A stretch of DNA of 56,710 nucleotides from Candidatus Saccharimonadales bacterium (lineage in GTDB: Bacteria > Patescibacteriota > Saccharimonadia > Saccharimonadales > Saccharimonadaceae), in the NCBI GenBank assembly GCA_039928925.1, contig JBDSSF010000001.1:331837-388546 (forward strand), read 5' to 3'. Position numbers and translations under genes: made by a program. Positions 1 through 56,710 of this stretch are shown piece after piece; the stretch's first letter is position 1; every line of letters starts with the position of its first letter. The notes beneath the pieces were generated by a model. That model worked only from the letters and a program-made list of their open reading frames with translations. It made no database searches and had not been told where the DNA came from.

Positions 1-12
1 TTTAAAGAAGTC

Positions 13-471
13 ATGAGTGTTGAAGTTTCCGAATATCTATCTCAGCTCTATGAGTTAATGGGAAGTAGCGATGGCAGATATACTGCTGAAATGCTTAACA
101 CCATTTCATCTATTGTACAAATTATCTCAACTCACGACGCATTAAAAAGTGTCCGACAAAGGTCGCTTGAATCGCTTGAAACATTGATAATCTCATATAT
201 GTCACCGAGGCTTGGAGGACGCCCTTTAGCTATAGAATATACGGCTGGTCTTCTACATAGTTCTGACGGTAAGATCGAACCGAAGAGTCTTATTCCACAA
301 TGGCAACAATCTGAAGATGCACCATTTACTTTAGAGGCAACTGTCATAACTGAAGTGGCAGTAAGACCAATTCATGATAATACATCAAATGCGCAGGAGC
401 CTTATATGATTATCCGGTTGGGTGACGATACGCATTACGTTCCACTATCCAAAATAACAGCTATTCTATAA
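13..471 (+). CDS. Hypothetical protein, 152 aa
   Basis: I do not recognise this family. The N-terminal ~60 residues look helical and the last ~50 (ending around the THYVPLSK segment) look beta-rich. There is no signal peptide, membrane segment or cysteine motif, so a soluble cytoplasmic protein is likely. AAAGAAG lies just upstream of the ATG and serves as a ribosome site. It sits 41 bases before the alpha/beta-hydrolase-like gene on the same strand; what lies upstream is outside the window. Confidence 0.6.
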   Translation: MSVEVSEYLSQLYELMGSSDGRYTAEMLNTISSIVQIISTHDALKSVRQRSLESLETLIISYMSPRLGGRPLAIEYTAGLLHSSDGKIEPKSLIPQWQQSEDAPFTLEATVITEVAVRPIHDNTSNAQEPYMIIRLGDDTHYVPLSKITAIL

Positions 472-512
472 ATCTACAGCACACAAAGAATTATGGTATC
501 CTATATTTCAAG

Positions 513-1859
513 ATGTTGATGAAAGCCGATGGATTAAAGTTAGGATTGGAACAGGCATATTCTGCGCCAAAAACGACATTTATACCAGAACCAATGCCTG
601 AAAGTGATAATGAGCTACTTCCACTACGTCGTCGACGTAGGCGTGATGGACGAGGATGGATGCCACCGGAACATAATGATACGGAAACGAGTTTTAGCGC
701 ACAGCGAACATATTCTCGCCGTCAAGCGTTAAGAATCGGAGCCGCAACTATTGCTGGAGTCGTTGGTACAGTCTATCGCATGGATATTAACGCAACAAAG
801 ATGGAACTAAGTAAAACTCGTGCGTATCTTTTGCCAGTGTACGATGCTGCTAATGTAGACGATAGACATAAGGCCATTGTAATAACTGCAGGATTTGGGA
901 ATCTTAATTCAGAACCTACGGCTATAGCTGCGAGTGAATACGCTCAATATGAAAATGTCTATGCAACTTTACTTGATGACAAAGGAATCGAGATTGGTGC
1001 ACTTGCAAATGTTACTGCTGATTTTGCAGATGGACGATTTGTTAGCGAACTAGAGTTCGGTGGCTATAGTATGGGAGGACTTATTGATCTTGCAATTGCC
1101 AGTAAGATACATGCATCAAATCCAAATATGAAAGTGTCTGCAGTTCACTTATACAATACGCCAAGTGATGGCGATACACTATGGCCATGGACACGAGACC
1201 AAGGTGACACAATGGTCGATATGCTTAGTGTATTCAAGGATGCAGAGTACAGTCGCATCAATAGGTTTCTTGTTGAGACTTTTGGAGCACGCTGGCATGA
1301 AATAAATGAGTTTGGTTCGGATGGATCAGGTGGTAGCAACCCACTATTTATAGATCCTCAAAAGCTGTATAACGTCGCAAAATATGTGTTAAAAGAAAAA
1401 ATCTTTAATGACGATGCTGCCTCGACGGCACTCCTTCAGTCGCAATTTAAATTTATACTTGCATCTGGTGCTCGGGATGACATCTTGGCACTTGGTGAAA
1501 AAAATAAGTTTGAAAAAAAGCCACCTGAAATAATATATTACCGACCAGTTGACCCTTCGGCTGATGGCGTCGTTAATACAGTCGATGCATCAAAGGCCTT
1601 TGCTGAATACTGTAAAGAGGCTAATCTCACATTTATAGATGTTCAAGTTGAAGGAATAGGTCACGCAGATCCAATTCAACATACATTAGAGCACAGTGCT
1701 GCAATTCGTGCCGTGCATCTCGCACGTTTAAGTATGAAGGAGCGGTCGTACACGATGATTAGTGACAAACTAACATTACCGTATGCAATTAAGGCTGAAG
1801 ATAAGACATATAATGTGATTATCACAGCTTATCCAAGAAGTAGCATAGCTCCAGCCTAA
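513..1859 (+). CDS. Alpha/beta-hydrolase-like exported or membrane-anchored protein
   Basis: The protein has 448 residues. An Arg-rich N-terminus is followed at residues 68-90 by SRRQALRIGAATIAGVVG, a twin-arginine-like or N-anchor signal, so it probably acts outside the membrane. The catalytic-fold evidence is a nucleophile elbow, GYSMGG at 184-189 (Ser186), and a late GIGHADP segment that could carry the catalytic His. Substrate unknown; lipase, esterase or acyltransferase are all possible. In many bacteria rpsL and rpsG stand upstream of fusA; here this gene does. The ATG at 513 is the longest start; downstream starts would shorten only the Arg-rich leader. Confidence 0.55.
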   Translation: MLMKADGLKLGLEQAYSAPKTTFIPEPMPESDNELLPLRRRRRRDGRGWMPPEHNDTETSFSAQRTYSRRQALRIGAATIAGVVGTVYRMDINATKMELSKTRAYLLPVYDAANVDDRHKAIVITAGFGNLNSEPTAIAASEYAQYENVYATLLDDKGIEIGALANVTADFADGRFVSELEFGGYSMGGLIDLAIASKIHASNPNMKVSAVHLYNTPSDGDTLWPWTRDQGDTMVDMLSVFKDAEYSRINRFLVETFGARWHEINEFGSDGSGGSNPLFIDPQKLYNVAKYVLKEKIFNDDAASTALLQSQFKFILASGARDDILALGEKNKFEKKPPEIIYYRPVDPSADGVVNTVDASKAFAEYCKEANLTFIDVQVEGIGHADPIQHTLEHSAAIRAVHLARLSMKERSYTMISDKLTLPYAIKAEDKTYNVIITAYPRSSIAPA

Positions 1860-1888
1860 AGAGGCTAGGTGACTAGAAAATTGGCTGG

Positions 1889-1903
1889 TAATCTGCTACA
1901 ATA
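1889..1903 (+). promoter_or_regulatory. Probable fusA promoter (extended -10)
   Basis: An extended -10, TGCTACAAT, lies about 75 bases before fusA, with no clear -35. The remaining leader is A+T rich and ends in the AAGGAAGAGA ribosome site before the ATG at 1974. Confidence 0.45.
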
Positions 1904-1973
1904 GACAATGAAACGCTATTTTTGTGTCAAAAAATAGCAAACAATAATTAAACGCAAAGGAAGAGATCGCCCC

Positions 1974-4067
1974 ATGGCTGTAAAAAATGTCCCTCTAAAG
2001 GACTTTCGTAATATCGGTATTATCGCGCATATTGATGCCGGTAAGACAACGACAACTGAAGGTATTTTGTACCGTACTGGTCTAACTCACAAAATTGGTG
2101 TGGTTCGTGGCGATGGCGATGGCGCGACAACTGACTGGATGGCTCAGGAAAAAGAACGTGGAATAACTATTACAAGTGCTGCCGTTACATGTTTTTGGAA
2201 AGACCACAAAATTAATATCATCGATACACCTGGTCACATCGACTTTACAGCCGAAGTTGAGCGTTCTCTACGTGTTCTTGACGGTGCCGTAACAATTTTT
2301 GACGGTAAGATGGGTGTTGAAGCTCAATCTGAGACTGTTTGGCGACAAGCGAACAAATACGGCGTTCCTCGTATTTGTTTCATCAATAAAATCAACCAAA
2401 CCGGTGGTGATTTCTATAAATCTCTTGACACAATTCACACACGTCTTAGCAAGCACGCGCTTCCAGTCCATCTTCCTATTGGGTTCGAAAAAGACATCAA
2501 TGGTGTTGTTGACCTAGTAGATATGAAGGCATACACATATGAAGACTATACTGACCATGAACTTGTTCAAGGTGAGATACCTGCAGATATGCTTGAAAAA
2601 GCTAAAAATGCTCGTAGTCTTCTTGTTGAAGCAGCTGTTGAAGCTGAAGATGAGCTATTCGAACGCTTCCTCGATAAGGGTGAAGAGTCGATCACAATCG
2701 ATGAATTAAAAGCAGCACTTCGAAAACGAGTTCTTGCTGGTGATTTCTACCTGGTAAGCGGCGGTGACGGGCGAGGTGTTATTGTTGAAAAACTACTTGA
2801 TATCATGGTAGATTATCTTCCATCCCCACTTGATGTCGATGCTATTTGGGGTGTTAACCCTAAGAGTGGCGATAAAATCGAGCGAAAACCTGCTGAGTCT
2901 GAACCACTGGCTGGTCTCGCATTCAAAATTGCTACTGACCCATTCGTTGGTAAATTAATCTTTGTACGTGTTTATAGTGGCACACTTACCGCAGGAAGCT
3001 ATGTTCTTAATACAGCTACAGGCAACAAAGAGCGCGTTGGCCGTATTGTTCGTATGCACGCAGATAAGCGTGAAGAGATTAGTTCAGTTGGTACAGGTGA
3101 CATCGCTGCAGTTATTGGCCTTAAAGATACATTCACAGGTCACACCCTTTCTGATGTTGCACACCCAATTACACTTGAAAACATTACGTTCCCAGACCCA
3201 CCTGTTTCAATTGCAGTTGAGCCAAAAACGAAAGCTGACCAGGAAAAAATGGGAATCGCTTTGCAGCGTCTTGCTGAAGAAGATCCAACTTTCCGCGTTC
3301 ACACCGATGATGAAACAGGACAAACGATTATGTCAGGAATGGGCGAGCTTCACCTAGACATTCTTATTGATCGAATGAAGCGTGAATTTAACGTTGAAGC
3401 AAACATCGGTGAGCCACAAGTTGCATTCCGTGAATCTATCAAGGGAACTTCAAAAGTTCAGGGTAAGCACGCGAAACAATCAGGTGGTCGTGGACAATAC
3501 GGAGACGTTTGGGTTGAATTTGAACCAAACGAACCAGGTAAAGGTTTCGAATTTGTTGATGCTATTAAAGGTGGTGTTGTGCCTCAAGAATATCGCAAAC
3601 CTGTTGAGCAAGGTATTCGTGAAACATTACTCGGTGGAGTTATTGCTGGTTATCCAGTCGTAGATGTTAAAGCAACACTATATGATGGTAGCTATCACGA
3701 TGTCGACTCAAGCGAGCTTGCGTTTAAGCTTGCAGGTGCTATCTCAGCACGTGAAGGCGTGAAGCAAGCAAAGCCGATTCTTCTCGAGCCAGTTATGAAA
3801 GTTGAAGCAACTACTCCAGAGGAATTCATGGGTGATGTAATCGGTGACCTTAACGCTCGTCGTGGCCGTATTGATGCGATGGAAGATCTTCTTGGTGGCG
3901 CTAAACTAATTCGTGCATACGTACCGCTTGCAAGCATGTTTGGCTACACTTCAGACCTTCGCTCAATGAGTCAGGGCCGTGCAGCAAGTACAATGGAACT
4001 TGCGACATATGAAGAAGTTCCACCAAATGTAGCTCAAGAAATCATCGAAAAACGTTCAAGTAAATAA
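1974..4067 (+). CDS. fusA: Translation elongation factor G
   Basis: EF-G drives GTP-dependent translocation on the ribosome. The 697-residue length is normal and the domains are all present: G domain with P-loop AHIDAGKTT (18-26), switch II DTPGH (84-88), then domains II-V ending in [15 protein letters not shown]. One residue is odd: the G4 guanine-specificity motif, usually NKMD in EF-G, reads NKIN at 138-141, so the Asp that normally contacts the guanine base is Asn. The rest of the enzyme shows no decay. Strong AAGGAAGAGA ribosome site; monocistronic, closed by a hairpin at 4084. An EF-G-binding (FBP-like) gene lies at 37.7 kb. Confidence 0.98.
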
Positions 4068-4083
4068 ATTTCGACGATGACTT

Positions 4084-4118
4084 AAAGGCACGGTCAGAGA
4101 TGGCTGTGCCTTTTGATT
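4084..4118 (+). terminator. fusA terminator
   Basis: AAAGGCAC pairs with GTGCCTTT around a 14-base loop and runs into TTTTGATTT, 17 bases after the fusA stop. Confidence 0.75.
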
Positions 4119-4153
4119 TACATCTTTTACATTGCATAAGACCACGTATTTGC

Positions 4154-4181
4154 TATATGTACTATTTGGGTGTAGAATCCC
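4154..4181 (+). promoter_or_regulatory. Promoter for the 219-aa gene
   Basis: A TTGCAT-like -35 and TATATG -10 lie about 16 bases apart, a short distance before the ATG at 4201. Confidence 0.4.
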
Positions 4182-4200
4182 AGAAAAGTAGAATTGATCA

Positions 4201-4860
4201 ATGAGACATTCAAAAACACCTGAAAATCGTGCAATACAAGCCGTCTCAACCTTAAAAGCTATCGATGTAGCGATAGATAATGATGATTTAAGCATCGCTG
4301 AAATCCGCCATCATGTTGTTACGTTATCTCAAAGCCTTGGCTACGACCGATATTTCAGTGGCGAGTTTTTCGAACATAGCATTGCTATAAAACCAACTAG
4401 TATAAGCAAAATTAAAAACAGGCTATCAGTTATTGGGCTTGGCATGCCGATTCATCATCCTACAGAAGAAGCATTTAAGACAATTAATGAGAATAATAGT
4501 TACATATCCACATCTTTAGAGCTATTAGCTCGGATAGCTGATGGACATGAAGATTGTATCCACAGTCCATTCACCATTCTTGCCCCACATGTCAAACAAC
4601 CTTTGACAGGGCATAGGCACTGCATGAAACTTGAAGCAGTGCGTTTTGCTATAGGGTCTGATCTCAGACCTGACGTGCAGAGTATATACGTACAGGTCTA
4701 TGGTAAAGATTATGTTGCATTCCGTCGGAGTACAATTGATGGTCTTGAACAATCAGATATGATTAGTAAAGTAACTCACGGACTTGCTCATAAAGCACTT
4801 GATATACTCAGTGATCCATACACTGTGCCACCAGCTCATCATTATAAAGAAGACGAGTAA
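4201..4860 (+). CDS. Hypothetical protein, 219 aa
   Basis: No family recognised. It is soluble, with several histidines clustered at 138-155 (HSPFTILAPHVKQPLTGHRHC) but no recognisable metal-site spacing. It is a single-gene unit between the fusA terminator and the tuf promoter. Codon use matches its neighbours. There is no strong Shine-Dalgarno before the ATG. Confidence 0.6.
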   Translation: MRHSKTPENRAIQAVSTLKAIDVAIDNDDLSIAEIRHHVVTLSQSLGYDRYFSGEFFEHSIAIKPTSISKIKNRLSVIGLGMPIHHPTEEAFKTINENNSYISTSLELLARIADGHEDCIHSPFTILAPHVKQPLTGHRHCMKLEAVRFAIGSDLRPDVQSIYVQVYGKDYVAFRRSTIDGLEQSDMISKVTHGLAHKALDILSDPYTVPPAHHYKEDE

Positions 4861-4868
4861 TCCATCTC

Positions 4869-4897
4869 TTTACATCTTGTCCCTATCTCGCTATAAT
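4869..4897 (+). promoter_or_regulatory. tuf promoter
   Basis: TTTACA (4869-4874), a 17-base spacer and a perfect TATAAT (4892-4897) give a near-consensus sigma-70 promoter, fitting a very highly expressed gene. The leader is about 60 bases and carries AGGAGA before the start. Confidence 0.85.
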
Positions 4898-4962
4898 GAG
4901 TGTATACGTCGTGGAGTCTATCTTGACAACGCGCGAAAATAATTAATAGGAGAATACCCCAC

Positions 4963-6144
4963 ATGGCAGATTTTGATCGAACCAAGCCTCACGTTAACGT
5001 TGGTACTATGGGCCACGTCGACCACGGTAAAACAACACTAACTGCAGCAATCACAGCTGTACTTGCGAAGCGACTTCCAAGCGATGTTAACAAAAAAGTT
5101 GACTACGCTCAGATCGATAACGCGCCAGAAGAGCGTGCACGTGGTATTACTATTGCTTCTTCTCACCAGGAGTATGAATCAACTAAGCGTCACTACGCTC
5201 ACGTTGACATGCCAGGACACGCCGATTATGTTAAAAACATGATCACAGGTGCTGCACAGATTGATGGTGCTATCCTTGTCGTTGCAGCAAATGATGGTCC
5301 ACTTCCACAAACTCGTGAGCACGTTCTACTTGCAAAACAGGTTGGTGTTCCAAAGATTCTTGTTTTCCTAAACAAAATGGACCTTGCTGATCCTGAGTTA
5401 GTTGAGCTAGTTGAGATGGATATTCGTGAACTTCTTGCAAAGAATGGTTTCGACGAAGATGCTCCTATCATCAAAGGTTCTGCAACAAAAGCTCTTGAAG
5501 GCGACAGTGCTTCTGAAGATGCAATTATGGAACTTGTTGAGGCTCTTGATAGCTACGTTCCTGAGCCAACACGTGATCTTGATAAGCCATTCCTTATGCC
5601 TATCGAAGACGTATTCTCAATTAAAGGCCGTGGTACGGTTGCCACTGGTCGTATCGAGCAGGGTATTGTTAAACTAAACGACCCAGTCGAAATCGTCGGT
5701 ATCAAAGCAACTCAAACATCAGTTGTTACTGGTATCGAGGCATTCAAAAAGAACCTAAACCAAGGTCAAGCTGGCGACAACGCTGGGCTACTTCTCCGTG
5801 GTATTGAGCGCGAACAAGTTGAACGCGGTCAAGTTCTTGCAAAACCAGGTTCTGTTACTCCACACACAGAATTTGACGCTGAAGTATACATCTTGAAGAA
5901 AGAAGAAGGTGGCCGTCACACACCATTTAGCAAGGGCTACAAACCACAGTTCTACTTCCGTACTACTGACGTAACTGGTGAAGTTGAACTTCCTGCTGAC
6001 AAAGAAATGGTTATGCCTGGCGATACCTTGACTTTCAAGGTTACACTTCTCCAGCCTATCGCAATGGAACAAGGTCTAAACTTCGCTATTCGTGAAGGTG
6101 GCCGAACTGTTGGTGCTGGTGTTGTTACTAAGATCAACAAATAA
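4963..6144 (+). CDS. tuf: Translation elongation factor Tu
   Basis: EF-Tu delivers aminoacyl-tRNA to the ribosome as a GTP complex. The 393 residues show all signatures: [10 protein letters not shown] near residue 18, RGITI effector region, [15 protein letters not shown] switch II, NKMD intact, and domains II and III through the terminal VVTKINK. It is monocistronic, with its own promoter and a canonical terminator, whereas in many bacteria it follows fusA directly; here a 219-aa gene lies between them. Confidence 0.99.
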
Positions 6145-6161
6145 TCACACAACAGTGTAAT

Positions 6162-6194
6162 AAATACCCCCGGCTAGTTCGGGGGTATTTATTA
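6162..6194 (+). terminator. tuf terminator
   Basis: AAATACCCCC pairs perfectly with GGGGGTATTT around a 9-base loop and is followed by ATTATC. Confidence 0.85.
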
Positions 6195-6216
6195 TCTTAA
6201 ACCTATGAAAGCAAAC

Positions 6217-6271
6217 ACCCCGCCTGATACCGGAGGCACCAAGTGGGGTGCTGCTCAACGATAGGCGGGGT
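6217..6271 (-). terminator. Nested GC-rich hairpin closing the minus-strand minigene
   Basis: ACCCCGCCT pairs with AGGCGGGGT; inside, GCACC pairs with GGTGC. On the minus strand it follows the 86-aa gene and runs into GTTTGCTTT, so it is probably that gene's terminator. It may also back up tuf termination. Confidence 0.6.
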
Positions 6272-6292
6272 TTATGTTGTCGAATGGTCCGA

Positions 6293-6553
6293 CTAGTAGA
6301 GCGCGACTGTCACTTTGCAGCGAAATCCTTTCGCTGTACGAATCCGCACAGCCTTCGCAGACCTCACCAGTTTGTCACGAAGCTTCAATCGCTCCGTCGA
6401 GGCTCTGATCATCGTGAACTCGGCCAGCGTGACGTAGTTGGGCGACTGGATCGTGAAGCTCTTCAGGCCAGTCCTTTCAGAGATGTACAGGAGGGCTTCG
6501 ATGCTTGATGCGATCTCAGCTCTTGCGGTTGTGCTTACTGCGGTGACAGTCAT
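6293..6553 (-). CDS. GC-rich hypothetical minigene, 86 aa
   Basis: No family recognised. The protein is basic and soluble with a helical N-terminal half and a Lys/Arg-rich C-terminus. I chose the ATG at 6553 because GAGAGG ends 6 bases upstream; the ATG at 6559 abuts that site. It has its own promoter (TTGACG-17-TAGTAT) and hairpin terminator, so it is an independent unit. The coding part is clearly richer in G+C than its A+T-rich leader and the adjacent tuf and rpsJ genes, one of several such solitary genes here. Coding status rests on promoter, ribosome site and frame together. Confidence 0.55.
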   Translation of the reverse strand: MTVTAVSTTARAEIASSIEALLYISERTGLKSFTIQSPNYVTLAEFTMIRASTERLKLRDKLVRSAKAVRIRTAKGFRCKVTVALY

Positions 6554-6629
6554 GCGCATCCTCTCATTTGACACTGGAGCCATTCCAGATATCATGACAC
6601 CCATCAAACAGTGATGGATATATAAAAAT

Positions 6630-6658
6630 ATACTATCATAAATATATATAATCGTCAA
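6630..6658 (-). promoter_or_regulatory. Promoter of the 86-aa minigene
   Basis: On the minus strand TTGACG and TAGTAT are separated by exactly 17 bases. The leader folds a small hairpin (CCATCA/TGATGG, 6601-6617) before the ribosome site. Confidence 0.7.
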
Positions 6659-6659
6659 T

Positions 6660-6687
6660 TTGCATCTGAGATAAAACTCTGTATAAT
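6660..6687 (+). promoter_or_regulatory. rpsJ promoter
   Basis: TTGCAT, 16 bases, then a perfect TATAAT. It is almost back to back with the minus-strand minigene promoter. The leader is about 95 bases. Confidence 0.75.
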
Positions 6688-6786
6688 ATGTTATGAATAT
6701 TAATCATATCGAGAACTCGGGCGGTAATCACCCCGTCAGAGGTTACGGTATAGTACCGAATCAATAGATTCAGACAAGGACACACC

Positions 6787-7113
6787 ATGGCAGATAAACC
6801 TGCAGCAGAAGGCCTACGAATTCGTATTCGCCTAAAAGCGTACGATCACAAGGTTATCGACCAATCAGCTAAGCAAATTATTGATACTGCAATCCGAACT
6901 GGTGCAAGTATTGCAGGTCCAGTACCACTTCCTACTCGTCGTAGTACATTCACAGTCGTAAAATCACCGCACGTTTACAAAACTGGTGGAGAAACATTCG
7001 AAATGCGTGTACATAAACGTCTTATCGATATCACGAATGCTACCCCTAAGACTATTGATAGTCTTCAAAACCTCAGCTTACCGGCTGGTGTTGATGCCGA
7101 AATTCGTATGTAG
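6787..7113 (+). CDS. rpsJ: 30S ribosomal protein S10
   Basis: S10 sits in the 30S head and is also the NusE antitermination partner. The 108-residue protein carries [16 protein letters not shown] and the loop [22 protein letters not shown]. Normally it opens the S10 operon directly before L3. Here it stands alone with its own promoter and terminator, separated from L3 by about 970 bases and two small membrane-protein genes. Confidence 0.97.
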
Positions 7114-7130
7114 TCATCATGACAATATAA

Positions 7131-7165
7131 AATAATCCCTGTATCAATTCAGGGATTATTTTATT
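7131..7165 (+). terminator. rpsJ terminator, probably bidirectional
   Basis: AATAATCCCTG pairs perfectly with CAGGGATTATT and is followed by TTATTATG. A-rich sequence on the other side lets it also end the convergent minus-strand gene. Confidence 0.85.
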
Positions 7166-7176
7166 ATGTATATTAT

Positions 7177-7491
7177 TTACGAATGCATTGCAGGCGTTTT
7201 TTTGATAATTTCACTACTACTTGCAGCATTAGTGGCATCAATTTGATCATATATATCCTGAACCTTCATACTTAGCTGCATAACCCAAGCTGCTAGTGCA
7301 ATCACCAGTCCAGATAGGATTAGCCAATAGAAAGTCTGATGCGTTGCTTGAAAAGTTAGAAAAGGAACTGTAGCAGGCGTTTTTTGAGGTGAGTGAACGC
7401 TTGTTTTTACAACCTTTGGCTTTGAAACTGTTTTTTTAGCAGCTACCTTAGGTTTTTTTGGAGTTGCTGTAACTTTTTTAGTAGTTGCCAC
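7177..7491 (-). CDS. Small membrane protein with Lys-rich N-terminus
   Basis: The first ~45 of 104 residues are Lys/Ala/Val/Thr repeats resembling histone-like or ribosomal-protein tails. One hydrophobic segment follows (about 56-75, WLILSGLVIALAAWVM), then a short polar tail. This suggests a membrane-anchored protein whose basic tail could touch nucleic acid or acidic lipid; that is inference. SecE in this window has a similar tail, but this one lacks SecE signature residues. It has its own promoter. Confidence 0.6.
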   Translation of the reverse strand: MATTKKVTATPKKPKVAAKKTVSKPKVVKTSVHSPQKTPATVPFLTFQATHQTFYWLILSGLVIALAAWVMQLSMKVQDIYDQIDATNAASSSEIIKKTPAMHS

Positions 7492-7523
7492 GATTAGTTC
7501 CCCTCATGTTTATAGTTGCTTGT

Positions 7524-7552
7524 ATTATCGCTTATATAGAAGGTGAATACAA
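7524..7552 (-). promoter_or_regulatory. Promoter of the 104-aa gene
   Basis: Minus strand TTGTAT, 17 bases, GATAAT, about 30 bases before the start. Confidence 0.6.
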
Positions 7553-7560
7553 GTCTTCAT

Positions 7561-7588
7561 TTTACTTATGATTATTTTTCAGTATAAT
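7561..7588 (+). promoter_or_regulatory. Promoter of the 111-aa gene, leaderless
   Basis: TTTACT, 16 bases, TATAAT at 7583-7588. The ATG at 7596 is only 7 bases after the -10, so transcription should begin at or next to the start codon. Confidence 0.6.
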
Positions 7589-7595
7589 AAAAACA

Positions 7596-7931
7596 ATGTC
7601 CACAAAAAAAATAAACAAACCAGTTACAGCCAAAAAACGACAACAGTCACAACCCACACGGGCAAAAGTGTATCCTCGTGTATTCGAGACGGATAGTACA
7701 TATTTTCTAAAGCTAGTTGTATTTATATTACTTGGTACTCTATGGCTAAAATTTGCAGAACCTATTTCATGGCAAGGGATACGCTTTACAGGCGTACCAC
7801 TTGGACTAGTACTAGGCATAATTGGTATTGCAAAGTTCGAAAAATACCAAGAAGATCGAAAAATTTGGTATGCAGTACTCGTCGTTGTATCAATTATATG
7901 TTACTTCGTGCCAGCCGGCGTCGTCATTTAA
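7596..7931 (+). CDS. Small membrane protein, 111 aa
   Basis: A basic Lys/Gln-rich N-terminus (1-30) is followed by about three hydrophobic segments (43-58, 67-80, 90-108). No family recognised. No ribosome site precedes the ATG and the -10 box is immediately upstream, so the mRNA is probably leaderless. It is divergent from the 104-aa membrane protein. Confidence 0.6.
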   Translation: MSTKKINKPVTAKKRQQSQPTRAKVYPRVFETDSTYFLKLVVFILLGTLWLKFAEPISWQGIRFTGVPLGLVLGIIGIAKFEKYQEDRKIWYAVLVVVSIICYFVPAGVVI

Positions 7932-7950
7932 ATAGCCTTTCTCCTACCAC

Positions 7951-7980
7951 TTGACGTAAGGGGACGAAGTGTAGTAAACT
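7951..7980 (+). promoter_or_regulatory. Promoter of the L3-L15 operon
   Basis: TTGACG at 7951-7956 with TAAACT (spacing 18) or TAGTAA (spacing 15) as -10. Confidence 0.55.
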
Positions 7981-8012
7981 ACGTAGGTAACTTATTACGT
8001 AATAACAACTGT

Positions 8013-8067
8013 CTCTTGGTGAATTGGAAGGTCCTGATGAAGGAAACCACCCTCCACCAAGAGTTTT
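8013..8067 (+). promoter_or_regulatory. Structured leader / possible attenuator before L3
   Basis: CTCTTGGTG pairs perfectly with CACCAAGAG (8055-8063) around a purine-rich interior, directly followed by TTTT. This is terminator-like, about 25 bases before rplC, and could be an r-protein feedback site. Which protein binds it, if any, is not visible. Confidence 0.5.
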
Positions 8068-8087
8068 AAGTGGGAGCATGAAGGCAA

Positions 8088-8702
8088 ATGAAAGCACTTC
8101 TCGGTACCAAAATTGGTATGACCCAAATCATCAGCGAGAGCGGCGCGGCTATTCCAGTCACGCTAATTCAAGCTAGCCCCAACACTGTGACTCAGGTAAA
8201 GTCTGTCGAATCCGACGGCTACAACGCAGTGCAGGTGGCATATGGTGAGGGTAAGAACCTGAGCAAGGCCGTTGCTGGACACACAAGTCCAGCCAAAGTG
8301 ACACCGAAACACATTCGGGAGATTCGTGTTGCAGAACTACCAGAAGGCCTCTCGGTAGGAAGCACAATCGACGTAACAGCTTTTGCATTAGGAGATGTCG
8401 TTGATGCGACAGGAACTAGCAAAGGTAAAGGTTTTGCCGGTACGGTAAAACGACATAACTTTAATACCAGCAAAAACACCCACGGTGGTAACGGTAACGT
8501 CCGTAAACCAGGTTCAATTGGATCAATGTATCCACAAAAAGTTTTTAAGGGTAAACGCATGGCAGGACGCATGGGTCACGACCGAGTAACGGTCAAAAAC
8601 CTTGTTGTTGCTTACATCGACCTTGAAAACAATTTGATTGGTCTTCGTGGTGCTGTTCCAGGTCCTAAAAAGGGTCTGATCATCATTGGAGGAAAGGCAT
8701 AA
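8088..8702 (+). CDS. rplC: 50S ribosomal protein L3
   Basis: L3 is an early assembly protein near the peptidyl-transferase centre. 204 residues, with MKALLGTKIGMTQI at the start and the conserved loop KGKGFAGTVKRHNF followed by THGGNGNVRKPGSIG. It opens the operon here, since rpsJ is detached. Its stop overlaps the start of rplD. Confidence 0.97.
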   Translation: MKALLGTKIGMTQIISESGAAIPVTLIQASPNTVTQVKSVESDGYNAVQVAYGEGKNLSKAVAGHTSPAKVTPKHIREIRVAELPEGLSVGSTIDVTAFALGDVVDATGTSKGKGFAGTVKRHNFNTSKNTHGGNGNVRKPGSIGSMYPQKVFKGKRMAGRMGHDRVTVKNLVVAYIDLENNLIGLRGAVPGPKKGLIIIGGKA

Positions 8703-9316
8703 TGGCTGAGACAACTACAGCAGCTAAGACTGCTCTACCAAAAGAAGTCTTCAACGTCGAGGTGACAAACCATGAACTATTGAAGCTGGCATATGACTCA
8801 TATCTTGCCAAAGCTCGTCTTTCGAGCGCAACTACCAAACAGCGTGGCGAAGTCCGCGGTGGTGGTAAGAAGCCATGGAAGCAAAAAGGTACTGGACGTG
8901 CGCGTTTCGGTAGCTCTCGTAACCCAATTTGGCGCGGTGGTGGTGTTGTTTTTGGACCTAACGGTACTGAAAACTATACAAAACGTATTAGCACTGGTAG
9001 CAAACGTGTGGCTATTCGCCAAGCGTTGACACTCGCGAACCAAGCGAAACTTATCCTTGTAAAAGATGTTAAGACGACTGGTAAGACGACTGATGTCATC
9101 AAGTTCCTTGCCGATAACAAGCTTGACCGTAAGGTCCTCCTCGTTGTCGACGAGAAAACACCAGAGCTCATTCGTGCGACTAACAATATCCAACAGCTTC
9201 TGTTGGTACGTAGTACATATCTAAGTGTGTATCACATCCTAAACGCTGATCATATTGTTATTGCACCTTCAGCCCTTTCTACCATCAAAACATGGTTAGT
9301 AAAGGAGGAGGCGTAA
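8702..9316 (+). CDS. rplD: 50S ribosomal protein L4
   Basis: L4 lines the exit tunnel. 204 residues, with the tunnel-loop signature RGEVRGGGKKPWKQKGTGRA and FGPNGTENYTKRI. The start overlaps the rplC stop by one base, implying translational coupling. Confidence 0.97.
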   Translation: MAETTTAAKTALPKEVFNVEVTNHELLKLAYDSYLAKARLSSATTKQRGEVRGGGKKPWKQKGTGRARFGSSRNPIWRGGGVVFGPNGTENYTKRISTGSKRVAIRQALTLANQAKLILVKDVKTTGKTTDVIKFLADNKLDRKVLLVVDEKTPELIRATNNIQQLLLVRSTYLSVYHILNADHIVIAPSALSTIKTWLVKEEA

Positions 9317-9317
9317 T

Positions 9318-9635
9318 ATGACAACTAATATTAGCGTTATCCCACGCGCAACTGAGAAAGCCTACGCTCAGTCGCAAAACAATGTTTACGTATTTAGTGT
9401 GCCTCTCACAGCAAACAAGCAAGAAATTGCCGCTGCTATCGAAGCACAATTCGAAGTAAAAGTTGAACGCATCAAAACACTCGTTCAAAACGGTAAAGCT
9501 ATTCGCTTTAGCCGTGGCAAACGATCACAGCCAGGTAAGACAACTCGCAAAGACTCTAAGAAAGCCTACGTGACACTTGCCAAGGGTGACAGTATTCAGG
9601 TATTTGATGTACAACCTGAAGAGGAGAAGAAGTAA
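9318..9635 (+). CDS. rplW: 50S ribosomal protein L23
   Basis: L23 surrounds the tunnel exit and docks trigger factor and SRP. 105 residues, with VIPRATEKAYAQSQNNVYVF and the C-terminal basic loop NGKAIRFSRGKRSQPGKT. Preceded by AAGGAGGAGG, one of the strongest ribosome sites in the cluster. Confidence 0.95.
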   Translation: MTTNISVIPRATEKAYAQSQNNVYVFSVPLTANKQEIAAAIEAQFEVKVERIKTLVQNGKAIRFSRGKRSQPGKTTRKDSKKAYVTLAKGDSIQVFDVQPEEEKK

Positions 9636-10474
9636 TGCCAATTAAAGCTTACAACCCAACCACTCCTGCCCGCCGAGGCATGACAAGTGAAGATTATAGT
9701 GAGATTACAACTCGTAAACCACTAAAAAGCTTAGTCAAGAGTAAAAAGCAAAACGCTGGTCGTAACAATACTGGACGTATTACAGTTCGTCACCGTGGTG
9801 GTGGTGTCAAACGACACTACCGACTTGTTAATCACAAGCTAGCAGCTGGTACAGTTGCAACGGTTGAAGAGATTGAATACGATCCTAACCGTTCTGCGCG
9901 TATTGCTCGTATTAAAGATCAACATGGTCTATACCACTATGTACTGGCTGATACGCAAATGACTAAAGGTAAACAAATCGCTAGCGGCCCTGATGCACCA
10001 ATCGAAGCAAGCAACCGTATGCCACTCGCAAACATTCCAATCGGTTCTCAGATTTATGCGATCGAGATCCAAATTGGTAAGGGTGCACAGATGGTTCGTT
10101 CTGCAGGTACAAAAGCACAGCTTATGGCAAAAGAGGGTGATTACGCACAAGTACGTATGCCGTCAGGTGAAGTTCGTCGATTCCGTCTGGAAGCGCACGC
10201 AACAATAGGTGTTGTTGGCAACATTCAGCACCAAAACGTTAAGATCGGTTCTGCTGGTCGTAACCGACGCAAAGGTATTCGTCCATCAGTTCGTGGTATT
10301 GCTATGAACGCTGTAGATCACCCGCATGGTGGTGGTGACGGTGGTGCACACGGTGTGGGCCGTACGCCAAGAACTCCATGGGGTCAATTGACACTCGGAT
10401 ACCGTACTCGCCGTCGTAAAGATGTCAGTAAGTTAATCGTAAAGAGCCGCCATGAAAGCAAGAGGAAGAAGTAG
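9635..10474 (+). CDS. rplB: 50S ribosomal protein L2
   Basis: L2 is needed for subunit joining and peptidyl-transferase activity. 279 residues, with GRNNTGRITVRHRGGG, and the functional region AMNAVDHPHGGGDGG including the conserved His. One-base overlap with rplW. Confidence 0.98.
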   Translation: MPIKAYNPTTPARRGMTSEDYSEITTRKPLKSLVKSKKQNAGRNNTGRITVRHRGGGVKRHYRLVNHKLAAGTVATVEEIEYDPNRSARIARIKDQHGLYHYVLADTQMTKGKQIASGPDAPIEASNRMPLANIPIGSQIYAIEIQIGKGAQMVRSAGTKAQLMAKEGDYAQVRMPSGEVRRFRLEAHATIGVVGNIQHQNVKIGSAGRNRRKGIRPSVRGIAMNAVDHPHGGGDGGAHGVGRTPRTPWGQLTLGYRTRRRKDVSKLIVKSRHESKRKK

Positions 10475-10477
10475 TAT

Positions 10478-10744
10478 ATGAGTCGATCACTTAAAAAGGG
10501 ACCATTCATCGACTTCAAGCTTGCCAAAAAAGTGGCAGCGCTTGGAGCTGATGACCGAACAGTTATCAAAACCTGGGCACGTGCTAGCACGATTAGCCCA
10601 GACATGGTTGGACGTACGATCGCTGTTCACAACGGTCGCGTTCATGTACCAGTATTCGTGTCGGAAAATATGGTTGGTCACAAACTCGGTGAGTTTAGCC
10701 CAACACGTAAATTCCGTAAACACGGTGGAAAGGACAAGAAGTAA
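10478..10744 (+). CDS. rpsS: 30S ribosomal protein S19
   Basis: S19 contacts S13 in the 30S head. 88 residues, beginning [15 protein letters not shown] and containing [30 protein letters not shown] in pieces. Its stop overlaps the rplV start. Confidence 0.97.
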
Positions 10745-11178
10745 TGGCTGATATTACTGTCCGAGCTTACGTCAAGGATCTCGCGCTTACTCCACGTAAA
10801 GTGAGTTTAGTAGCCGCCCTTGTGCGTGGACGTACCGTAGCAGACGCACTCGTTATCTTGGATCACGTTCCAAAACGATCTGCACTACCTGTTAAAAAAG
10901 CAATCGAAAGTGCCAAGAGCAATGCTGTTAATACACATGGTCTTGATGGAAAAACATTGGTTATTTCAACACTATCAGTAACAGCTGGAACTAGGCTTAA
11001 ACGCTTTAACCCAGCTGCTCGTGGCCGTGCTCTTCCATTTGAGAAGAAAGCTTCAAACATTTTAGTTGAAGTAACAGGTGCTGAAAAAGCTAAAAAAGTT
11101 GCAGCTAAGCCTGTAGTTGGTGCGTCAACTACAACTAAACCTACAGCTAAAACCGTAGCAAAGAAGGAGAGCAAATAA
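10744..11178 (+). CDS. rplV: 50S ribosomal protein L22 with C-terminal tail
   Basis: L22 spans the large subunit to the exit tunnel. The core is residues 1-~112, with LTPRKVSLVAALVRGR and the tunnel beta-hairpin RLKRFNPAARGRA. A tail of about 30 residues rich in Ala, Lys and Thr extends beyond the usual ~110-residue end. Confidence 0.95.
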   Translation: MADITVRAYVKDLALTPRKVSLVAALVRGRTVADALVILDHVPKRSALPVKKAIESAKSNAVNTHGLDGKTLVISTLSVTAGTRLKRFNPAARGRALPFEKKASNILVEVTGAEKAKKVAAKPVVGASTTTKPTAKTVAKKESK

Positions 11179-11179
11179 T

Positions 11180-11818
11180 ATGGGCCAAAAAGTAAACCCA
11201 ATTAGCTTCCGCTTGCAGGTTCACAAGAACTGGAGTTCACGTTGGTTCGCTGGTAAACGCGACTTTGCCAAATGGCTTGCAGAAGATATTCGAATCCGTG
11301 AGTTGATTGAAGCAAAATTCGCATCTCGACCAACTATTAATTTGATTGAGATTGAACGTTCAGCTAACCTTATCACTATTACAATTCATACCGCAAAAGC
11401 TGGTGTTGTGATTGGCCGTGGTGGTGCAGGTGTTACTGAGCTAAAAGCACAGATCGAGAAAATTGCGAGCCTACCAGTTCGTATTAATATCGAAGAAGTA
11501 AAGCGACCAGAGCTAGCTGCTAAGCTTGTTGCGGAGAACATTGCTCGTCAACTTGAACGTCGTATTAATTTCCGTCGTGCAACTAAGATGACTGCGCAAA
11601 ATACTATGGCTGCAGGCGCTAAGGGTATCCGTATCCAAGTTTCCGGACGACTAAACAACGCTGAAATGGCGCGCAAGGAAAAAGTTATTGAGGGATCAGT
11701 ACCACTTCATACCCTTCGCGCTGATATCGACTTTCACACTGCACGTGCTGCACTACCTGGTGCTGGTATCGTTGGTGTTAAGGTATGGATTTACAAAGGT
11801 GAAAGGACGGATCGATAA
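11180..11818 (+). CDS. rpsC: 30S ribosomal protein S3
   Basis: S3 forms part of the mRNA entry channel. 212 residues, beginning [12 protein letters not shown], with the KH-domain loop [14 protein letters not shown] and the C-terminal [12 protein letters not shown]. Ends at the rplP start. Confidence 0.97.
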
Positions 11819-12231
11819 TGTTACTTCCTAAGAAAACTAAATATCGTAAAGTTCGTAAGGGCAAAAACAAGGGTGTTGCAACCCGAGGTCATTACATCGC
11901 TTTTGGTGATTACGGCCTTCAGTCACAGGACAATGATGACATTACCTCACGTCAGATCGAAGCGTCTCGTCAAGCGATGACTCGTCACATCAAGCGTGGT
12001 GGTAAAATCTGGATCCGTATCTTCCCACACACTCCACGTACACGCAAACCTGCGGACGTGAAAATGGGTAGTGGTAAAGGTAATCCAGAGTTCTTTGTCG
12101 CTAAAGTAAAAGCCGGTACCGTCCTATTTGAAATGAAGGGTGTAGACGAAGCAACTGCACGTGAGGCTATGCGCCTTGCTGGACATAAGCTTCCTGTCCG
12201 CACTAAGTTCATCGCACGGGAGGTAGCGTAA
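11818..12231 (+). CDS. rplP: 50S ribosomal protein L16
   Basis: L16 organises the A-site region of the large subunit. 137 residues, beginning [15 protein letters not shown], with [13 protein letters not shown]-type core and the [17 protein letters not shown] motif. Confidence 0.97.
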
Positions 12232-12232
12232 T

Positions 12233-12463
12233 ATGGCAACTAAACAAGTTAAAAAAGTTGCAAAAGCAACTGAAGTTAAGACTGTCGAACAGATGCAAGA
12301 ACTTTTAGCTACTAAACAAGCTGATCAAATTGCATTAAAACGTGGTCACGCAGCTGGCGAACTTGCCAACCCGCGGGTCCTCACCACGACACGTAAAGAA
12401 ATCGCACGCCTTCACGCCGCTATCCGAGCAGCTGAGATCGCAAGTGCAAAGGAGAGTAAATAA
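12233..12463 (+). CDS. rpmC: 50S ribosomal protein L29
   Basis: 76 residues. The L29 helical hairpin is visible as ELLATKQADQIALKRGHAAGEL followed by NPRVLTTTRKEIARLHAAI (split here). The N-terminus has an extra ~18 Lys/Val/Ala residues. Position between L16 and S17 is canonical. Confidence 0.93.
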   Translation: MATKQVKKVAKATEVKTVEQMQELLATKQADQIALKRGHAAGELANPRVLTTTRKEIARLHAAIRAAEIASAKESK

Positions 12464-12464
12464 T

Positions 12465-12737
12465 ATGGCCAAGACATTGACCGGTATCGTCACATCGGAT
12501 GTGGCTGACAAAACCATCACCGTCACTGTAACTAGTCGTGAAACGCATCCTATTTATGGCAAACAATATACTGTTAGCCGAAAATACGCAGCCCACGATG
12601 AAAAGAACGAAGCGAAGAAGGGTGACAAAGTCACTATTTCTGAAACTCGTCCAGTTTCAAAACGAAAAGCTTTCAAGCTTGACGCTGTGATTTTGAAATC
12701 ACGTGGCAGCATTGAACTAAAAGAGGACGAGGCATAG
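12465..12737 (+). CDS. rpsQ: 30S ribosomal protein S17
   Basis: 90 residues from the ATG at 12465 ([20 protein letters not shown]), with the S17 motifs [18 protein letters not shown] and [11 protein letters not shown]. The frame is open further upstream into rpmC, but GGAGAG just before 12465 and homology fix the start. Confidence 0.95.
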
Positions 12738-12738
12738 T

Positions 12739-13107
12739 ATGATCCAACAAGAATCACGCCTCATCGTCTGCGATAACAGTGGTGCTAAAACGCTACTGTG
12801 TATTCGTGTACTCGGCGGTACTAGACGCCGCTACGCACGTGTTGGTGACATAATTGTCGCAACCGTAAAAACAGCTAACCCAACAGGTACTGTCAAACGT
12901 AAATCAGTCGTTAAAGCCGTTGTGGTCCGAACTCGTGATCAAATCCAACGTCCTGACGGCAGCACGATTGCATTTGATGACAATGCCGCCGTCATTATTG
13001 GCGACGACAAGCTACCAAAGGGTACTCGTGTATTTGGACCAGTTCCTAGGGAACTTCGCGACATGGGTTACGCAAAGATTATCAGCTTAGCTCCGGAGGT
13101 ACTCTAA
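12739..13107 (+). CDS. rplN: 50S ribosomal protein L14
   Basis: 122 residues, beginning [19 protein letters not shown], with [14 protein letters not shown] and the terminal GPVPRELRD...[10 protein letters not shown]. Normal length. Confidence 0.98.
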
Positions 13108-13108
13108 T

Positions 13109-13432
13109 ATGGCACAACGTATTCAAAAAGATGATGTCGTCAAGCTTATTAGTGGTGCTAAAAAGGGCACAACTGGTAAAGTACTTCGCGTATTGACTAA
13201 AAAGGATGCTGTTCTTATTGAAGGCATCGGTGTTGGTCACCGTAAAGTAAAACCATCACAGCAAAACCCACGCGGTGGTAGTAAAGATATTCACGTACCA
13301 ACTCCACTACATAAAGTAGCGCTTGTTGTTGATGAAAAATCTAACGCAACCAGCCGAGTTGGGTATATTAAAAATGCTGACGGCAACAAGGTTCGCCTTG
13401 CACGTCAACTTAAGAACAAGGAGATCAAGTAA
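13109..13432 (+). CDS. rplX: 50S ribosomal protein L24
   Basis: 107 residues, with the KOW-type opening RIQKDDVVKLISGAKKGTTG and HRKVKPSQQNPRGG. Its stop overlaps the rplE start. Confidence 0.96.
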   Translation: MAQRIQKDDVVKLISGAKKGTTGKVLRVLTKKDAVLIEGIGVGHRKVKPSQQNPRGGSKDIHVPTPLHKVALVVDEKSNATSRVGYIKNADGNKVRLARQLKNKEIK

Positions 13433-14010
13433 TGGCTAAAGCTACTACTACTGTTGCTCCTCGCCTGAAAGCTTTATATAAGGAAACTTATGTCAAAGAA
13501 CTACAAGCCGAACTGAACCTAAAGAATATTCATCAGGTGCCAAAGCTCGAGAAAATTGTAGTCAGCGTTGGTATCGGCAAGAATAAAGATGACAAGCGTC
13601 ATTACGAAACCGTGAGTAACACACTAAAAAAGATCACTGGCCAACAGCCAGTTGATCGCATGGCCAAAAAATCTATCGCGACATTTAAAATTCGTGCTGG
13701 TCTTAACCGTGTTGGGATTAGTGTAACGCTTCGTGGTGCTCGTATGTACGAGTTCCTTGATCGTCTTGTTAATATCGCACTTCCTCGTGTTCGTGACTTC
13801 CATGGTGTATCAACGAAATTTGATAAAGGTGGAAACTACAACCTTGGTCTTATTGAACAATCGATTTTCCCTGAATTAACATTCGAGGAAACACAAGTAC
13901 TTCACGGCCTACAGGTTACTTTCGCAATTAAAAACGAAGACGCAACCCATTCCCGTGCATTACTTGAAAAATTCGGTCTACCATTTGAGAAAGAAGGAGG
14001 CAAACGCTAA
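13432..14010 (+). CDS. rplE: 50S ribosomal protein L5
   Basis: 192 residues. L5 binds 5S rRNA. Motifs: [44 protein letters not shown] and the C-terminal FPE...[18 protein letters not shown]. The N-terminus is slightly extended. Confidence 0.97.
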
Positions 14011-14279
14011 TGGCTAAGAAATCTGCCGTCGCACGAGACGAAAAACGCAAGAAAATGATTTTGAAGTTTGCAGCTAAGCGTGCTGAACTCAAAGAACTAG
14101 GTGACCTAGAAGGTCTTCAGAAATTACCACTCAACAGCAGTCCAAGTCGCTGGAAGAACCGTGATATTCTTCACGGTCGACCACGTGGCTACATGCGTCG
14201 TTTTGGTCTGAATCGTATAAACTTCCGTGAAAAAGCCTCAAAGGGCGAAATTCCGGGTATTACTAAGAGTAGTTGGTAG
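14010..14279 (+). CDS. rpsN: 30S ribosomal protein S14, zinc-free type
   Basis: 89 residues with the S14 core [36 protein letters not shown]. There is no cysteine at all, so this is the C-minus class that does not bind zinc. It overlaps the rplE stop by one base. Confidence 0.96.
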
Positions 14280-14293
14280 GAAAGGAACGATAT

Positions 14294-14695
14294 ATGTCAT
14301 TACAATCAACTGACCCCATCGCTGACCTACTGACTCGCATTCGTAATGCAGTCATGGTTGGTAAAAATGAAGTACGTGTTCCAGCAAGTAAGTTAAAGCT
14401 TGTTGTTGCGACGCAGCTTAAAAAGAATAAGTACCTGACAGACGTTAAAGTCGAAGCAGGAAAACCACGAGACACTATAGTTATTACTATCAATAAAACT
14501 GGCGAGAACTCAACAATCAATGAAATCACACGACTTAGCAAACCAGGTCGCCGTGTATATGTTGCTGCTGATGATATCCCACGTGTAAAAAGTGGTCGTG
14601 GACTTGTCCTCATTAGCACAAGCAAAGGCGTAATCACTGGTCACGAAGCGCGCAAATTGCGTCTTGGTGGTGAATTACTACTAAAGGTATACTAG
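14294..14695 (+). CDS. rpsH: 30S ribosomal protein S8
   Basis: 133 residues from ATG 14294 (MSLQSTDPIADLLTRIRNA). AGGAAAGGA lies 8 bases upstream, which favours this start over the in-frame ATG at 14273 inside rpsN. The C-terminus has STSKGVITGHEARKLRLGGELLL. Confidence 0.96.
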   Translation: MSLQSTDPIADLLTRIRNAVMVGKNEVRVPASKLKLVVATQLKKNKYLTDVKVEAGKPRDTIVITINKTGENSTINEITRLSKPGRRVYVAADDIPRVKSGRGLVLISTSKGVITGHEARKLRLGGELLLKVY

Positions 14696-14717
14696 AAAGT
14701 AAATTAAGGAGAATAAT

Positions 14718-15251
14718 ATGAGTCGAATCGGAAAACTACCCATTGACGTACCAGCCGGTGTGACAATCACGGTTGACTCAGATGTTATTTCAGTCAAAGG
14801 CCCTAAAGGCGAATTGACTGTTCCACATCTGAGCGACGTGACGGTTACCCTAGATGGTACACAAGCGACCGTTACTCGTAAAGATGACGAGCGTATTGCT
14901 AAAGCTCAACATGGTCTACAGCGTGCATTACTAAACAATGCAGTAGATGGTGTTACAAAAGGCTTTGAGAAAAAACTTGAAGTAAACGGTGTCGGTTTCC
15001 GTATTAACGGTGGTGGCCAAGCAATTGAAATGACACTTGGATTTTCACACCCAGTTAAATACACTGCGCCTACAGGTATTCTACTTACTGTCGAAAAAAT
15101 GAGCATCACTGTATCAGGTATCGACAAACAAGCAGTAGGCCAAGTCGCAGCAGAAATCCGTTCACTAAAGAAACCTGAACCATACAAAGGTAAAGGTATT
15201 AAATATGCTGACGAAGTTGTACTTCGAAAAGCAGGAAAGACAGGTAAGTAG
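14718..15251 (+). CDS. rplF: 50S ribosomal protein L6
   Basis: 177 residues, beginning MSRIGKLPIDVPAGVTI, with duplicated L6 folds and the signature PEPYKGKGIKYADEVV. AAGGAGA precedes the start. Confidence 0.98.
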   Translation: MSRIGKLPIDVPAGVTITVDSDVISVKGPKGELTVPHLSDVTVTLDGTQATVTRKDDERIAKAQHGLQRALLNNAVDGVTKGFEKKLEVNGVGFRINGGGQAIEMTLGFSHPVKYTAPTGILLTVEKMSITVSGIDKQAVGQVAAEIRSLKKPEPYKGKGIKYADEVVLRKAGKTGK

Positions 15252-15253
15252 TT

Positions 15254-15607
15254 ATGAATCAACTCGCTAAAAAACTGCTGAATAAATCGCTTCGTAAAAA
15301 CCGTGTTCGCGCTAAAGTGAACGGTACTGCAGAGCGTCCTCGTCTAACTGTCACTATTAGTACAAAACACGTCAGTGCACAGCTTATCGATGATGTTGCA
15401 CAGCAAACACTTGCAGCTAGTACAACTGTAGGTACAAAGCAAACAGGTTCACTAAGTGAGCAAGCATCATTTGTTGGTACTGATATCGCTAAAAAAGCTA
15501 AAAAAGCTAAGATTACGACAGTCGTCTTTGATCGCAATGGCCGCCAGTACGCTGGTCGCCTACATGCGCTCGCTGATGCGGCTCGTAAGGAAGGTCTGGA
15601 ATTTTAA
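15254..15607 (+). CDS. rplR: 50S ribosomal protein L18
   Basis: 117 residues. L18 binds 5S rRNA with L5. Motifs: RVRAKVNGTAERPRLTV, the HVSAQLIDD strand and VVFDRNGRQYAGRLHALADAAR. Confidence 0.95.
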   Translation: MNQLAKKLLNKSLRKNRVRAKVNGTAERPRLTVTISTKHVSAQLIDDVAQQTLAASTTVGTKQTGSLSEQASFVGTDIAKKAKKAKITTVVFDRNGRQYAGRLHALADAARKEGLEF

Positions 15608-15609
15608 TT

Positions 15610-16218
15610 ATGGCTGAACAACAAACTACTGCTGCTCCAGCTCGTGCACCACGTCCTCCTCGCCGAGATAACCGCCGAGATCAGACGCCTGCAGAACCTA
15701 AGCAGTTTGAAGAACTAGTTATTAATATTGATCGTGTAGCACGTGTTGTAAAAGGTGGACGTCGTTTCCGCTTTAAAGCACTTGTCGTTGTGGGTGACCG
15801 CAAAAACAAAGTTGGTGTTGGTGTTGCTAAGGGTGCTGATGTTCAATCAGCTATCGCAAAAGCAACTGATGTTGCTAAAAAACACCTCATTACCGTTCCA
15901 ATTAAAAATGAAACTATTCCACACGATGTTGAAATACGATTCAGTGGTGCACAGGTGCTACTAAAGCCAGCTGCACCAGGTACTGGTATTATCGCTGGTG
16001 GTGTCGTTCGTTCGATTATCGGTGTAACCGGTATCCGAAACATGCTAAGTAAATCACTTGGTTCAACGAATAAAGTGAACATTGCTTATGCAACAATTGA
16101 TGCACTAAAATCACTTGTCCCACGTGATGAGTGGCTAAATGCACCTAAGAAAAAAGTTGTTGCTAAAAAAGCTGCCGCAGATACTTCAGATGAAGCAGCT
16201 GCCGAGGAGAAAAAGTAA
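15610..16218 (+). CDS. rpsE: 30S ribosomal protein S5
   Basis: 202 residues. S5 acts in mRNA unwinding and fidelity. Core motifs: VINIDRVARVVKGGRRFRF, KVGVGVAKGADVQSAI, GTGIIAGGVVRSI. An N-terminal ~35-residue Pro/Arg/Ala tail and a C-terminal Lys/Ala tail extend the core. The next gene is rplO directly, with no rpmD (L30) between. Confidence 0.97.
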   Translation: MAEQQTTAAPARAPRPPRRDNRRDQTPAEPKQFEELVINIDRVARVVKGGRRFRFKALVVVGDRKNKVGVGVAKGADVQSAIAKATDVAKKHLITVPIKNETIPHDVEIRFSGAQVLLKPAAPGTGIIAGGVVRSIIGVTGIRNMLSKSLGSTNKVNIAYATIDALKSLVPRDEWLNAPKKKVVAKKAAADTSDEAAAEEKK

Positions 16219-16697
16219 TGAAATATCACGAACTACAAATTACTCCAATTAAAAACAAGAAGCGCGTTGGTCGTGGTATTGCGGCTGGTCAGGGTAAAAC
16301 TGCCGGTCGTGGTACTAAGGGTCAAGGTGCACGTACAGGTAAGAAATTGCCGACTATGTTCCAGGGTGGTCAGCGACCACTTGTCCAGGCGGTGCCAAAA
16401 GCTCGTGGCTTTAAAAGTAAACGAACCCCGGCTCAGGTTGTCTATCTTGATCACCTAAACGCGTTCAAAGGCAAAACTGTCGACAATGCGCTGCTATTTG
16501 CTGAAGGTTTGATTGCGACACCTTTCCAAGCAGTGAAGGTCATCGTTCGCGGTGAACTTACCGAAAAGGTGACATTACACGTTAGTGGCGCAAGTAAAAC
16601 CGTTCAAGCTGCTATCGTAAAAGCAGGTGGTACGTATGTAAAAACTGCGACACCACTCAAGAAAAGTACGAAAGAAGCAGAAAAAGAAGACAAATAA
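16218..16697 (+). CDS. rplO: 50S ribosomal protein L15
   Basis: 159 residues, with the Gly-rich N-terminal region KRVGRGIAAGQGKTAGRGTKGQ, GFKSKR and a C-terminal L15/L18e fold. One-base overlap with rpsE. Confidence 0.95.
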   Translation: MKYHELQITPIKNKKRVGRGIAAGQGKTAGRGTKGQGARTGKKLPTMFQGGQRPLVQAVPKARGFKSKRTPAQVVYLDHLNAFKGKTVDNALLFAEGLIATPFQAVKVIVRGELTEKVTLHVSGASKTVQAAIVKAGGTYVKTATPLKKSTKEAEKEDK

Positions 16698-16700
16698 CCA

Positions 16701-16747
16701 TTGTTGTTACATTTCTCGTAGTATACTTAATAAAAGAATACTACGAG
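16701..16747 (+). promoter_or_regulatory. secY promoter overlapping a perfect dyad
   Basis: TTGTTG (16701) and TATACT (16722) are 15 bases apart. A 10-bp perfect inverted repeat, CTCGTAGTAT/ATACTACGAG, spans 16715-16747, covering the -10 and probable start site. It could be an operator or a short 5' stem-loop. Confidence 0.5.
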
Positions 16748-16788
16748 GAGTAGTAAGAACTAACATTTAGAGAGGGTAAAACTCGACC

Positions 16789-18198
16789 GTGAACTGGAAA
16801 ACCATCTTTCGATCATTCAAGAATAAAGACATGCAAAAACGTCTTGTTATTGTCATTGGAATCATTATAGCCTATCGCTTCTTAGCGCACATTCCTGTGC
16901 CACTTGCAGAACCGACGAAACTAAAAGCTGTTATCGATAGTGTCGTAAGTGGTAGTGATTTTGGTGGTTTCTTGAACCTTCTTTCAGGTGGAGCACTCGC
17001 AAGTTTCTCTATAGTACTTGTTGGTATGAGTCCTTTTATTACAGCTTCAATTATTACGCAGCTTCTTACAAAAGCAATTCCAAAACTTGAAGAGCTTCAT
17101 AAAGATGGTGAATCTGGTCGCCGTAAGATTAACCAATGGACACGTATGATAAGTGTTCCGCTCGCTATCGTACAGTCAATTGCTTTTATATATATTCTTC
17201 GTCAGACGACGCTTGCGGGGAATACGACAGCCCTAGGTGACCCAACTGCTATTGAGTGGATTGTTGCCGTCGGTGCGATGACAGCAGGATCTGTCCTTCT
17301 TATGTGGCTCGGTGAGCTCATTACTGAACAGGGAATTGGTAACGGTATCAGTCTTGTAATCTTTGCCGGTATTATTAGTCAACTCCCAACGACTCTATCA
17401 ACTATTATCACTTCACTCTTTGACACAAGTAGCGGCGGGCTGAGCGTATTTGGATGGTTTACTGTACCAGTCAATCCATTGGCCTTTTATGTGACCCTGG
17501 GAGTGGCTCTGGTGTCATTAATGGTTCTGTATATACTCGTCAAAATAAATGAAGCACAGCGCATTATAACTATCAATTACGCAAAACGTGTTCAAGGCAA
17601 TAGTAGTTACGGTGGCGTTAAGAGCATCCTACCAGTAAAACTTATTGCTGCGGGTGTTATTCCAGTTATCTTTGCAGTTGCATTCTTATCGCTTCCAGCA
17701 TTCGCAGGGCAAGTGATAAAAGCGACAGGTAACGCAAACTACCTTGGACTTGCAAATAATCTTATCACTTGGTTCCAAGCGCCACAGCCAGGTGCATTTA
17801 CAGGAGACACTCTCAGCGCACTTATCTATCCAGCAAGTTACTTCGTTCTCGTTATATTGTTTACCTACTTCTATACAGGTATTGTATTTAACGCAAACGA
17901 GATTGCAGAGAACCTTCAGAAACAAGGTGGATTTGTTGAAGGAGTGCGTCCAGGCATACAAACCGAGAAGTATCTTTCACAAACCGTAAATCGACTTGTT
18001 CTTTTCGGTTCAATCATGCTAGGTATTATTGCTGTCATGCCGTTTGGTGCTGAATACATCTTTGCGCAGCTAGGTATCAATGCGAGTAACCTTGCTATTG
18101 GTGGTACTGGACTTCTCATCGTTGTATCAGTTGGTCTTGAATCACTACGTCAGATCAATTCACGCGCCCTCATGGTCACATACGACGATTACAAATAG
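16789..18198 (+). CDS. secY: Preprotein translocase subunit SecY
   Basis: The channel of the Sec translocon, 469 residues, about ten membrane segments. Motifs: IAYRFLAHIPVPLAEP, MSPFITASIITQLL, WLGELITEQGIGNGIS and the cytosolic loops INEAQRIITINYAKR and GGFVEGVRPGIQTEKYL. GTG start with AGAGAGGG upstream. SecE is at 49.65 kb. SecY ends in its own terminator. Confidence 0.98.
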   Translation: MNWKTIFRSFKNKDMQKRLVIVIGIIIAYRFLAHIPVPLAEPTKLKAVIDSVVSGSDFGGFLNLLSGGALASFSIVLVGMSPFITASIITQLLTKAIPKLEELHKDGESGRRKINQWTRMISVPLAIVQSIAFIYILRQTTLAGNTTALGDPTAIEWIVAVGAMTAGSVLLMWLGELITEQGIGNGISLVIFAGIISQLPTTLSTIITSLFDTSSGGLSVFGWFTVPVNPLAFYVTLGVALVSLMVLYILVKINEAQRIITINYAKRVQGNSSYGGVKSILPVKLIAAGVIPVIFAVAFLSLPAFAGQVIKATGNANYLGLANNLITWFQAPQPGAFTGDTLSALIYPASYFVLVILFTYFYTGIVFNANEIAENLQKQGGFVEGVRPGIQTEKYLSQTVNRLVLFGSIMLGIIAVMPFGAEYIFAQLGINASNLAIGGTGLLIVVSVGLESLRQINSRALMVTYDDYK

Positions 18199-18273
18199 AG
18201 ACATGCTGCTCATGATTGTGTAATGGCTGCTAGGTTAGTATAACTAGTACTGACCTAGTAGTTTGGAAGCAGT

Positions 18274-18315
18274 AAAACGACCGTTTTGCCATCCAGGTGA
18301 ACGGCGTTTTTTGAC
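18274..18315 (+). terminator. secY terminator
   Basis: AAACG and CCGTT (one-base bulge between) pair with AACGG and CGTTT around a 12-base loop, followed directly by a T run. The next gene starts only 15 bases later. Confidence 0.7.
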
Positions 18316-18329
18316 AGAGAAGGATAATC

Positions 18330-18830
18330 ATGTTTGATATCGATGAAGGTCTGGCTGAGTACAAAGGTGCACTCGATGTACTAGAGGCCGTAAGGAGCAC
18401 TATGCCAGTCTGCCGTCCTGCTAATCGCGGGAAGAGCGATAAACAGCTGGATGCGTGGCAGAGCACCATGACAACCGTATATAACAATGCTCGGCAGGCT
18501 ATGGTTACGTACGTCGTAGCTCTACTGCATGGGCACGCAGCCCGACTCCGTGAGTTCGAGCTGTTCATCGTCGGCACCAAACTCACTGACTGTCTCGAAC
18601 AAAATGCAATCAGCGAGCTCCTTGTCCAAGTATTCAACTTGGGCGAAGGTAACGGCATTGGCTGGCTGGAGAAGGCCGTAACAGGGGAAATGGGAACTAA
18701 CGAGTACATGCCGCCCCTAAGGGCAGAATTCACTGTGGTCAATCAGAGGATCAACATAGTGCTCGTCGATATGCGTGATCAAGAGCTGAGCCTCAAACTG
18801 CGGCTAGATGGCTGCGGAGTACTCTTCTGA
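18330..18830 (+). CDS. GC-rich hypothetical protein between secY and infA
   Basis: 166 residues, soluble, mostly helical; no recognised domain. It is not adenylate kinase (no GxxGxGK P-loop) or methionine aminopeptidase, the genes often found here. GAGAAGGA is well placed before the ATG. Base composition is higher in G+C than secY or infA, and GC-rich hairpins flank it (secY terminator before, GATGAGG/CCTCATC after). It is one of the solitary GC-rich genes of this window. No separate promoter is evident, so it may rely on secY read-through. Confidence 0.6.
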   Translation: MFDIDEGLAEYKGALDVLEAVRSTMPVCRPANRGKSDKQLDAWQSTMTTVYNNARQAMVTYVVALLHGHAARLREFELFIVGTKLTDCLEQNAISELLVQVFNLGEGNGIGWLEKAVTGEMGTNEYMPPLRAEFTVVNQRINIVLVDMRDQELSLKLRLDGCGVLF

Positions 18831-18860
18831 GTGTCAACCTCATTTCAAAACTAGTTATAG

Positions 18861-18898
18861 GATGAGGCGAGTCGGTTCATTCCTTCTCTGTCCTCATC
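18861..18898 (+). terminator. Hairpin after the 166-aa gene
   Basis: GATGAGG pairs with CCTCATC around a 24-base interior. No T run follows, so factor-dependent or weak termination is possible. A second small stem, GTGAAA/TTCAC, lies at 18908-18922. Confidence 0.4.
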
Positions 18899-18948
18899 TC
18901 CATGCCGTGAAAATTTCTTCACGTAATAGAGATGAGTTACAAAAAGCG

Positions 18949-18976
18949 TTGACGCATGAGTAATATGCGTTACAAT
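18949..18976 (+). promoter_or_regulatory. infA-rpsI operon promoter P1
   Basis: TTGACG, 16 bases, TACAAT. Confidence 0.75.
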
Positions 18977-19032
18977 AAAAATATCAAATACATCTTCGCT
19001 GCATAACGGCGCGACGGTATTTCAAAATTGTC

Positions 19033-19061
19033 TTTACGCACGCTGCGTTTTACTGTATAAT
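19033..19061 (+). promoter_or_regulatory. infA-rpsI operon promoter P2
   Basis: TTTACG, 17 bases, perfect TATAAT, 15 bases before the infA ATG. Together with P1 it gives tandem promoters for the alpha-type operon. Transcripts from P2 would have a leader of under 10 bases. Confidence 0.8.
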
Positions 19062-19076
19062 CTACTACTGTAACTT

Positions 19077-19301
19077 ATGGCTAATCAAAAGGAAGTAATT
19101 AAATTGCAAGGTAAGGTGGTGGAAGCACTGCCTAATACTCAATTTAAAGTCGAACTAGAGAATGGTCATAGTATTATTGCCCATATTTCAGGTAAAATGC
19201 GAAAGCATTATATCCGACTTGTTCCCGGCGATAAGGTGGAAGTTGAGTTGACCCCTTACGATCTTACTAAGGGCAGAATCAGCTTTCGCATGAGAGATTA
19301 A
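19077..19301 (+). CDS. infA: Translation initiation factor IF-1
   Basis: 74 residues, an S1-like OB fold occupying the ribosomal A site. Motifs: [57 protein letters not shown]. First gene of infA-rpmJ-rpsM-rpsK-rpsD-rpoA-rplQ-rplM-rpsI. Confidence 0.97.
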
Positions 19302-19330
19302 TTAACGTAATAGGGAGTTTTTGAACGCTT

Positions 19331-19447
19331 ATGAAAGTTCGTGCAAGTGTAAAAAAAATCAGTCCCGATGATCAGTTAGTTCGCCGTAAAGGTGTCCTCC
19401 GCATCATCAATAAGAAAAAACCTAAGAATAAGCAAAGGCAGGGTTAA
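19331..19447 (+). CDS. rpmJ: 50S ribosomal protein L36, zinc-free type
   Basis: 38 residues, [10 protein letters not shown] at the start and KNKQRQG at the end, matching L36. The positions that hold the Cys-Cys-Cys-His zinc site in the common form are replaced ([12 protein letters not shown], then INKKKP). It lies between infA and rpsM, the usual place. Confidence 0.93.
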
Positions 19448-19449
19448 GC

Positions 19450-19836
19450 ATGGCTCGAATTGCAGGGGTAGTAATCCCTTCAGAAAAGCAAGTGCAGATC
19501 GCGTTGACATATGTCTACGGTATCGGTCCACACTTCGCATCGACCATCCTTGCGGCGGCAAAAGTTGAGCCGACCACTCGGGTGAAAGATCTCACCGAGG
19601 CTGAAGAACAACGACTTCGCGAAATAATCGATGCAGATTATACCGTGGAAGGCGACTTACAGCGTCAGGTAACAAATAATATCAAGCGCCTTAAAGATGT
19701 TGGCTCGTACCGGGGACTCCGCCATAAAAGCGGACTTCCAGTACACGGACAGCGTACTCGAACGAATGCACGAACTCGTAAGGGTAAAGCTATCGCAGTC
19801 GGCGGCACACAAAAGAAAGCAGCGTCTAAGACGTAG
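19450..19836 (+). CDS. rpsM: 30S ribosomal protein S13
   Basis: 128 residues, beginning [21 protein letters not shown], with [32 protein letters not shown]. Starts two bases after the rpmJ stop. Confidence 0.98.
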
Positions 19837-19850
19837 AAAGGAATCGATAT

Positions 19851-20246
19851 ATGGCTGAAGCAACTAAAACGACAACTCGTAAAAAGCAGCGCCGATCAGT
19901 TCCTTCTGGTCAGCTGCACATTCAGGCAACGTTCAATAATACTATTGTGACGTTTACTGATAAAAAAGGTAATGTACTTGCCAGCAGTAGTGCTGGTGCA
20001 TGTGGATTCCGTGGAAGCAAAAAAGGCACAGCCTACGCTTCACAGGTCGCAGCTGAAAAAGCTGCGGAAAATGTGAAATCACTTCATAATATGTCAGCCG
20101 TTGACGTTTTCGTCAAAGGTGTTGGTCTTGGTCGTGATGCCGCTATCCGCGCAATGAGTTCATTTGAAATTTCTGTTGATAGTATCAAAGATGTGACTGG
20201 CGTACCTCACGGTGGCGTTCGTCCACGTAAGGCAAGGAGGGCGTAA
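19851..20246 (+). CDS. rpsK: 30S ribosomal protein S11
   Basis: 131 residues, with HIQATFNNTIVTFTDKKGN, AGACGFRGSKKGTAYASQ and VTGVPHGGVRPRKARRA. Overlaps rpsD by one base. Confidence 0.98.
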   Translation: MAEATKTTTRKKQRRSVPSGQLHIQATFNNTIVTFTDKKGNVLASSSAGACGFRGSKKGTAYASQVAAEKAAENVKSLHNMSAVDVFVKGVGLGRDAAIRAMSSFEISVDSIKDVTGVPHGGVRPRKARRA

Positions 20247-20863
20247 TGGCACGAGATCGAAGCCCAATCGTCAAACAGAGCCGCCGCGAAGGATATGCAC
20301 TACATCCTAAGGCGCACAAAATTATGGCTAAAAAATCTGGTATTCCAGGTCAGCACGGCGGTGGTCGTCAAGGTAAAGCAAGTCTTTACTCGACACAACT
20401 ACGTGAAAAGCAAAAAGTTAGACGAACCTACGGTTTGCTAGAAAAACAGTTTGCTAGACTTATGGATGAGGCAAGTCGTCGTGACGGCCTTGCAGGTGAG
20501 AACTTGCTACAAATGCTAGAACTTCGAATGGACAACGCTATTTACCGCGCAGGCTTTGCGACTTCACGTCGTGCTGCACGTCAATTAGTTGGACACGGGC
20601 ACTTCATTTTGAATGGACGTCGTGTTGATATCCCATCAATCCGCCTTAAAGCTGGTGATGAGATTGAAGTCCGCCCAAAGAGTACTAAGTCTGGTTACTT
20701 CACTGAACTTGATGATGTCATCAAAAATTCAGTACAAGGTCCACTTAGTTGGATGAAGAGCAACCCCAAGAAATTTACCGTCAGCATTACTGGTCTTCCA
20801 AAGCGCGAAGAAGCTGAAGCCGATATTAACGAGCAACTAATTGTTGAGTACTACTCACGTTAA
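20246..20863 (+). CDS. rpsD: 30S ribosomal protein S4
   Basis: 205 residues. S4 nucleates 30S assembly. The S4 RNA-binding domain shows LEMR-type segment LRMDNAIYRAGFATSRRAARQLVGHGHFILNGRRVD (in pieces). The N-terminus has no cysteine, so no zinc site. Confidence 0.97.
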   Translation: MARDRSPIVKQSRREGYALHPKAHKIMAKKSGIPGQHGGGRQGKASLYSTQLREKQKVRRTYGLLEKQFARLMDEASRRDGLAGENLLQMLELRMDNAIYRAGFATSRRAARQLVGHGHFILNGRRVDIPSIRLKAGDEIEVRPKSTKSGYFTELDDVIKNSVQGPLSWMKSNPKKFTVSITGLPKREEAEADINEQLIVEYYSR

Positions 20864-20883
20864 AGGGTAAGGAGCCTACATTT

Positions 20884-21807
20884 ATGTCACAAGTTATTCA
20901 CAACCCAGCACTTGCCGCCGTCAACGAGCTTAACGCTACGTCTGCAGAGTTTGTTATCGAACCGCTTCACGCAGGTTACGGTAATACTCTTGGTAACAGC
21001 CTACGCCGCGTACTTCTTTCAAGTATTGAAGGGGCAGCTATCGTTGCTTTCCGCGTTGAAGGAGCATCACACGAATTCACAACTATTCCAGGTGTGAAAG
21101 AAGATGTCGTCGACATCATGCTAAACCTTAAAAATGTTCGTCTAAAAGTACATTCTGATCAGCCTATCGAGCTTCGTCTTGAGAAGAAAGGCGCAGGAGT
21201 TGTTACTGCAGCTGACATTAAAACATCAGCTGATGTTGAAGTCGTTAACCCAGAGCAAGTTATCGCAACAATCGATGATCCTAAAAAATCAGTTCTATTC
21301 GATCTTGTTGTTGAAGCTGGTCGCGGTTACCGGACTATTGAACAATCGAGCGTATCTCGTCTTCACAGCGACATGATCGCACTTGATGCTGTCTTCAGCC
21401 CTGTGTTACGTGTTCGCTACAAAGTAGAGAGTACTCGCGTTGGTCAAGAAACTAACCTAGATAAACTACTCATTACTGTTGAAACCGACGGCTCTCTTAG
21501 CCCACGTGATGCATTCGAGCAAGCATCTGCCATCTTAGTAAATCAGTACACGGCTCTTGCCGGCTCAACAATTGTTGAAGCTGCACCTGCACTTGGACAA
21601 ACAGCTGACGATGAGACAAACGAACTTAATACTTCTATCGAAGAATTAAATTTGACTGCTCGCACAGCTAATGCCCTTGTTAATAACGACATCCGTACTG
21701 TTCATGATCTTGTAACGCTTAGCGAACAAGATCTCCGTGAACTAAAAGGATTCGGCAGTAAAGCGCTTGATGAAGTCAAAGATAAATTGGCGGAATTGGA
21801 ACTTTAA
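20884..21807 (+). CDS. rpoA: DNA-directed RNA polymerase subunit alpha
   Basis: 307 residues. The N-terminal assembly domain has LHAGYGNTLGNSLRRVLLSSIEGAA; the C-terminal domain (~250-307) has the paired helix-hairpin-helix segment TVHDLVTLSEQDLRELKGFGSKALDEVK. The canonical r-protein operon position. Confidence 0.98.
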   Translation: MSQVIHNPALAAVNELNATSAEFVIEPLHAGYGNTLGNSLRRVLLSSIEGAAIVAFRVEGASHEFTTIPGVKEDVVDIMLNLKNVRLKVHSDQPIELRLEKKGAGVVTAADIKTSADVEVVNPEQVIATIDDPKKSVLFDLVVEAGRGYRTIEQSSVSRLHSDMIALDAVFSPVLRVRYKVESTRVGQETNLDKLLITVETDGSLSPRDAFEQASAILVNQYTALAGSTIVEAAPALGQTADDETNELNTSIEELNLTARTANALVNNDIRTVHDLVTLSEQDLRELKGFGSKALDEVKDKLAELEL

Positions 21808-21809
21808 TC

Positions 21810-22214
21810 ATGCATAGACACGGATATAAAGGGCGTAAATTCAGTCGCGAACGCGACCAGCGCCGCGCACTCCTAAAAGGTCTCGCGACTAGCCTCGTCG
21901 AGCATGGCAAAATTGAAACAACTTTGCCAAAAGCCAAGGAACTTGTGCGTTTTATCGAGAAAATAATTACCAAAGCTAAAAAAGGTGATCTTCATAACCG
22001 CCGCCAAGTGATTGCAGCATTGTCTACTCAGGCAGCAGCATTCAAACTAGTGGACGAGATCGCTCCTCAGCTCAAGGGTCGTACTAGCGGACATGTCCGT
22101 GTAGAACGTACTCGTTTGCGAGTTGGCGATGGTGCACAGTTGGCAACTATCGGCTTTGTCGATGAGCTAACATCTACACCAGTCGCTGAAAAGAAAGAGG
22201 AGGTGAAAGCATAA
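21810..22214 (+). CDS. rplQ: 50S ribosomal protein L17
   Basis: 134 residues, beginning MHRHGYKGRKFSRERDQRRALL and containing HGKIETTLPKAKELR-type segment. Starts two bases after rpoA and overlaps rplM by one. Confidence 0.96.
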   Translation: MHRHGYKGRKFSRERDQRRALLKGLATSLVEHGKIETTLPKAKELVRFIEKIITKAKKGDLHNRRQVIAALSTQAAAFKLVDEIAPQLKGRTSGHVRVERTRLRVGDGAQLATIGFVDELTSTPVAEKKEEVKA

Positions 22215-22660
22215 TGACTGACATCAAATCAAAAACCTACTCACAAAAACCATCAGAGGTAACTCGTCGCTGGATCCTTATCGATGCAGCCGAAGCACCA
22301 CTTGGTCGAGTAGCAACTCAAATTGCTAAATACCTCATCGGTAAATACAAACCTACCTATACTGCTCATATTGATGCAGGTGACTATGTCGTCGTCATCA
22401 ATGCAGCACAGGCTGTAGTTACTGGTGCAAAGGAAACGGACAAGAAGTACTATCGTCACAGTGGATTCCCTGGTGGAATTAGTGATGAATCAGTTGCTGA
22501 AGTTCGTGTAAAATATCCAGAACGATTAATCGTTGCATCTGTCAAAGGTATGTTACCCCGTAACAAACTACTTGCTGAACGACTAAAACGTCTTCGTGTT
22601 TTTCCAGGTAGTGAACATACTCACACCGCACAAACTCCAGAGAAAGTAGAGATTAAATAA
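22214..22660 (+). CDS. rplM: 50S ribosomal protein L13
   Basis: 148 residues, with W-x-x-IDA-EAPLGRVAT, GDYVVVINA, KKYYRHSGFPGG and GMLPRNKL. Confidence 0.97.
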   Translation: MTDIKSKTYSQKPSEVTRRWILIDAAEAPLGRVATQIAKYLIGKYKPTYTAHIDAGDYVVVINAAQAVVTGAKETDKKYYRHSGFPGGISDESVAEVRVKYPERLIVASVKGMLPRNKLLAERLKRLRVFPGSEHTHTAQTPEKVEIK

Positions 22661-22661
22661 T

Positions 22662-23060
22662 ATGCCTGAAGGTAAATATTTATATGGCCTTGGTCGACGT
22701 AAATCCGCAACAGCTCGTGCACGTTTGTACGCTGGTAAAGGTAACATCACCATAAATGACAAGACAGCTAGTGCCTACTTGTCCGAAAACAAGACACTTC
22801 TTGCTGAAGTCACTGATCCACTTGCCCTTGTTGGTAAACAAAAAGATTTTGATGTTACTATCAAAGTATCTGGTGGTGGTCTTTCAGGTCAGGTTGATGC
22901 GATTAAACTTGCTATCGCTAAAGCTATCACGGTTCAATTCGCAGATCTTCGTACAACGCTTAAAAAAGCTGATCTACTAAGTCGCGATCCTCGTGAAAAA
23001 GAACGTAAGAAATATGGTCTTCGTTCTGCTCGTAAACGTGAACAATACTCAAAACGTTAA
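22662..23060 (+). CDS. rpsI: 30S ribosomal protein S9
   Basis: 132 residues, with YGLGRRKSATARARLY, KVSGGGLSGQVDAIKLAIAKA and the tRNA-contacting tail GLRSARKREQYSKR. Last gene of the operon. Confidence 0.98.
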   Translation: MPEGKYLYGLGRRKSATARARLYAGKGNITINDKTASAYLSENKTLLAEVTDPLALVGKQKDFDVTIKVSGGGLSGQVDAIKLAIAKAITVQFADLRTTLKKADLLSRDPREKERKKYGLRSARKREQYSKR

Positions 23061-23084
23061 GTTTTGGCCACATTCACGCAATCT

Positions 23085-23113
23085 CTCCTCGTTTTACGAG
23101 GAGTTTTTGTTTG
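23085..23113 (+). terminator. Terminator of the infA-rpsI operon
   Basis: CTCCTCGT pairs with ACGAGGAG around TTT and runs into TTTTTGTTT, a textbook intrinsic terminator. Confidence 0.9.
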
Positions 23114-23138
23114 TAACAGTAGTGGTGTGTGATAATAT
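23111..23138 (+). promoter_or_regulatory. Possible promoter of the structured-RNA region
   Basis: TTGTAA at 23111 and TAATAT at 23133 (16-base spacer), or GATAAT at 23131, with a TGTG before it. It lies just after the rpsI terminator and before the first large hairpin. Confidence 0.4.
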
Positions 23139-23144
23139 AAATAA

Positions 23145-23825
23145 CAAGCAAGTTTGCAGTTTTATTACTCCTTGCGTTCATTTACAGCCTAGAAGTAATT
23201 CCTGCCGAGCTACGAGTATTTATACATTAAGTACTGCTAGCTCGGCAGGAAACATAAGTACTGCACACAACGGCGCGATGGCGCACACCTGAGAGGGCGA
23301 GCGTGCGATTGACGCACATCCACTGATCATCCGGATGATAAGTCCGTTACAGTGGCAAGCACAGTTTATCGCCGTGACAATGGTCTCGCTCGAGCCCATC
23401 GGAACCACTGTCACTTGGCGCTGAATCACAGCATAGAATTTCGCTGAAGCTTTCCTGAGCCCCCAACTCGAAGCTGGCAATCAGGAAATTTAGCGAAAGA
23501 GCGATGTAGGTGGATTAGACACCCGCCGTCCCGCGCGAGGGGCAGATTCCCTCGGAGGTCCGAAGCTTCATCCGTATTCAACTCCGTCATAGTGGCTTCA
23601 GACACTACTATGGCAATCATCCTGCTGCACATGTAGGCGCAGGGCTGATACTGATCATGCCAAGTCCGAGCAGTCAAATGCTCGCATACTGGGTGGTTAT
23701 CGTTGTCTGTGGACGAGCACTAGCGGATCGTCCCCGCACATAGTACTCATCGTTCATACCCAAATGGACGAGCGACCACATAGTGGTGAGCGTGGATACA
23801 CTCCGCGCTCACCACTATACGTTCT
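23145..23825 (+). ncRNA. Candidate large structured RNA, new family
   Basis: No believable protein is encoded here, yet the segment is richer in G+C than its surroundings and holds many stems. By eye: 23199-23212/23238-23251 (14 bp perfect); 23374-23384/23404-23414 (GTGACA.TGGT with ACCA.TGTCAC, one mismatch), competing with 23349-23355/23405-23411; 23439-23445/23492-23498 enclosing 23451-23458/23481-23488; 23536-23541/23549-23554; 23590-23594/23603-23607; 23621-23625/23639-23643; 23667-23672/23679-23684; 23711-23716/23728-23733; and 23780-23792/23806-23818 (13 bp perfect). It lies between an intrinsic terminator and trpS with a possible promoter upstream. I looked for RNase P, tmRNA and SRP signatures and did not find them. 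Strand is inferred from the promoter. Confidence 0.5.
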
Positions 23826-23996
23826 ATACTTCTAGGCTGCTATCAAACATTATTCTTAGATCACGTGCTCGTGATCTATTTATTTATATAGATACAAAAC
23901 ATTTCCAATAACACTAGAACTAATCTCTCGAGAATCATTATTATCCATGCCGCAAAGCCAGCAAAGAAACAACTATTAGGCTATAATAGAGGGAGT
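23826..23996. other. A+T-rich spacer before trpS
   Basis: No frame of interest. The TATAAT at about 23984 lies just before the trpS ribosome site GAGGGA, giving a very short leader. Confidence 0.4.
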
Positions 23997-25028
23997 ATGA
24001 CAAAACCTGTAATCTTGACCGGCATCCGTGCTAACAACGACCTTACGATCGGTAATTATTTTGGTGCAATTTTACCAATCATTGATATGGCAAAAAAACA
24101 TTCTGATGGCTATCAGATAAATATGTTTATTCCCGATCTCCATAGTTTTACAACACCAATCAACCATAGTGAGCTATACGACCAAATTATTCATAATGCA
24201 CGGCTATTCGTAGCTGCTGGTTTACCACTCGATAATGACAATATTCACCTTTACCGACAAAGTTACATATCAGCGCACAGTGAGTTAACGTGGATTCTTG
24301 ATTGCTTTACTGGTTTTGGTGAAATGAGCCGCATGACTCAGTTTAAAGATAAGACAAGTTCTTTAGGAAATGACAGGACAACAGTAGGGCTTTTTAACTA
24401 TCCCGTCCTTATGGCAGCAGACATTCTTCTTTACAACGCACTGTATGTTCCTGTTGGCGAAGATCAGTCACAGCATATTGAATTTTCTCGTGACATTGCA
24501 GAACGAGTTAATAATAAGTTCGGTGATATCTTTACTGTTCCTGCACCAGTTGTTGCTCAACACGAATTTTTCGGTAAAGACCAAGGACTTCGCATTAAGG
24601 ATCTTATCGATCCAACTAAGAAGATGAGTAAGTCTGATGATAGTGGCAAGGGAGTTATATTTCTTGGTGATGATCCGGCTATTGCAGCTAATAAGATTAT
24701 GTCTGCAACAACTGACAATATTGCAGAGATTCACTACGATAAAGCTAACCAGCCAGGTATTAGCAATCTTATTGATATCTTGACGCTTCTTCGCGGTGGA
24801 GACTTACAGCAAACGATCGGTGAGTTTGAAGGTCAAACACGCTATGGAGACTTCAAGCAAATCGTGGCTGATGAGACTGAACGATTTCTAAGAGACTTTC
24901 AAACACAACTAAAATCTATCGACGATGATGCTGTAATATCAAAGCTAGAGCAATCAGAAGCACGAATGAGAATCATCGCAGATGAAACTCTTCTTCGCGC
25001 GCAGAAGGCTGTTGGACTGAGAAAATAA
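23997..25028 (+). CDS. trpS: Tryptophan-tRNA ligase
   Basis: Charges tRNA-Trp. 343 residues, class I synthetase: opening TGIRANNDLTIGNYFGAI with the HIGH-type TIGN at 17-20, and KMSKS at 209-213. The helical C-terminal domain is complete. The -10 is about 7 bases before the GAGGGA site, so the mRNA leader is minimal. First gene of a run to the TPR protein. The matching tRNA-Trp gene is at 44.1 kb. Confidence 0.96.
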   Translation: MTKPVILTGIRANNDLTIGNYFGAILPIIDMAKKHSDGYQINMFIPDLHSFTTPINHSELYDQIIHNARLFVAAGLPLDNDNIHLYRQSYISAHSELTWILDCFTGFGEMSRMTQFKDKTSSLGNDRTTVGLFNYPVLMAADILLYNALYVPVGEDQSQHIEFSRDIAERVNNKFGDIFTVPAPVVAQHEFFGKDQGLRIKDLIDPTKKMSKSDDSGKGVIFLGDDPAIAANKIMSATTDNIAEIHYDKANQPGISNLIDILTLLRGGDLQQTIGEFEGQTRYGDFKQIVADETERFLRDFQTQLKSIDDDAVISKLEQSEARMRIIADETLLRAQKAVGLRK

Positions 25029-25459
25029 TGTTACGTGAAGATTATATGTCACCGTCACTCGAAATGGCTAAAATTTTAGCTGATTTTTCATCGTTCACAC
25101 TTGATACGATCGTGACTGTTGATAGCTACGAACAATTAACGCCAGACTCATATATTTGGCAGCTTACTGCTGATGATGATATCTACATTCTCTATGCTGA
25201 AGATTATGTCGAAAGTCTCGACAGTGTTCGCGAGAAAATTGAAGATGCCAAAGGAATGATCGGTGGTGAGTTTATCAAAGTTGTGCCGAATAAGCCGATT
25301 GACGAAGAGCTCGCCGTTATAGCTAGCACGCACGACGATCCAGAGTATAGTGATTTCCTACAGAACTTCGCCGTAACATCAGGATACGATTCAGTGTTTT
25401 TATTTAAGGTTTCAGAAAATTCAGATATATATTCAGAGTCAGGAGCTCATCATGGTTAA
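25028..25459 (+). CDS. Hypothetical acidic protein, 143 aa
   Basis: No family recognised. It is strongly acidic (long Asp/Glu stretches at 50-75 and 95-120) and soluble. It overlaps trpS by one base and the next gene by 8, so it is translationally coupled in the operon. The next protein also begins with an unassigned acidic domain containing a similar IYILYAED/FYILFDDT strand, which suggests that the two share a fold; this is inference from local resemblance. Confidence 0.65.
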   Translation: MLREDYMSPSLEMAKILADFSSFTLDTIVTVDSYEQLTPDSYIWQLTADDDIYILYAEDYVESLDSVREKIEDAKGMIGGEFIKVVPNKPIDEELAVIASTHDDPEYSDFLQNFAVTSGYDSVFLFKVSENSDIYSESGAHHG

Positions 25460-26624
25460 AGTCTCATCGTCAGATATTCTAGCAATTTTACGGCGCTATG
25501 ATCTTGCCGGAGATGAGAATGTCCCTCGCCATATTGAAATGGTGACATTCTCAAACCCGAGTGCTGCAAACACGCTCATAGCTTTTCGTTTTAATAAGCG
25601 CCAGTTCTATATTCTATTCGATGATACTGCTGAAGATGATACTGACTATGTTGTAAATCAAATTCAGACTGTCGGGCATAGTGTCACGGGAACTGTTCTT
25701 CAGAATCCAAATGATCATATTACTACTTATGCACTTCCATTTAAAGGTAAAGAAGTATACTTATTCGAGGCAAACTCGGGCAAGCAGCGATTAGACCTCG
25801 AACTTGCTGAACGCTTTCCAGACATTTCACGTAGTACGTGGCAAAAACATATTAAAGCAGGCCATGTGAGCGTCAACGGTGAAACTGAATTATCTTCAAA
25901 ACGAGATGTTTTACCGACTGAAAATATTGCACTTAGTATTCCAGATGCGGAAGACTTCAGCGATGAAGTACTACCAATAGTTTTTATTGATGACAATGTC
26001 ATTGTCATCAATAAACCAATCGGCGTTCTTACTCACTCGAAGGGTGCACTTAACGATGAATTTAGTGTTGCAACATTCTTCTCACGATACTGCGATTACA
26101 ATAAAGATACAAATCGACCTGGTATCGTTCACCGCCTCGACAGAGATACTAGCGGCATTATGATCGGTGCACGAAATGAACAAACTGCAACACTTTTACA
26201 GAAGCAATTCGCCGACCGTCGAACTAAGAAAACATATATCGCAATTACTGATGGTATTCCAAAACAGGATGAAGCAAAGATAGACCTTCCGATCGGTCGT
26301 AACCCATCAGCACCGAGTACATTCCGAGTTGATCCAAAAGGTAAAAATGCCACAACAACGTATAAAGTACTCGCCATGAATGAAGATAGCGCACTTATTA
26401 AGCTACAGCCTCGAACCGGTCGTACGCACCAGCTACGTGTTCATATGGCATACCTTGGCACGCCAATAAAAGGTGATCGTGTTTACGGGAAACAGTCTGA
26501 TCGACTATACCTCCACGCAAAAGATCTAGAAATCACAATTCCTAGTGGTGACCGTCAAATATTCAGTGCTCCTCTTCCGGATAGCTTTTTAGCATCTTTT
26601 CCGGGAATTAATGTTAATGAATGA
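25452..26624 (+). CDS. RluA-family pseudouridine synthase with extra N-terminal domain
   Basis: Converts uridine to pseudouridine in rRNA or tRNA. The catalytic domain (~170-385) has HRLDRDTSG at 227-235 with the catalytic Asp230, and RTGRTHQLRVHMAYLG. An S4-type RNA-binding segment is at ~110-160 (RLDLELAERFPDISRSTWQKHI, then GHVSVNG). Residues 1-~105 are an extra acidic domain, absent from typical RluD, making this 390 residues against about 300-330. The target site cannot be read from sequence. Confidence 0.88.
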   Translation: MVKVSSSDILAILRRYDLAGDENVPRHIEMVTFSNPSAANTLIAFRFNKRQFYILFDDTAEDDTDYVVNQIQTVGHSVTGTVLQNPNDHITTYALPFKGKEVYLFEANSGKQRLDLELAERFPDISRSTWQKHIKAGHVSVNGETELSSKRDVLPTENIALSIPDAEDFSDEVLPIVFIDDNVIVINKPIGVLTHSKGALNDEFSVATFFSRYCDYNKDTNRPGIVHRLDRDTSGIMIGARNEQTATLLQKQFADRRTKKTYIAITDGIPKQDEAKIDLPIGRNPSAPSTFRVDPKGKNATTTYKVLAMNEDSALIKLQPRTGRTHQLRVHMAYLGTPIKGDRVYGKQSDRLYLHAKDLEITIPSGDRQIFSAPLPDSFLASFPGINVNE

Positions 26625-27450
26625 CCTCATAATTAATGATCAGTCATTTGAAACCATTAGAACTCTTCAACATGATCTTCCACAGGCGCTATTACTCACA
26701 GGACCAGATGGAGTAGGACTATTAGCTACCGCGCAGGCCATTGGGCGTGAGATGAATGCAGTTGTGTCGGTCGTTTTGCCGACAAATAAAGATAACGGCA
26801 TCGATATAGAAAAGGGGAGTATACGAGTTGCAAGCATCCGTGATCTATACCAACAAACAAGAACGAAACGCTCACAGTCTCAGGTCATTATTATTGACCT
26901 CGCCGAGCGAATGTCACCAGCTAGCCAAAATGCTTTTTTAAAGCTACTAGAAGAACCTAGTCGTTCGACGTACTTCATTCTTGCAACTCATCGCCCAAAC
27001 GACCTTTTGGTAACGGTTCGCTCAAGAACGCAGCATGTAAGTCTTCAGCCGGTTAGCACTGCGCAGTCAATCGATCTTATTGAAAAGCTTGGGATAGTAG
27101 ATAAAGATAAAATCGAAAAGCTACTGTTCATTGCCGATGGGTTACCTGCGGAGATAGTGCGCTTAGTGAAGGATGCTGAATATTTTGATAAGCGTGCGTC
27201 TATCATGAAAGATGCACGTGAGTTCTTGTCGGCAGATACATATAACAAAATACTAATTATTAATAGATACCGTGATAATCGTAATGATACTCTCGCACTA
27301 CTTGAGTCAGCTATGACCATAGCTCGTCGAATACTGAGCATAAGACCTGAGCCATCTCTGATAAAACAACTTGACCTCTTTATAAGTGCTTACGAACGTG
27401 TACAGTCGAACCAAAACATCCGGCTTCAGCTTACACGAATTGTGCTATAA
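26611..27450 (+). CDS. holB: DNA polymerase III delta-prime-like clamp-loader subunit
   Basis: 279 residues, an AAA+ clamp-loader fold. The P-loop region GPDGVGLLAT (31-40) has lost the GKT/S, as in non-hydrolysing delta-prime subunits; Walker B is IIIDLAERM, followed by QNAFLKLLEEPSRSTYFILATHRPN (in pieces) and an SRT in place of the usual SRC arginine-finger motif. No zinc cysteines. It overlaps the RluA gene by 14 bases; an alternative ATG is at 26617. A diverged gamma/tau relative is less likely. Confidence 0.85.
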   Translation: MLMNDLIINDQSFETIRTLQHDLPQALLLTGPDGVGLLATAQAIGREMNAVVSVVLPTNKDNGIDIEKGSIRVASIRDLYQQTRTKRSQSQVIIIDLAERMSPASQNAFLKLLEEPSRSTYFILATHRPNDLLVTVRSRTQHVSLQPVSTAQSIDLIEKLGIVDKDKIEKLLFIADGLPAEIVRLVKDAEYFDKRASIMKDAREFLSADTYNKILIINRYRDNRNDTLALLESAMTIARRILSIRPEPSLIKQLDLFISAYERVQSNQNIRLQLTRIVL

Positions 27451-27459
27451 TAAATCAAT

Positions 27460-28113
27460 ATGCTAGGAATCTTTGTTATTGCGGTATTCGGCTTTTTTGC
27501 TGTTATGCACCGTCAAACAGTCGATGAAGTTGTCGCTGATTTGCCTTTAAAACTTTCCGATAAGCTTGATCGGTTATGGGAAGTTGCACAGGAATCATTA
27601 CGAGATAAAAAATATCTTCGTGCTGAAAAAGCCTTATTAACGATCCTTCGCGTTGATGAGCGTAACGCGACTGCGTATAATCGTCTTGGAATTTTATATG
27701 CAAAACAACAAGCATTTAAAGATGCTATTGAGTGTTTTGAAATTGCACAGAGTCTGGAGCCAAGTGCGAGTAGTCTTCATAACGTTGGGCTTATCTACTA
27801 CGAAACAAAGTATTATGAAAAAGCAGCACTTGCATTTGAGCAGGCACTTTCTATGGAAAATGATCTTGCGGCACGTCACATTGCCTATGCTAAGGTTCAG
27901 GAGAAACTAGGAAAGAATAAGAGAATGATTGAATCACTAGAACGTGCCGTAGAGCTCGATCCAATCCCTCAGACTCTTAATATTCTTGCAGATGCATATG
28001 AACATAATGGTCAAGAAGAACTCGCTCTCAGCCTTCGAGAAAAATCAGCGAAAATGATCATTCCACAAGGTCAACCAAAACGAATCAAGCAACCTCGTCG
28101 CGTCATAATGTAA
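27460..28113 (+). CDS. TPR-repeat membrane-anchored protein
   Basis: 217 residues. An N-terminal hydrophobic segment (1-16, LGIFVIAVFGFFAVM) probably anchors it, followed by about four tetratricopeptide repeats between ~45 and 200 (for example AYNRLGILYAKQQAFKDAIE and LHNVGLIYYETKYYEKAALA). A scaffold or assembly role is likely. An extended -10 (TGCTATAAT, 27443-27451) ends 9 bases before the ATG and no ribosome site is present, so it may also be transcribed alone and leaderless. Confidence 0.8.
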   Translation: MLGIFVIAVFGFFAVMHRQTVDEVVADLPLKLSDKLDRLWEVAQESLRDKKYLRAEKALLTILRVDERNATAYNRLGILYAKQQAFKDAIECFEIAQSLEPSASSLHNVGLIYYETKYYEKAALAFEQALSMENDLAARHIAYAKVQEKLGKNKRMIESLERAVELDPIPQTLNILADAYEHNGQEELALSLREKSAKMIIPQGQPKRIKQPRRVIM

Positions 28114-28132
28114 CCTACATACATCGTTCGTA

Positions 28133-28176
28133 CCAAGTAATAAACCCCTGCGGCGAGGCAGGGGTTTATTACTTGG
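28133..28176. terminator. 18-bp bidirectional terminator
   Basis: Positions 28133-28150 and 28159-28176 are perfect complements (CCAAGTAATAAACCCCTG with its partner) around 8 bases. It terminates the trpS-TPR operon on the plus strand and tRNA-Tyr on the minus strand. The last three bases are the encoded CCA of tRNA-Tyr. Confidence 0.85.
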
Positions 28177-28258
28177 TGCTGGAGGTAGGACTCGAACCTA
28201 CGGAGCCTTACGGCGGGAGATTTACAGTCTCCTGTGATTGCCACTACACGACTCCAGC
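28174..28258 (-). tRNA. tRNA-Tyr (GUA), CCA encoded
   Basis: Minus strand. Acceptor GCTGGAG/CTCCAGC, anticodon stem GGAGA/TCTCC with loop CTGTAAA (GUA), long variable arm with stem GCC/GGC as expected for a type II tRNA, T arm GTAGG-TTCGAGT-CCTAC, discriminator A, then CCA. Confidence 0.95.
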
Positions 28259-28301
28259 ATACAATCCATACATAAAGCAGCGAGAAATCGTTACCTTATC
28301 A

Positions 28302-28378
28302 TGGAGCCGCTTTTCGGACTCGAACCGAAGACCTGCTGTTTACAAAACAGCTGCTCTAACCAACTGAGCTAAAGCGGC
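28302..28378 (-). tRNA. tRNA-Thr (UGU), CCA encoded
   Basis: Minus strand. Acceptor GCCGCTT/AAGCGGC, D arm with AGCTCAGTTGGTTAGAGC, anticodon loop TTTGTAA (UGU) on stem GCTGT/ACAGC, T arm TTCGG-TTCGAGT-CCGAA, discriminator T, CCA. Confidence 0.95.
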
Positions 28379-28473
28379 GTACTGAATAATTTTACCCCAT
28401 TTCACGCTGTAATACAACATGATACCAGCTCTTGAGAGCTTCGACCTGTTTTACATAAATATGTTACGATAAT

Positions 28474-29016
28474 GTGATGAAAGATATTCAAACCAGCCTA
28501 GCGGGGCTTATGCTCGTTAAGCCTAATCCTGACCGTGACGCGTCGTTTGCCTATAGCTGGTTCAACTCAGACCATGGACGAGATACGCTACTAAAAATGG
28601 GTAATGCTCAAAAGCATATTACTACAGCAACTCTAGAAAAAGAAGTTGCAACACTCGAAGAATTTATTGATCTTGAAAAGTCAGGTAAACAGTTAACCTG
28701 GATGATGAGGATAGATAATAAAACAGTGGGTGCCGTATGGATCGAACTATATGAGACTGAATATTTGCGTTCACCAGCGGTCCATATCATGATTGGAGAC
28801 ATACAGTATAGAGGACAGGGTATTGGTAAGGCATCGATGAATGCAATGATTGACGTTGCTAAAAATAACCTACAAGCTACAACTATATATTCACGACATC
28901 TTTCAAGTAATGATATTGTTATTAAGCTCAATAGTTCACTTGGATTTGAGATGGACGGGTTGCCATATACCGATGTTGATGGGCTCACATTCCAAAATGT
29001 TTTAAAAGTGTTATAA
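28474..29016 (+). CDS. GNAT-family N-acetyltransferase
   Basis: 180 residues. Acetyl-CoA motif A is YRGQGIGKASMNAMIDVA near 110-125, followed by a beta-alpha pattern and SLGFEMDG near the C-terminus, typical of GNAT proteins. Acceptor substrate unknown. Start is GTG at 28474 or the adjacent ATG at 28477; GATAAT lies directly upstream, so the mRNA has almost no leader. Confidence 0.8.
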   Translation: MMKDIQTSLAGLMLVKPNPDRDASFAYSWFNSDHGRDTLLKMGNAQKHITTATLEKEVATLEEFIDLEKSGKQLTWMMRIDNKTVGAVWIELYETEYLRSPAVHIMIGDIQYRGQGIGKASMNAMIDVAKNNLQATTIYSRHLSSNDIVIKLNSSLGFEMDGLPYTDVDGLTFQNVLKVL

Positions 29017-29028
29017 TTCATCGTGCTA

Positions 29029-29057
29029 TTGATTATAGTTAATATATGTGCTATAAT
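29029..29057 (+). promoter_or_regulatory. Promoter of the 90-aa membrane protein
   Basis: TTGATT, 17 bases, TATAAT; the ribosome site AAAGAGG follows. Confidence 0.75.
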
Positions 29058-29079
29058 AAATTATATAAAGAGGTAATTT

Positions 29080-29352
29080 ATGTTTGAATCATTCATCGCA
29101 TCACTCGTTCGTTGGAACGAAACAACAGATAGCCGCGTAAAATTACAGCATACATACGCAGTAGCTGCTATTGTGCTAGTTATTGTCGCAGGAGTATTCG
29201 GTCTTGTTAACTATAGGATTGGTCAGTATTTACTGACTGCCGCTATTGTTAGTGCAACTATGTTCTTATTTAACGGTATCGCATGGGCACTTTTGCAATC
29301 TGTTGTTGTCGAACGGCTTAAATCAAAAAAACCAGTTTCAAAGAAAAAATAG
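29080..29352 (+). CDS. Small two-helix membrane protein, 90 aa
   Basis: Two hydrophobic segments (27-46 and 50-73) with a short linker, and a Lys-rich tail KSKKPVSKKK. No family recognised. Single-gene unit with a good promoter, ribosome site AAAGAGG and terminator. Confidence 0.7.
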   Translation: MFESFIASLVRWNETTDSRVKLQHTYAVAAIVLVIVAGVFGLVNYRIGQYLLTAAIVSATMFLFNGIAWALLQSVVVERLKSKKPVSKKK

Positions 29353-29364
29353 TATATGGATAAT

Positions 29365-29398
29365 AAAATAACCTCGCTGTGATGCGAGGTTATTTTGT
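29365..29398. terminator. Convergent terminator
   Basis: AAAATAACCTCGC pairs perfectly with GCGAGGTTATTTT around 6 bases. It can serve the 90-aa gene and rpmG, which converge here. Confidence 0.85.
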
Positions 29399-29409
29399 GT
29401 AGATCAGAA

Positions 29410-29616
29410 TTATCCCTTACGTGGTTTAATTTCGTTACGACCAAGGTTCTTTTTTGTCTCAGTGTACGTCGCATGTTTACGAGCAACTGGATCATATTTC
29501 TTGAGGACTAGTTTTTCAGTAGTGTTTTGCACGTTTTTAGGGGTATAGTACGTACGGTGACCGCTAAGATCACTGACTAGACCAACTAATTTACGCTTTG
29601 TGTTCTTCTTTGCCAT
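29410..29616 (-). CDS. rpmG: 50S ribosomal protein L33, zinc-free type
   Basis: 68 residues. L33 features: MAKKNTKRKL, YYTPKNVQNTTEKLVLKKYDPVARKH and YTETKK. The CxxC pairs of the zinc form are absent (no cysteine). A C-terminal extension of ~12 residues (GRNEIKPRKG) follows the usual end. Confidence 0.92.
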   Translation of the reverse strand: MAKKNTKRKLVGLVSDLSGHRTYYTPKNVQNTTEKLVLKKYDPVARKHATYTETKKNLGRNEIKPRKG

Positions 29617-29714
29617 AGTTTACTCGTTTACTTTTCTATTACAATCTTACTAATTCTAGCACAAAATTATCACTCGCGCTAGGGGTACTGGCGCTAACAG
29701 CCGATATTTATGCA

Positions 29715-29790
29715 TGGAGCCACGATCGGGAGTCGAACCCGAGACCTCTTCCTTACCATGGAAGCGCTCTACCAACTGAGCTATCGCGGC
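29715..29790 (-). tRNA. tRNA-Thr (GGU), CCA encoded
   Basis: Minus strand. Acceptor GCCGCGA/TCGTGGC (one G-T), anticodon loop ATGGTAA (GGU) on stem CTTCC/GGAAG, T arm TCGGG-TTCGACT-CCCGA, discriminator T, CCA. Confidence 0.95.
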
Positions 29791-29839
29791 ATACCGGCCT
29801 AAATTATAGCAGTTGGCTCTGCTCTGAGCAAGGTTGCAG

Positions 29840-30505
29840 TCAGGATATATGAAGTACTTTTGCACGCTCATCGATATGCGCTGCAAGCCACTTACCATTT
29901 CGTAACATGACGTCAAGAAGGCTTGGCGTGAGGCGCTGATGCTCAGCATACACATATAAACACCCGTCAGCAATCTCAACGGTAAGTGAACCAAAATGAG
30001 CTGCCATTTCTTTAGCCGTCTCGGGATCAAAAAGGCGTTCAACATCTAATGCTTGTGCCGATGTCGTATAAAGAGAATAGCGATCTGTAAAACTACGGTC
30101 GTATGTGCCTAATGTTCCTAATGGGCTTTGGACAAGTGTAGAAAACTTGGTGAACAGCTGAGCGTAAAAGGTATCCGTATGGGTATGAAGACCAAAGAAT
30201 ATATGTGGTATATCAATAGCTGTATGAAGATCAAACTCCATAATGATCCAGGTATGATGTCGTGTTGGCTTACCGGGAAAATGAAGTGTGTCCTGACGCT
30301 CAAGAAGAACTATATCATATCCTCCATATGAACCAATACAGTAGTTGTTGTCTTTGTGCGTTGCAGAAACAGTTAGCCCGCGTACTAGCCGATGCTCGTC
30401 CACGCGCTGGTCAACATATCCAAAATAAACGAGTCCGATCTTGTCTGCAAATTGCATATATATACGCTTATGAAGTTTTGATTGAATCACTCCTGCGGGA
30501 AGCAT
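29840..30505 (-). CDS. Hypothetical protein, last gene of the alpha-glucan operon
   Basis: About 221 residues from the ATG at 30505 (MLPAGVIQSKLHKRIYMQF); the frame is open further up to 30619 inside the GH15 gene, and MQFADK further in is an alternative start. No family recognised. It is soluble and His-rich in the middle (HLPFDLHT, FFGLHTHTDTF). It follows GH15 with no terminator, so probably functions with it. Confidence 0.6.
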   Translation of the reverse strand: MLPAGVIQSKLHKRIYMQFADKIGLVYFGYVDQRVDEHRLVRGLTVSATHKDNNYCIGSYGGYDIVLLERQDTLHFPGKPTRHHTWIIMEFDLHTAIDIPHIFFGLHTHTDTFYAQLFTKFSTLVQSPLGTLGTYDRSFTDRYSLYTTSAQALDVERLFDPETAKEMAAHFGSLTVEIADGCLYVYAEHQRLTPSLLDVMLRNGKWLAAHIDERAKVLHIS

Positions 30506-30561
30506 AGAGTTAACAATACGCCTACTTCTACTTGCGGCGTCTTTAATGCTGCGATGTATCA

Positions 30562-32508
30562 CTATGAAGCCTCTGCGACTGTATCGAGAAGTGTCGCGAG
30601 ATACTCGGCATGGCTCCACGTAAGTGGAGCAACCGATATCATTGAATCATCGATTGGACTAATTTGCTCTGACAAAACGCCGGTAGATGTTGCATGAGAT
30701 TTTACCCAGTCAAGTATAGTGATTGCTTTTGCCATATTATCAGTCTCAATATAATACTGAGCGAGCCAAAGTGATGCAATAGGCCAATAGTTACCCGTAA
30801 CTGTGTCGCTTACACGAGAGTAGTAATCATTTTCGTAACGTGGTAGTCCAATTGCGCCATCATTTGCACCAAATTTTTGAAGCATAGTCTCAACCGATGC
30901 CTGTAACTGATCACTACCAACGGGAAAGAGACCAAACATGAAGCTACCAAACACACTTGATAAGTCGCACGCTCCATCCTTTATAATTTCGCCGTCTTTT
31001 ACATTGAGACCTTTATAAAATACTTTTGTATCACTATTGTATAGATGCTTGTGGGCTGCCGTAGATATGTCATCAGCAGCAGATCTCCATTTCACTGCAC
31101 TGTTTCCATCACTAGCAATCTCGGCCAAGTCTGCAGCCGCAAGAAGGGCTGCATACACAACACTAGTTGTGTATGTGGTTGTCATGAAGACTTCCTCCCA
31201 CAAGTCATAGCTAGCTTTTGGCAAACCAGTTGTTTCATCAATATATCCACTAAGGAAGTCCGCCATTGGCCGCACCATTGTTTCATAAAAATCATGTAAT
31301 AAACGGTGGTCGGGGTGCATTTGGTAAAACTGAGCAAATACAAACAGAACAAGTGCAGTTTCATCTTCTTGAATAGGAGGGGCAACTGCACCATCGTGCA
31401 TGTATGGATGCCAACTAGATCCTAGCGCACCATCAGCACGATATTTATGTGATAGGTACCCTCCAGGATGGAGTCCTTGGCGACAAAATGCAAAGAAGCG
31501 CCGCGGTTCATCAATATAGCCCATACGAATCAGTGGCCATAGAACATATGCTCCATCACGAGGCCAGCAGTATGCATATGCATCACGCGAATAATTTAGC
31601 ATCGTCGTGTCTGTACTCGCGATAACCGCTCCATGATTATCAATTTGTGATTTTATGATCATGACACTTTTAATAAATTCGTCTTGATGGTCTGGTCTTA
31701 TTTTTTCAGCAACTTTTAGGGCCGGAGCTAGCCATGACTGCCACCAGTCCGCAGTCGTATGCAGACGGGTTTCCATACCATCATCTTTAAGTTGCTTGTC
31801 TATATATAGTGCATCACGGCTGGAAGTCCCAGCTGCAATCCAATAATGAACCCGCGCAGAGCTATGGGCCGGAATAGTCAGTGCGAATCGTAGTGTTGAA
31901 TCAACACGACCATGCTCGACATTACAAAAACTCAACTCTCCGTCATCTGCATCGCGGTATGTTCCTTCATGACCTTCAATACCGAATAATCCGACTGTAT
32001 ACTGATCAAATGGTGTATTATCATCGGCTTTTCGACCGGAAACAATAAATGCACGCCTTCCGCGGTAGTGAAGTATGGCATTGCTATCAGGTAGATACTG
32101 AACCGTGTCGGTGTTGCTACGTGAATCACCGATGACAAAAGCTTGGTGCATAAATAGACGAATTTCTCTTGTGTTCTCGGCAAGATTGACTACATGGACG
32201 TTACGCATAAATGCGCTTATATGCGCATCAACAGCATCATCAAATTCTAGAAGAACATTAAGACCTTCGTTTTTTGCAATAGTATGTCCGATTAGCGCGT
32301 GGAGAGGATAGCTAAATGTGAATGTCCAATTGCCATCATCAAGCCAGCTAATCGTGCCATCGATCCATACACCAACCCTATGCCGAAGATATTGGCCGGC
32401 CGCATGATTCTCAAATCCGACGTAAGGAAAATAAAAGTCGTGCACGAGGCCAAACTTATTAATGCCAACATGAAGCTCACCATTAGAAAGGACGATTGGT
32501 CTAGCCAT
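30562..32508 (-). CDS. Glycoside hydrolase family 15 (glucoamylase/trehalase-like)
   Basis: 648 residues from ATG 32508 (MARPIVLSNGELHVG), preceded by AGAGG. N-terminal beta-sandwich (~1-265), then an (alpha/alpha)6 barrel. GH15 markers: YCWPRDGAYV (313-322), YDLWEE (434-439, probable general acid) and LSEQISP (612-618, probable general base), then PLTWSHAEY. Acts on alpha-glucans releasing glucose, or on trehalose. No signal peptide, so it is cytoplasmic. It overlaps the GH57 gene by 8 bases. Confidence 0.93.
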   Translation of the reverse strand: MARPIVLSNGELHVGINKFGLVHDFYFPYVGFENHAAGQYLRHRVGVWIDGTISWLDDGNWTFTFSYPLHALIGHTIAKNEGLNVLLEFDDAVDAHISAFMRNVHVVNLAENTREIRLFMHQAFVIGDSRSNTDTVQYLPDSNAILHYRGRRAFIVSGRKADDNTPFDQYTVGLFGIEGHEGTYRDADDGELSFCNVEHGRVDSTLRFALTIPAHSSARVHYWIAAGTSSRDALYIDKQLKDDGMETRLHTTADWWQSWLAPALKVAEKIRPDHQDEFIKSVMIIKSQIDNHGAVIASTDTTMLNYSRDAYAYCWPRDGAYVLWPLIRMGYIDEPRRFFAFCRQGLHPGGYLSHKYRADGALGSSWHPYMHDGAVAPPIQEDETALVLFVFAQFYQMHPDHRLLHDFYETMVRPMADFLSGYIDETTGLPKASYDLWEEVFMTTTYTTSVVYAALLAAADLAEIASDGNSAVKWRSAADDISTAAHKHLYNSDTKVFYKGLNVKDGEIIKDGACDLSSVFGSFMFGLFPVGSDQLQASVETMLQKFGANDGAIGLPRYENDYYSRVSDTVTGNYWPIASLWLAQYYIETDNMAKAITILDWVKSHATSTGVLSEQISPIDDSMISVAPLTWSHAEYLATLLDTVAEAS

Positions 32509-33730
32509 TGAGACCTCTATGCCTATGAAATTCCATAAGGCGATATCTAACGTCACGAAGTGCATTCATAAAGTATAAAAATGCATCATATGGTGATTCA
32601 TAGGGGCTGAAGTAGGCATGGACATCACCGTCTGTGAACCATTTCGTGCACATGTAATATGTATGGTCGGAAGTTTGAAGTCGCCGCCAATCAGCAATAA
32701 GTGCGATATCGTTACTGCGAAGAATATCTTCTTCAAGTGCGTATAGATGACGCATTGCTTCTTGCTGCATAGTATTTCCAAGCCATGCAGTTAAATCTCT
32801 TTCAGCGTCTGCCCAGGTCACTGTATTGGGCATACTAATAGTTCCGACTGGCTCATGTGCATCAATTGCTTCTGAAACTGTGTAGAATGTATTGTCGGGA
32901 TTTTCGAGCCATCTACCAACAAAGCTATCAAAGAAATTAAATATACCAGTTTCTTCCCATTGGTGCTCGCCAAAAGTTTCATAATCCATAAATAAATTGA
33001 CGAGTTGACTATCTGCAATTGATGCCGAAGTCCAATCGTTATATTTATCAACCGTAAGAGGGAACTGCCCCCACGCTTGATTACTGAAACGGAAAGCAAG
33101 ATCATCACTGAGGTGGTAATTTTTGAGTAACAGACTAATATTTTCTGTACCGTGTGGTCGGTATACATGATTAGGACTACGCCATTCAAGTACAGGGTCC
33201 CAGCCTTCAGCTAGTATACCCTTAAATCCATAGCTATCTGCCCACTGAGCGAGTTCGTCATTGTAGGATAGTTCCGTATTTCGAAATACCTTCGTCTCAA
33301 CACCAAACAATTGACGAATTTTTTGGCGGTGAATTTCAACTTGCCGTACAAACTCATCTCGACTGTAGAAAAATGCAAGTGAGTGATAGTACGTTTCAGC
33401 CACAATCTCAACTTGGCCAGTTGCGACAAGGCGCTGGAAACTTTCAATCACATCTGGCGCCCAACGCTCAGCCTGTTCAATGAATGTGCCTGTGATGCTA
33501 AGTGATACCTTGAACTCCGGGTGCTCATGTAGTAACTTTTCGAGCAGTGCGTTCATCGGACGGTAGGATTTATCAGCGACTTTTCGTAGTATGCGCTCAT
33601 TGTTGCGATCAGTTTCAGTATCCTGCTCATCAAAGTAATCATGCTTTTTTGCTGTATCAAAAATGCTGTACTGACGAATTCGCCACGGTTGATGGACATG
33701 AAGATAGAGAACAATTCCTCGCTTACTCAT
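32501..33730 (-). CDS. Glycoside hydrolase family 57 (alpha-amylase / glucanotransferase type)
   Basis: 409 residues from ATG 33730, whose ATGA overlaps the stop of the glycosyltransferase. GH57 motifs: LHVHQPW (10-16), FRNTEL (149-155 region; Glu154 is the likely nucleophile) and FMDYETFGEH (247-256; Asp249 likely acid/base). The substrate is probably a storage alpha-glucan. No signal peptide. Confidence 0.92.
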   Translation of the reverse strand: MSKRGIVLYLHVHQPWRIRQYSIFDTAKKHDYFDEQDTETDRNNERILRKVADKSYRPMNALLEKLLHEHPEFKVSLSITGTFIEQAERWAPDVIESFQRLVATGQVEIVAETYYHSLAFFYSRDEFVRQVEIHRQKIRQLFGVETKVFRNTELSYNDELAQWADSYGFKGILAEGWDPVLEWRSPNHVYRPHGTENISLLLKNYHLSDDLAFRFSNQAWGQFPLTVDKYNDWTSASIADSQLVNLFMDYETFGEHQWEETGIFNFFDSFVGRWLENPDNTFYTVSEAIDAHEPVGTISMPNTVTWADAERDLTAWLGNTMQQEAMRHLYALEEDILRSNDIALIADWRRLQTSDHTYYMCTKWFTDGDVHAYFSPYESPYDAFLYFMNALRDVRYRLMEFHRHRGLNG

Positions 33731-34950
33731 ACTAACGCACCCTGACGAACAGCGGTGCCATAAAGCGCAAGACATTTGCTTGCTACGTCATTCCACGAAA
33801 TCTGTGCATATTCATGTTTCACGTTTTGTTTTAATTCCATCGCGAGCGAAGGGGAGGTCGCAATACCAACTATCTGATCAGCTAGGACATCAATATCCCA
33901 AAAATCATAGCGGAATATATTACTTAACACTTCACCAACTCCTGATTGACGAGTAACGATAACTGCAGAGTTGTGGTGCGCAGCTTCAAGTGCAGTAAGA
34001 CCAAATGGCTCACTAACTGAGCTCATGACGAATATGTCTGCAACGTTATATGCATCTCTCCACTGCTTTCCACGAACAAACCCTGTAAAGAAAACTTTAT
34101 CCGAAATACCGAGATCAGCACTAAGCTGTAGTAGTTCATCACGCTGCTCACCGTCACCAGCTAAAAGAAATATAAGTTTATCATGTTTCTCAGACGCACG
34201 AGCTGCTGCACGGATAAAGTGAGTTAAGCCTTTTTGAATTGTAAACCTGGTAACAGTTGCTATGATTGTGTATCCTTCATCTTTGAGTGACTCAAGATAA
34301 CTATACGTTTGACGATCATAGTCATAGTTACCAAGTGATGCGACATCTATGGCATTGTGAACGACTTCAATCTTGTCGGCAGGTATACCATATTTTTGAA
34401 TAATAATATTTTTTGTGATATTACTTACAGCAATGATACGATCAGCCATCATAAGACCTTGATACTCAATTTCGTGAACTACTGGATTACCAAATTTTTC
34501 ACCAGATCGATCAAACTCTGTAGCATGGACATGAACAATAAGAGGTGCATCCGTTAACTCTTTCGCACGCATCCCAGCTTCCATCGTTAGCCAGTCATGC
34601 GCGTGAATAGCGTCGGGTTTTTTATCGACGACCATTTGCTCTATAAATTTCACATACCTCTTTTGAACACCACGAATATCTGTAAGATCATTCATGTCTG
34701 CACCTTCGAGAGTACGTTCAAATTCTCCATCACTATCATAAGCACCGAGCCCATATCGCTGCAGGGGCGTAAGCGGGGTGGCCGCATGAATCGTCATGAA
34801 TTCAGATTCGGGATGATATGCGACATAAGGTACAACAAAATCAATCGTAGCACCTTGAAGCGCTAATGCTTTTGACATGTGATAACAGGCTACACCAAGT
34901 CCGCCGCTATTATGCGGAGGCAGCTCCCACCCGAGCATTAGTATGTTCAT
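33727..34950 (-). CDS. GT4/GT5-like glycosyltransferase, probable glycogen synthase
   Basis: 407 residues. GT-B fold: N-terminal WELPPHNSGGLGVACYHMSKAL, HAHDWLTMEAG, C-terminal Rossmann domain with TRFTIQKGLTHFIRAA and the EX7E motif SEPFGLTALEA. Close to starch/glycogen synthases of the GT4 group. First gene of the operon, with GH57 and GH15 behind it, so it probably builds the glucan those enzymes trim. An ADP- or UDP-glucose donor cannot be told apart here. Confidence 0.88.
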   Translation of the reverse strand: MNILMLGWELPPHNSGGLGVACYHMSKALALQGATIDFVVPYVAYHPESEFMTIHAATPLTPLQRYGLGAYDSDGEFERTLEGADMNDLTDIRGVQKRYVKFIEQMVVDKKPDAIHAHDWLTMEAGMRAKELTDAPLIVHVHATEFDRSGEKFGNPVVHEIEYQGLMMADRIIAVSNITKNIIIQKYGIPADKIEVVHNAIDVASLGNYDYDRQTYSYLESLKDEGYTIIATVTRFTIQKGLTHFIRAAARASEKHDKLIFLLAGDGEQRDELLQLSADLGISDKVFFTGFVRGKQWRDAYNVADIFVMSSVSEPFGLTALEAAHHNSAVIVTRQSGVGEVLSNIFRYDFWDIDVLADQIVGIATSPSLAMELKQNVKHEYAQISWNDVASKCLALYGTAVRQGALV

Positions 34951-35007
34951 GCTGCTTGTTTGCGAATCGAAACTCGCGCGCTCCTTTGCGGTTTGTTATT
35001 TGTCTTC

Positions 35008-35036
35008 ATTATAGATTGGCGCTTATGTTTTGACAA
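35008..35036 (-). promoter_or_regulatory. Promoter of the alpha-glucan operon
   Basis: Minus strand TTGTCA, 17 bases, perfect TATAAT, about 60 bases before the glycosyltransferase ATG. AAAGGAG occurs in the leader but too far from the ATG to be its ribosome site. Confidence 0.8.
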
Positions 35037-35088
35037 CAGCTAAAAGCACCAATTTTTAATCTGTACATACCACACAATAATAGTTTGC

Positions 35089-35118
35089 TTGACGCGATAG
35101 GTAAAAGCCTGACACAAT
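35089..35118 (+). promoter_or_regulatory. dedA-family gene promoter
   Basis: TTGACG, 18 bases, CACAAT ending 6 bases before the ATG: probably leaderless. Confidence 0.55.
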
Positions 35119-35124
35119 ACAAGT

Positions 35125-35751
35125 ATGAGTCAATCTGCACAGCAAATACCAGCTATCATTCAGTCACTTGCCCCTATTATTGATTCTTACGGATATATAG
35201 CAGTCGGTACATTAATATTTGTTGAAGATTTTGGTATCCCAGCACCCGGTGAGACAGTTCTCATTACTGCGGCTTTTTTTGCTGGTCTTGGTCATCTTAA
35301 TATCATACTCGTTATGATAATTGGTTTTCTGGGTGCGGTACTTGGAGATAATGTAGGTTATGCGATCGGGAGGTATGGCGGAAGATCTCTTGTTGAACGA
35401 TTTGGCAAATATGTATTTATAACTCCAGCACGGCTTGATAAACTTGGCATATTTTTTAAAAAATACGGGACAAAGGTAGTCGTCGTTGCTCGTTTTGTTG
35501 AAGGGCTTCGTCAAGTGAATGGGATAATGGCTGGTCTAAGTGACATGAGATGGCCAAAATTTATAACATTCAATGTTATTGGAGCAGCTCTTTGGGTGGG
35601 GGTCTGGGGATCAATCGGGTACTATGGGGGAGGTCATATCGACGTATTCCTCCGCTATCAGCTCTATTTTACGATTGTAGTTTTCATTGCGATTGCAGTA
35701 TTTCTTATTACGAAATTTCTTAAGCATAAGAAAAGTAGCGATCCTATCTAG
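35125..35751 (+). CDS. DedA-family membrane protein
   Basis: 208 residues, about five hydrophobic segments. DedA markers: FVEDFGIPAPGETVLITAAF, GDNVGYAIGRYGG, and the re-entrant/arginine region RFVEGLRQVNGIMAGLSDM. The family takes part in lipid (undecaprenyl phosphate or phospholipid) translocation. The PAP2 phosphatase behind it fits recycling of a lipid carrier. Confidence 0.92.
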   Translation: MSQSAQQIPAIIQSLAPIIDSYGYIAVGTLIFVEDFGIPAPGETVLITAAFFAGLGHLNIILVMIIGFLGAVLGDNVGYAIGRYGGRSLVERFGKYVFITPARLDKLGIFFKKYGTKVVVVARFVEGLRQVNGIMAGLSDMRWPKFITFNVIGAALWVGVWGSIGYYGGGHIDVFLRYQLYFTIVVFIAIAVFLITKFLKHKKSSDPI

Positions 35752-35772
35752 CTATCACGTATAATGAGTATC

Positions 35773-36462
35773 ATGCAAAAAACTACAGACACTATATCAG
35801 CGGCAACCGCTAAAAAGAGAACACTCGCACTTAGCCTCGCATTTGTCGCCTTCTGGCTACCGGCAATACTATTTTCAAAAATAGCTGGTGAAGTGCTCGA
35901 AAAAGAACCGATTTCTCTCGATACATCTATATTGACTTGGATACATTCGCATGCAACACCACTACTTGATAACATCTTTTTAGCTATCACTACTGTTGGT
36001 AATGTCGCAATCATAACTCCAATTACGCTTATTATCGTTGCATATCTTTTCTATAAAAAATATCGGCTAAATGCACTCATCATATTATTTAGCTTTGGCG
36101 GGGCAGGAGTTGCTGACTTTATTCTAAAAAAGCTTTTCCAAAGAGATCGCCCTACATTTTGGCATTCTCTTGTAACTGAGACTGGCTATTCATTTCCAAG
36201 TGGCCATGCAATGCTAAGCAGCGCACTTATTCTGAGTATTATTCTGATACTCTGGAATACACGCTGGAGATGGACAGCTGCAATTATTGGAATGCTTATA
36301 ATATTTTCGATTGGTCTCTCCAGACTATATCTTGGTGTCCATTACCCTACAGATGTTATAGCAGGCTGGAGTGTTAGCTTGCTCTGGGTAATTGTTGTTT
36401 TTACTGTTGGATACGGCTTATCTCGTAAATTTAATCAACATCGAATCTTTAAATCCGAGTAA
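35773..36462 (+). CDS. PAP2-family phosphatase
   Basis: 229 residues, five to six membrane segments. The three-part active site is complete: KKLFQRDRP, then SFPSGHAM, then SRLYLGVHYPTDV. It probably dephosphorylates a lipid pyrophosphate such as undecaprenyl-PP, or phosphatidate. I prefer ATG 35773 over the in-frame ATG 35764, because the latter lies inside a perfect TATAAT (35760-35765); from 35773 the mRNA would be leaderless. Confidence 0.9.
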   Translation: MQKTTDTISAATAKKRTLALSLAFVAFWLPAILFSKIAGEVLEKEPISLDTSILTWIHSHATPLLDNIFLAITTVGNVAIITPITLIIVAYLFYKKYRLNALIILFSFGGAGVADFILKKLFQRDRPTFWHSLVTETGYSFPSGHAMLSSALILSIILILWNTRWRWTAAIIGMLIIFSIGLSRLYLGVHYPTDVIAGWSVSLLWVIVVFTVGYGLSRKFNQHRIFKSE

Positions 36463-36532
36463 TACATTTGTAAACTCAATTGAGAAGCAGCTATCGCAAG
36501 TTCAGCTTCCGGATAAATCAAAAATCATAAAA

Positions 36533-36566
36533 ATGAAATACTCCTGTCTAAACGCGAGTATTTCAT
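36533..36566 (+). terminator. Hairpin after the PAP2 gene
   Basis: ATGAAATACTC pairs perfectly with GAGTATTTCAT around 12 bases. No long T run, so termination strength is uncertain. Confidence 0.45.
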
Positions 36567-36649
36567 AATGAAACATCATATAAAGGTAGATGTAAAGAAA
36601 TTACTATACTTTAATAAATATCTAATCAATTCGTTCAATATGTACATAA

Positions 36650-36795
36650 AATAAAGTAAGGGATACTTTCGTATCCCTTACTGGAAGATTTGCACCAACA
36701 GATGTAACCTACTAACTAAATAACTGAGCTTAACTGAACTTTTTAACTTGATCGGTTACATATAATGATCTTGTGCTGTATCACTTGATCTTCCA
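36650..36795 (-). ncRNA. Small RNA, ~145 nt, possibly 6S-like
   Basis: Minus strand. A near-consensus promoter precedes it: TTGACA, 17 bases, TATAGT (36802-36830). The predicted start is near 36795. A closing stem joins 36788-36795 to 36682-36689 (TGGAAGAT/ATCTTCCA), and an inner 8-bp stem joins 36754-36761 to 36702-36709 (ATGTAACC/GGTTACAT) with unpaired stretches between. The 3' end is an 11-bp terminator hairpin (36656-36666/36671-36681) followed by a T-rich run. There is no open frame. A long interrupted rod closed by a terminal stem recalls 6S RNA, but that identity is only a guess. Confidence 0.7.
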
Positions 36796-36801
36796 CTAAC
36801 T

Positions 36802-36830
36802 ACTATAATAATTGGAACAATTACTGTCAA
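36802..36830 (-). promoter_or_regulatory. Promoter of the small RNA
   Basis: Perfect -35 TTGACA, 17-base spacer, TATAGT. It is the closest match to a full -35 consensus outside secE in this window. Confidence 0.8.
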
Positions 36831-36875
36831 CAATATTCGAAAAAAATACAACATTATGATTGATACAATAATGAC

Positions 36876-37211
36876 GTGATAGTAGTATTTCTGATATTAG
36901 CGTTTATACTCGAGTTAATCGCATTTGTAACTTTTTCATCTAGTCCTTTTTGCTTCTCGGTTTTGCCGGTATATCAGTGGGTAATCTCAATTTTTCTCTT
37001 TACAGGACTTGTTATTTTTTGGAGCAAATACATGGCGCCTCGTGCTCAAAGTAAGTTTAGTACAAGGTACTACTTTACGATAAAATTTTTGATCTATACT
37101 ATTTCAGCTTTGACTATATGTAGTTTATTTAGTGATGCCATGGGAATTGCATTCATAAGTGTAAGTATTCTTGATGAAGTCGTACTTGGTAAGTACAGAC
37201 CTGAAAAATAA
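36876..37211 (+). CDS. YrdB-like (DUF2568) membrane protein
   Basis: 111 residues, four hydrophobic segments. The pattern of an aromatic residue-rich loop WSKYMAPRAQSKFSTRYYFTIKF (in the middle) and the end SVSILDEVVL fits the YrdB/DUF2568 family as I know it. Function unknown. GTG start; an extended -10 TGATACAAT ends 6 bases upstream, so leaderless expression is likely. Confidence 0.55.
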   Translation: MIVVFLILAFILELIAFVTFSSSPFCFSVLPVYQWVISIFLFTGLVIFWSKYMAPRAQSKFSTRYYFTIKFLIYTISALTICSLFSDAMGIAFISVSILDEVVLGKYRPEK

Positions 37212-37259
37212 GTATTACACTTGTCATACTTTACTAATTTAGAACTTAAAAATTAAATA

Positions 37260-37323
37260 GGTCCAACACGGAGCAAAGCGTTCACGATTTGATCGGAACT
37301 AATCTTTGCCCCGTGTCGAACCG
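37260..37323 (-). terminator. Hairpin closing the 55-aa basic minigene
   Basis: The arms around ACACGGAGCAAAG (37267) and CTTTGCCCCGTGT (37306) pair with one G-T and continue into GGTCC/GAACC. On the minus strand an A+T-rich tail follows. Confidence 0.55.
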
Positions 37324-37336
37324 ACAGGGGAATACG

Positions 37337-37504
37337 TCACGACCTACGCCATCCAGGATGGCCTTCTGCACGCATGCGTACATTGATCGCTTCACGAATT
37401 TCTTTTGTTTCCTCTCGGCGCCAAGCACGATGCCTGCGCCTCTTCTTTAGCGCGCCTTTTCCTTTAGCGGTCGCGCCACAGTTTCGAGCATTTTGATGAC
37501 CCAC
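37337..37504 (-). CDS. Small very basic protein, 55 aa
   Basis: GTG start at 37504, with GAGAGG 7 bases upstream. The product has a run KKRRRHRAWRR in the middle and about one third Arg plus Lys, so RNA or DNA binding is likely. No family recognised. The coding part is GC-rich inside A+T-rich flanks and ends in its own hairpin, as for the other minigenes. Confidence 0.5.
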   Translation of the reverse strand: MGHQNARNCGATAKGKGALKKRRRHRAWRREETKEIREAINVRMRAEGHPGWRRS

Positions 37505-37656
37505 TGTTCTTCCTCTCAGACAGAGTACTTCTCTTCTTGCTAGGATATATTTTAGTATAAGTGAAATACTTTAATCTACAAGCATTAGTATGTCCGTGCA
37601 GGCTCATTTAAAATATCTACAGGAAATGCTTTAGGAAATTATGACAGCTTTAAGCT

Positions 37657-38156
37657 CTAATTGATCAATTTTCTTTTTTAAATTAGCCTTGAGTCTTGCG
37701 ACACGATCTTCGTCAGTTAGATTCTCTCAGTTGTGCTCTTGATGTAAGAGAGGCTTTTGTGACGGTTCTACAGTGCAAACTACACGAAAGATCTCCGCAG
37801 CACAGGAAGCTCACACTTTGCTTTATACGACCACCTGTAAACGTAATACCAGCAGCATTTGATCCTGGCTGCCATGTGTAGCAAAAATCACATATAATTG
37901 CGCGGTCACGTCCAGTACTTGCATCTACTATTCTTGGTGATAGTTCATACGTAGTGACGTAGAGTTCATGATCAGGCTCTAATAGAAGCAAACCTTTATT
38001 CCCAGTTCGGTCAGTAATAGCAACTAACTCATAGTTAGACCAATCAGAGTTAAGTTGTGACGTACTACTGACAAATTTAAGCTCACTCTTCAATCGAGTT
38101 TTGATATCAATATTTTTCAAAACGTTATTAAATTCTTCTTGATTCAATGTTCGCAT
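37657..38156 (-). pseudogene. FBP-domain (EF-G-binding-like) protein, frameshifted at C-terminus
   Basis: The readable frame runs 38156 to 37713 (147 residues). It has an N-terminal ~80-residue domain and a treble-clef-like zinc finger: CDFC at 89-92, then FLCCGDLSCSLHCR at 117-130. This matches the FBP C-terminal domain of fusidic-acid-resistance-type EF-G-binding proteins. After RAQLRES the frame stops, but one base over it continues LTDEDRVARLKANLKRK to a TAG at 37657, the ending expected of the family. So a one-base frameshift near 37725 truncates it, or it is read by frameshifting. Confidence 0.65.
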
Positions 38157-38183
38157 GTTTATCCTAGCGTAGCTACTCTTATT

Positions 38184-39881
38184 CTAGCTTTCCATTGAGT
38201 ATTCAATTTTACGGGGCAGTAGAAAACTAATGATAAATGTTACTCCGACAACCCCTATTGCGTAGTACATGGTCATATTGAATGCATCTGCAAAATTCTG
38301 TGCAATTGCTTTTTTAGTCTGGGCCTGTACGACAACAGATAAATTGGCGAGCTGAGGCTGTGTATTATTTACTGGAGCACTCTCAAGGCTCTTACAACTT
38401 TCTGGTACAACTGTATTGTCGGTTTCTTTTGTGCGATCAATATAACAATTTCCTACAGCAGTAAGAATAGTATCTTGTTCCTGTACTGGTAGCTTTTGTG
38501 TTGTGAGATAGCTACGGATACCAGGTTCGGCCGATACAAAGCTTGTTGCAGCATTATGGTTCAAAGCACCGAAGAATATTACACCAATAATTGCTATTCC
38601 TATCGCTCCACCGACTTGCTGCACGGCATTAAGTGTACCACTAGCAGATCCAGCGTGTTTTGTGTCAACATCCTTAAGTGCGATTGAGAATATGAGCCCC
38701 ATGACCATACCCATTCCGACACCAATAACAAGAAGCCAAGGTGTTAAATGCCATGGATTTGTGTTAATACCTTCAGATACTATTACTGATTTTGTCATTA
38801 ATAAGCCTACGGCCATAACAACGCTACCGACAGTCATTGTATATCGACCAATTAGTGCAGTCAGTTTTGGAGCAATGACCCCAATACTAATTCCAATGCC
38901 AATTGCTATTGGTAGTCCTGTTAGGGCTGCTTGAATTACTTCAAACCCTAATCCAATTTGTAGAGTCAATGTAAACGTGAAGAAAAAACCGATCATGACA
39001 AGTTGGAATACGAGGTTTGCAAGTATACCAATAGAAAATGAATACGTCTTAAAAAGCGATGGGATGATGAGAGGCGATTGATCAATAATAAATTTTCTTT
39101 TTTGCCAAAGCCAAAATATAACAAACATCGGGATCGCAGCAAAGAGCATCACAAACGTCCAAGCTGGCCATCCATACTCACGACCTTGAATAAGTGGGAA
39201 TATGAGTAGTCCGAGTGCTGACATAATAAGAAACGTGCCGAGTACATCTAGTTTTAACGGATGAGGCGACTTGCCACCAGGCAAATACTTAATTCCTGCA
39301 ATAAGCGCGAAAATCCCTACTGGTATATTGATAAGAAAAATTGGTCGCCAATCGAGTCCGGCAATGTTCCAGTGAATCAAAAAGCCACCGATAACTGGAC
39401 CAAGTGATGCAGATAGCCCACCTAAAGCACCAAATAGTCCCATGACTGCACCACGTTCTTTAGGCTTATACATCACCTGCATTAAGCTCATAACCTGAGG
39501 AACCATGAGTGCTGCAGCAGCACCTTGGAGAAGGCGGCCTGCCACTAAAACCTCAATATTTGGCGCAACACCACAGAGAAGTGATGTAAGTGTAAACATA
39601 GAAATACCAGTAATAAATAGCTTCTTGTAGCCAATAACATCACCGAGCCTACCTCCAGTGATAAGTAACGTAGCAAATGCCAGTGCGTATCCTGCCGTAA
39701 TCCATTGAATCTGAGAGAAAGTTGCTCCTAGATTAGTTTGAATTGAAGGTATTGCAACATTAACAATAGTCGAGTCGAGTAAGTCCATCACAAATGCAAA
39801 TGCGACAATTACAAGTGCAATGGTACGTTGACGCGACGTAAATTTACTCGCATGATGTTGAGCTGATAGGTTTGTAGTCAT
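38184..39881 (-). CDS. MFS drug exporter, DHA2 (EmrB/QacA) type
   Basis: 565 residues, 14 predicted membrane segments. Family motifs: MDLLDSTIVNVAIPSIQ (motif D1-like), GGRLGDVIGYKKLF (motif A) and GPVIGGFLIHW (motif C, antiporter). A proton-driven exporter of lipophilic drugs or similar compounds. A ~80-residue soluble loop separates the last two segments. No adjacent regulator. Confidence 0.92.
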   Translation of the reverse strand: MTTNLSAQHHASKFTSRQRTIALVIVAFAFVMDLLDSTIVNVAIPSIQTNLGATFSQIQWITAGYALAFATLLITGGRLGDVIGYKKLFITGISMFTLTSLLCGVAPNIEVLVAGRLLQGAAAALMVPQVMSLMQVMYKPKERGAVMGLFGALGGLSASLGPVIGGFLIHWNIAGLDWRPIFLINIPVGIFALIAGIKYLPGGKSPHPLKLDVLGTFLIMSALGLLIFPLIQGREYGWPAWTFVMLFAAIPMFVIFWLWQKRKFIIDQSPLIIPSLFKTYSFSIGILANLVFQLVMIGFFFTFTLTLQIGLGFEVIQAALTGLPIAIGIGISIGVIAPKLTALIGRYTMTVGSVVMAVGLLMTKSVIVSEGINTNPWHLTPWLLVIGVGMGMVMGLIFSIALKDVDTKHAGSASGTLNAVQQVGGAIGIAIIGVIFFGALNHNAATSFVSAEPGIRSYLTTQKLPVQEQDTILTAVGNCYIDRTKETDNTVVPESCKSLESAPVNNTQPQLANLSVVVQAQTKKAIAQNFADAFNMTMYYAIGVVGVTFIISFLLPRKIEYSMES

Positions 39882-39976
39882 GGAATTTCCAACTTTTAAA
39901 TCATATTTAACTTATCTTTATAATACAGTATAAGTTGTCTGTAGGTGAGAGATAAGTGCAATAAGAGGCTACGAGT

Positions 39977-40651
39977 CTATAGATCAATAACATTGTCTGA
40001 GCTAGTATGTGTATTTACGCCTAATCTCGGTTTAAAGCTTTTTATATCAAAAAATAGCTTTAGCGCAATTAACACAATAACTGAACCCGACGGTAGATTA
40101 AGTATTGACATTGCAAATGCTCCGAGAATGATGGCAATGTGTAGTGGAATAATACGTTTATACGGCTCGGTGAATTGTTTTTTCATACTTAAGGCCAGAG
40201 GGGGCTGTGACAGTTCCCTTAATAGCTGCACAATACTTGAGACTGCCCAAAGAATAAACAAGCCAAAAATATTGAGCGTCACTTCATGATTGAGAGAGCT
40301 TGAAATTGAGAATGCACCAGATGTTAATAAAAACACAAAAATGCCATGTACAGCAGTGAACGTTCCGTAATGAAAAATGAAGAACGCAATCATACCAATT
40401 TTTATAACTTGGCCAGTAGTGCCTAATTCAACACCCGGGCTAGACGGAATAATATCGCTTAAAGTGCTCTTTGAGCGAGCCATTCCAATTACAGCTTTAA
40501 TGCCTATCGTAATATTTTCAAACCAGTAAAGAATGAGTATCTGTCTCCAGTCCCAACCAAGGAACAAAACTCCAATCAGGGGCAATACACTATAAGCAAC
40601 TACTTGTACAATCAAATTTAATACTGGCATTTCTATTATCATACCAAACAT
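39977..40651 (-). CDS. DUF6498-like membrane protein
   Basis: 224 residues, six to seven hydrophobic segments. The early motif LYWFENITIGIKAVIGMARS is the conserved YW-EN-IG pattern I associate with DUF6498. Function unknown. Monocistronic. Confidence 0.6.
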   Translation of the reverse strand: MFGMIIEMPVLNLIVQVVAYSVLPLIGVLFLGWDWRQILILYWFENITIGIKAVIGMARSKSTLSDIIPSSPGVELGTTGQVIKIGMIAFFIFHYGTFTAVHGIFVFLLTSGAFSISSSLNHEVTLNIFGLFILWAVSSIVQLLRELSQPPLALSMKKQFTEPYKRIIPLHIAIILGAFAMSILNLPSGSVIVLIALKLFFDIKSFKPRLGVNTHTSSDNVIDL

Positions 40652-40673
40652 TACTAAACGTCATATCATTACA

Positions 40674-40698
40674 AAAAGTCTCCGAATTGGAGACTTTC
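40674..40698 (-). terminator. Terminator of the 100-aa gene
   Basis: Minus strand AAAGTCTCC/GGAGACTTT (9 bp, 5-base loop) followed by a run of T. Confidence 0.8.
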
Positions 40699-40746
40699 AC
40701 CGTCGTACATATTTTTAGTCTTCCATAGAAGACACTGCTAGAAGTT

Positions 40747-41049
40747 TCAGGAAGTAATGTTTTTAATCATTGATCGTTTTTTATTAGCAAATATACATAT
40801 ACCAGCAACTAAACTGGGCAACAAGCTAATCAAGCCTATTCCGCCAATAGCCACAAATAACCCATTCAAAGCATTGATATAAAACGGCGTAGGTGTCACC
40901 GGTTCACCATCTGGAGTCATCCAGAATGTTGGATTGAAAATGAGATTAACAACCAATAGGATTATAAAAGAAGTAACCACAAGCAGGCCAGGCATTACCA
41001 ATAAACCTACGGCGAGTTTCATAGTTCTTTTTGAATTACTTTTATTCAT
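40747..41049 (-). CDS. Small membrane protein, 100 aa
   Basis: Two hydrophobic segments (10-33 and 58-85) with a Pro-rich extracytoplasmic loop PDGEPVTPTPF between and basic ends. No family recognised. Confidence 0.6.
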   Translation of the reverse strand: MNKSNSKRTMKLAVGLLVMPGLLVVTSFIILLVVNLIFNPTFWMTPDGEPVTPTPFYINALNGLFVAIGGIGLISLLPSLVAGICIFANKKRSMIKNITS

Positions 41050-41750
41050 GAGTTAATTATATCAAAAAACATTTGTAATGGAGGTTGTCGTCGTCCAAGT
41101 TTATGCTTTGCAGGGGCTCCAGGATGATTATAGAACCTATTGTGGTGTAGTAAGTATTTCTAATAACAAGAACTGCAGCAATGATGATCGTTTTATTTCT
41201 CCTCAATTTGTCGCCACCTGTCGTTCGTCCGACTCGGTGGATTTGCGTGCGTAGAGAGCGTATTTAAGGTCCATCACAGACAACAATACTCGAATGAGCA
41301 CGGTAAGTCTAGTGAAGGACGATTAGTTTATATGCGTGGAATAAAGTTTTACCTGTGGAATGCCATTACGTATCTCGGAAAGCACTAACCACGTCCGTCA
41401 GAAGTATTCAAGACAAAATTATATTGTTAAATAACTTACTCTTTCGTACATCGTACGTACAAATGAAAACTATAAACCATACTGTGTATCGCAGAAACTT
41501 CTCGGAAATTAACATATTAAGGTGTAATGGCATAGAACTATGGAATGAAAGTTTCATCATACGTAACATAAGTTCTTGCCCTGGAGTACCAGTAAATATC
41601 TAGTTTTCCAGCTAACACCTTAAAAGTACCATTTACACAAGATATCTTGGGTAGCGTTCCCGCCGTGAACCTACCGACGTCCGCGCTCGACTTCTCACCG
41701 GAAATCGTCACAAATAATATTAATAGGGGTGAATGAAATAAAATCAAAAA
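41050..41750. other. Unassigned 700-base spacer
   Basis: I see no frame with a ribosome site and sensible composition. An 81-codon open stretch at 41355-41603 looks accidental. Small GC-rich islands lie at ~41205-41265 and ~41640-41700, and TAAGGTGT (41519) can pair with ACACCTTA (41615). It could be decayed sequence or an unrecognised RNA. Confidence 0.4.
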
Positions 41751-41768
41751 AACCTATTGCAATAGGTT
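41751..41768. promoter_or_regulatory. Perfect 18-bp palindrome, candidate operator
   Basis: AACCTATTGCAATAGGTT is its own reverse complement and lies 49 bases before the operon of three winged-helix-like proteins. A dimeric DNA-binding protein site is the natural reading. It could also fold as a hairpin, but has no T run. Confidence 0.5.
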
Positions 41769-41816
41769 GATTATTTTGAGACCATAGATGTAGAAAGAAA
41801 GCGAGGGAAAATATCT

Positions 41817-42218
41817 ATGGAAACCACAGAAGATCCATTAAATCAACTTTTAGGGGAAGACGTACAGAGTCTCGACAGGAATCGATTAGCGACTTTTTTG
41901 AGTCCATATGTACGCTTTGAAAAACTTACCAAGGACATGCACTTCCTTGTTGGGTTTGAATCAATTATATCAAACGACGCTAAGATTGAAGTCATTCTTC
42001 TTGCAGCGAAGGCCAAGTCTCTGCTCTTCGACGAGCCTGATGGTATGCCACCGGGTCAGATAATCTCACTTGATGTTATGCCAATGGGAAGCGTGAAGTC
42101 CTCTCTTAAGAGGTTGACTGACAGCCGTAAGATCAAAAAAGACGCACAAGGTCGATACTACATGCCAAACTACAGTGTAACTGATGCTATGAATCGCGCA
42201 TCGAATGGGAAGAAGTAA
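41817..42218 (+). CDS. Winged-helix-like protein, first gene of HEPN operon
   Basis: 133 residues. The C-terminal half (~62-125), from IEVILLAAKAKSLLF through GSVKSSLKRLTDSRKIKKDAQGRYYMPNY (in pieces), has the helix-turn-helix-wing pattern of an MarR/PadR-like fold. The N-terminus is not recognised. Starts 49 bases after the palindrome, and the next gene starts two bases after its stop. Confidence 0.6.
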   Translation: METTEDPLNQLLGEDVQSLDRNRLATFLSPYVRFEKLTKDMHFLVGFESIISNDAKIEVILLAAKAKSLLFDEPDGMPPGQIISLDVMPMGSVKSSLKRLTDSRKIKKDAQGRYYMPNYSVTDAMNRASNGKK

Positions 42219-42219
42219 T

Positions 42220-42636
42220 ATGTCTACAGATATTGAAACCCGCCTCACTAGCTTGGAGAGTCGTGTGGCTGCGCTCGAGAGTGCTCGCGCCGACTCTACT
42301 AGGACCGGTACTAACCTTAAATCGGCCAAGCCTCAATCCGCAAAAGAATTTTTAATTGGCCTTAAGCTAGGGACTGCGGTCGAGAAGACGGCGGCTCTTG
42401 GTTATTTTGTCGAAACAGTTAGCCAGGTTGGCCCTTTCAACGTTGATGACATCGAATCGGCGTTCCGTTCAGCGAAGGAAAAAGTCCCAACAAATATCGG
42501 TGATATGGTAAATAAGAATATTAAAAAAGGCTTATTCATGGAGCACAGAGAAAAGAAGGGTGGAAAGAAGTCATGGGTGCTCACTTCTACTGGTGAAACG
42601 CTCGCTGAAAATGACTTTAAGGAGTTGGCAGAATGA
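42220..42636 (+). CDS. Coiled-coil plus winged-helix-like protein
   Basis: 138 residues from ATG 42220 (MSTDIETRLTSLESRVAALES). Residues 1-22 form a short coiled coil, suggesting oligomers. Residues ~40-135 repeat a helix-turn-helix-wing pattern (VEKTAALGYFVETVSQ ... NIGDMVNKNIKKGLF ... KKSWVLTSTGETLAE). It overlaps the next gene by 4 bases (ATGA). Confidence 0.6.
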   Translation: MSTDIETRLTSLESRVAALESARADSTRTGTNLKSAKPQSAKEFLIGLKLGTAVEKTAALGYFVETVSQVGPFNVDDIESAFRSAKEKVPTNIGDMVNKNIKKGLFMEHREKKGGKKSWVLTSTGETLAENDFKELAE

Positions 42637-43142
42637 GTGGTTTAAATCCTGAACTTGAAGCCATGAGTGCTGTCTCGACAATTCTCGAGAAGTTAGACGA
42701 GCAAACGAAATCGCGAGTCGTCAACTGGGTAGCTGATAAGTATAGTGGCGCTAGCCGCCCCGTAGCGCACGCTTCCGGTAATGGAATTACTGATAAAAAT
42801 CGAGAGACTACTTTCTCTGAATTCGTTGATCTATACGACCATGTCGATCCGTCAGATCAAGCCGAGAAGGCATTAACGGGCGCATATTGGTTCCAGGTAG
42901 TTAAATCAGAGGCTTCATGGCAAGCACAGGGTGTGAATTCAATACTGAAGGACACCGGAAATGGTCTCACGGGTATATCTCATGTTTTCGAACGTCTCCA
43001 GGCACGAAAACCTGCTCTTGTTCGCCAGATCGTGAAAAGTGGCAAAACACGCCAGGCTCGTAAGACGTACAAGCTAACCAGTGCAGGCATTAAGCTGATT
43101 GATGATCGAATTAGCTCTCCTTTACCTGAAGAAAGCAAGTAG
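42633..43142 (+). CDS. Winged-helix-like protein, third gene of HEPN operon
   Basis: 169 residues. Residues 1-30 contain ILEKLDEQTKSRVVNWVADKYSG; residues ~70-160 form a helix-turn-helix-wing unit ending KTRQARKTYKLTSAGIKLIDD, much like the end of the preceding protein. The two share a layout and may be paralogues. Function unknown. Confidence 0.6.
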   Translation: MSGLNPELEAMSAVSTILEKLDEQTKSRVVNWVADKYSGASRPVAHASGNGITDKNRETTFSEFVDLYDHVDPSDQAEKALTGAYWFQVVKSEASWQAQGVNSILKDTGNGLTGISHVFERLQARKPALVRQIVKSGKTRQARKTYKLTSAGIKLIDDRISSPLPEESK

Positions 43143-43149
43143 GTCTTCT

Positions 43150-43914
43150 GTGAAGCCATCAATCGCATTAGGGCAACTACCGGCAGGACTAAAGCAGGAG
43201 CTGTTAACCAGCTTTAATGAAATAGTGACCAATTTTCGTGAAGGTAGGTGGAGTCCGTCTGAACTTGATGGTGGAAAGATGGCTGAGGTCGTCTACAGCA
43301 TATTGAGAGGTTATATTGATGGTTTATTCCCGGCGCGCGCTACAAAGCCAGCTGATATGCTAACTGCATGTCGCCTGTTAGAACAGGAATCCACGTCCTT
43401 TTCTCGATCGGTACGCATACAAATTCCTCGCCTTCTGATCACGCTTTATGAAATTCGCAATAATCGTGGCGTTGGTCACGTAGGTGGTGAAGTTGATCCG
43501 AATCAGATGGACGCAACACTAGTCTTCTACTCCGCAAAGTGGATTATGGCGGAGCTTGTGAGAATATTCCATAATGTAGATACCGTTGTTGCCAGTGATA
43601 TTGTTGAGGCGTTGATTGAGCGTGAATTACCCGTCGTTTGGAAGGTGGGTGACATAAAGAGAATATTGCAGACCAAACTCACTATGAAAGAGAAGGTACT
43701 GTTACTACTTTACTCCGAGGCATCAAGCCTGACTGAGAAGCAGCTTGTTGATTGGTCAGAACATTCTAACTCCGCAATCTTTCGTAGGGACGTATTAGTT
43801 GTGGGCCATAAAGCACGCCTATGGGAATACAACAAATCGGCGAAAACAGTCACTATATCACCATTGGGCATCAAACAGGTTGAGGAAAGCCTACTCGGCA
43901 GAATCAAGCTTTAA
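43150..43914 (+). CDS. HEPN-like protein with C-terminal winged helix
   Basis: 254 residues from GTG 43150; TAGG lies 6 bases upstream, so I prefer this over the ATG at 43099 inside the previous gene. An alpha-helical middle carries EIRNNRGVGHVGGEVDPNQMD; R103-x6-H110 fits the R-X4-6-H motif of HEPN domains, many of which are metal-independent RNases in defence or toxin systems. The C-terminal third (~170-254) has a winged-helix look with a final ISPLGIKQVEE. The nuclease role is inference. Confidence 0.6.
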   Translation: MKPSIALGQLPAGLKQELLTSFNEIVTNFREGRWSPSELDGGKMAEVVYSILRGYIDGLFPARATKPADMLTACRLLEQESTSFSRSVRIQIPRLLITLYEIRNNRGVGHVGGEVDPNQMDATLVFYSAKWIMAELVRIFHNVDTVVASDIVEALIERELPVVWKVGDIKRILQTKLTMKEKVLLLLYSEASSLTEKQLVDWSEHSNSAIFRRDVLVVGHKARLWEYNKSAKTVTISPLGIKQVEESLLGRIKL

Positions 43915-44047
43915 TATCAATGGTATTCGTTCTGATAGTCCCCGTTCACGATGATTTTCTTACCGGTGATGTTAGCTAAGGGATTAATAATGTGCCGTTC
44001 CCGAAACACTTAACCTCCGCTTTAAATAATGGTTCGAACCAAACGAA

Positions 44048-44074
44048 AAATCACCGATGACTCGGTGATTTGTC
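44048..44074. terminator. Hairpin between HEPN operon and tRNA-Trp
   Basis: AAATCACCGA pairs perfectly with TCGGTGATTT around 4 bases. It lies just after the 3' end of tRNA-Trp (minus strand) and may end both units. Confidence 0.75.
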
Positions 44075-44075
44075 T

Positions 44076-44150
44076 TGGCAGGGGCGCGTGGAATCGAACC
44101 ACGATCCTAGGTTTTGGAGACCCATATACTAACCGTTGTACTACGCCCCT
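44076..44150 (-). tRNA. tRNA-Trp (CCA), CCA tail encoded
   Basis: Minus strand. Acceptor AGGGGCG/CGCCCCT, anticodon loop CTCCAAA (CCA) on stem TGGGT/ACCTA (one G-T), T arm CGTGG-TTCGATT-CCACG, discriminator G, CCA tail. The trpS gene is at 24 kb. Confidence 0.95.
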
Positions 44151-44337
44151 ATAACAAACCATATTGTATCAGATAGACTCATGGCGTCCAAGTAGCAGAA
44201 TATTAACTGTCGGCTAATCTGAATATCCATACTCGCATATACATTATCAAAAATAGTAAAACTTAACTATTATTGAATAGTAGCTGTTTATATTGTTATA
44301 TTATATATACTGTTTGTACAATCTGAGAGGAAGTAAA

Positions 44338-44538
44338 ATGCCTTCACGAAGACTGACAGCATTCAATCCTGACAGACTCGCGCAAGAGCTTCACCACAAA
44401 TCCAGGGACATCGGGTCGCTGAAAAGCAATCAGAAGGTAGACGATACGTCTTCAAATGGTAGGCATTCATGCCAACATCCAGAAGACTGCATTCTGCCCT
44501 CAGTGGGATGCACACCCTGTACAGCCGCACGGATGTAG
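44338..44538 (+). CDS. Small Cys-containing minigene, 66 aa
   Basis: ATG 44338 with GAGAGG 8 bases upstream; the frame is open further 5' but that part is A+T rich and lacks a site. The C-terminal SCQHPEDCILPSVGCTPC has four cysteines (C-x5-C-x6-C-x2-C) and a His, a possible small metal site. N-terminus basic. Coding part GC-rich; possible promoter TTGTTA-18-TACAAT; ends in a GC-rich hairpin. No family recognised. Confidence 0.5.
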   Translation: MPSRRLTAFNPDRLAQELHHKSRDIGSLKSNQKVDDTSSNGRHSCQHPEDCILPSVGCTPCTAARM

Positions 44539-44553
44539 ATGATGTACGAGCAG

Positions 44554-44592
44554 GCCTTTCCGAAGTATCTTCGGCAAGGCATTGTTCTTTTA
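44554..44592 (+). terminator. Terminator of the 66-aa minigene
   Basis: GCCTT/AAGGC and CCGAAG/CTTCGG stack around TAT, followed by ATTGTTCTTTTAT. Confidence 0.75.
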
Positions 44593-44637
44593 TATACATT
44601 CATAGCAGATGATATAAGCCTAATTTAATCACAATAA

Positions 44638-44660
44638 AGTAAATATTTTGAATATTTACT
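44638..44660. repeat. 10-bp A+T-rich inverted repeat
   Basis: AGTAAATATT pairs perfectly with AATATTTACT around TTG, in the spacer before the 212-aa gene. Operator or weak hairpin; nothing more can be said. Confidence 0.4.
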
Positions 44661-44757
44661 AGTTGGAACGTCATATATAGCGTATTATTCATAAATAAAA
44701 CACTAGCGGTTTAAATTTATAGGGCGTATAATTAAGATACTAACTGGAGGTGATTGT

Positions 44758-45396
44758 ATGAATGAAGAGCATTTCATTGAACGCAATAATTGGGTGAGAA
44801 ATGTGCCCGACCCCCAGCATCATTACAGTCTTATATTTCATACAAATAAACATCTTGGACGAACAGCCCTTAAAGGATTCGCAAGTGTCCGAGATGTCCT
44901 TAGCCGTGACGTAAGCTTTCGTCGCCCTACTAAGCTGATATCTCCAGCTATCACCAAAAAGGCAAGTGCATTTTATGATCGTTTATCGAATCTGAAAAAA
45001 CTTGTAAAAATATCACATGAAATTCTTGCAAGCTCAAGTACCGTCATGCTACCAGTGAACATGTTCCCAGATACAATTGTGGTTGATAGGACAAAAATAA
45101 CAATTACTAAACGAACATTTTTCTGGTCGGCTAGTGTCATCGGTATACGTATCGAAGACGTTTTAAATGTTGGTATTAGCACAGGTCCACTTTTTGGCTC
45201 ACTGACTATATCAAGCCGTGTCATGAACTCGACAGACCATTTTGAAGTTAATTACTTATGGCGAAAAGATGCTGAAAAATTAAAGCATATAATACAAGGA
45301 TATATAATTGCACAGCACAACTCAATTGATACAAAAGATCTCTCGAGAGAGGAGTTGATTGAGACACTGCTTGAAATCGGGTGCGACTCGGAATAA
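44758..45396 (+). CDS. Hypothetical protein, 212 aa
   Basis: No firm family. The middle (~95-175) alternates beta strands (TIVVDRTKITITKRTFFW, IGIRIEDVLNVGIST, LTISSRVMNS) and ends in a helix (WRKDAEKLKHIIQGYIIAQ), a layout like a bacterial PH domain. The start follows TGGAGGTGATTGT, one of the most complete anti-Shine-Dalgarno matches in the window. Confidence 0.6.
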   Translation: MNEEHFIERNNWVRNVPDPQHHYSLIFHTNKHLGRTALKGFASVRDVLSRDVSFRRPTKLISPAITKKASAFYDRLSNLKKLVKISHEILASSSTVMLPVNMFPDTIVVDRTKITITKRTFFWSASVIGIRIEDVLNVGISTGPLFGSLTISSRVMNSTDHFEVNYLWRKDAEKLKHIIQGYIIAQHNSIDTKDLSREELIETLLEIGCDSE

Positions 45397-45446
45397 GTTA
45401 TATCCTAAACTAGTCAGCTTGGCTACATATTTGCTATACTCACAGT

Positions 45447-46067
45447 ATGAAGTTATTACAGTTGTCTAAGCCTCACATGTTAATCATGGTGGGCATTGCT
45501 GGTTCCGGTAAGAGTTTTTTTGCCGAAAAGTTTGCCGATACATTTCAGGCACCACTTATCAGTGATAATCAACTTGGTCGACATCTTGCAGATTTCGGGC
45601 TACATAGCTCTGAATCAGACCATCTTCTTAAGAAACTCACAGATCTTCAGTTAAACGAGCTATTAAAAACTGGCCGTACTATTATTCTTGATATCGACAG
45701 TGACACCACTTCCGATCGCGCGCTACTCGCCACAAAAGCCCGTAAAAATAACTATGAAACACTTATTATCTGGGTTCAGACGGATCAAGTGACCGCTATT
45801 GACAGGGTCGTCAAGCCGAGTAAACAAGCGACGAGTCGCGTCATGAATAAAGATCAATATGAGCGTCATCTAAAGCGCTTCATGCCGCCGACATCGACAG
45901 AAAATACTGTTGTTGTCAGCGGAAGACACACCTATGCAACACAGGCAAAGGTTGTCCTTAAGAAGCTATCTGGCCCACGTGCAGAAAATGCCAAGATACA
46001 GACTGTACCTTCACGCGAGGTTATTAAGCAAACTACACCAGCTCGTCGTAACATAACAATTCGCTAG
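45447..46067 (+). CDS. P-loop kinase-like ATPase
   Basis: 206 residues. Walker A GIAGSGKS at 16-23, a Walker B-like TIILDIDSDT, and a lid-type region with RVVKPSKQATSRVMNKDQYERHLKR. Fits the AAA_33/polynucleotide-kinase-like group; substrate unknown. The -10 TATACT (45435-45440, extended TGC) ends 6 bases before the ATG, so the mRNA is probably leaderless. The metalloprotease gene follows 8 bases after its stop. Confidence 0.75.
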   Translation: MKLLQLSKPHMLIMVGIAGSGKSFFAEKFADTFQAPLISDNQLGRHLADFGLHSSESDHLLKKLTDLQLNELLKTGRTIILDIDSDTTSDRALLATKARKNNYETLIIWVQTDQVTAIDRVVKPSKQATSRVMNKDQYERHLKRFMPPTSTENTVVVSGRHTYATQAKVVLKKLSGPRAENAKIQTVPSREVIKQTTPARRNITIR

Positions 46068-46075
46068 GATAACTT

Positions 46076-46768
46076 GTGCCAATTATAGAAGATGCGGAAT
46101 TTGGTAACATCACCGTTCGTCGAAGCGCTAAGGCTTCTCACGTACGTATACGTGTTGCACCAAACGGTACACTTCGTGCGTCTCTACCGCTATACGCTCC
46201 GTTGTTTGTCGTTAAGAGACTCATAAAAAATTCCCGCAAAGAGCTTCAGCAAATGCTTCTTGAACATCACGGGGAAACGCACTACGAGGCTGGGATGCAG
46301 ATTGGTAAAAGTCATAGTCTCATAGTCAGAAATGATGCGACGAGCTTGTCCGTGAAGCGCCATGGTCAGCAAATTGTCTTAACACTGCCTACTGAAAACA
46401 CTCTAAATGATAACGAAGTAGCTTCAGTACTTCGCCCGGTAATCATCAGTGCACTGCGCCTTGAAGCTAAAAGTTATCTTCCAAAACGCCTAAGTTACTT
46501 GGCAAAAAACGGTAACTTTAGCTACGATTCAGTCCGGTTTTCGCATGCAAGCGGGCGATGGGGTAGCTGCAGCAGCAATGGAACAATAAGCTTGAATATA
46601 GCGCTCATGAAGCTCCCGTTCGAGCTTATTGACTACGTGCTTGTTCATGAACTTTCACATACGGTCCACATGAATCATTCTGAAGAATTTTGGGAATTAG
46701 TATCAAGCGGCGATCCCGCATATAGAATACACCGAAGAGATTTGAAAAAAGAGACGCCGTCTATTTAA
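46076..46768 (+). CDS. YgjP-type zinc metallopeptidase (M48-related, DUF45)
   Basis: 230 residues, GTG start. The family signature is present: RWGSCSSNGTISLN (161-174), VLVHELSHTVHMNHSEEFW with HELSH at 191-195 and a third ligand His201. These are intracellular gluzincins of uncertain substrate. It is cotranscribed with the P-loop kinase. Confidence 0.9.
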   Translation: MPIIEDAEFGNITVRRSAKASHVRIRVAPNGTLRASLPLYAPLFVVKRLIKNSRKELQQMLLEHHGETHYEAGMQIGKSHSLIVRNDATSLSVKRHGQQIVLTLPTENTLNDNEVASVLRPVIISALRLEAKSYLPKRLSYLAKNGNFSYDSVRFSHASGRWGSCSSNGTISLNIALMKLPFELIDYVLVHELSHTVHMNHSEEFWELVSSGDPAYRIHRRDLKKETPSI

Positions 46769-46792
46769 AAAGCTAGCGCTTGCCTGTATACT
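46764..46792 (+). promoter_or_regulatory. Histidine kinase promoter
   Basis: TTTAAA, 17 bases, TATACT; the ATG is 10 bases on, leaving at most a few leader bases. Confidence 0.5.
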
Positions 46793-46802
46793 AACTGTAA
46801 CG

Positions 46803-48425
46803 ATGGCTATAGGTGGGACTAAGGTAGATAAAAAAACAGCAATGATTATTCGATTTGTCGGATTTATTGTGCCTTTTGGCTTGTTGCTGTATGGTTTTCT
46901 CATTCAAAACGGTATTGTCGTAAGTGAAGCATATGTTAGTGACACTGTATTTTATATTGTCATGGTTCCGTGGATCATTATTTCGATCTACCAACTACTG
47001 ATACCTAGTAAGTCGCTAGAAGCATCAGCCCTACGCTTAGCACTGTATCATGCCCTTGCAGCAAGTTATTTGCTGTTTATATCTGGCTTTGCCATACCTT
47101 TCGTGGCAACATGGGCATTACTATTTTTTGCAACTTACGCTTATTTTGGAGACAATGGTCTACGTTTTAGCATTATGAGTCTTGTGATCGTTGTTATCTT
47201 CGATAGTGCAATGCACGTAGAAGAGGGCGGCTTACTAACATCAAACATAACCGCAATGATGACAGTACTTCTTGTTGGTATTGCGGCTATTGGTATAAGC
47301 CGTATTCAAGAAACCCAAAGTGGAGCACTTGATCGTTCAAAAGCGCTTGAAGCACTCGAGCGTGATCGAATATTAACCCTTATTAATAATCTTGCAGACG
47401 CGGTACTTAGCACAGATGAACATGGCATCATACAGGTATACAATGCAGCGAGTCTAAATTTACTTGACACCAACAGTAGCCTCAACGGGAGACATATTAG
47501 CGAAATACTACCATTAAAAGATATTACTGGTGTTGAAGTTAATATTGCAGATGATCTTAAAAAATCACAAGGTGTCGTTGTACGTGATGATACGACACTA
47601 ACATTTGATGACGAAACCGTTCGCTTGGAGGTGACATACTCGCCAATCCGGGGTACATATACTCGTTCGCACGGTGAAGAGAATGAAGATGGATACATTA
47701 TCATTTTACGTGACATTACAAAATCAAAAAGTCTTGAAGAAGAGCGTGATGAATTCATTAGTGTCATTAGCCACGAACTTCGTACACCGATCACCGTAGT
47801 AGAAGGCACGGTGAGTAATGTCCAATTAATGATGGAAAGGCCGGATATACCACAATCAAAACTTAAAGAAAGTCTCGCAATGGCACATGACCAAGTTGTT
47901 TTTCTCGCTAAAATGGTAAACGACCTGTCAACATTATCTAGAGCTGAGCGTGGCGTTGCTGATGTTGCTGAAGACATTAATGTGCGTATTTTGGTTGATG
48001 ATCTTTACAATGAATATTCGCCCCAAGCAAAAGCAAAAAATCTCCACTTCAATCTCGATGCATCGCCAAGCCTTGGCACAATAACGGCAAGTAAGTTATA
48101 CATTCAAGAGCTGCTTCAAAACTTCATTACAAATGCAATAAAATATACAAAAGAGGGCAGTGTAACCCTTATTGTTACGAAGCATGCTGACTCAATTAAA
48201 TTTGCAGTCAAAGATACAGGGATTGGTATTAGTAAAAGTGACCAAGCAAAAGTATTTAATAAATTTTATCGATCAGAAGATTATCGTACACGCGAGACAG
48301 GCGGCACGGGCCTCGGTCTTTATGTGGCAATGAAGCTTGCAAAAAAACTAGGTTGTGAAATTGATTTAACGAGTAGACTAAACCACGGCTCAACATTTCG
48401 TTTCACCTTACCGCTTAAGAAGTAG
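46803..48425 (+). CDS. Membrane sensor histidine kinase with PAS domain
   Basis: 540 residues. Five or six membrane helices (15-170), a PAS-like domain (~185-305), HisKA with the H-box VISHELRTP (His324), and HATPase_c with N-box ELLQNFITNAIKYT, G1 DTGIGIS and G2 GGTGLGLYV. Autophosphorylates and passes phosphate to a response regulator; none is adjacent. The signal is unknown. Confidence 0.93.
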   Translation: MAIGGTKVDKKTAMIIRFVGFIVPFGLLLYGFLIQNGIVVSEAYVSDTVFYIVMVPWIIISIYQLLIPSKSLEASALRLALYHALAASYLLFISGFAIPFVATWALLFFATYAYFGDNGLRFSIMSLVIVVIFDSAMHVEEGGLLTSNITAMMTVLLVGIAAIGISRIQETQSGALDRSKALEALERDRILTLINNLADAVLSTDEHGIIQVYNAASLNLLDTNSSLNGRHISEILPLKDITGVEVNIADDLKKSQGVVVRDDTTLTFDDETVRLEVTYSPIRGTYTRSHGEENEDGYIIILRDITKSKSLEEERDEFISVISHELRTPITVVEGTVSNVQLMMERPDIPQSKLKESLAMAHDQVVFLAKMVNDLSTLSRAERGVADVAEDINVRILVDDLYNEYSPQAKAKNLHFNLDASPSLGTITASKLYIQELLQNFITNAIKYTKEGSVTLIVTKHADSIKFAVKDTGIGISKSDQAKVFNKFYRSEDYRTRETGGTGLGLYVAMKLAKKLGCEIDLTSRLNHGSTFRFTLPLKK

Positions 48426-49551
48426 TCGAACCTATAGACTTATCCGAAACATCTTCAATACGTCGGCCCTTCCAGGTGATTGTATGTGTTAAATAACCAA
48501 TCATACTCATAACAAATAATACGAGCTCCTGAGCGATAACGTACGGCCACATGATCATTCCAAGCCACCATCGATCTTGCCAAGTATAGTGTAGGTACGT
48601 ACCATACATACAAATGCATAGTAAGAGCGATACAGCAGCTAATGTATGAATAAACTGCCACGGCGCAATAATCACACTGAGCATGGTTATTGTTGGAAGA
48701 TTTAATAGCAAGAGTCCTAGTATAGCTAGGACGCCTTTAACTCGAGTACCGCCCACTAATTGATAAAGAATGCGCCGACTAGTTTCGATCTGTGATGACC
48801 ATTTTTTTTCATACCCAATACCCATATAGGCAGAGTGGACTATAGGAATGTATATTGAGTTATTTGCTACATCAGTTGCTATGCTGACTTCGGGGCGAAC
48901 AGATGTCCTGATCTTTTCGAATCCTCCAATCGTATCAAGCAGAACATCGCGTTTAACCATCCAGGCGGAACTTGACGCAGGAAATGATTTTCGAGTTGAT
49001 AGCAGCAGTTCCCAAAAATATCGTAAACTTCCGACATACACTCCCGCTCTCTTTGTGTCGTAGCGATCGGGTATAACTGATATCATGGCTGCGTTACTGG
49101 CAAGCGCAGCGTCAACCATACGTGAGATAGATGTGGTTGCTAATTTTGTATCAACATCCATATATAGAATGAATGTACCGCTCGCCTGGACACTGAGCGT
49201 TTGAAGGGAGAAATTTTTGCCTAGCCATCCAGCGGGCAGCGGCTCACCAGCAATAAAACGAACACCTGCATGCGCAAATGAACGAATGATGAGCGAAGTG
49301 TCGTCAGCAGAATTATCATCGAGTACGAGTACTTCTAATTTCGAATAATCGCTTGCAAGTACACCTTCGAGGCACTCCGCAAGAGCGTGTATTTCATTAC
49401 GAGCAGGGATACAGACACTGACGCTCGGTAATTCCTTAATGTTACTTTGTGTGGAGCGTAATCGGTACTTATTTGCTATGTAACGTAATCGCAAGGATCC
49501 CCAAACTGGGACGAGGCTCGTTATAACCAATATTACCGTTAGGATTATCAC
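48415..49551 (-). CDS. GT2 glycosyltransferase with membrane segments
   Basis: About 378 residues from GTG 49551; the frame extends to 49860 but that would cover the secE gene. N-terminal hydrophobic segment, GT-A domain with SVSVCIPARNE, LEVLVLDDNSADDT and the DxD YMDVDTKL, a CrtQ-like catalytic region SSSAWMVKRDVLLDTIGGF, then three C-terminal membrane helices. Sugar acceptor unknown; a glycolipid is possible. It overlaps the histidine kinase end by 11 bases (convergent). Confidence 0.85.
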   Translation of the reverse strand: MIILTVILVITSLVPVWGSLRLRYIANKYRLRSTQSNIKELPSVSVCIPARNEIHALAECLEGVLASDYSKLEVLVLDDNSADDTSLIIRSFAHAGVRFIAGEPLPAGWLGKNFSLQTLSVQASGTFILYMDVDTKLATTSISRMVDAALASNAAMISVIPDRYDTKRAGVYVGSLRYFWELLLSTRKSFPASSSAWMVKRDVLLDTIGGFEKIRTSVRPEVSIATDVANNSIYIPIVHSAYMGIGYEKKWSSQIETSRRILYQLVGGTRVKGVLAILGLLLLNLPTITMLSVIIAPWQFIHTLAAVSLLLCICMYGTYLHYTWQDRWWLGMIMWPYVIAQELVLFVMSMIGYLTHTITWKGRRIEDVSDKSIGSTTS

Positions 49552-49606
49552 TTTAATTCTATGGTAGCATGCTTGACGGGAGCAGGCTAGCGCGCTACTA
49601 TAAGTA

Positions 49607-49634
49607 TTGACAGTCTGCAGTAGCAGGCTATTTA
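49607..49634 (+). promoter_or_regulatory. secE-nusG promoter
   Basis: Perfect TTGACA, 16 bases, TATTTA, with a GGGAGAGA ribosome site behind it. Confidence 0.75.
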
Positions 49635-49651
49635 ATTTGGGAGAGACCACT

Positions 49652-50020
49652 TTGGCAACAAAGAAGCAAACATCATCAGCTAAAAACACGAGTAAAACAG
49701 CTAGTAAGACTACTGTTACTCGAATTAAAGCGGTCGATGCGGCCGTAGTAAAAAGTCCAGCCAAAAAACAGGTAGCTACTACAGTAGTAAAAAAACAAGC
49801 AGGCGGAAACCCCCTAGGGCGTATCGGTACTCCTTTTATCGCAACAGGGCGGTATTTCAAGGGCGCATGGTACGAGCTTGGTCAAGTTCGTTGGCCAACG
49901 AGACGAGCAACATGGGGGCTAACGGGTGCAGTACTTGCATTCTCACTTTTCTTTGTTGTTCTCATCTTACTTCTGGACGCTGGTTTTAAATATTTATTCG
50001 ACGTAATTTTAGGAAAGTAG
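49652..50020 (+). CDS. secE: Preprotein translocase subunit SecE
   Basis: 122 residues from TTG 49652, chosen because GGGAGAGA is 6 bases upstream; the upstream TTG at 49607 is the -35 box itself. A long Lys/Thr/Ala/Ser N-terminal tail (~1-65) precedes the single membrane helix and the SecE motif YELGQVRWPTRRATW. Partner of SecY at 16.8 kb. Confidence 0.93.
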   Translation: MATKKQTSSAKNTSKTASKTTVTRIKAVDAAVVKSPAKKQVATTVVKKQAGGNPLGRIGTPFIATGRYFKGAWYELGQVRWPTRRATWGLTGAVLAFSLFFVVLILLLDAGFKYLFDVILGK

Positions 50021-50023
50021 CTC

Positions 50024-50569
50024 ATGGCACAAAATCGATACGACTCAACTCGACAATGGTACGCAATTCACACTTACAGTGGATATGAAGAAAAAGTAGC
50101 TGACAGTATTCGTCAGCGAATTAATGCAGTCGATATGGCTGACAAAATCTTCGATGTCATGGTACCAAAAGAAAAACAGATTCAAATTAAAAATGGTAAA
50201 CGTAAAGTTATTGAAGCAAAAATTTTCCAAGGCTACGCACTTGTTGAAATGAAACTAACTGATGAAACATGGTACATTGTACGCAATACGCCAGGTGTCA
50301 CCGGTTTTGTTGGTAGTGGCACTGAGCCAACACCAGTGTTTGACAGTGAAATTAGCAAAATCAAAAAACGTATGGGTGTCGATGACCCAAAGCACCACAT
50401 CGATTTTACAGTTGGCGAAGTAGTCAACATTACCGATGGTCCTTTCAAAGGATTTGATGGATCAATTAGTGAAATTGATACTCAAAAAGGTAAAGTTAAA
50501 GTTATGGTCAGTATGTTTGGTCGCGATACACCAGTCGAGCTTGACGCATTACAAGTAACAAAAGTTTAA
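50024..50569 (+). CDS. nusG: Transcription elongation/antitermination factor NusG
   Basis: 181 residues. NGN domain with WYAIHTYSGYEEKVADSI and GYALVEMKLTDETWYIVRNTPGVTGFVG (in pieces), and C-terminal KOW with GEVVNITDGPFKGFDGSI. The canonical secE-nusG-rplK order. Confidence 0.98.
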   Translation: MAQNRYDSTRQWYAIHTYSGYEEKVADSIRQRINAVDMADKIFDVMVPKEKQIQIKNGKRKVIEAKIFQGYALVEMKLTDETWYIVRNTPGVTGFVGSGTEPTPVFDSEISKIKKRMGVDDPKHHIDFTVGEVVNITDGPFKGFDGSISEIDTQKGKVKVMVSMFGRDTPVELDALQVTKV

Positions 50570-50587
50570 TCTCAGCTATCTCCACCC

Positions 50588-50616
50588 TTGTAAAATATGG
50601 ATGGAGATAGTATAAT
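50588..50616 (+). promoter_or_regulatory. rplK promoter with overlapping inverted repeat
   Basis: TTGTAA, 17 bases, perfect TATAAT. ATCTCCA (50578) and TGGAGAT (50602) form an inverted repeat across the spacer, which may also close the secE-nusG transcript. Confidence 0.8.
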
Positions 50617-50677
50617 TACACAGTTACGCACATAAGCTTCACTTAACGTGCAAATACTAGTTTAAAAGGAATTTATT

Positions 50678-51103
50678 ATGGCTAAAAAGATTATTGGTAA
50701 TCTAAAACTACGCATCCCAGCTGGACGCGCGACAGCAGGCCCTCCTGTTGGTTCAACTCTTGGTCAATGGGGTCTTAACATGATGGACTTTATTAATCCT
50801 TTCAACGAAGGAACTAAAGCTGATATGGGTAAGGATGTTATCGTTCACCTTCAGGTGTTTGAAGACCGAACATTTACATGGAAGTCACTTGGACAGCCTG
50901 TTGATGATATGATCCGTGAAGCAGTTGGTATCAAAAAAGGCTCAGGTAAACCACACTCTGAAAAAGTTGGAAAAATTACCCGTGCGCAACTTGAAACTAT
51001 CGCTGAAGCAAAAAAAGATCAACTGAACGCAAATGACATGGATGCTCGTGTCAAGGTTATTGCAGGTACAGCCCGATCTATGGGCGTAGAAGTAGAAGGC
51101 TAA
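50678..51103 (+). CDS. rplK: 50S ribosomal protein L11
   Basis: 141 residues, with LRIPAGRATAGPPVGSTLGQ, NMMDFINPFNEGT and the C-terminal GTARSMGVEVEG. L11 forms the GTPase-stimulating base with 23S rRNA. Normally followed by rplA; here metK and cdsA intervene. Confidence 0.97.
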   Translation: MAKKIIGNLKLRIPAGRATAGPPVGSTLGQWGLNMMDFINPFNEGTKADMGKDVIVHLQVFEDRTFTWKSLGQPVDDMIREAVGIKKGSGKPHSEKVGKITRAQLETIAEAKKDQLNANDMDARVKVIAGTARSMGVEVEG

Positions 51104-51118
51104 ATACTAGAACTTCAA

Positions 51119-51163
51119 ATACAAGATAAAAACACGCCGATACGGCGTGTTTTTATCTTGTAT
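51119..51163 (+). terminator. rplK terminator, 21-bp stem
   Basis: Arms 51119-51139 and 51143-51163 are perfect complements around ATA, with a run of T in the 3' arm. Very strong, works on either strand. Confidence 0.9.
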
Positions 51164-51189
51164 GATAGAATGGTATTACATTAACAAAT

Positions 51190-51330
51190 CGCATATCAAG
51201 AGTGCAGCGAGAGAACTAGCTCCGTGACCTGCCGGCAACCCGTTATTAGTATGATCTTTAGTATAGACTACAAATAAAGAGGGTGCTACTTCTAGCCTAC
51301 GTACCTAGTAGGGCAGATGTATGATATCTT
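51190..51330 (+). promoter_or_regulatory. SAM riboswitch (SAM-I/IV superfamily, SAM-IV-like)
   Basis: The segment contains TCAAGAGTGCAGCGA (51196) and CTGCCGGCAACCC (51230), followed by GAGGGTGCTACTTCTAGCC (51279), the conserved core of the SAM-I/SAM-IV class. Closing stem ATATCA (51193-51198) with TGATAT (51322-51327). Just downstream, ATGATTCT (51332-51339) can pair with GGAGTCAT (51372-51379), hiding the metK ribosome site, so control is probably translational. SAM made by MetK would feed back on its own gene. Confidence 0.8.
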
Positions 51331-51382
51331 TATGATTCTATCGCCCTGGTTGCGAAAGCAGATATGCATAAGGAGTCATTTT

Positions 51383-52360
51383 ATGTCAAAAACTAACTAT
51401 AAAACTGCTGAAAGTGTCAGCCCAAAACACCCCGATAAATTGTGTGATCAAATATCAGATGCAGTACTTGATGCGTATCTTGAGGTTGATCCAGATGCAC
51501 GTGTTGCTGTCGAAACTGTTGGTGGACACGGTAGAGTTTTTATCACGGGCGAGCTAACATCTCGCAAAGATGTTGATATCAAGCCAATTGTTAAACGTAT
51601 CGCTGGAGACATTTCGTTAGAGATACATATAGCAAAGCAAAGCTTCGAGATTGCAAATGGAGTCGACACAGGAGGAGCAGGTGACCAAGGCATAATGGTG
51701 GGTTATGCAACAGATGAAACACCAGAACTTTTGCCCCTTGAAGTAGTTCTCTCGCGTAAACTGAACCAATACTTGTTCGAAAAATGGCCGTATGATGGTA
51801 AAACTCAGGTTACCTTAAAAGACAATAAAATTATATCTGTCGTTGCTAGCTTTCAGCATGCGCCTAAAGAAGAACTACTTGCAAGAGTAAAGCACTGGCT
51901 TCGCCAAGAAGAATTAGCAAGTTTCGATAAGGACATTGATTTTCATATTAATCCAGCCGGTGATTGGGTTCAGGGTGGATTTGATGCAGACGCTGGCCTT
52001 ACCGGGCGAAAATTAGTTGTTGATAATTACGGTCCTAGCATTCCAATTGGCGGTGGCTGTTTTAGTGGTAAAGACCCAAGTAAAGTTGATCGTTCAGCGG
52101 CATATATGGCTCGAAAAATCGCAGTTGATTATCTTAAACATCGTAACGCTAAGGAAGTTTTTGTCCATTTAGCATATGCGATTGGATATGCTCAACCGCT
52201 TGAAGCTAGTGTCACAATTGATGGTGCTCAGGAAAAAGTTGAAGGATATGATTTATCACCTCAAGGAATCATTAAATCACTCAATCTTAAGCGGCCGATC
52301 TACGAAAAAACGGCCCAGTATGGTCACTTCGGTCATCCTGAATTTAGCTGGGAACAATAA
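51383..52360 (+). CDS. metK: S-adenosylmethionine synthetase, short form
   Basis: Makes SAM from methionine and ATP. 325 residues from ATG 51383 (MSKTNYKTAESVSPKHPDKL), after AAGGAG. Signatures present: SPKHPDKLCDQISDAVLDA, GAGDQGIMVGYATDETPE, and GGGCFSGKDPSKVDRSAAY. Typical MetK has about 380-400 residues; this form lacks segments, chiefly after the N-terminal third. It is under the SAM riboswitch above. Catalytic motifs look intact. Confidence 0.96.
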   Translation: MSKTNYKTAESVSPKHPDKLCDQISDAVLDAYLEVDPDARVAVETVGGHGRVFITGELTSRKDVDIKPIVKRIAGDISLEIHIAKQSFEIANGVDTGGAGDQGIMVGYATDETPELLPLEVVLSRKLNQYLFEKWPYDGKTQVTLKDNKIISVVASFQHAPKEELLARVKHWLRQEELASFDKDIDFHINPAGDWVQGGFDADAGLTGRKLVVDNYGPSIPIGGGCFSGKDPSKVDRSAAYMARKIAVDYLKHRNAKEVFVHLAYAIGYAQPLEASVTIDGAQEKVEGYDLSPQGIIKSLNLKRPIYEKTAQYGHFGHPEFSWEQ

Positions 52361-52370
52361 ATATACACAT

Positions 52371-52402
52371 AAAATACCGCGAACCAATCGCGGTATTTTA
52401 TT
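52371..52402 (+). terminator. metK terminator
   Basis: AAAATACCGCG pairs with CGCGGTATTTT around 7 bases, followed by ATTAATAAATTTT. Confidence 0.85.
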
Positions 52403-52417
52403 AATAAATTTTGTAGG

Positions 52418-52446
52418 CCGGAGTGCGCATACTCTGCGCACTCCGG
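52418..52446 (-). terminator. GC-rich hairpin after cdsA
   Basis: CCGGAGTGCGCA and TGCGCACTCCGG (12 bp perfect, loop TACTC). It lies a few bases after the cdsA stop on the minus strand. No T run follows directly. Confidence 0.6.
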
Positions 52447-52453
52447 AGGATTC

Positions 52454-53155
52454 CTACACGTACACCTTACCCAGATAAAGGATCAAAAGCGTACCGATCA
52501 TGGCAGCTGTGACGGCATCGATTCGATCCATCAGGCCGCCGTGCTTACCAAGAACTGTTCCAACATCTTTGATCTGCAAAGAGCGCTTTGTTGCACTCTC
52601 TGCAAGATCACCAATGACTGCAAGTGGTGGACCAAACAATACAACGAGCCACAGCAGAGGGTGAGAGATGGTCATAGTCCCCGACAGGGAAATGAGCGCA
52701 ATATACCCACCAGCCCAGCCGAAAAGCAGACCGCCGATCAAGCCCTCCACTGTCTTGGCTGGAGAAATCTTTGGAACCAACTGGTGGGTGGTGACTCCTC
52801 GATTTTTCAGTGCCTGACCGGTCGCCTGCGCCAACCAGTCATTGATAAATACAGACGCCGCCACGACCACTAGGATCTGAAAACCGTCTGGAATTCTCCG
52901 AATGTAATACATGGACAAGAGTCCGATAATCATCTGAAATAACAGTAGCTTCAGATACAGCCTAGCCTTGAAGCTCTTGGCCTTCTTCCTGGCCTGGACT
53001 ACCTCAATCAAGACACCGATCATCAGCGCCACGATCAGAACTGCTGTCCCGATAGCAGACAATCCCACCACGGGCAATACGACCGCAAGCATCAGAACTG
53101 CCATCGCAGATTTCGATGCCTTCACACGCACTGCAACCTCAGTGATCGTGTTCAC
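52454..53155 (-). CDS. cdsA: Phosphatidate cytidylyltransferase, GC-rich
   Basis: Makes CDP-diacylglycerol from phosphatidate and CTP for phospholipid synthesis. About 233 residues from GTG 53155, with AGAGG 8 bases upstream (an earlier GTG at 53164 touches that site). Six to seven membrane segments. CdsA signature: KISPAKTVEGLIGGLLFGW, then GDLAESATKRSLQIKDVG and HGGLMDRIDA. The gene is distinctly richer in G+C than metK and rplA, with a sharp change at its start codon; it also sits in an unusual place, inside the rplK-rplA interval and on the opposite strand. Foreign origin or special codon selection is possible. Confidence 0.92.
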   Translation of the reverse strand: MNTITEVAVRVKASKSAMAVLMLAVVLPVVGLSAIGTAVLIVALMIGVLIEVVQARKKAKSFKARLYLKLLLFQMIIGLLSMYYIRRIPDGFQILVVVAASVFINDWLAQATGQALKNRGVTTHQLVPKISPAKTVEGLIGGLLFGWAGGYIALISLSGTMTISHPLLWLVVLFGPPLAVIGDLAESATKRSLQIKDVGTVLGKHGGLMDRIDAVTAAMIGTLLILYLGKVYV

Positions 53156-53357
53156 CGGGCTCACCTCTTTCTTGATATGTAAAGCTACGAGTAGAAATCC
53201 TTCAAGCAATAATACCATCATAGTACAATAGGTCAACTAGCAGGGTGCTCATTGCACTTTCACTGTAAAAATGCTATATTAGAAGAACAATTAATCAATG
53301 CTGGGAGGCCATCAAGTTTATCTTGGGCCGTTATCACCACAGAAAGGGTTTACACCT

Positions 53358-54353
53358 ATGGCTAAAAAAGCCGAATTACTAGCTGAAGCAAAAAAACTGA
53401 AGCTTGAAGTAACAGATAAAAATACTATTGCTGAAATCGAGGCTGCGATTGCAGGTTCGACTCCTGAAGTCGGAGAGACTGAAGATGCTCCAAAAGCTGA
53501 TAAACCTCTTGCTAAAGCAGGTAAGCGCAGTGAGAAAGCAATCAAGGAAACTGAAGAAAAACTTGAAAAAGAAGCCCGTAAAGAAGCCGGTGACACAACC
53601 CCTCAGTCTGAAGAAGCTGAACAAAATAGCAAAAAAGGCCCTAAGCCTGTCACTCGACCTCATGCTGAACGTCGTGGAAAAAGCTACCGAGAACTTGCAA
53701 AGCAAGTTGATGCAGCGAAAGTATACAGTCTTGCCGAGGCACTTGAACTTGCAACTAAAACAAATCCATCAAAATTTGATGCAAGCGTTGAGGTTCATGT
53801 GCGTCTTGGTGTAGACCCACGCCAAGCTGACCAAAACATTCGTGCAACGGTTAGTTTGCCAAATGGTTCGGGTAAAAAAGTTCGTGTTGCTGTTTTTGCT
53901 CCAGAATCAGAACATGAAGCTGCTAAAAAAGCTGGTGCAGATGTTGTTGGTGATGAAACATTCATCAAACAGATGGAAAAAGAAGAGCTTAACTTTGACA
54001 TTCTTGTTGCAACACCACAGTATATGCCAAAACTTGGTAAATTTGCTCGTCTTCTTGGCCCTCGAGGACTTATGCCTAACCCTAAATCTGGTACAGTCGC
54101 GACAGATGTCGCTAAGGCTGTAACAGAGGCAAAAGCTGGTAAAGTTGAGTACCGTGTCGATAAACAATCAATTGTTCACCTTTCAATTGGTAAAGTGTCA
54201 TTTGGTGCAGCAAAACTAACCGAGAATGCTAAAGCATTCTTTGATAGTCTACAGTCACAAAAACCAAGCAGTCTAAAAGGTAGCTACGTTAAAACAACAT
54301 CTATCTCGACGACACAAGGTCCTGGTATGAAAGTTGAAAACGTCGTTAATTAA
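53358..54353 (+). CDS. rplA: 50S ribosomal protein L1 with N-terminal extension
   Basis: 331 residues from ATG 53358. The L1 core (~115-331) has the RGKSYRELAKQVD start, GPRGLMPNPKSGTV and SIGKVSFGAAKLTENAKAF. The first ~115 residues are extra: a SAP/HeH-like helix-extended-helix, KKAELLAEAKKLKLEVTDKN and AEIEAAIAG (residues 2-34), then a Lys/Glu-rich linker. Typical L1 is about 230 residues. rplJ and rplL do not follow; a HIT-protein gene does. Confidence 0.95.
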   Translation: MAKKAELLAEAKKLKLEVTDKNTIAEIEAAIAGSTPEVGETEDAPKADKPLAKAGKRSEKAIKETEEKLEKEARKEAGDTTPQSEEAEQNSKKGPKPVTRPHAERRGKSYRELAKQVDAAKVYSLAEALELATKTNPSKFDASVEVHVRLGVDPRQADQNIRATVSLPNGSGKKVRVAVFAPESEHEAAKKAGADVVGDETFIKQMEKEELNFDILVATPQYMPKLGKFARLLGPRGLMPNPKSGTVATDVAKAVTEAKAGKVEYRVDKQSIVHLSIGKVSFGAAKLTENAKAFFDSLQSQKPSSLKGSYVKTTSISTTQGPGMKVENVVN

Positions 54354-54370
54354 TACGTTGATAAAACTTG

Positions 54371-54405
54371 ATGGGCCTGCTCCTTACGAGCAGGCCCATT
54401 TTATT
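54371..54405 (+). terminator. rplA terminator
   Basis: ATGGGCCTGCTC pairs with GAGCAGGCCCAT around 5 bases, followed by TTTTATTG. Confidence 0.9.
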
Positions 54406-54453
54406 GAAGTGATATACTAAAGGTAACGTAGAATATAAGTTGAGGTATATATA

Positions 54454-54894
54454 GTGTTATCTGGTCCAGTCACGCGCACTCGAAAATCAGAAAAAAAATA
54501 TGCAAAACATAAAATTATGTCTGATAAGACTGTTTGTGAATTTTGTCTATTTAGTCGTGATCATGAACAATTTATTGAGGAAACGTCCTATTTTTGGGTT
54601 GTAAAAAATATATTCGGCTATGACCTATGGGAGGGCTGTGAAGTACTTGAACATCTCATGCTTGTTCCGAAACGACATGTCCATGCACTCTCAGAGTTTA
54701 ATAAACCTGAACTATCTGAATATATGAAATATATATCAAGGTATGAGGACTCAGGCTACTCACTGTACACAAGGACTCCAAATAGTATCACAAAATCAGT
54801 GCCCCATCATCATACTCACTTTATCAAACTTGACAATAAACGAAAGAATAGCATATTTTATTTACGCAAACCTCATGTTATGATATACAAATAG
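54454..54894 (+). CDS. HIT-family protein
   Basis: 146 residues, GTG start. Histidine triad SVPHHHTHF (115-123; His118, 120, 122) and the upstream VPKRHVHALSEF. CEFC at 28-31 may bind zinc. HIT proteins hydrolyse or transfer nucleotides; substrate unknown. The last ~20 residues go on past the triad (SIFYLRKPHVMIYK). The nucleotidyltransferase-like gene follows 20 bases later. Confidence 0.85.
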   Translation: MLSGPVTRTRKSEKKYAKHKIMSDKTVCEFCLFSRDHEQFIEETSYFWVVKNIFGYDLWEGCEVLEHLMLVPKRHVHALSEFNKPELSEYMKYISRYEDSGYSLYTRTPNSITKSVPHHHTHFIKLDNKRKNSIFYLRKPHVMIYK

Positions 54895-54914
54895 TTTAGA
54901 GAGGGACATATTAC

Positions 54915-55712
54915 GTGACAGTTATCGGTACAGAATTGACAGACAAGTCGTGGGTAGGTGATATTTATGGTGGCCCAACTCTTCATGACGAAGATAGACT
55001 ACAATATCCAGAGCATGGCGACCCTGCTGGGCTAGTTAAGCAAATCATGGCCATGAAAGCACTTGACGGCTACGTCGTTCTTGTGGACGGCGCATTTGAT
55101 GTCCCTCATCCTTCCCATGAAGGTTACTTGCGTCACGTCCGCGCTCTAGCTGGCGCCGCATTTCTTCTTGCTAAAAATCAAGCAATTTCTATAGATAACG
55201 TTCGTAGAGTGATTGCAGATGAGACAATTACTATTGTCACGACAGTCGATGCTGATAGTAAGATTGCATGGAAGAAAAGTAATAATCCCACAAAAGGTGG
55301 CGTTCCTCGTCCAATTTATCCATGGATTGCACGTGCGGAACGAATACTCGGCTACACGTTTCAAACACAGACAGGAACTCATCGACCAGTTATTGATATC
55401 GCAACAGTTGAAGGTGATTCTAACCACACGGATACGCCGTTCGAATCATCTCTTCATCTTGCAGAGCATTTAAAGGATCAAGGAGTTCTTGATGGTCTTG
55501 TTATTTACGGTGAGCATAAAGAAACCGAGTCAGAAGCGATAAGCCGAGGTTTAGAGCCAATTGTTATACCCGATAGCGCAGATGGCCAGATGTATGGCAT
55601 TAATCCGCAAACAGAGAGTGACTGGGGAAGTAGCGCTATTATTAATCGTGCGCAGGGTGGATCCGTCATTAATCCGATCACACGACCAACTCATCTCTCC
55701 TCATTTAAATAA
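54915..55712 (+). CDS. Nucleotidyltransferase-like protein (HIGH-type fold)
   Basis: 265 residues, GTG start after GAGAGGG. VDGAFDVPHPSHEGYLRHVRAL (57-78) is the GxFDxxHxxH nucleotide-binding motif of cytidylyltransferase-like enzymes, here widened by two residues. The C-terminal half ends in EAISRGLEPIVIPDSADG. Substrate unknown. It is paired with the HIT protein; both act on nucleotides. Confidence 0.7.
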   Translation: MTVIGTELTDKSWVGDIYGGPTLHDEDRLQYPEHGDPAGLVKQIMAMKALDGYVVLVDGAFDVPHPSHEGYLRHVRALAGAAFLLAKNQAISIDNVRRVIADETITIVTTVDADSKIAWKKSNNPTKGGVPRPIYPWIARAERILGYTFQTQTGTHRPVIDIATVEGDSNHTDTPFESSLHLAEHLKDQGVLDGLVIYGEHKETESEAISRGLEPIVIPDSADGQMYGINPQTESDWGSSAIINRAQGGSVINPITRPTHLSSFK

Positions 55713-55713
55713 C

Positions 55714-55749
55714 AAAATACCATCCTAGGATAAGGATGGTATTTTTATA
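55714..55749 (+). terminator. Terminator of the HIT/nucleotidyltransferase operon
   Basis: AAAATACCATCCT pairs with AGGATGGTATTTT around 6 bases, with a T run. Confidence 0.9.
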
Positions 55750-55776
55750 TGCTTGGATATGACCCTACGAGATTGC

Positions 55777-55822
55777 CATGGTAGCAGGTGGGTGACGACA
55801 TGCCACACCACCTGCTACCATG
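55777..55822 (-). terminator. 15-bp GC-rich hairpin after the 77-aa minigene
   Basis: CATGGTAGCAGGTGG and its perfect complement (55808-55822) around 16 bases. It lies directly after the minus-strand gene stop, without a T run. Confidence 0.55.
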
Positions 55823-55829
55823 AAGGCGA

Positions 55830-56063
55830 TCAGGAAGCCACCTGTACCAGTTGCCCAGTACTGATGTTGACTTCTTCGAAGAAGACATTTAGTGCTGTGC
55901 ACTCGATGCCCATATTGAAGAGCCTGTTCCGAAGAACCGTCCGACTTACCGTGTTGAGCATTTCACGACAGAGCAAAACGGCGCGGTCCTGATCTCCTCC
56001 ACGAAGAGCCGTGAATAGTTCACAGAACTTCCTGTTTGTGCTCGCATCACACACTTCATGCAT
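55830..56063 (-). CDS. GC-rich hypothetical minigene, 77 aa
   Basis: ATG 56063 after GGGGGAT. Soluble, helical, four cysteines (5, 14, 32, 55) without metal spacing. No family recognised. Compositionally unlike its A+T-rich leader, solitary, with a strong hairpin at its end, like the other minigenes. Confidence 0.5.
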   Translation of the reverse strand: MHEVCDASTNRKFCELFTALRGGDQDRAVLLCREMLNTVSRTVLRNRLFNMGIECTALNVFFEEVNISTGQLVQVAS

Positions 56064-56193
56064 AACATCCCCCAGGGGTAGTTAGTAATGCAGTATAGGG
56101 TCACATAGTAATATACTCTTTTTCGTATAAAATACAACTATTTTTGCACAACTTGCTGCATCTGTTACAATACCTATATAAAGGGAGAACACT

Positions 56194-56292
56194 ATGACCG
56201 ATACACAAGCAGACGGCTATTATGATGAGCCTGAAGTAAACAACGGCGAGCTTGATTTAAGCTTTCTCGATGACAACGAAACAAAAAATTAG
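56194..56292 (+). CDS. Small acidic protein, 32 aa, overlapping the glycosyltransferase start
   Basis: ATG 56194 with AAAGGGAG 8 bases upstream, ending TAG 56290-56292. The product is strongly acidic (DGYYDEPEVNNGELDLSFLDD) with a possible short linear motif DLSFLDD. The next gene starts inside it (56270), a 23-base overlap, which suggests translational coupling. It may be an upstream coupling peptide instead of a functional protein. Confidence 0.55.
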   Translation: MTDTQADGYYDEPEVNNGELDLSFLDDNETKN

Positions 56293-56710
56293 AGTAGGAC
56301 TTGTTGTCCCACATATTTTTATTCACCGTGACATATTGCCAGAGGTGATATTTTCTCCTGGAAAACTAGCTCTTAATCTTGCAAATACCTTGTCAGAATA
56401 TGACATTGAAGTGACGTTATTCACTCCTGGCAAGGCTGATACTCATGTTCGAAACGTGACCGCTGACCTTAGGCCATTTGAGCAGGAGCTCAGTGGGCGC
56501 GGTGATACTTACATAGAGCTTCTAAAAAAGCATCCGTTTACCTTTATCAGCCTAGCAAGGCAAGTACAGTCGGAGATTATTGCACTTGCATATGACATGG
56601 CAAACCGTGATGAACTCGATATTGTACACATCTACACCAACGAGGAAGATATCGCGCTGCCATTTGCAAAGCTTTGTCATAAACCTGTCGTTTTTACTCA
56701 TCATGATCCA
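56270..56710 (+). CDS. Glycosyltransferase, GT4-like, partial (runs off window)
   Basis: The first 147 residues only. It opens IRVGLVVPHIFIHRDILPEVIFSPG, then LALNLANTLSEYDIEVTLFTPG, and HIYTNEEDIALPFAKLCHKPVVFTHHDP, the layout of an N-terminal GT-B domain. It lacks the C-terminal donor-binding half, which lies beyond the window. No firm substrate. Confidence 0.7.
   Translation, partial: MTTKQKIRVGLVVPHIFIHRDILPEVIFSPGKLALNLANTLSEYDIEVTLFTPGKADTHVRNVTADLRPFEQELSGRGDTYIELLKKHPFTFISLARQVQSEIIALAYDMANRDELDIVHIYTNEEDIALPFAKLCHKPVVFTHHDP

Follow-up and report, generated by a model that had tools for sequence, protein, structure and literature searches.

A candidate gene for a large structured non-coding RNA between rpsI and trpS in a Saccharibacteria genome

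In the window, a 56,710-nucleotide stretch of a Candidatus Saccharimonadales genome, rpsI ends at 23060 and trpS starts at 23997, with 936 bases between them. The interval opens with the intrinsic terminator of rpsI (23085-23103, + strand; an 8-bp hairpin followed by TTTTT) and closes with a TATAAT -10 element (23982-23987, + strand) placed 15 nt before the trpS start codon. In the slot between this terminator and the trpS promoter, which holds other cargo in the examined relatives, lies the segment here termed E1. The neighbourhood is chromosomal, of ribosomal-protein genes and trpS, and the nearest tRNA gene is >4 kb away; E1 itself has a G+C content of 0.52-0.55, compared with 0.36-0.41 in the flanks and 0.42 in the genome. 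The source genome (985 kb in five contigs, 98.6% complete) also contains the lysM-TM7 (RF03005) and LOOT (RF03000) RNAs, which fits Saccharibacteria, a cultivable group of episymbionts belonging to a parasitic lineage. Both are structured RNAs present in the genome that carries E1, but they are small, their models having 138 and 121 positions, their sequences are conserved and Rfam detects them; they are unrelated to E1.

The 655-nt segment is enclosed in its entirety by P1, a perfect 13-bp inverted repeat (23185-23197/23827-23839; CAGCCTAGAAGTA/TACTTCTAGGCTG) with a pair probability of 0.99, of which about 0.006 would be expected by chance in ~900 nt by our own estimate. Because P1 encloses the whole, the picture is of one molecule instead of many hairpins. 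Upstream of it are a candidate extended -10 element (TG-T-GATAAT, TGTGATAAT, 23128-23136) and a weak -35-like TTGTAA (23111-23116), from which RNA synthesis would start at about 23143-23145, followed by a 5' hairpin (23148-23175; pair probability 0.98) with a GCAAG/CTTGC stem and ATTACTC on the 3' side of its loop. Inside P1, the hairpin P2 (23199-23251; 14 + 8 bp, from inverted-repeat search and pair probabilities) is followed by the 5' strands of P3 and P4 (23261-23282), two predicted long-range helices (P3, 23261-23272/23701-23712, probability 0.95-0.98; P4, 23273-23282/23525-23536, probability 0.70-0.84) that carry the two hairpin groups of the fold. These are a multibranch core at 23288-23523 (hairpins 23303-23317, 23320-23355, 23364-23426, 23431-23507 and 23509-23523) and a second group at 23537-23699 (23537-23553, 23554-23585, 23586-23614, 23616-23649 and 23652-23699). 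Two further hairpins (23715-23748 and 23750-23771) and a 17-bp hairpin (23780-23818, probability 0.99) lie between P3 and the closing strand of P1. All these elements are on the + strand, as is the terminator-like hairpin TAGATCACG-TGCT-CGTGATCTA (23857-23878), which is followed by TTTATTTATA up to 23890 and is the likely 3' end. The core also contains a 14-nt palindrome, ATCATCCGGATGAT (23326-23339; ~0.04 expected by our own estimate), only part of which falls in a loop of the predicted fold. With a candidate promoter element at one end and a terminator-like hairpin at the other, E1 is likely a stand-alone RNA gene of ~750 nt.

An earlier sequence-only reading had described a large, hairpin-dense, gene-free segment here, and this description holds: the stems that it named are present and the fold is far beyond chance. 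Its 14-bp stem (23199-23212/23238-23251) is perfect and is extended by a further 8 bp; in its nest of 8 bp within 7 bp, the inner stem (23451-23458/23481-23488) stands as given, while the outer one (23439-23448/23489-23498) has 10 bp, and its 13-bp stem at 23780/23806 exists but has 17 bp with one G-U pair (23780-23796/23802-23818). The end that it proposed, 23825, falls short and misses the 3' strand of P1. The promoter that it thought possible has no strict consensus match and is weak, what remains being the extended -10 element; the raised G+C content that it remarked on is borne out by the values above.

The folding energy of 23180-23850 is -281 kcal/mol and that of its shuffles averages -209, giving z = -9.9 in one set of 20 shuffles and -12.1 in another 20, compared with a mean z of -0.55 (sd 1.84) for 60 random 671-nt windows of the source genome. 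One of the 60, however, the window at C4:47376, reached z = -9.1 and was set aside as a G+C-rich lipoprotein gene, so that z alone is not decisive for RNA; many other non-coding or intergenic segments of this genome have z of -5 to -9. Structure definition discriminates better than folding energy: ensemble diversity is 74 for the + strand and 105 for the - strand of E1, compared with 153 ± 35 in shuffles, and most helices, long-range ones included, have pair probabilities above 0.8, many of them 0.95-0.99. Unpaired bases on the + strand are A-rich (38%) and G-poor, a bias of the same direction as in the RNase P RNA of the source genome, and together with the ensemble diversity this favours the + strand. 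The segment is non-coding, as the sequence-only reading held in finding no credible frame. Its longest ORFs (86 and 83 aa) are both on the minus strand, are matched in length in one third of shuffles, and have non-coding scores against the hexamers of the source genome, a measure in which foreign codon usage could mask a coding signal; no Pfam or PHROGs match was found for E1 frames, and the + strand contains no ORF of at least 10 codons behind a Shine-Dalgarno-like sequence.

E1 is single-copy in its genome by blastn. Searches with blastn covered the source genome, its genus, 198 and 394 genomes of the family, 393 of the order and 145 of the phylum, and together with covariance searches gave no convincing sequence homologue in about 700 related genomes. 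Single-sequence covariance models of two E1 domains likewise found no homologue in 198 genomes, searches of phages, plasmids and viral contigs found none, and a search of GTDB contigs with the stem pattern returned nothing convincing. Several matches were inspected and none is convincing: that in G433 apparently lies inside a coding gene; that in G065 (GATGTAGGTGGATT) is within a 93-aa ORF whose protein resembles nothing in the window; that in G575 (CATTTACAGCCTAGAAGTA) lacks the 3' partner arm, with ~0.1 such matches expected; a Clostridia match to the stem pattern is a hairpin unrelated to E1; and viral matches to the leader pattern described below are in coding-like sequence and lack the closing stem. 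The rpsI-trpS synteny is maintained across the family, with intervals of 68 bp to 4.7 kb and diverse cargo, the commonest ORF among the relatives being a hydrolase-like family of ~277 aa (23 of 68). An E1 homologue is absent from 40 syntenic intervals of relatives, which hold other cargo. The earlier suggestion of a new structured RNA is partly supported: the structure, the lack of coding capacity and the lack of an Rfam match stand well, and limited comparative support comes from elements at another locus, described below. A structured segment in the slot of G023 (L101) was considered as a counterpart and rejected, being a leader-peptide/terminator region with a poorly determined fold. In intervals L090 and L101, short ORFs that resemble leader peptides share a GLFRV motif close to their end (MVTRTSHANYWFTGSTSCGLFRVLK and MNKQTLVNITWLTDSLSDGLFRVF, respectively) and are followed by terminators, a possible amino-acid attenuator.

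A second element, E2, was found by ranking the non-coding segments of the source genome on folding and reading the top ones. E2 (C1:96763-97240; L124:16763-17240) lies between obgE and an exonuclease gene and has the closing stem ATAGACGAGAAGTA/TACTTCTCGTCTAT. The inner part of this stem, AGAAGTA/TACTTCT, is identical in E1 and E2, while the outer part has different letters (CAGCCT/AGGCTG in E1, ATAGACG/CGTCTAT in E2) and pairs perfectly in each. The leader ATTACTCC..CATT..AGAAGTA is common to both in an equivalent position. The stem of the 5' hairpin also differs in letters and keeps its pairing (GCAAG/CTTGC in E1, GTTTTAG/CTAAGAC in E2), and the ATTACTC of this hairpin recurs in E2; thus two helices differ by paired changes in this comparison of two members. 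Each element has a TGTnATAAT-type -10 sequence (TGTTATAAT at the matching place in E2), a long hairpin just inside either end and, behind the closing stem, a terminator. Within the source genome, ATTACTCCT within 45 nt of AGAAGTA occurs only at E1 and E2 (0.02 expected), as does AGAAGTA..TACTTCT with at least 6 further outer pairs. The 5' alignment of the two scores 37, where 5000 shuffles reach 33 at most; on the 3' side, 110 shuffles do as well or better, and flank-only similarity is weaker, ranking 4th of 224 AGAAGTA sites; these statistics are modest and the link is built on short motifs picked after the fact, so that kinship of E1 and E2 is likely, not certain. The shared traits (leader, closing stem, end hairpins and terminator) occur together in E1 and E2 only, and since the type is defined from these two members, their agreement with it is descriptive.

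A third element, E3 (G058, C1:371752-372160), belongs to another genus and occupies the locus of E2: between obgE and the exonuclease gene of G058 lie genes for pilin-like proteins and then E3, immediately upstream of the exonuclease gene. Behind a canonical TTGACA-N17-TATAAT promoter come a 5' hairpin and a closing stem that encloses a core and terminal long hairpins, and a strong terminator follows. E3 has a folding z of -13.1 and no credible ORF, its one frame being an implausible one of 24 codons in the last hairpin. E3 thus shows the layout of E1 and E2, not their sequence motifs: it has no blastn match to either, the AGAAGTA/TACTTCT closing stem is absent, with similar letters forming its 5' hairpin instead, and on inspection the sole motif common to E3 and E2 is CACCACAGC, nine letters that open the first hairpin. 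The closing-stem pattern was not found in 800 kb of G058 or in about 280 kb of G008. These features support a picture of fast-evolving structured RNA genes, with E3 a putative member of the family of E1 and E2.

Taken as a whole, we consider it probable, with moderate confidence, that 23145-23890 is a stand-alone gene on the + strand whose product is a structured non-coding RNA of large size (about 750 nt); that the RNA is of a new kind is likely, given the thermodynamics, the location and the existence of two to three related elements. Two rivals are live. The perfect inverted arms at the ends of E1, its G+C content above that of the genome, the diverse cargo of the slot in 40 relatives and the lack of a homologue in close relatives are all compatible with a hairpin-rich piece of foreign DNA or the relic of a mobile element, of which the 13-bp arms would be the terminal inverted repeats and the slot an insertion hotspot. 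E1 is nevertheless single-copy and without a transposase or integrase ORF, no target-site duplication was seen at its arms on inspection, and the structure inside the arms is determined to a degree well beyond the needs of transposition; a MITE or transposon would be recognised by multiple copies with conserved terminal inverted repeats and target duplications. Moreover, E2 keeps ATTACTCC and CATT outside the arms while its outer arm differs, the reverse of a transposon end, and such conserved letters outside and inside a stem with a varying outer half, a pattern that fits an RNA, make a terminal repeat the poorer reading, so that we regard a mobile origin as unlikely. The other rival, in which E1 is the structured mRNA of a very small peptide and its fold serves stability or regulation, draws on E2, where a possible 29-codon Arg/Gly-repeat ORF (MSCIQRGGRIGRGGRIGRGGRVGRGGSEG) stands behind the Shine-Dalgarno sequence AGGAAGGAAGC, and on the G+C-rich small-gene cassettes that are common in the source genome. 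This ORF keeps the reading in play for E2, but no such frame exists in E1, whose frames score as non-coding (with the reservation about foreign codon usage), and E3 offers only its implausible frame; for E1 we judge a peptide mRNA to be quite improbable.

The size and ornate fold of E1 recall giant RNAs, and ARAGORN found no tmRNA in the source genome (loci L120-L171), where it may be diverged, missed, split at a boundary or truly absent; E1 could in principle be a diverged housekeeping RNA (RNase P, tmRNA, SRP or 6S) or a member of a giant family (GOLLD, ROOL, OLE or HEARO). An Rfam cmscan of 22000-25000 (E up to 10, permissive filters) nevertheless returned only chance microRNA and snoRNA matches: the models of GOLLD, ROOL, OLE and HEARO gave none in E1, nor did those of tmRNA, SRP and 6S RNA (with ARAGORN also negative for tmRNA). 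The intact RNase P RNA at C3:318838-319172 excludes RNase P as a reading of E1, in agreement with the earlier failure to see RNase P, tmRNA or SRP signatures, and a known family is thus very doubtful. A cis-regulatory leader of trpS (riboswitch, T-box or attenuator) would suit the position of E1 directly upstream of trpS on the same strand, but a terminator-like hairpin separates the two, no T-box or other Rfam leader matches, and E1 is much bigger than such leaders. In addition, 34 of 41 rpsI-trpS intervals (the source and 33 intervals of relatives, L070-L107) carry a TATAAT 12-18 nt upstream of the trpS start codon, which suggests that trpS has its own promoter and a leaderless or nearly leaderless mRNA, conserved in the family. 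Given such an adjoining promoter, E1 would not be the 5' UTR of trpS, and we give the leader reading hardly any credence.

If E1 is an RNA gene, it would be transcribed from about 23145 to about 23880, P1 would unite the ends and the terminal hairpins would cap the junction, giving a compact, nuclease-resistant particle. Such an RNA might act in trans as a structural scaffold or complex, not as a template or leader, possibly in the manner of OLE, ROOL and GOLLD, an analogy of kind, their models having been tried on E1 without a match. These three assemble into complexes made of RNA only, OLE and GOLLD doing so with symmetric kissing loops (PMC12286853). ROOL (Rumen-Originating, Ornate, Large) is, like E1, a non-coding RNA of several hundred nucleotides with many stems, no known protein partner and a proposed action through its own large fold, but it occurs mostly in phages and prophages near tRNA islands (PMC12286853). 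E1, which lacks an Rfam match, has neither this ROOL/GOLLD-type location, given its ribosomal-protein/trpS neighbourhood, nor a match in phage or viral contigs. GOLLD, in which one part is conserved and another varies between members (PMC12286853), resembles E1 in large size and in the conserved ends and variable interior of E1 and E2; it differs in its phage linkage and in keeping its 3' region, whereas E1 and E2 keep leader and closing stem. OLE, another large structured bacterial RNA, forms dimers through palindromic kissing loops (PMC12286853), to which the 14-nt palindrome of E1 may be compared, although this is only partly in a predicted loop. By analogy, self-association of E1 is possible, the palindrome being only partly used in the fold.

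On this reading, E1 would be a large structured bacterial RNA of a new and fast-evolving kind, whose interior would change fast while ends and overall layout are retained. More tentatively, and at somewhat less than even chances, E1, E2 and E3 may be members of one new Saccharibacteria class of large, stand-alone structural RNAs, with leader, closing stem and layout kept and the interior turned over. Only a handful of bacterial RNA classes above 500 nt with elaborate folds are known, several of them RNA-only cages or dimers (PMC12286853). If true, a class this large in a reduced genome of <1 Mb would earn its place only by being useful, and since almost none of its interior would persist from one species to the next, the usual screens for homology and covariation would miss it; screens for sequence conservation would thus overlook fast-evolving giant RNAs. 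E1 offers exact predicted ends, a promoter candidate and testable stems.

Further observations concern other parts of the source genome. The segment L153:9810-10617 (C4:109810-110617) is ORF-free and hairpin-dense, with z of about -5 to -6, and its minus strand carries, at 110141, a canonical promoter (TTGACA-N17-TATAAT) and, near 109890, a terminator-like hairpin; it has no Rfam match and no homologue in the family, and is a candidate for a further orphan RNA. A group I intron is present on the minus strand at L147:998-1274 (C3 ~121 kb; Rfam 82 bits). G+C-rich cassettes with a single small gene occur at C1:174229, C1:329005, C3:245728 and C4:47400-49400, and in relatives at L085 and L104. They contain lipoproteins and small membrane proteins and have hairpin or repeated ends (for example GTCCTG..CAGGAC in L085 and L104), features that suggest a cassette system, integron-like or other, in an A+T-rich genome.
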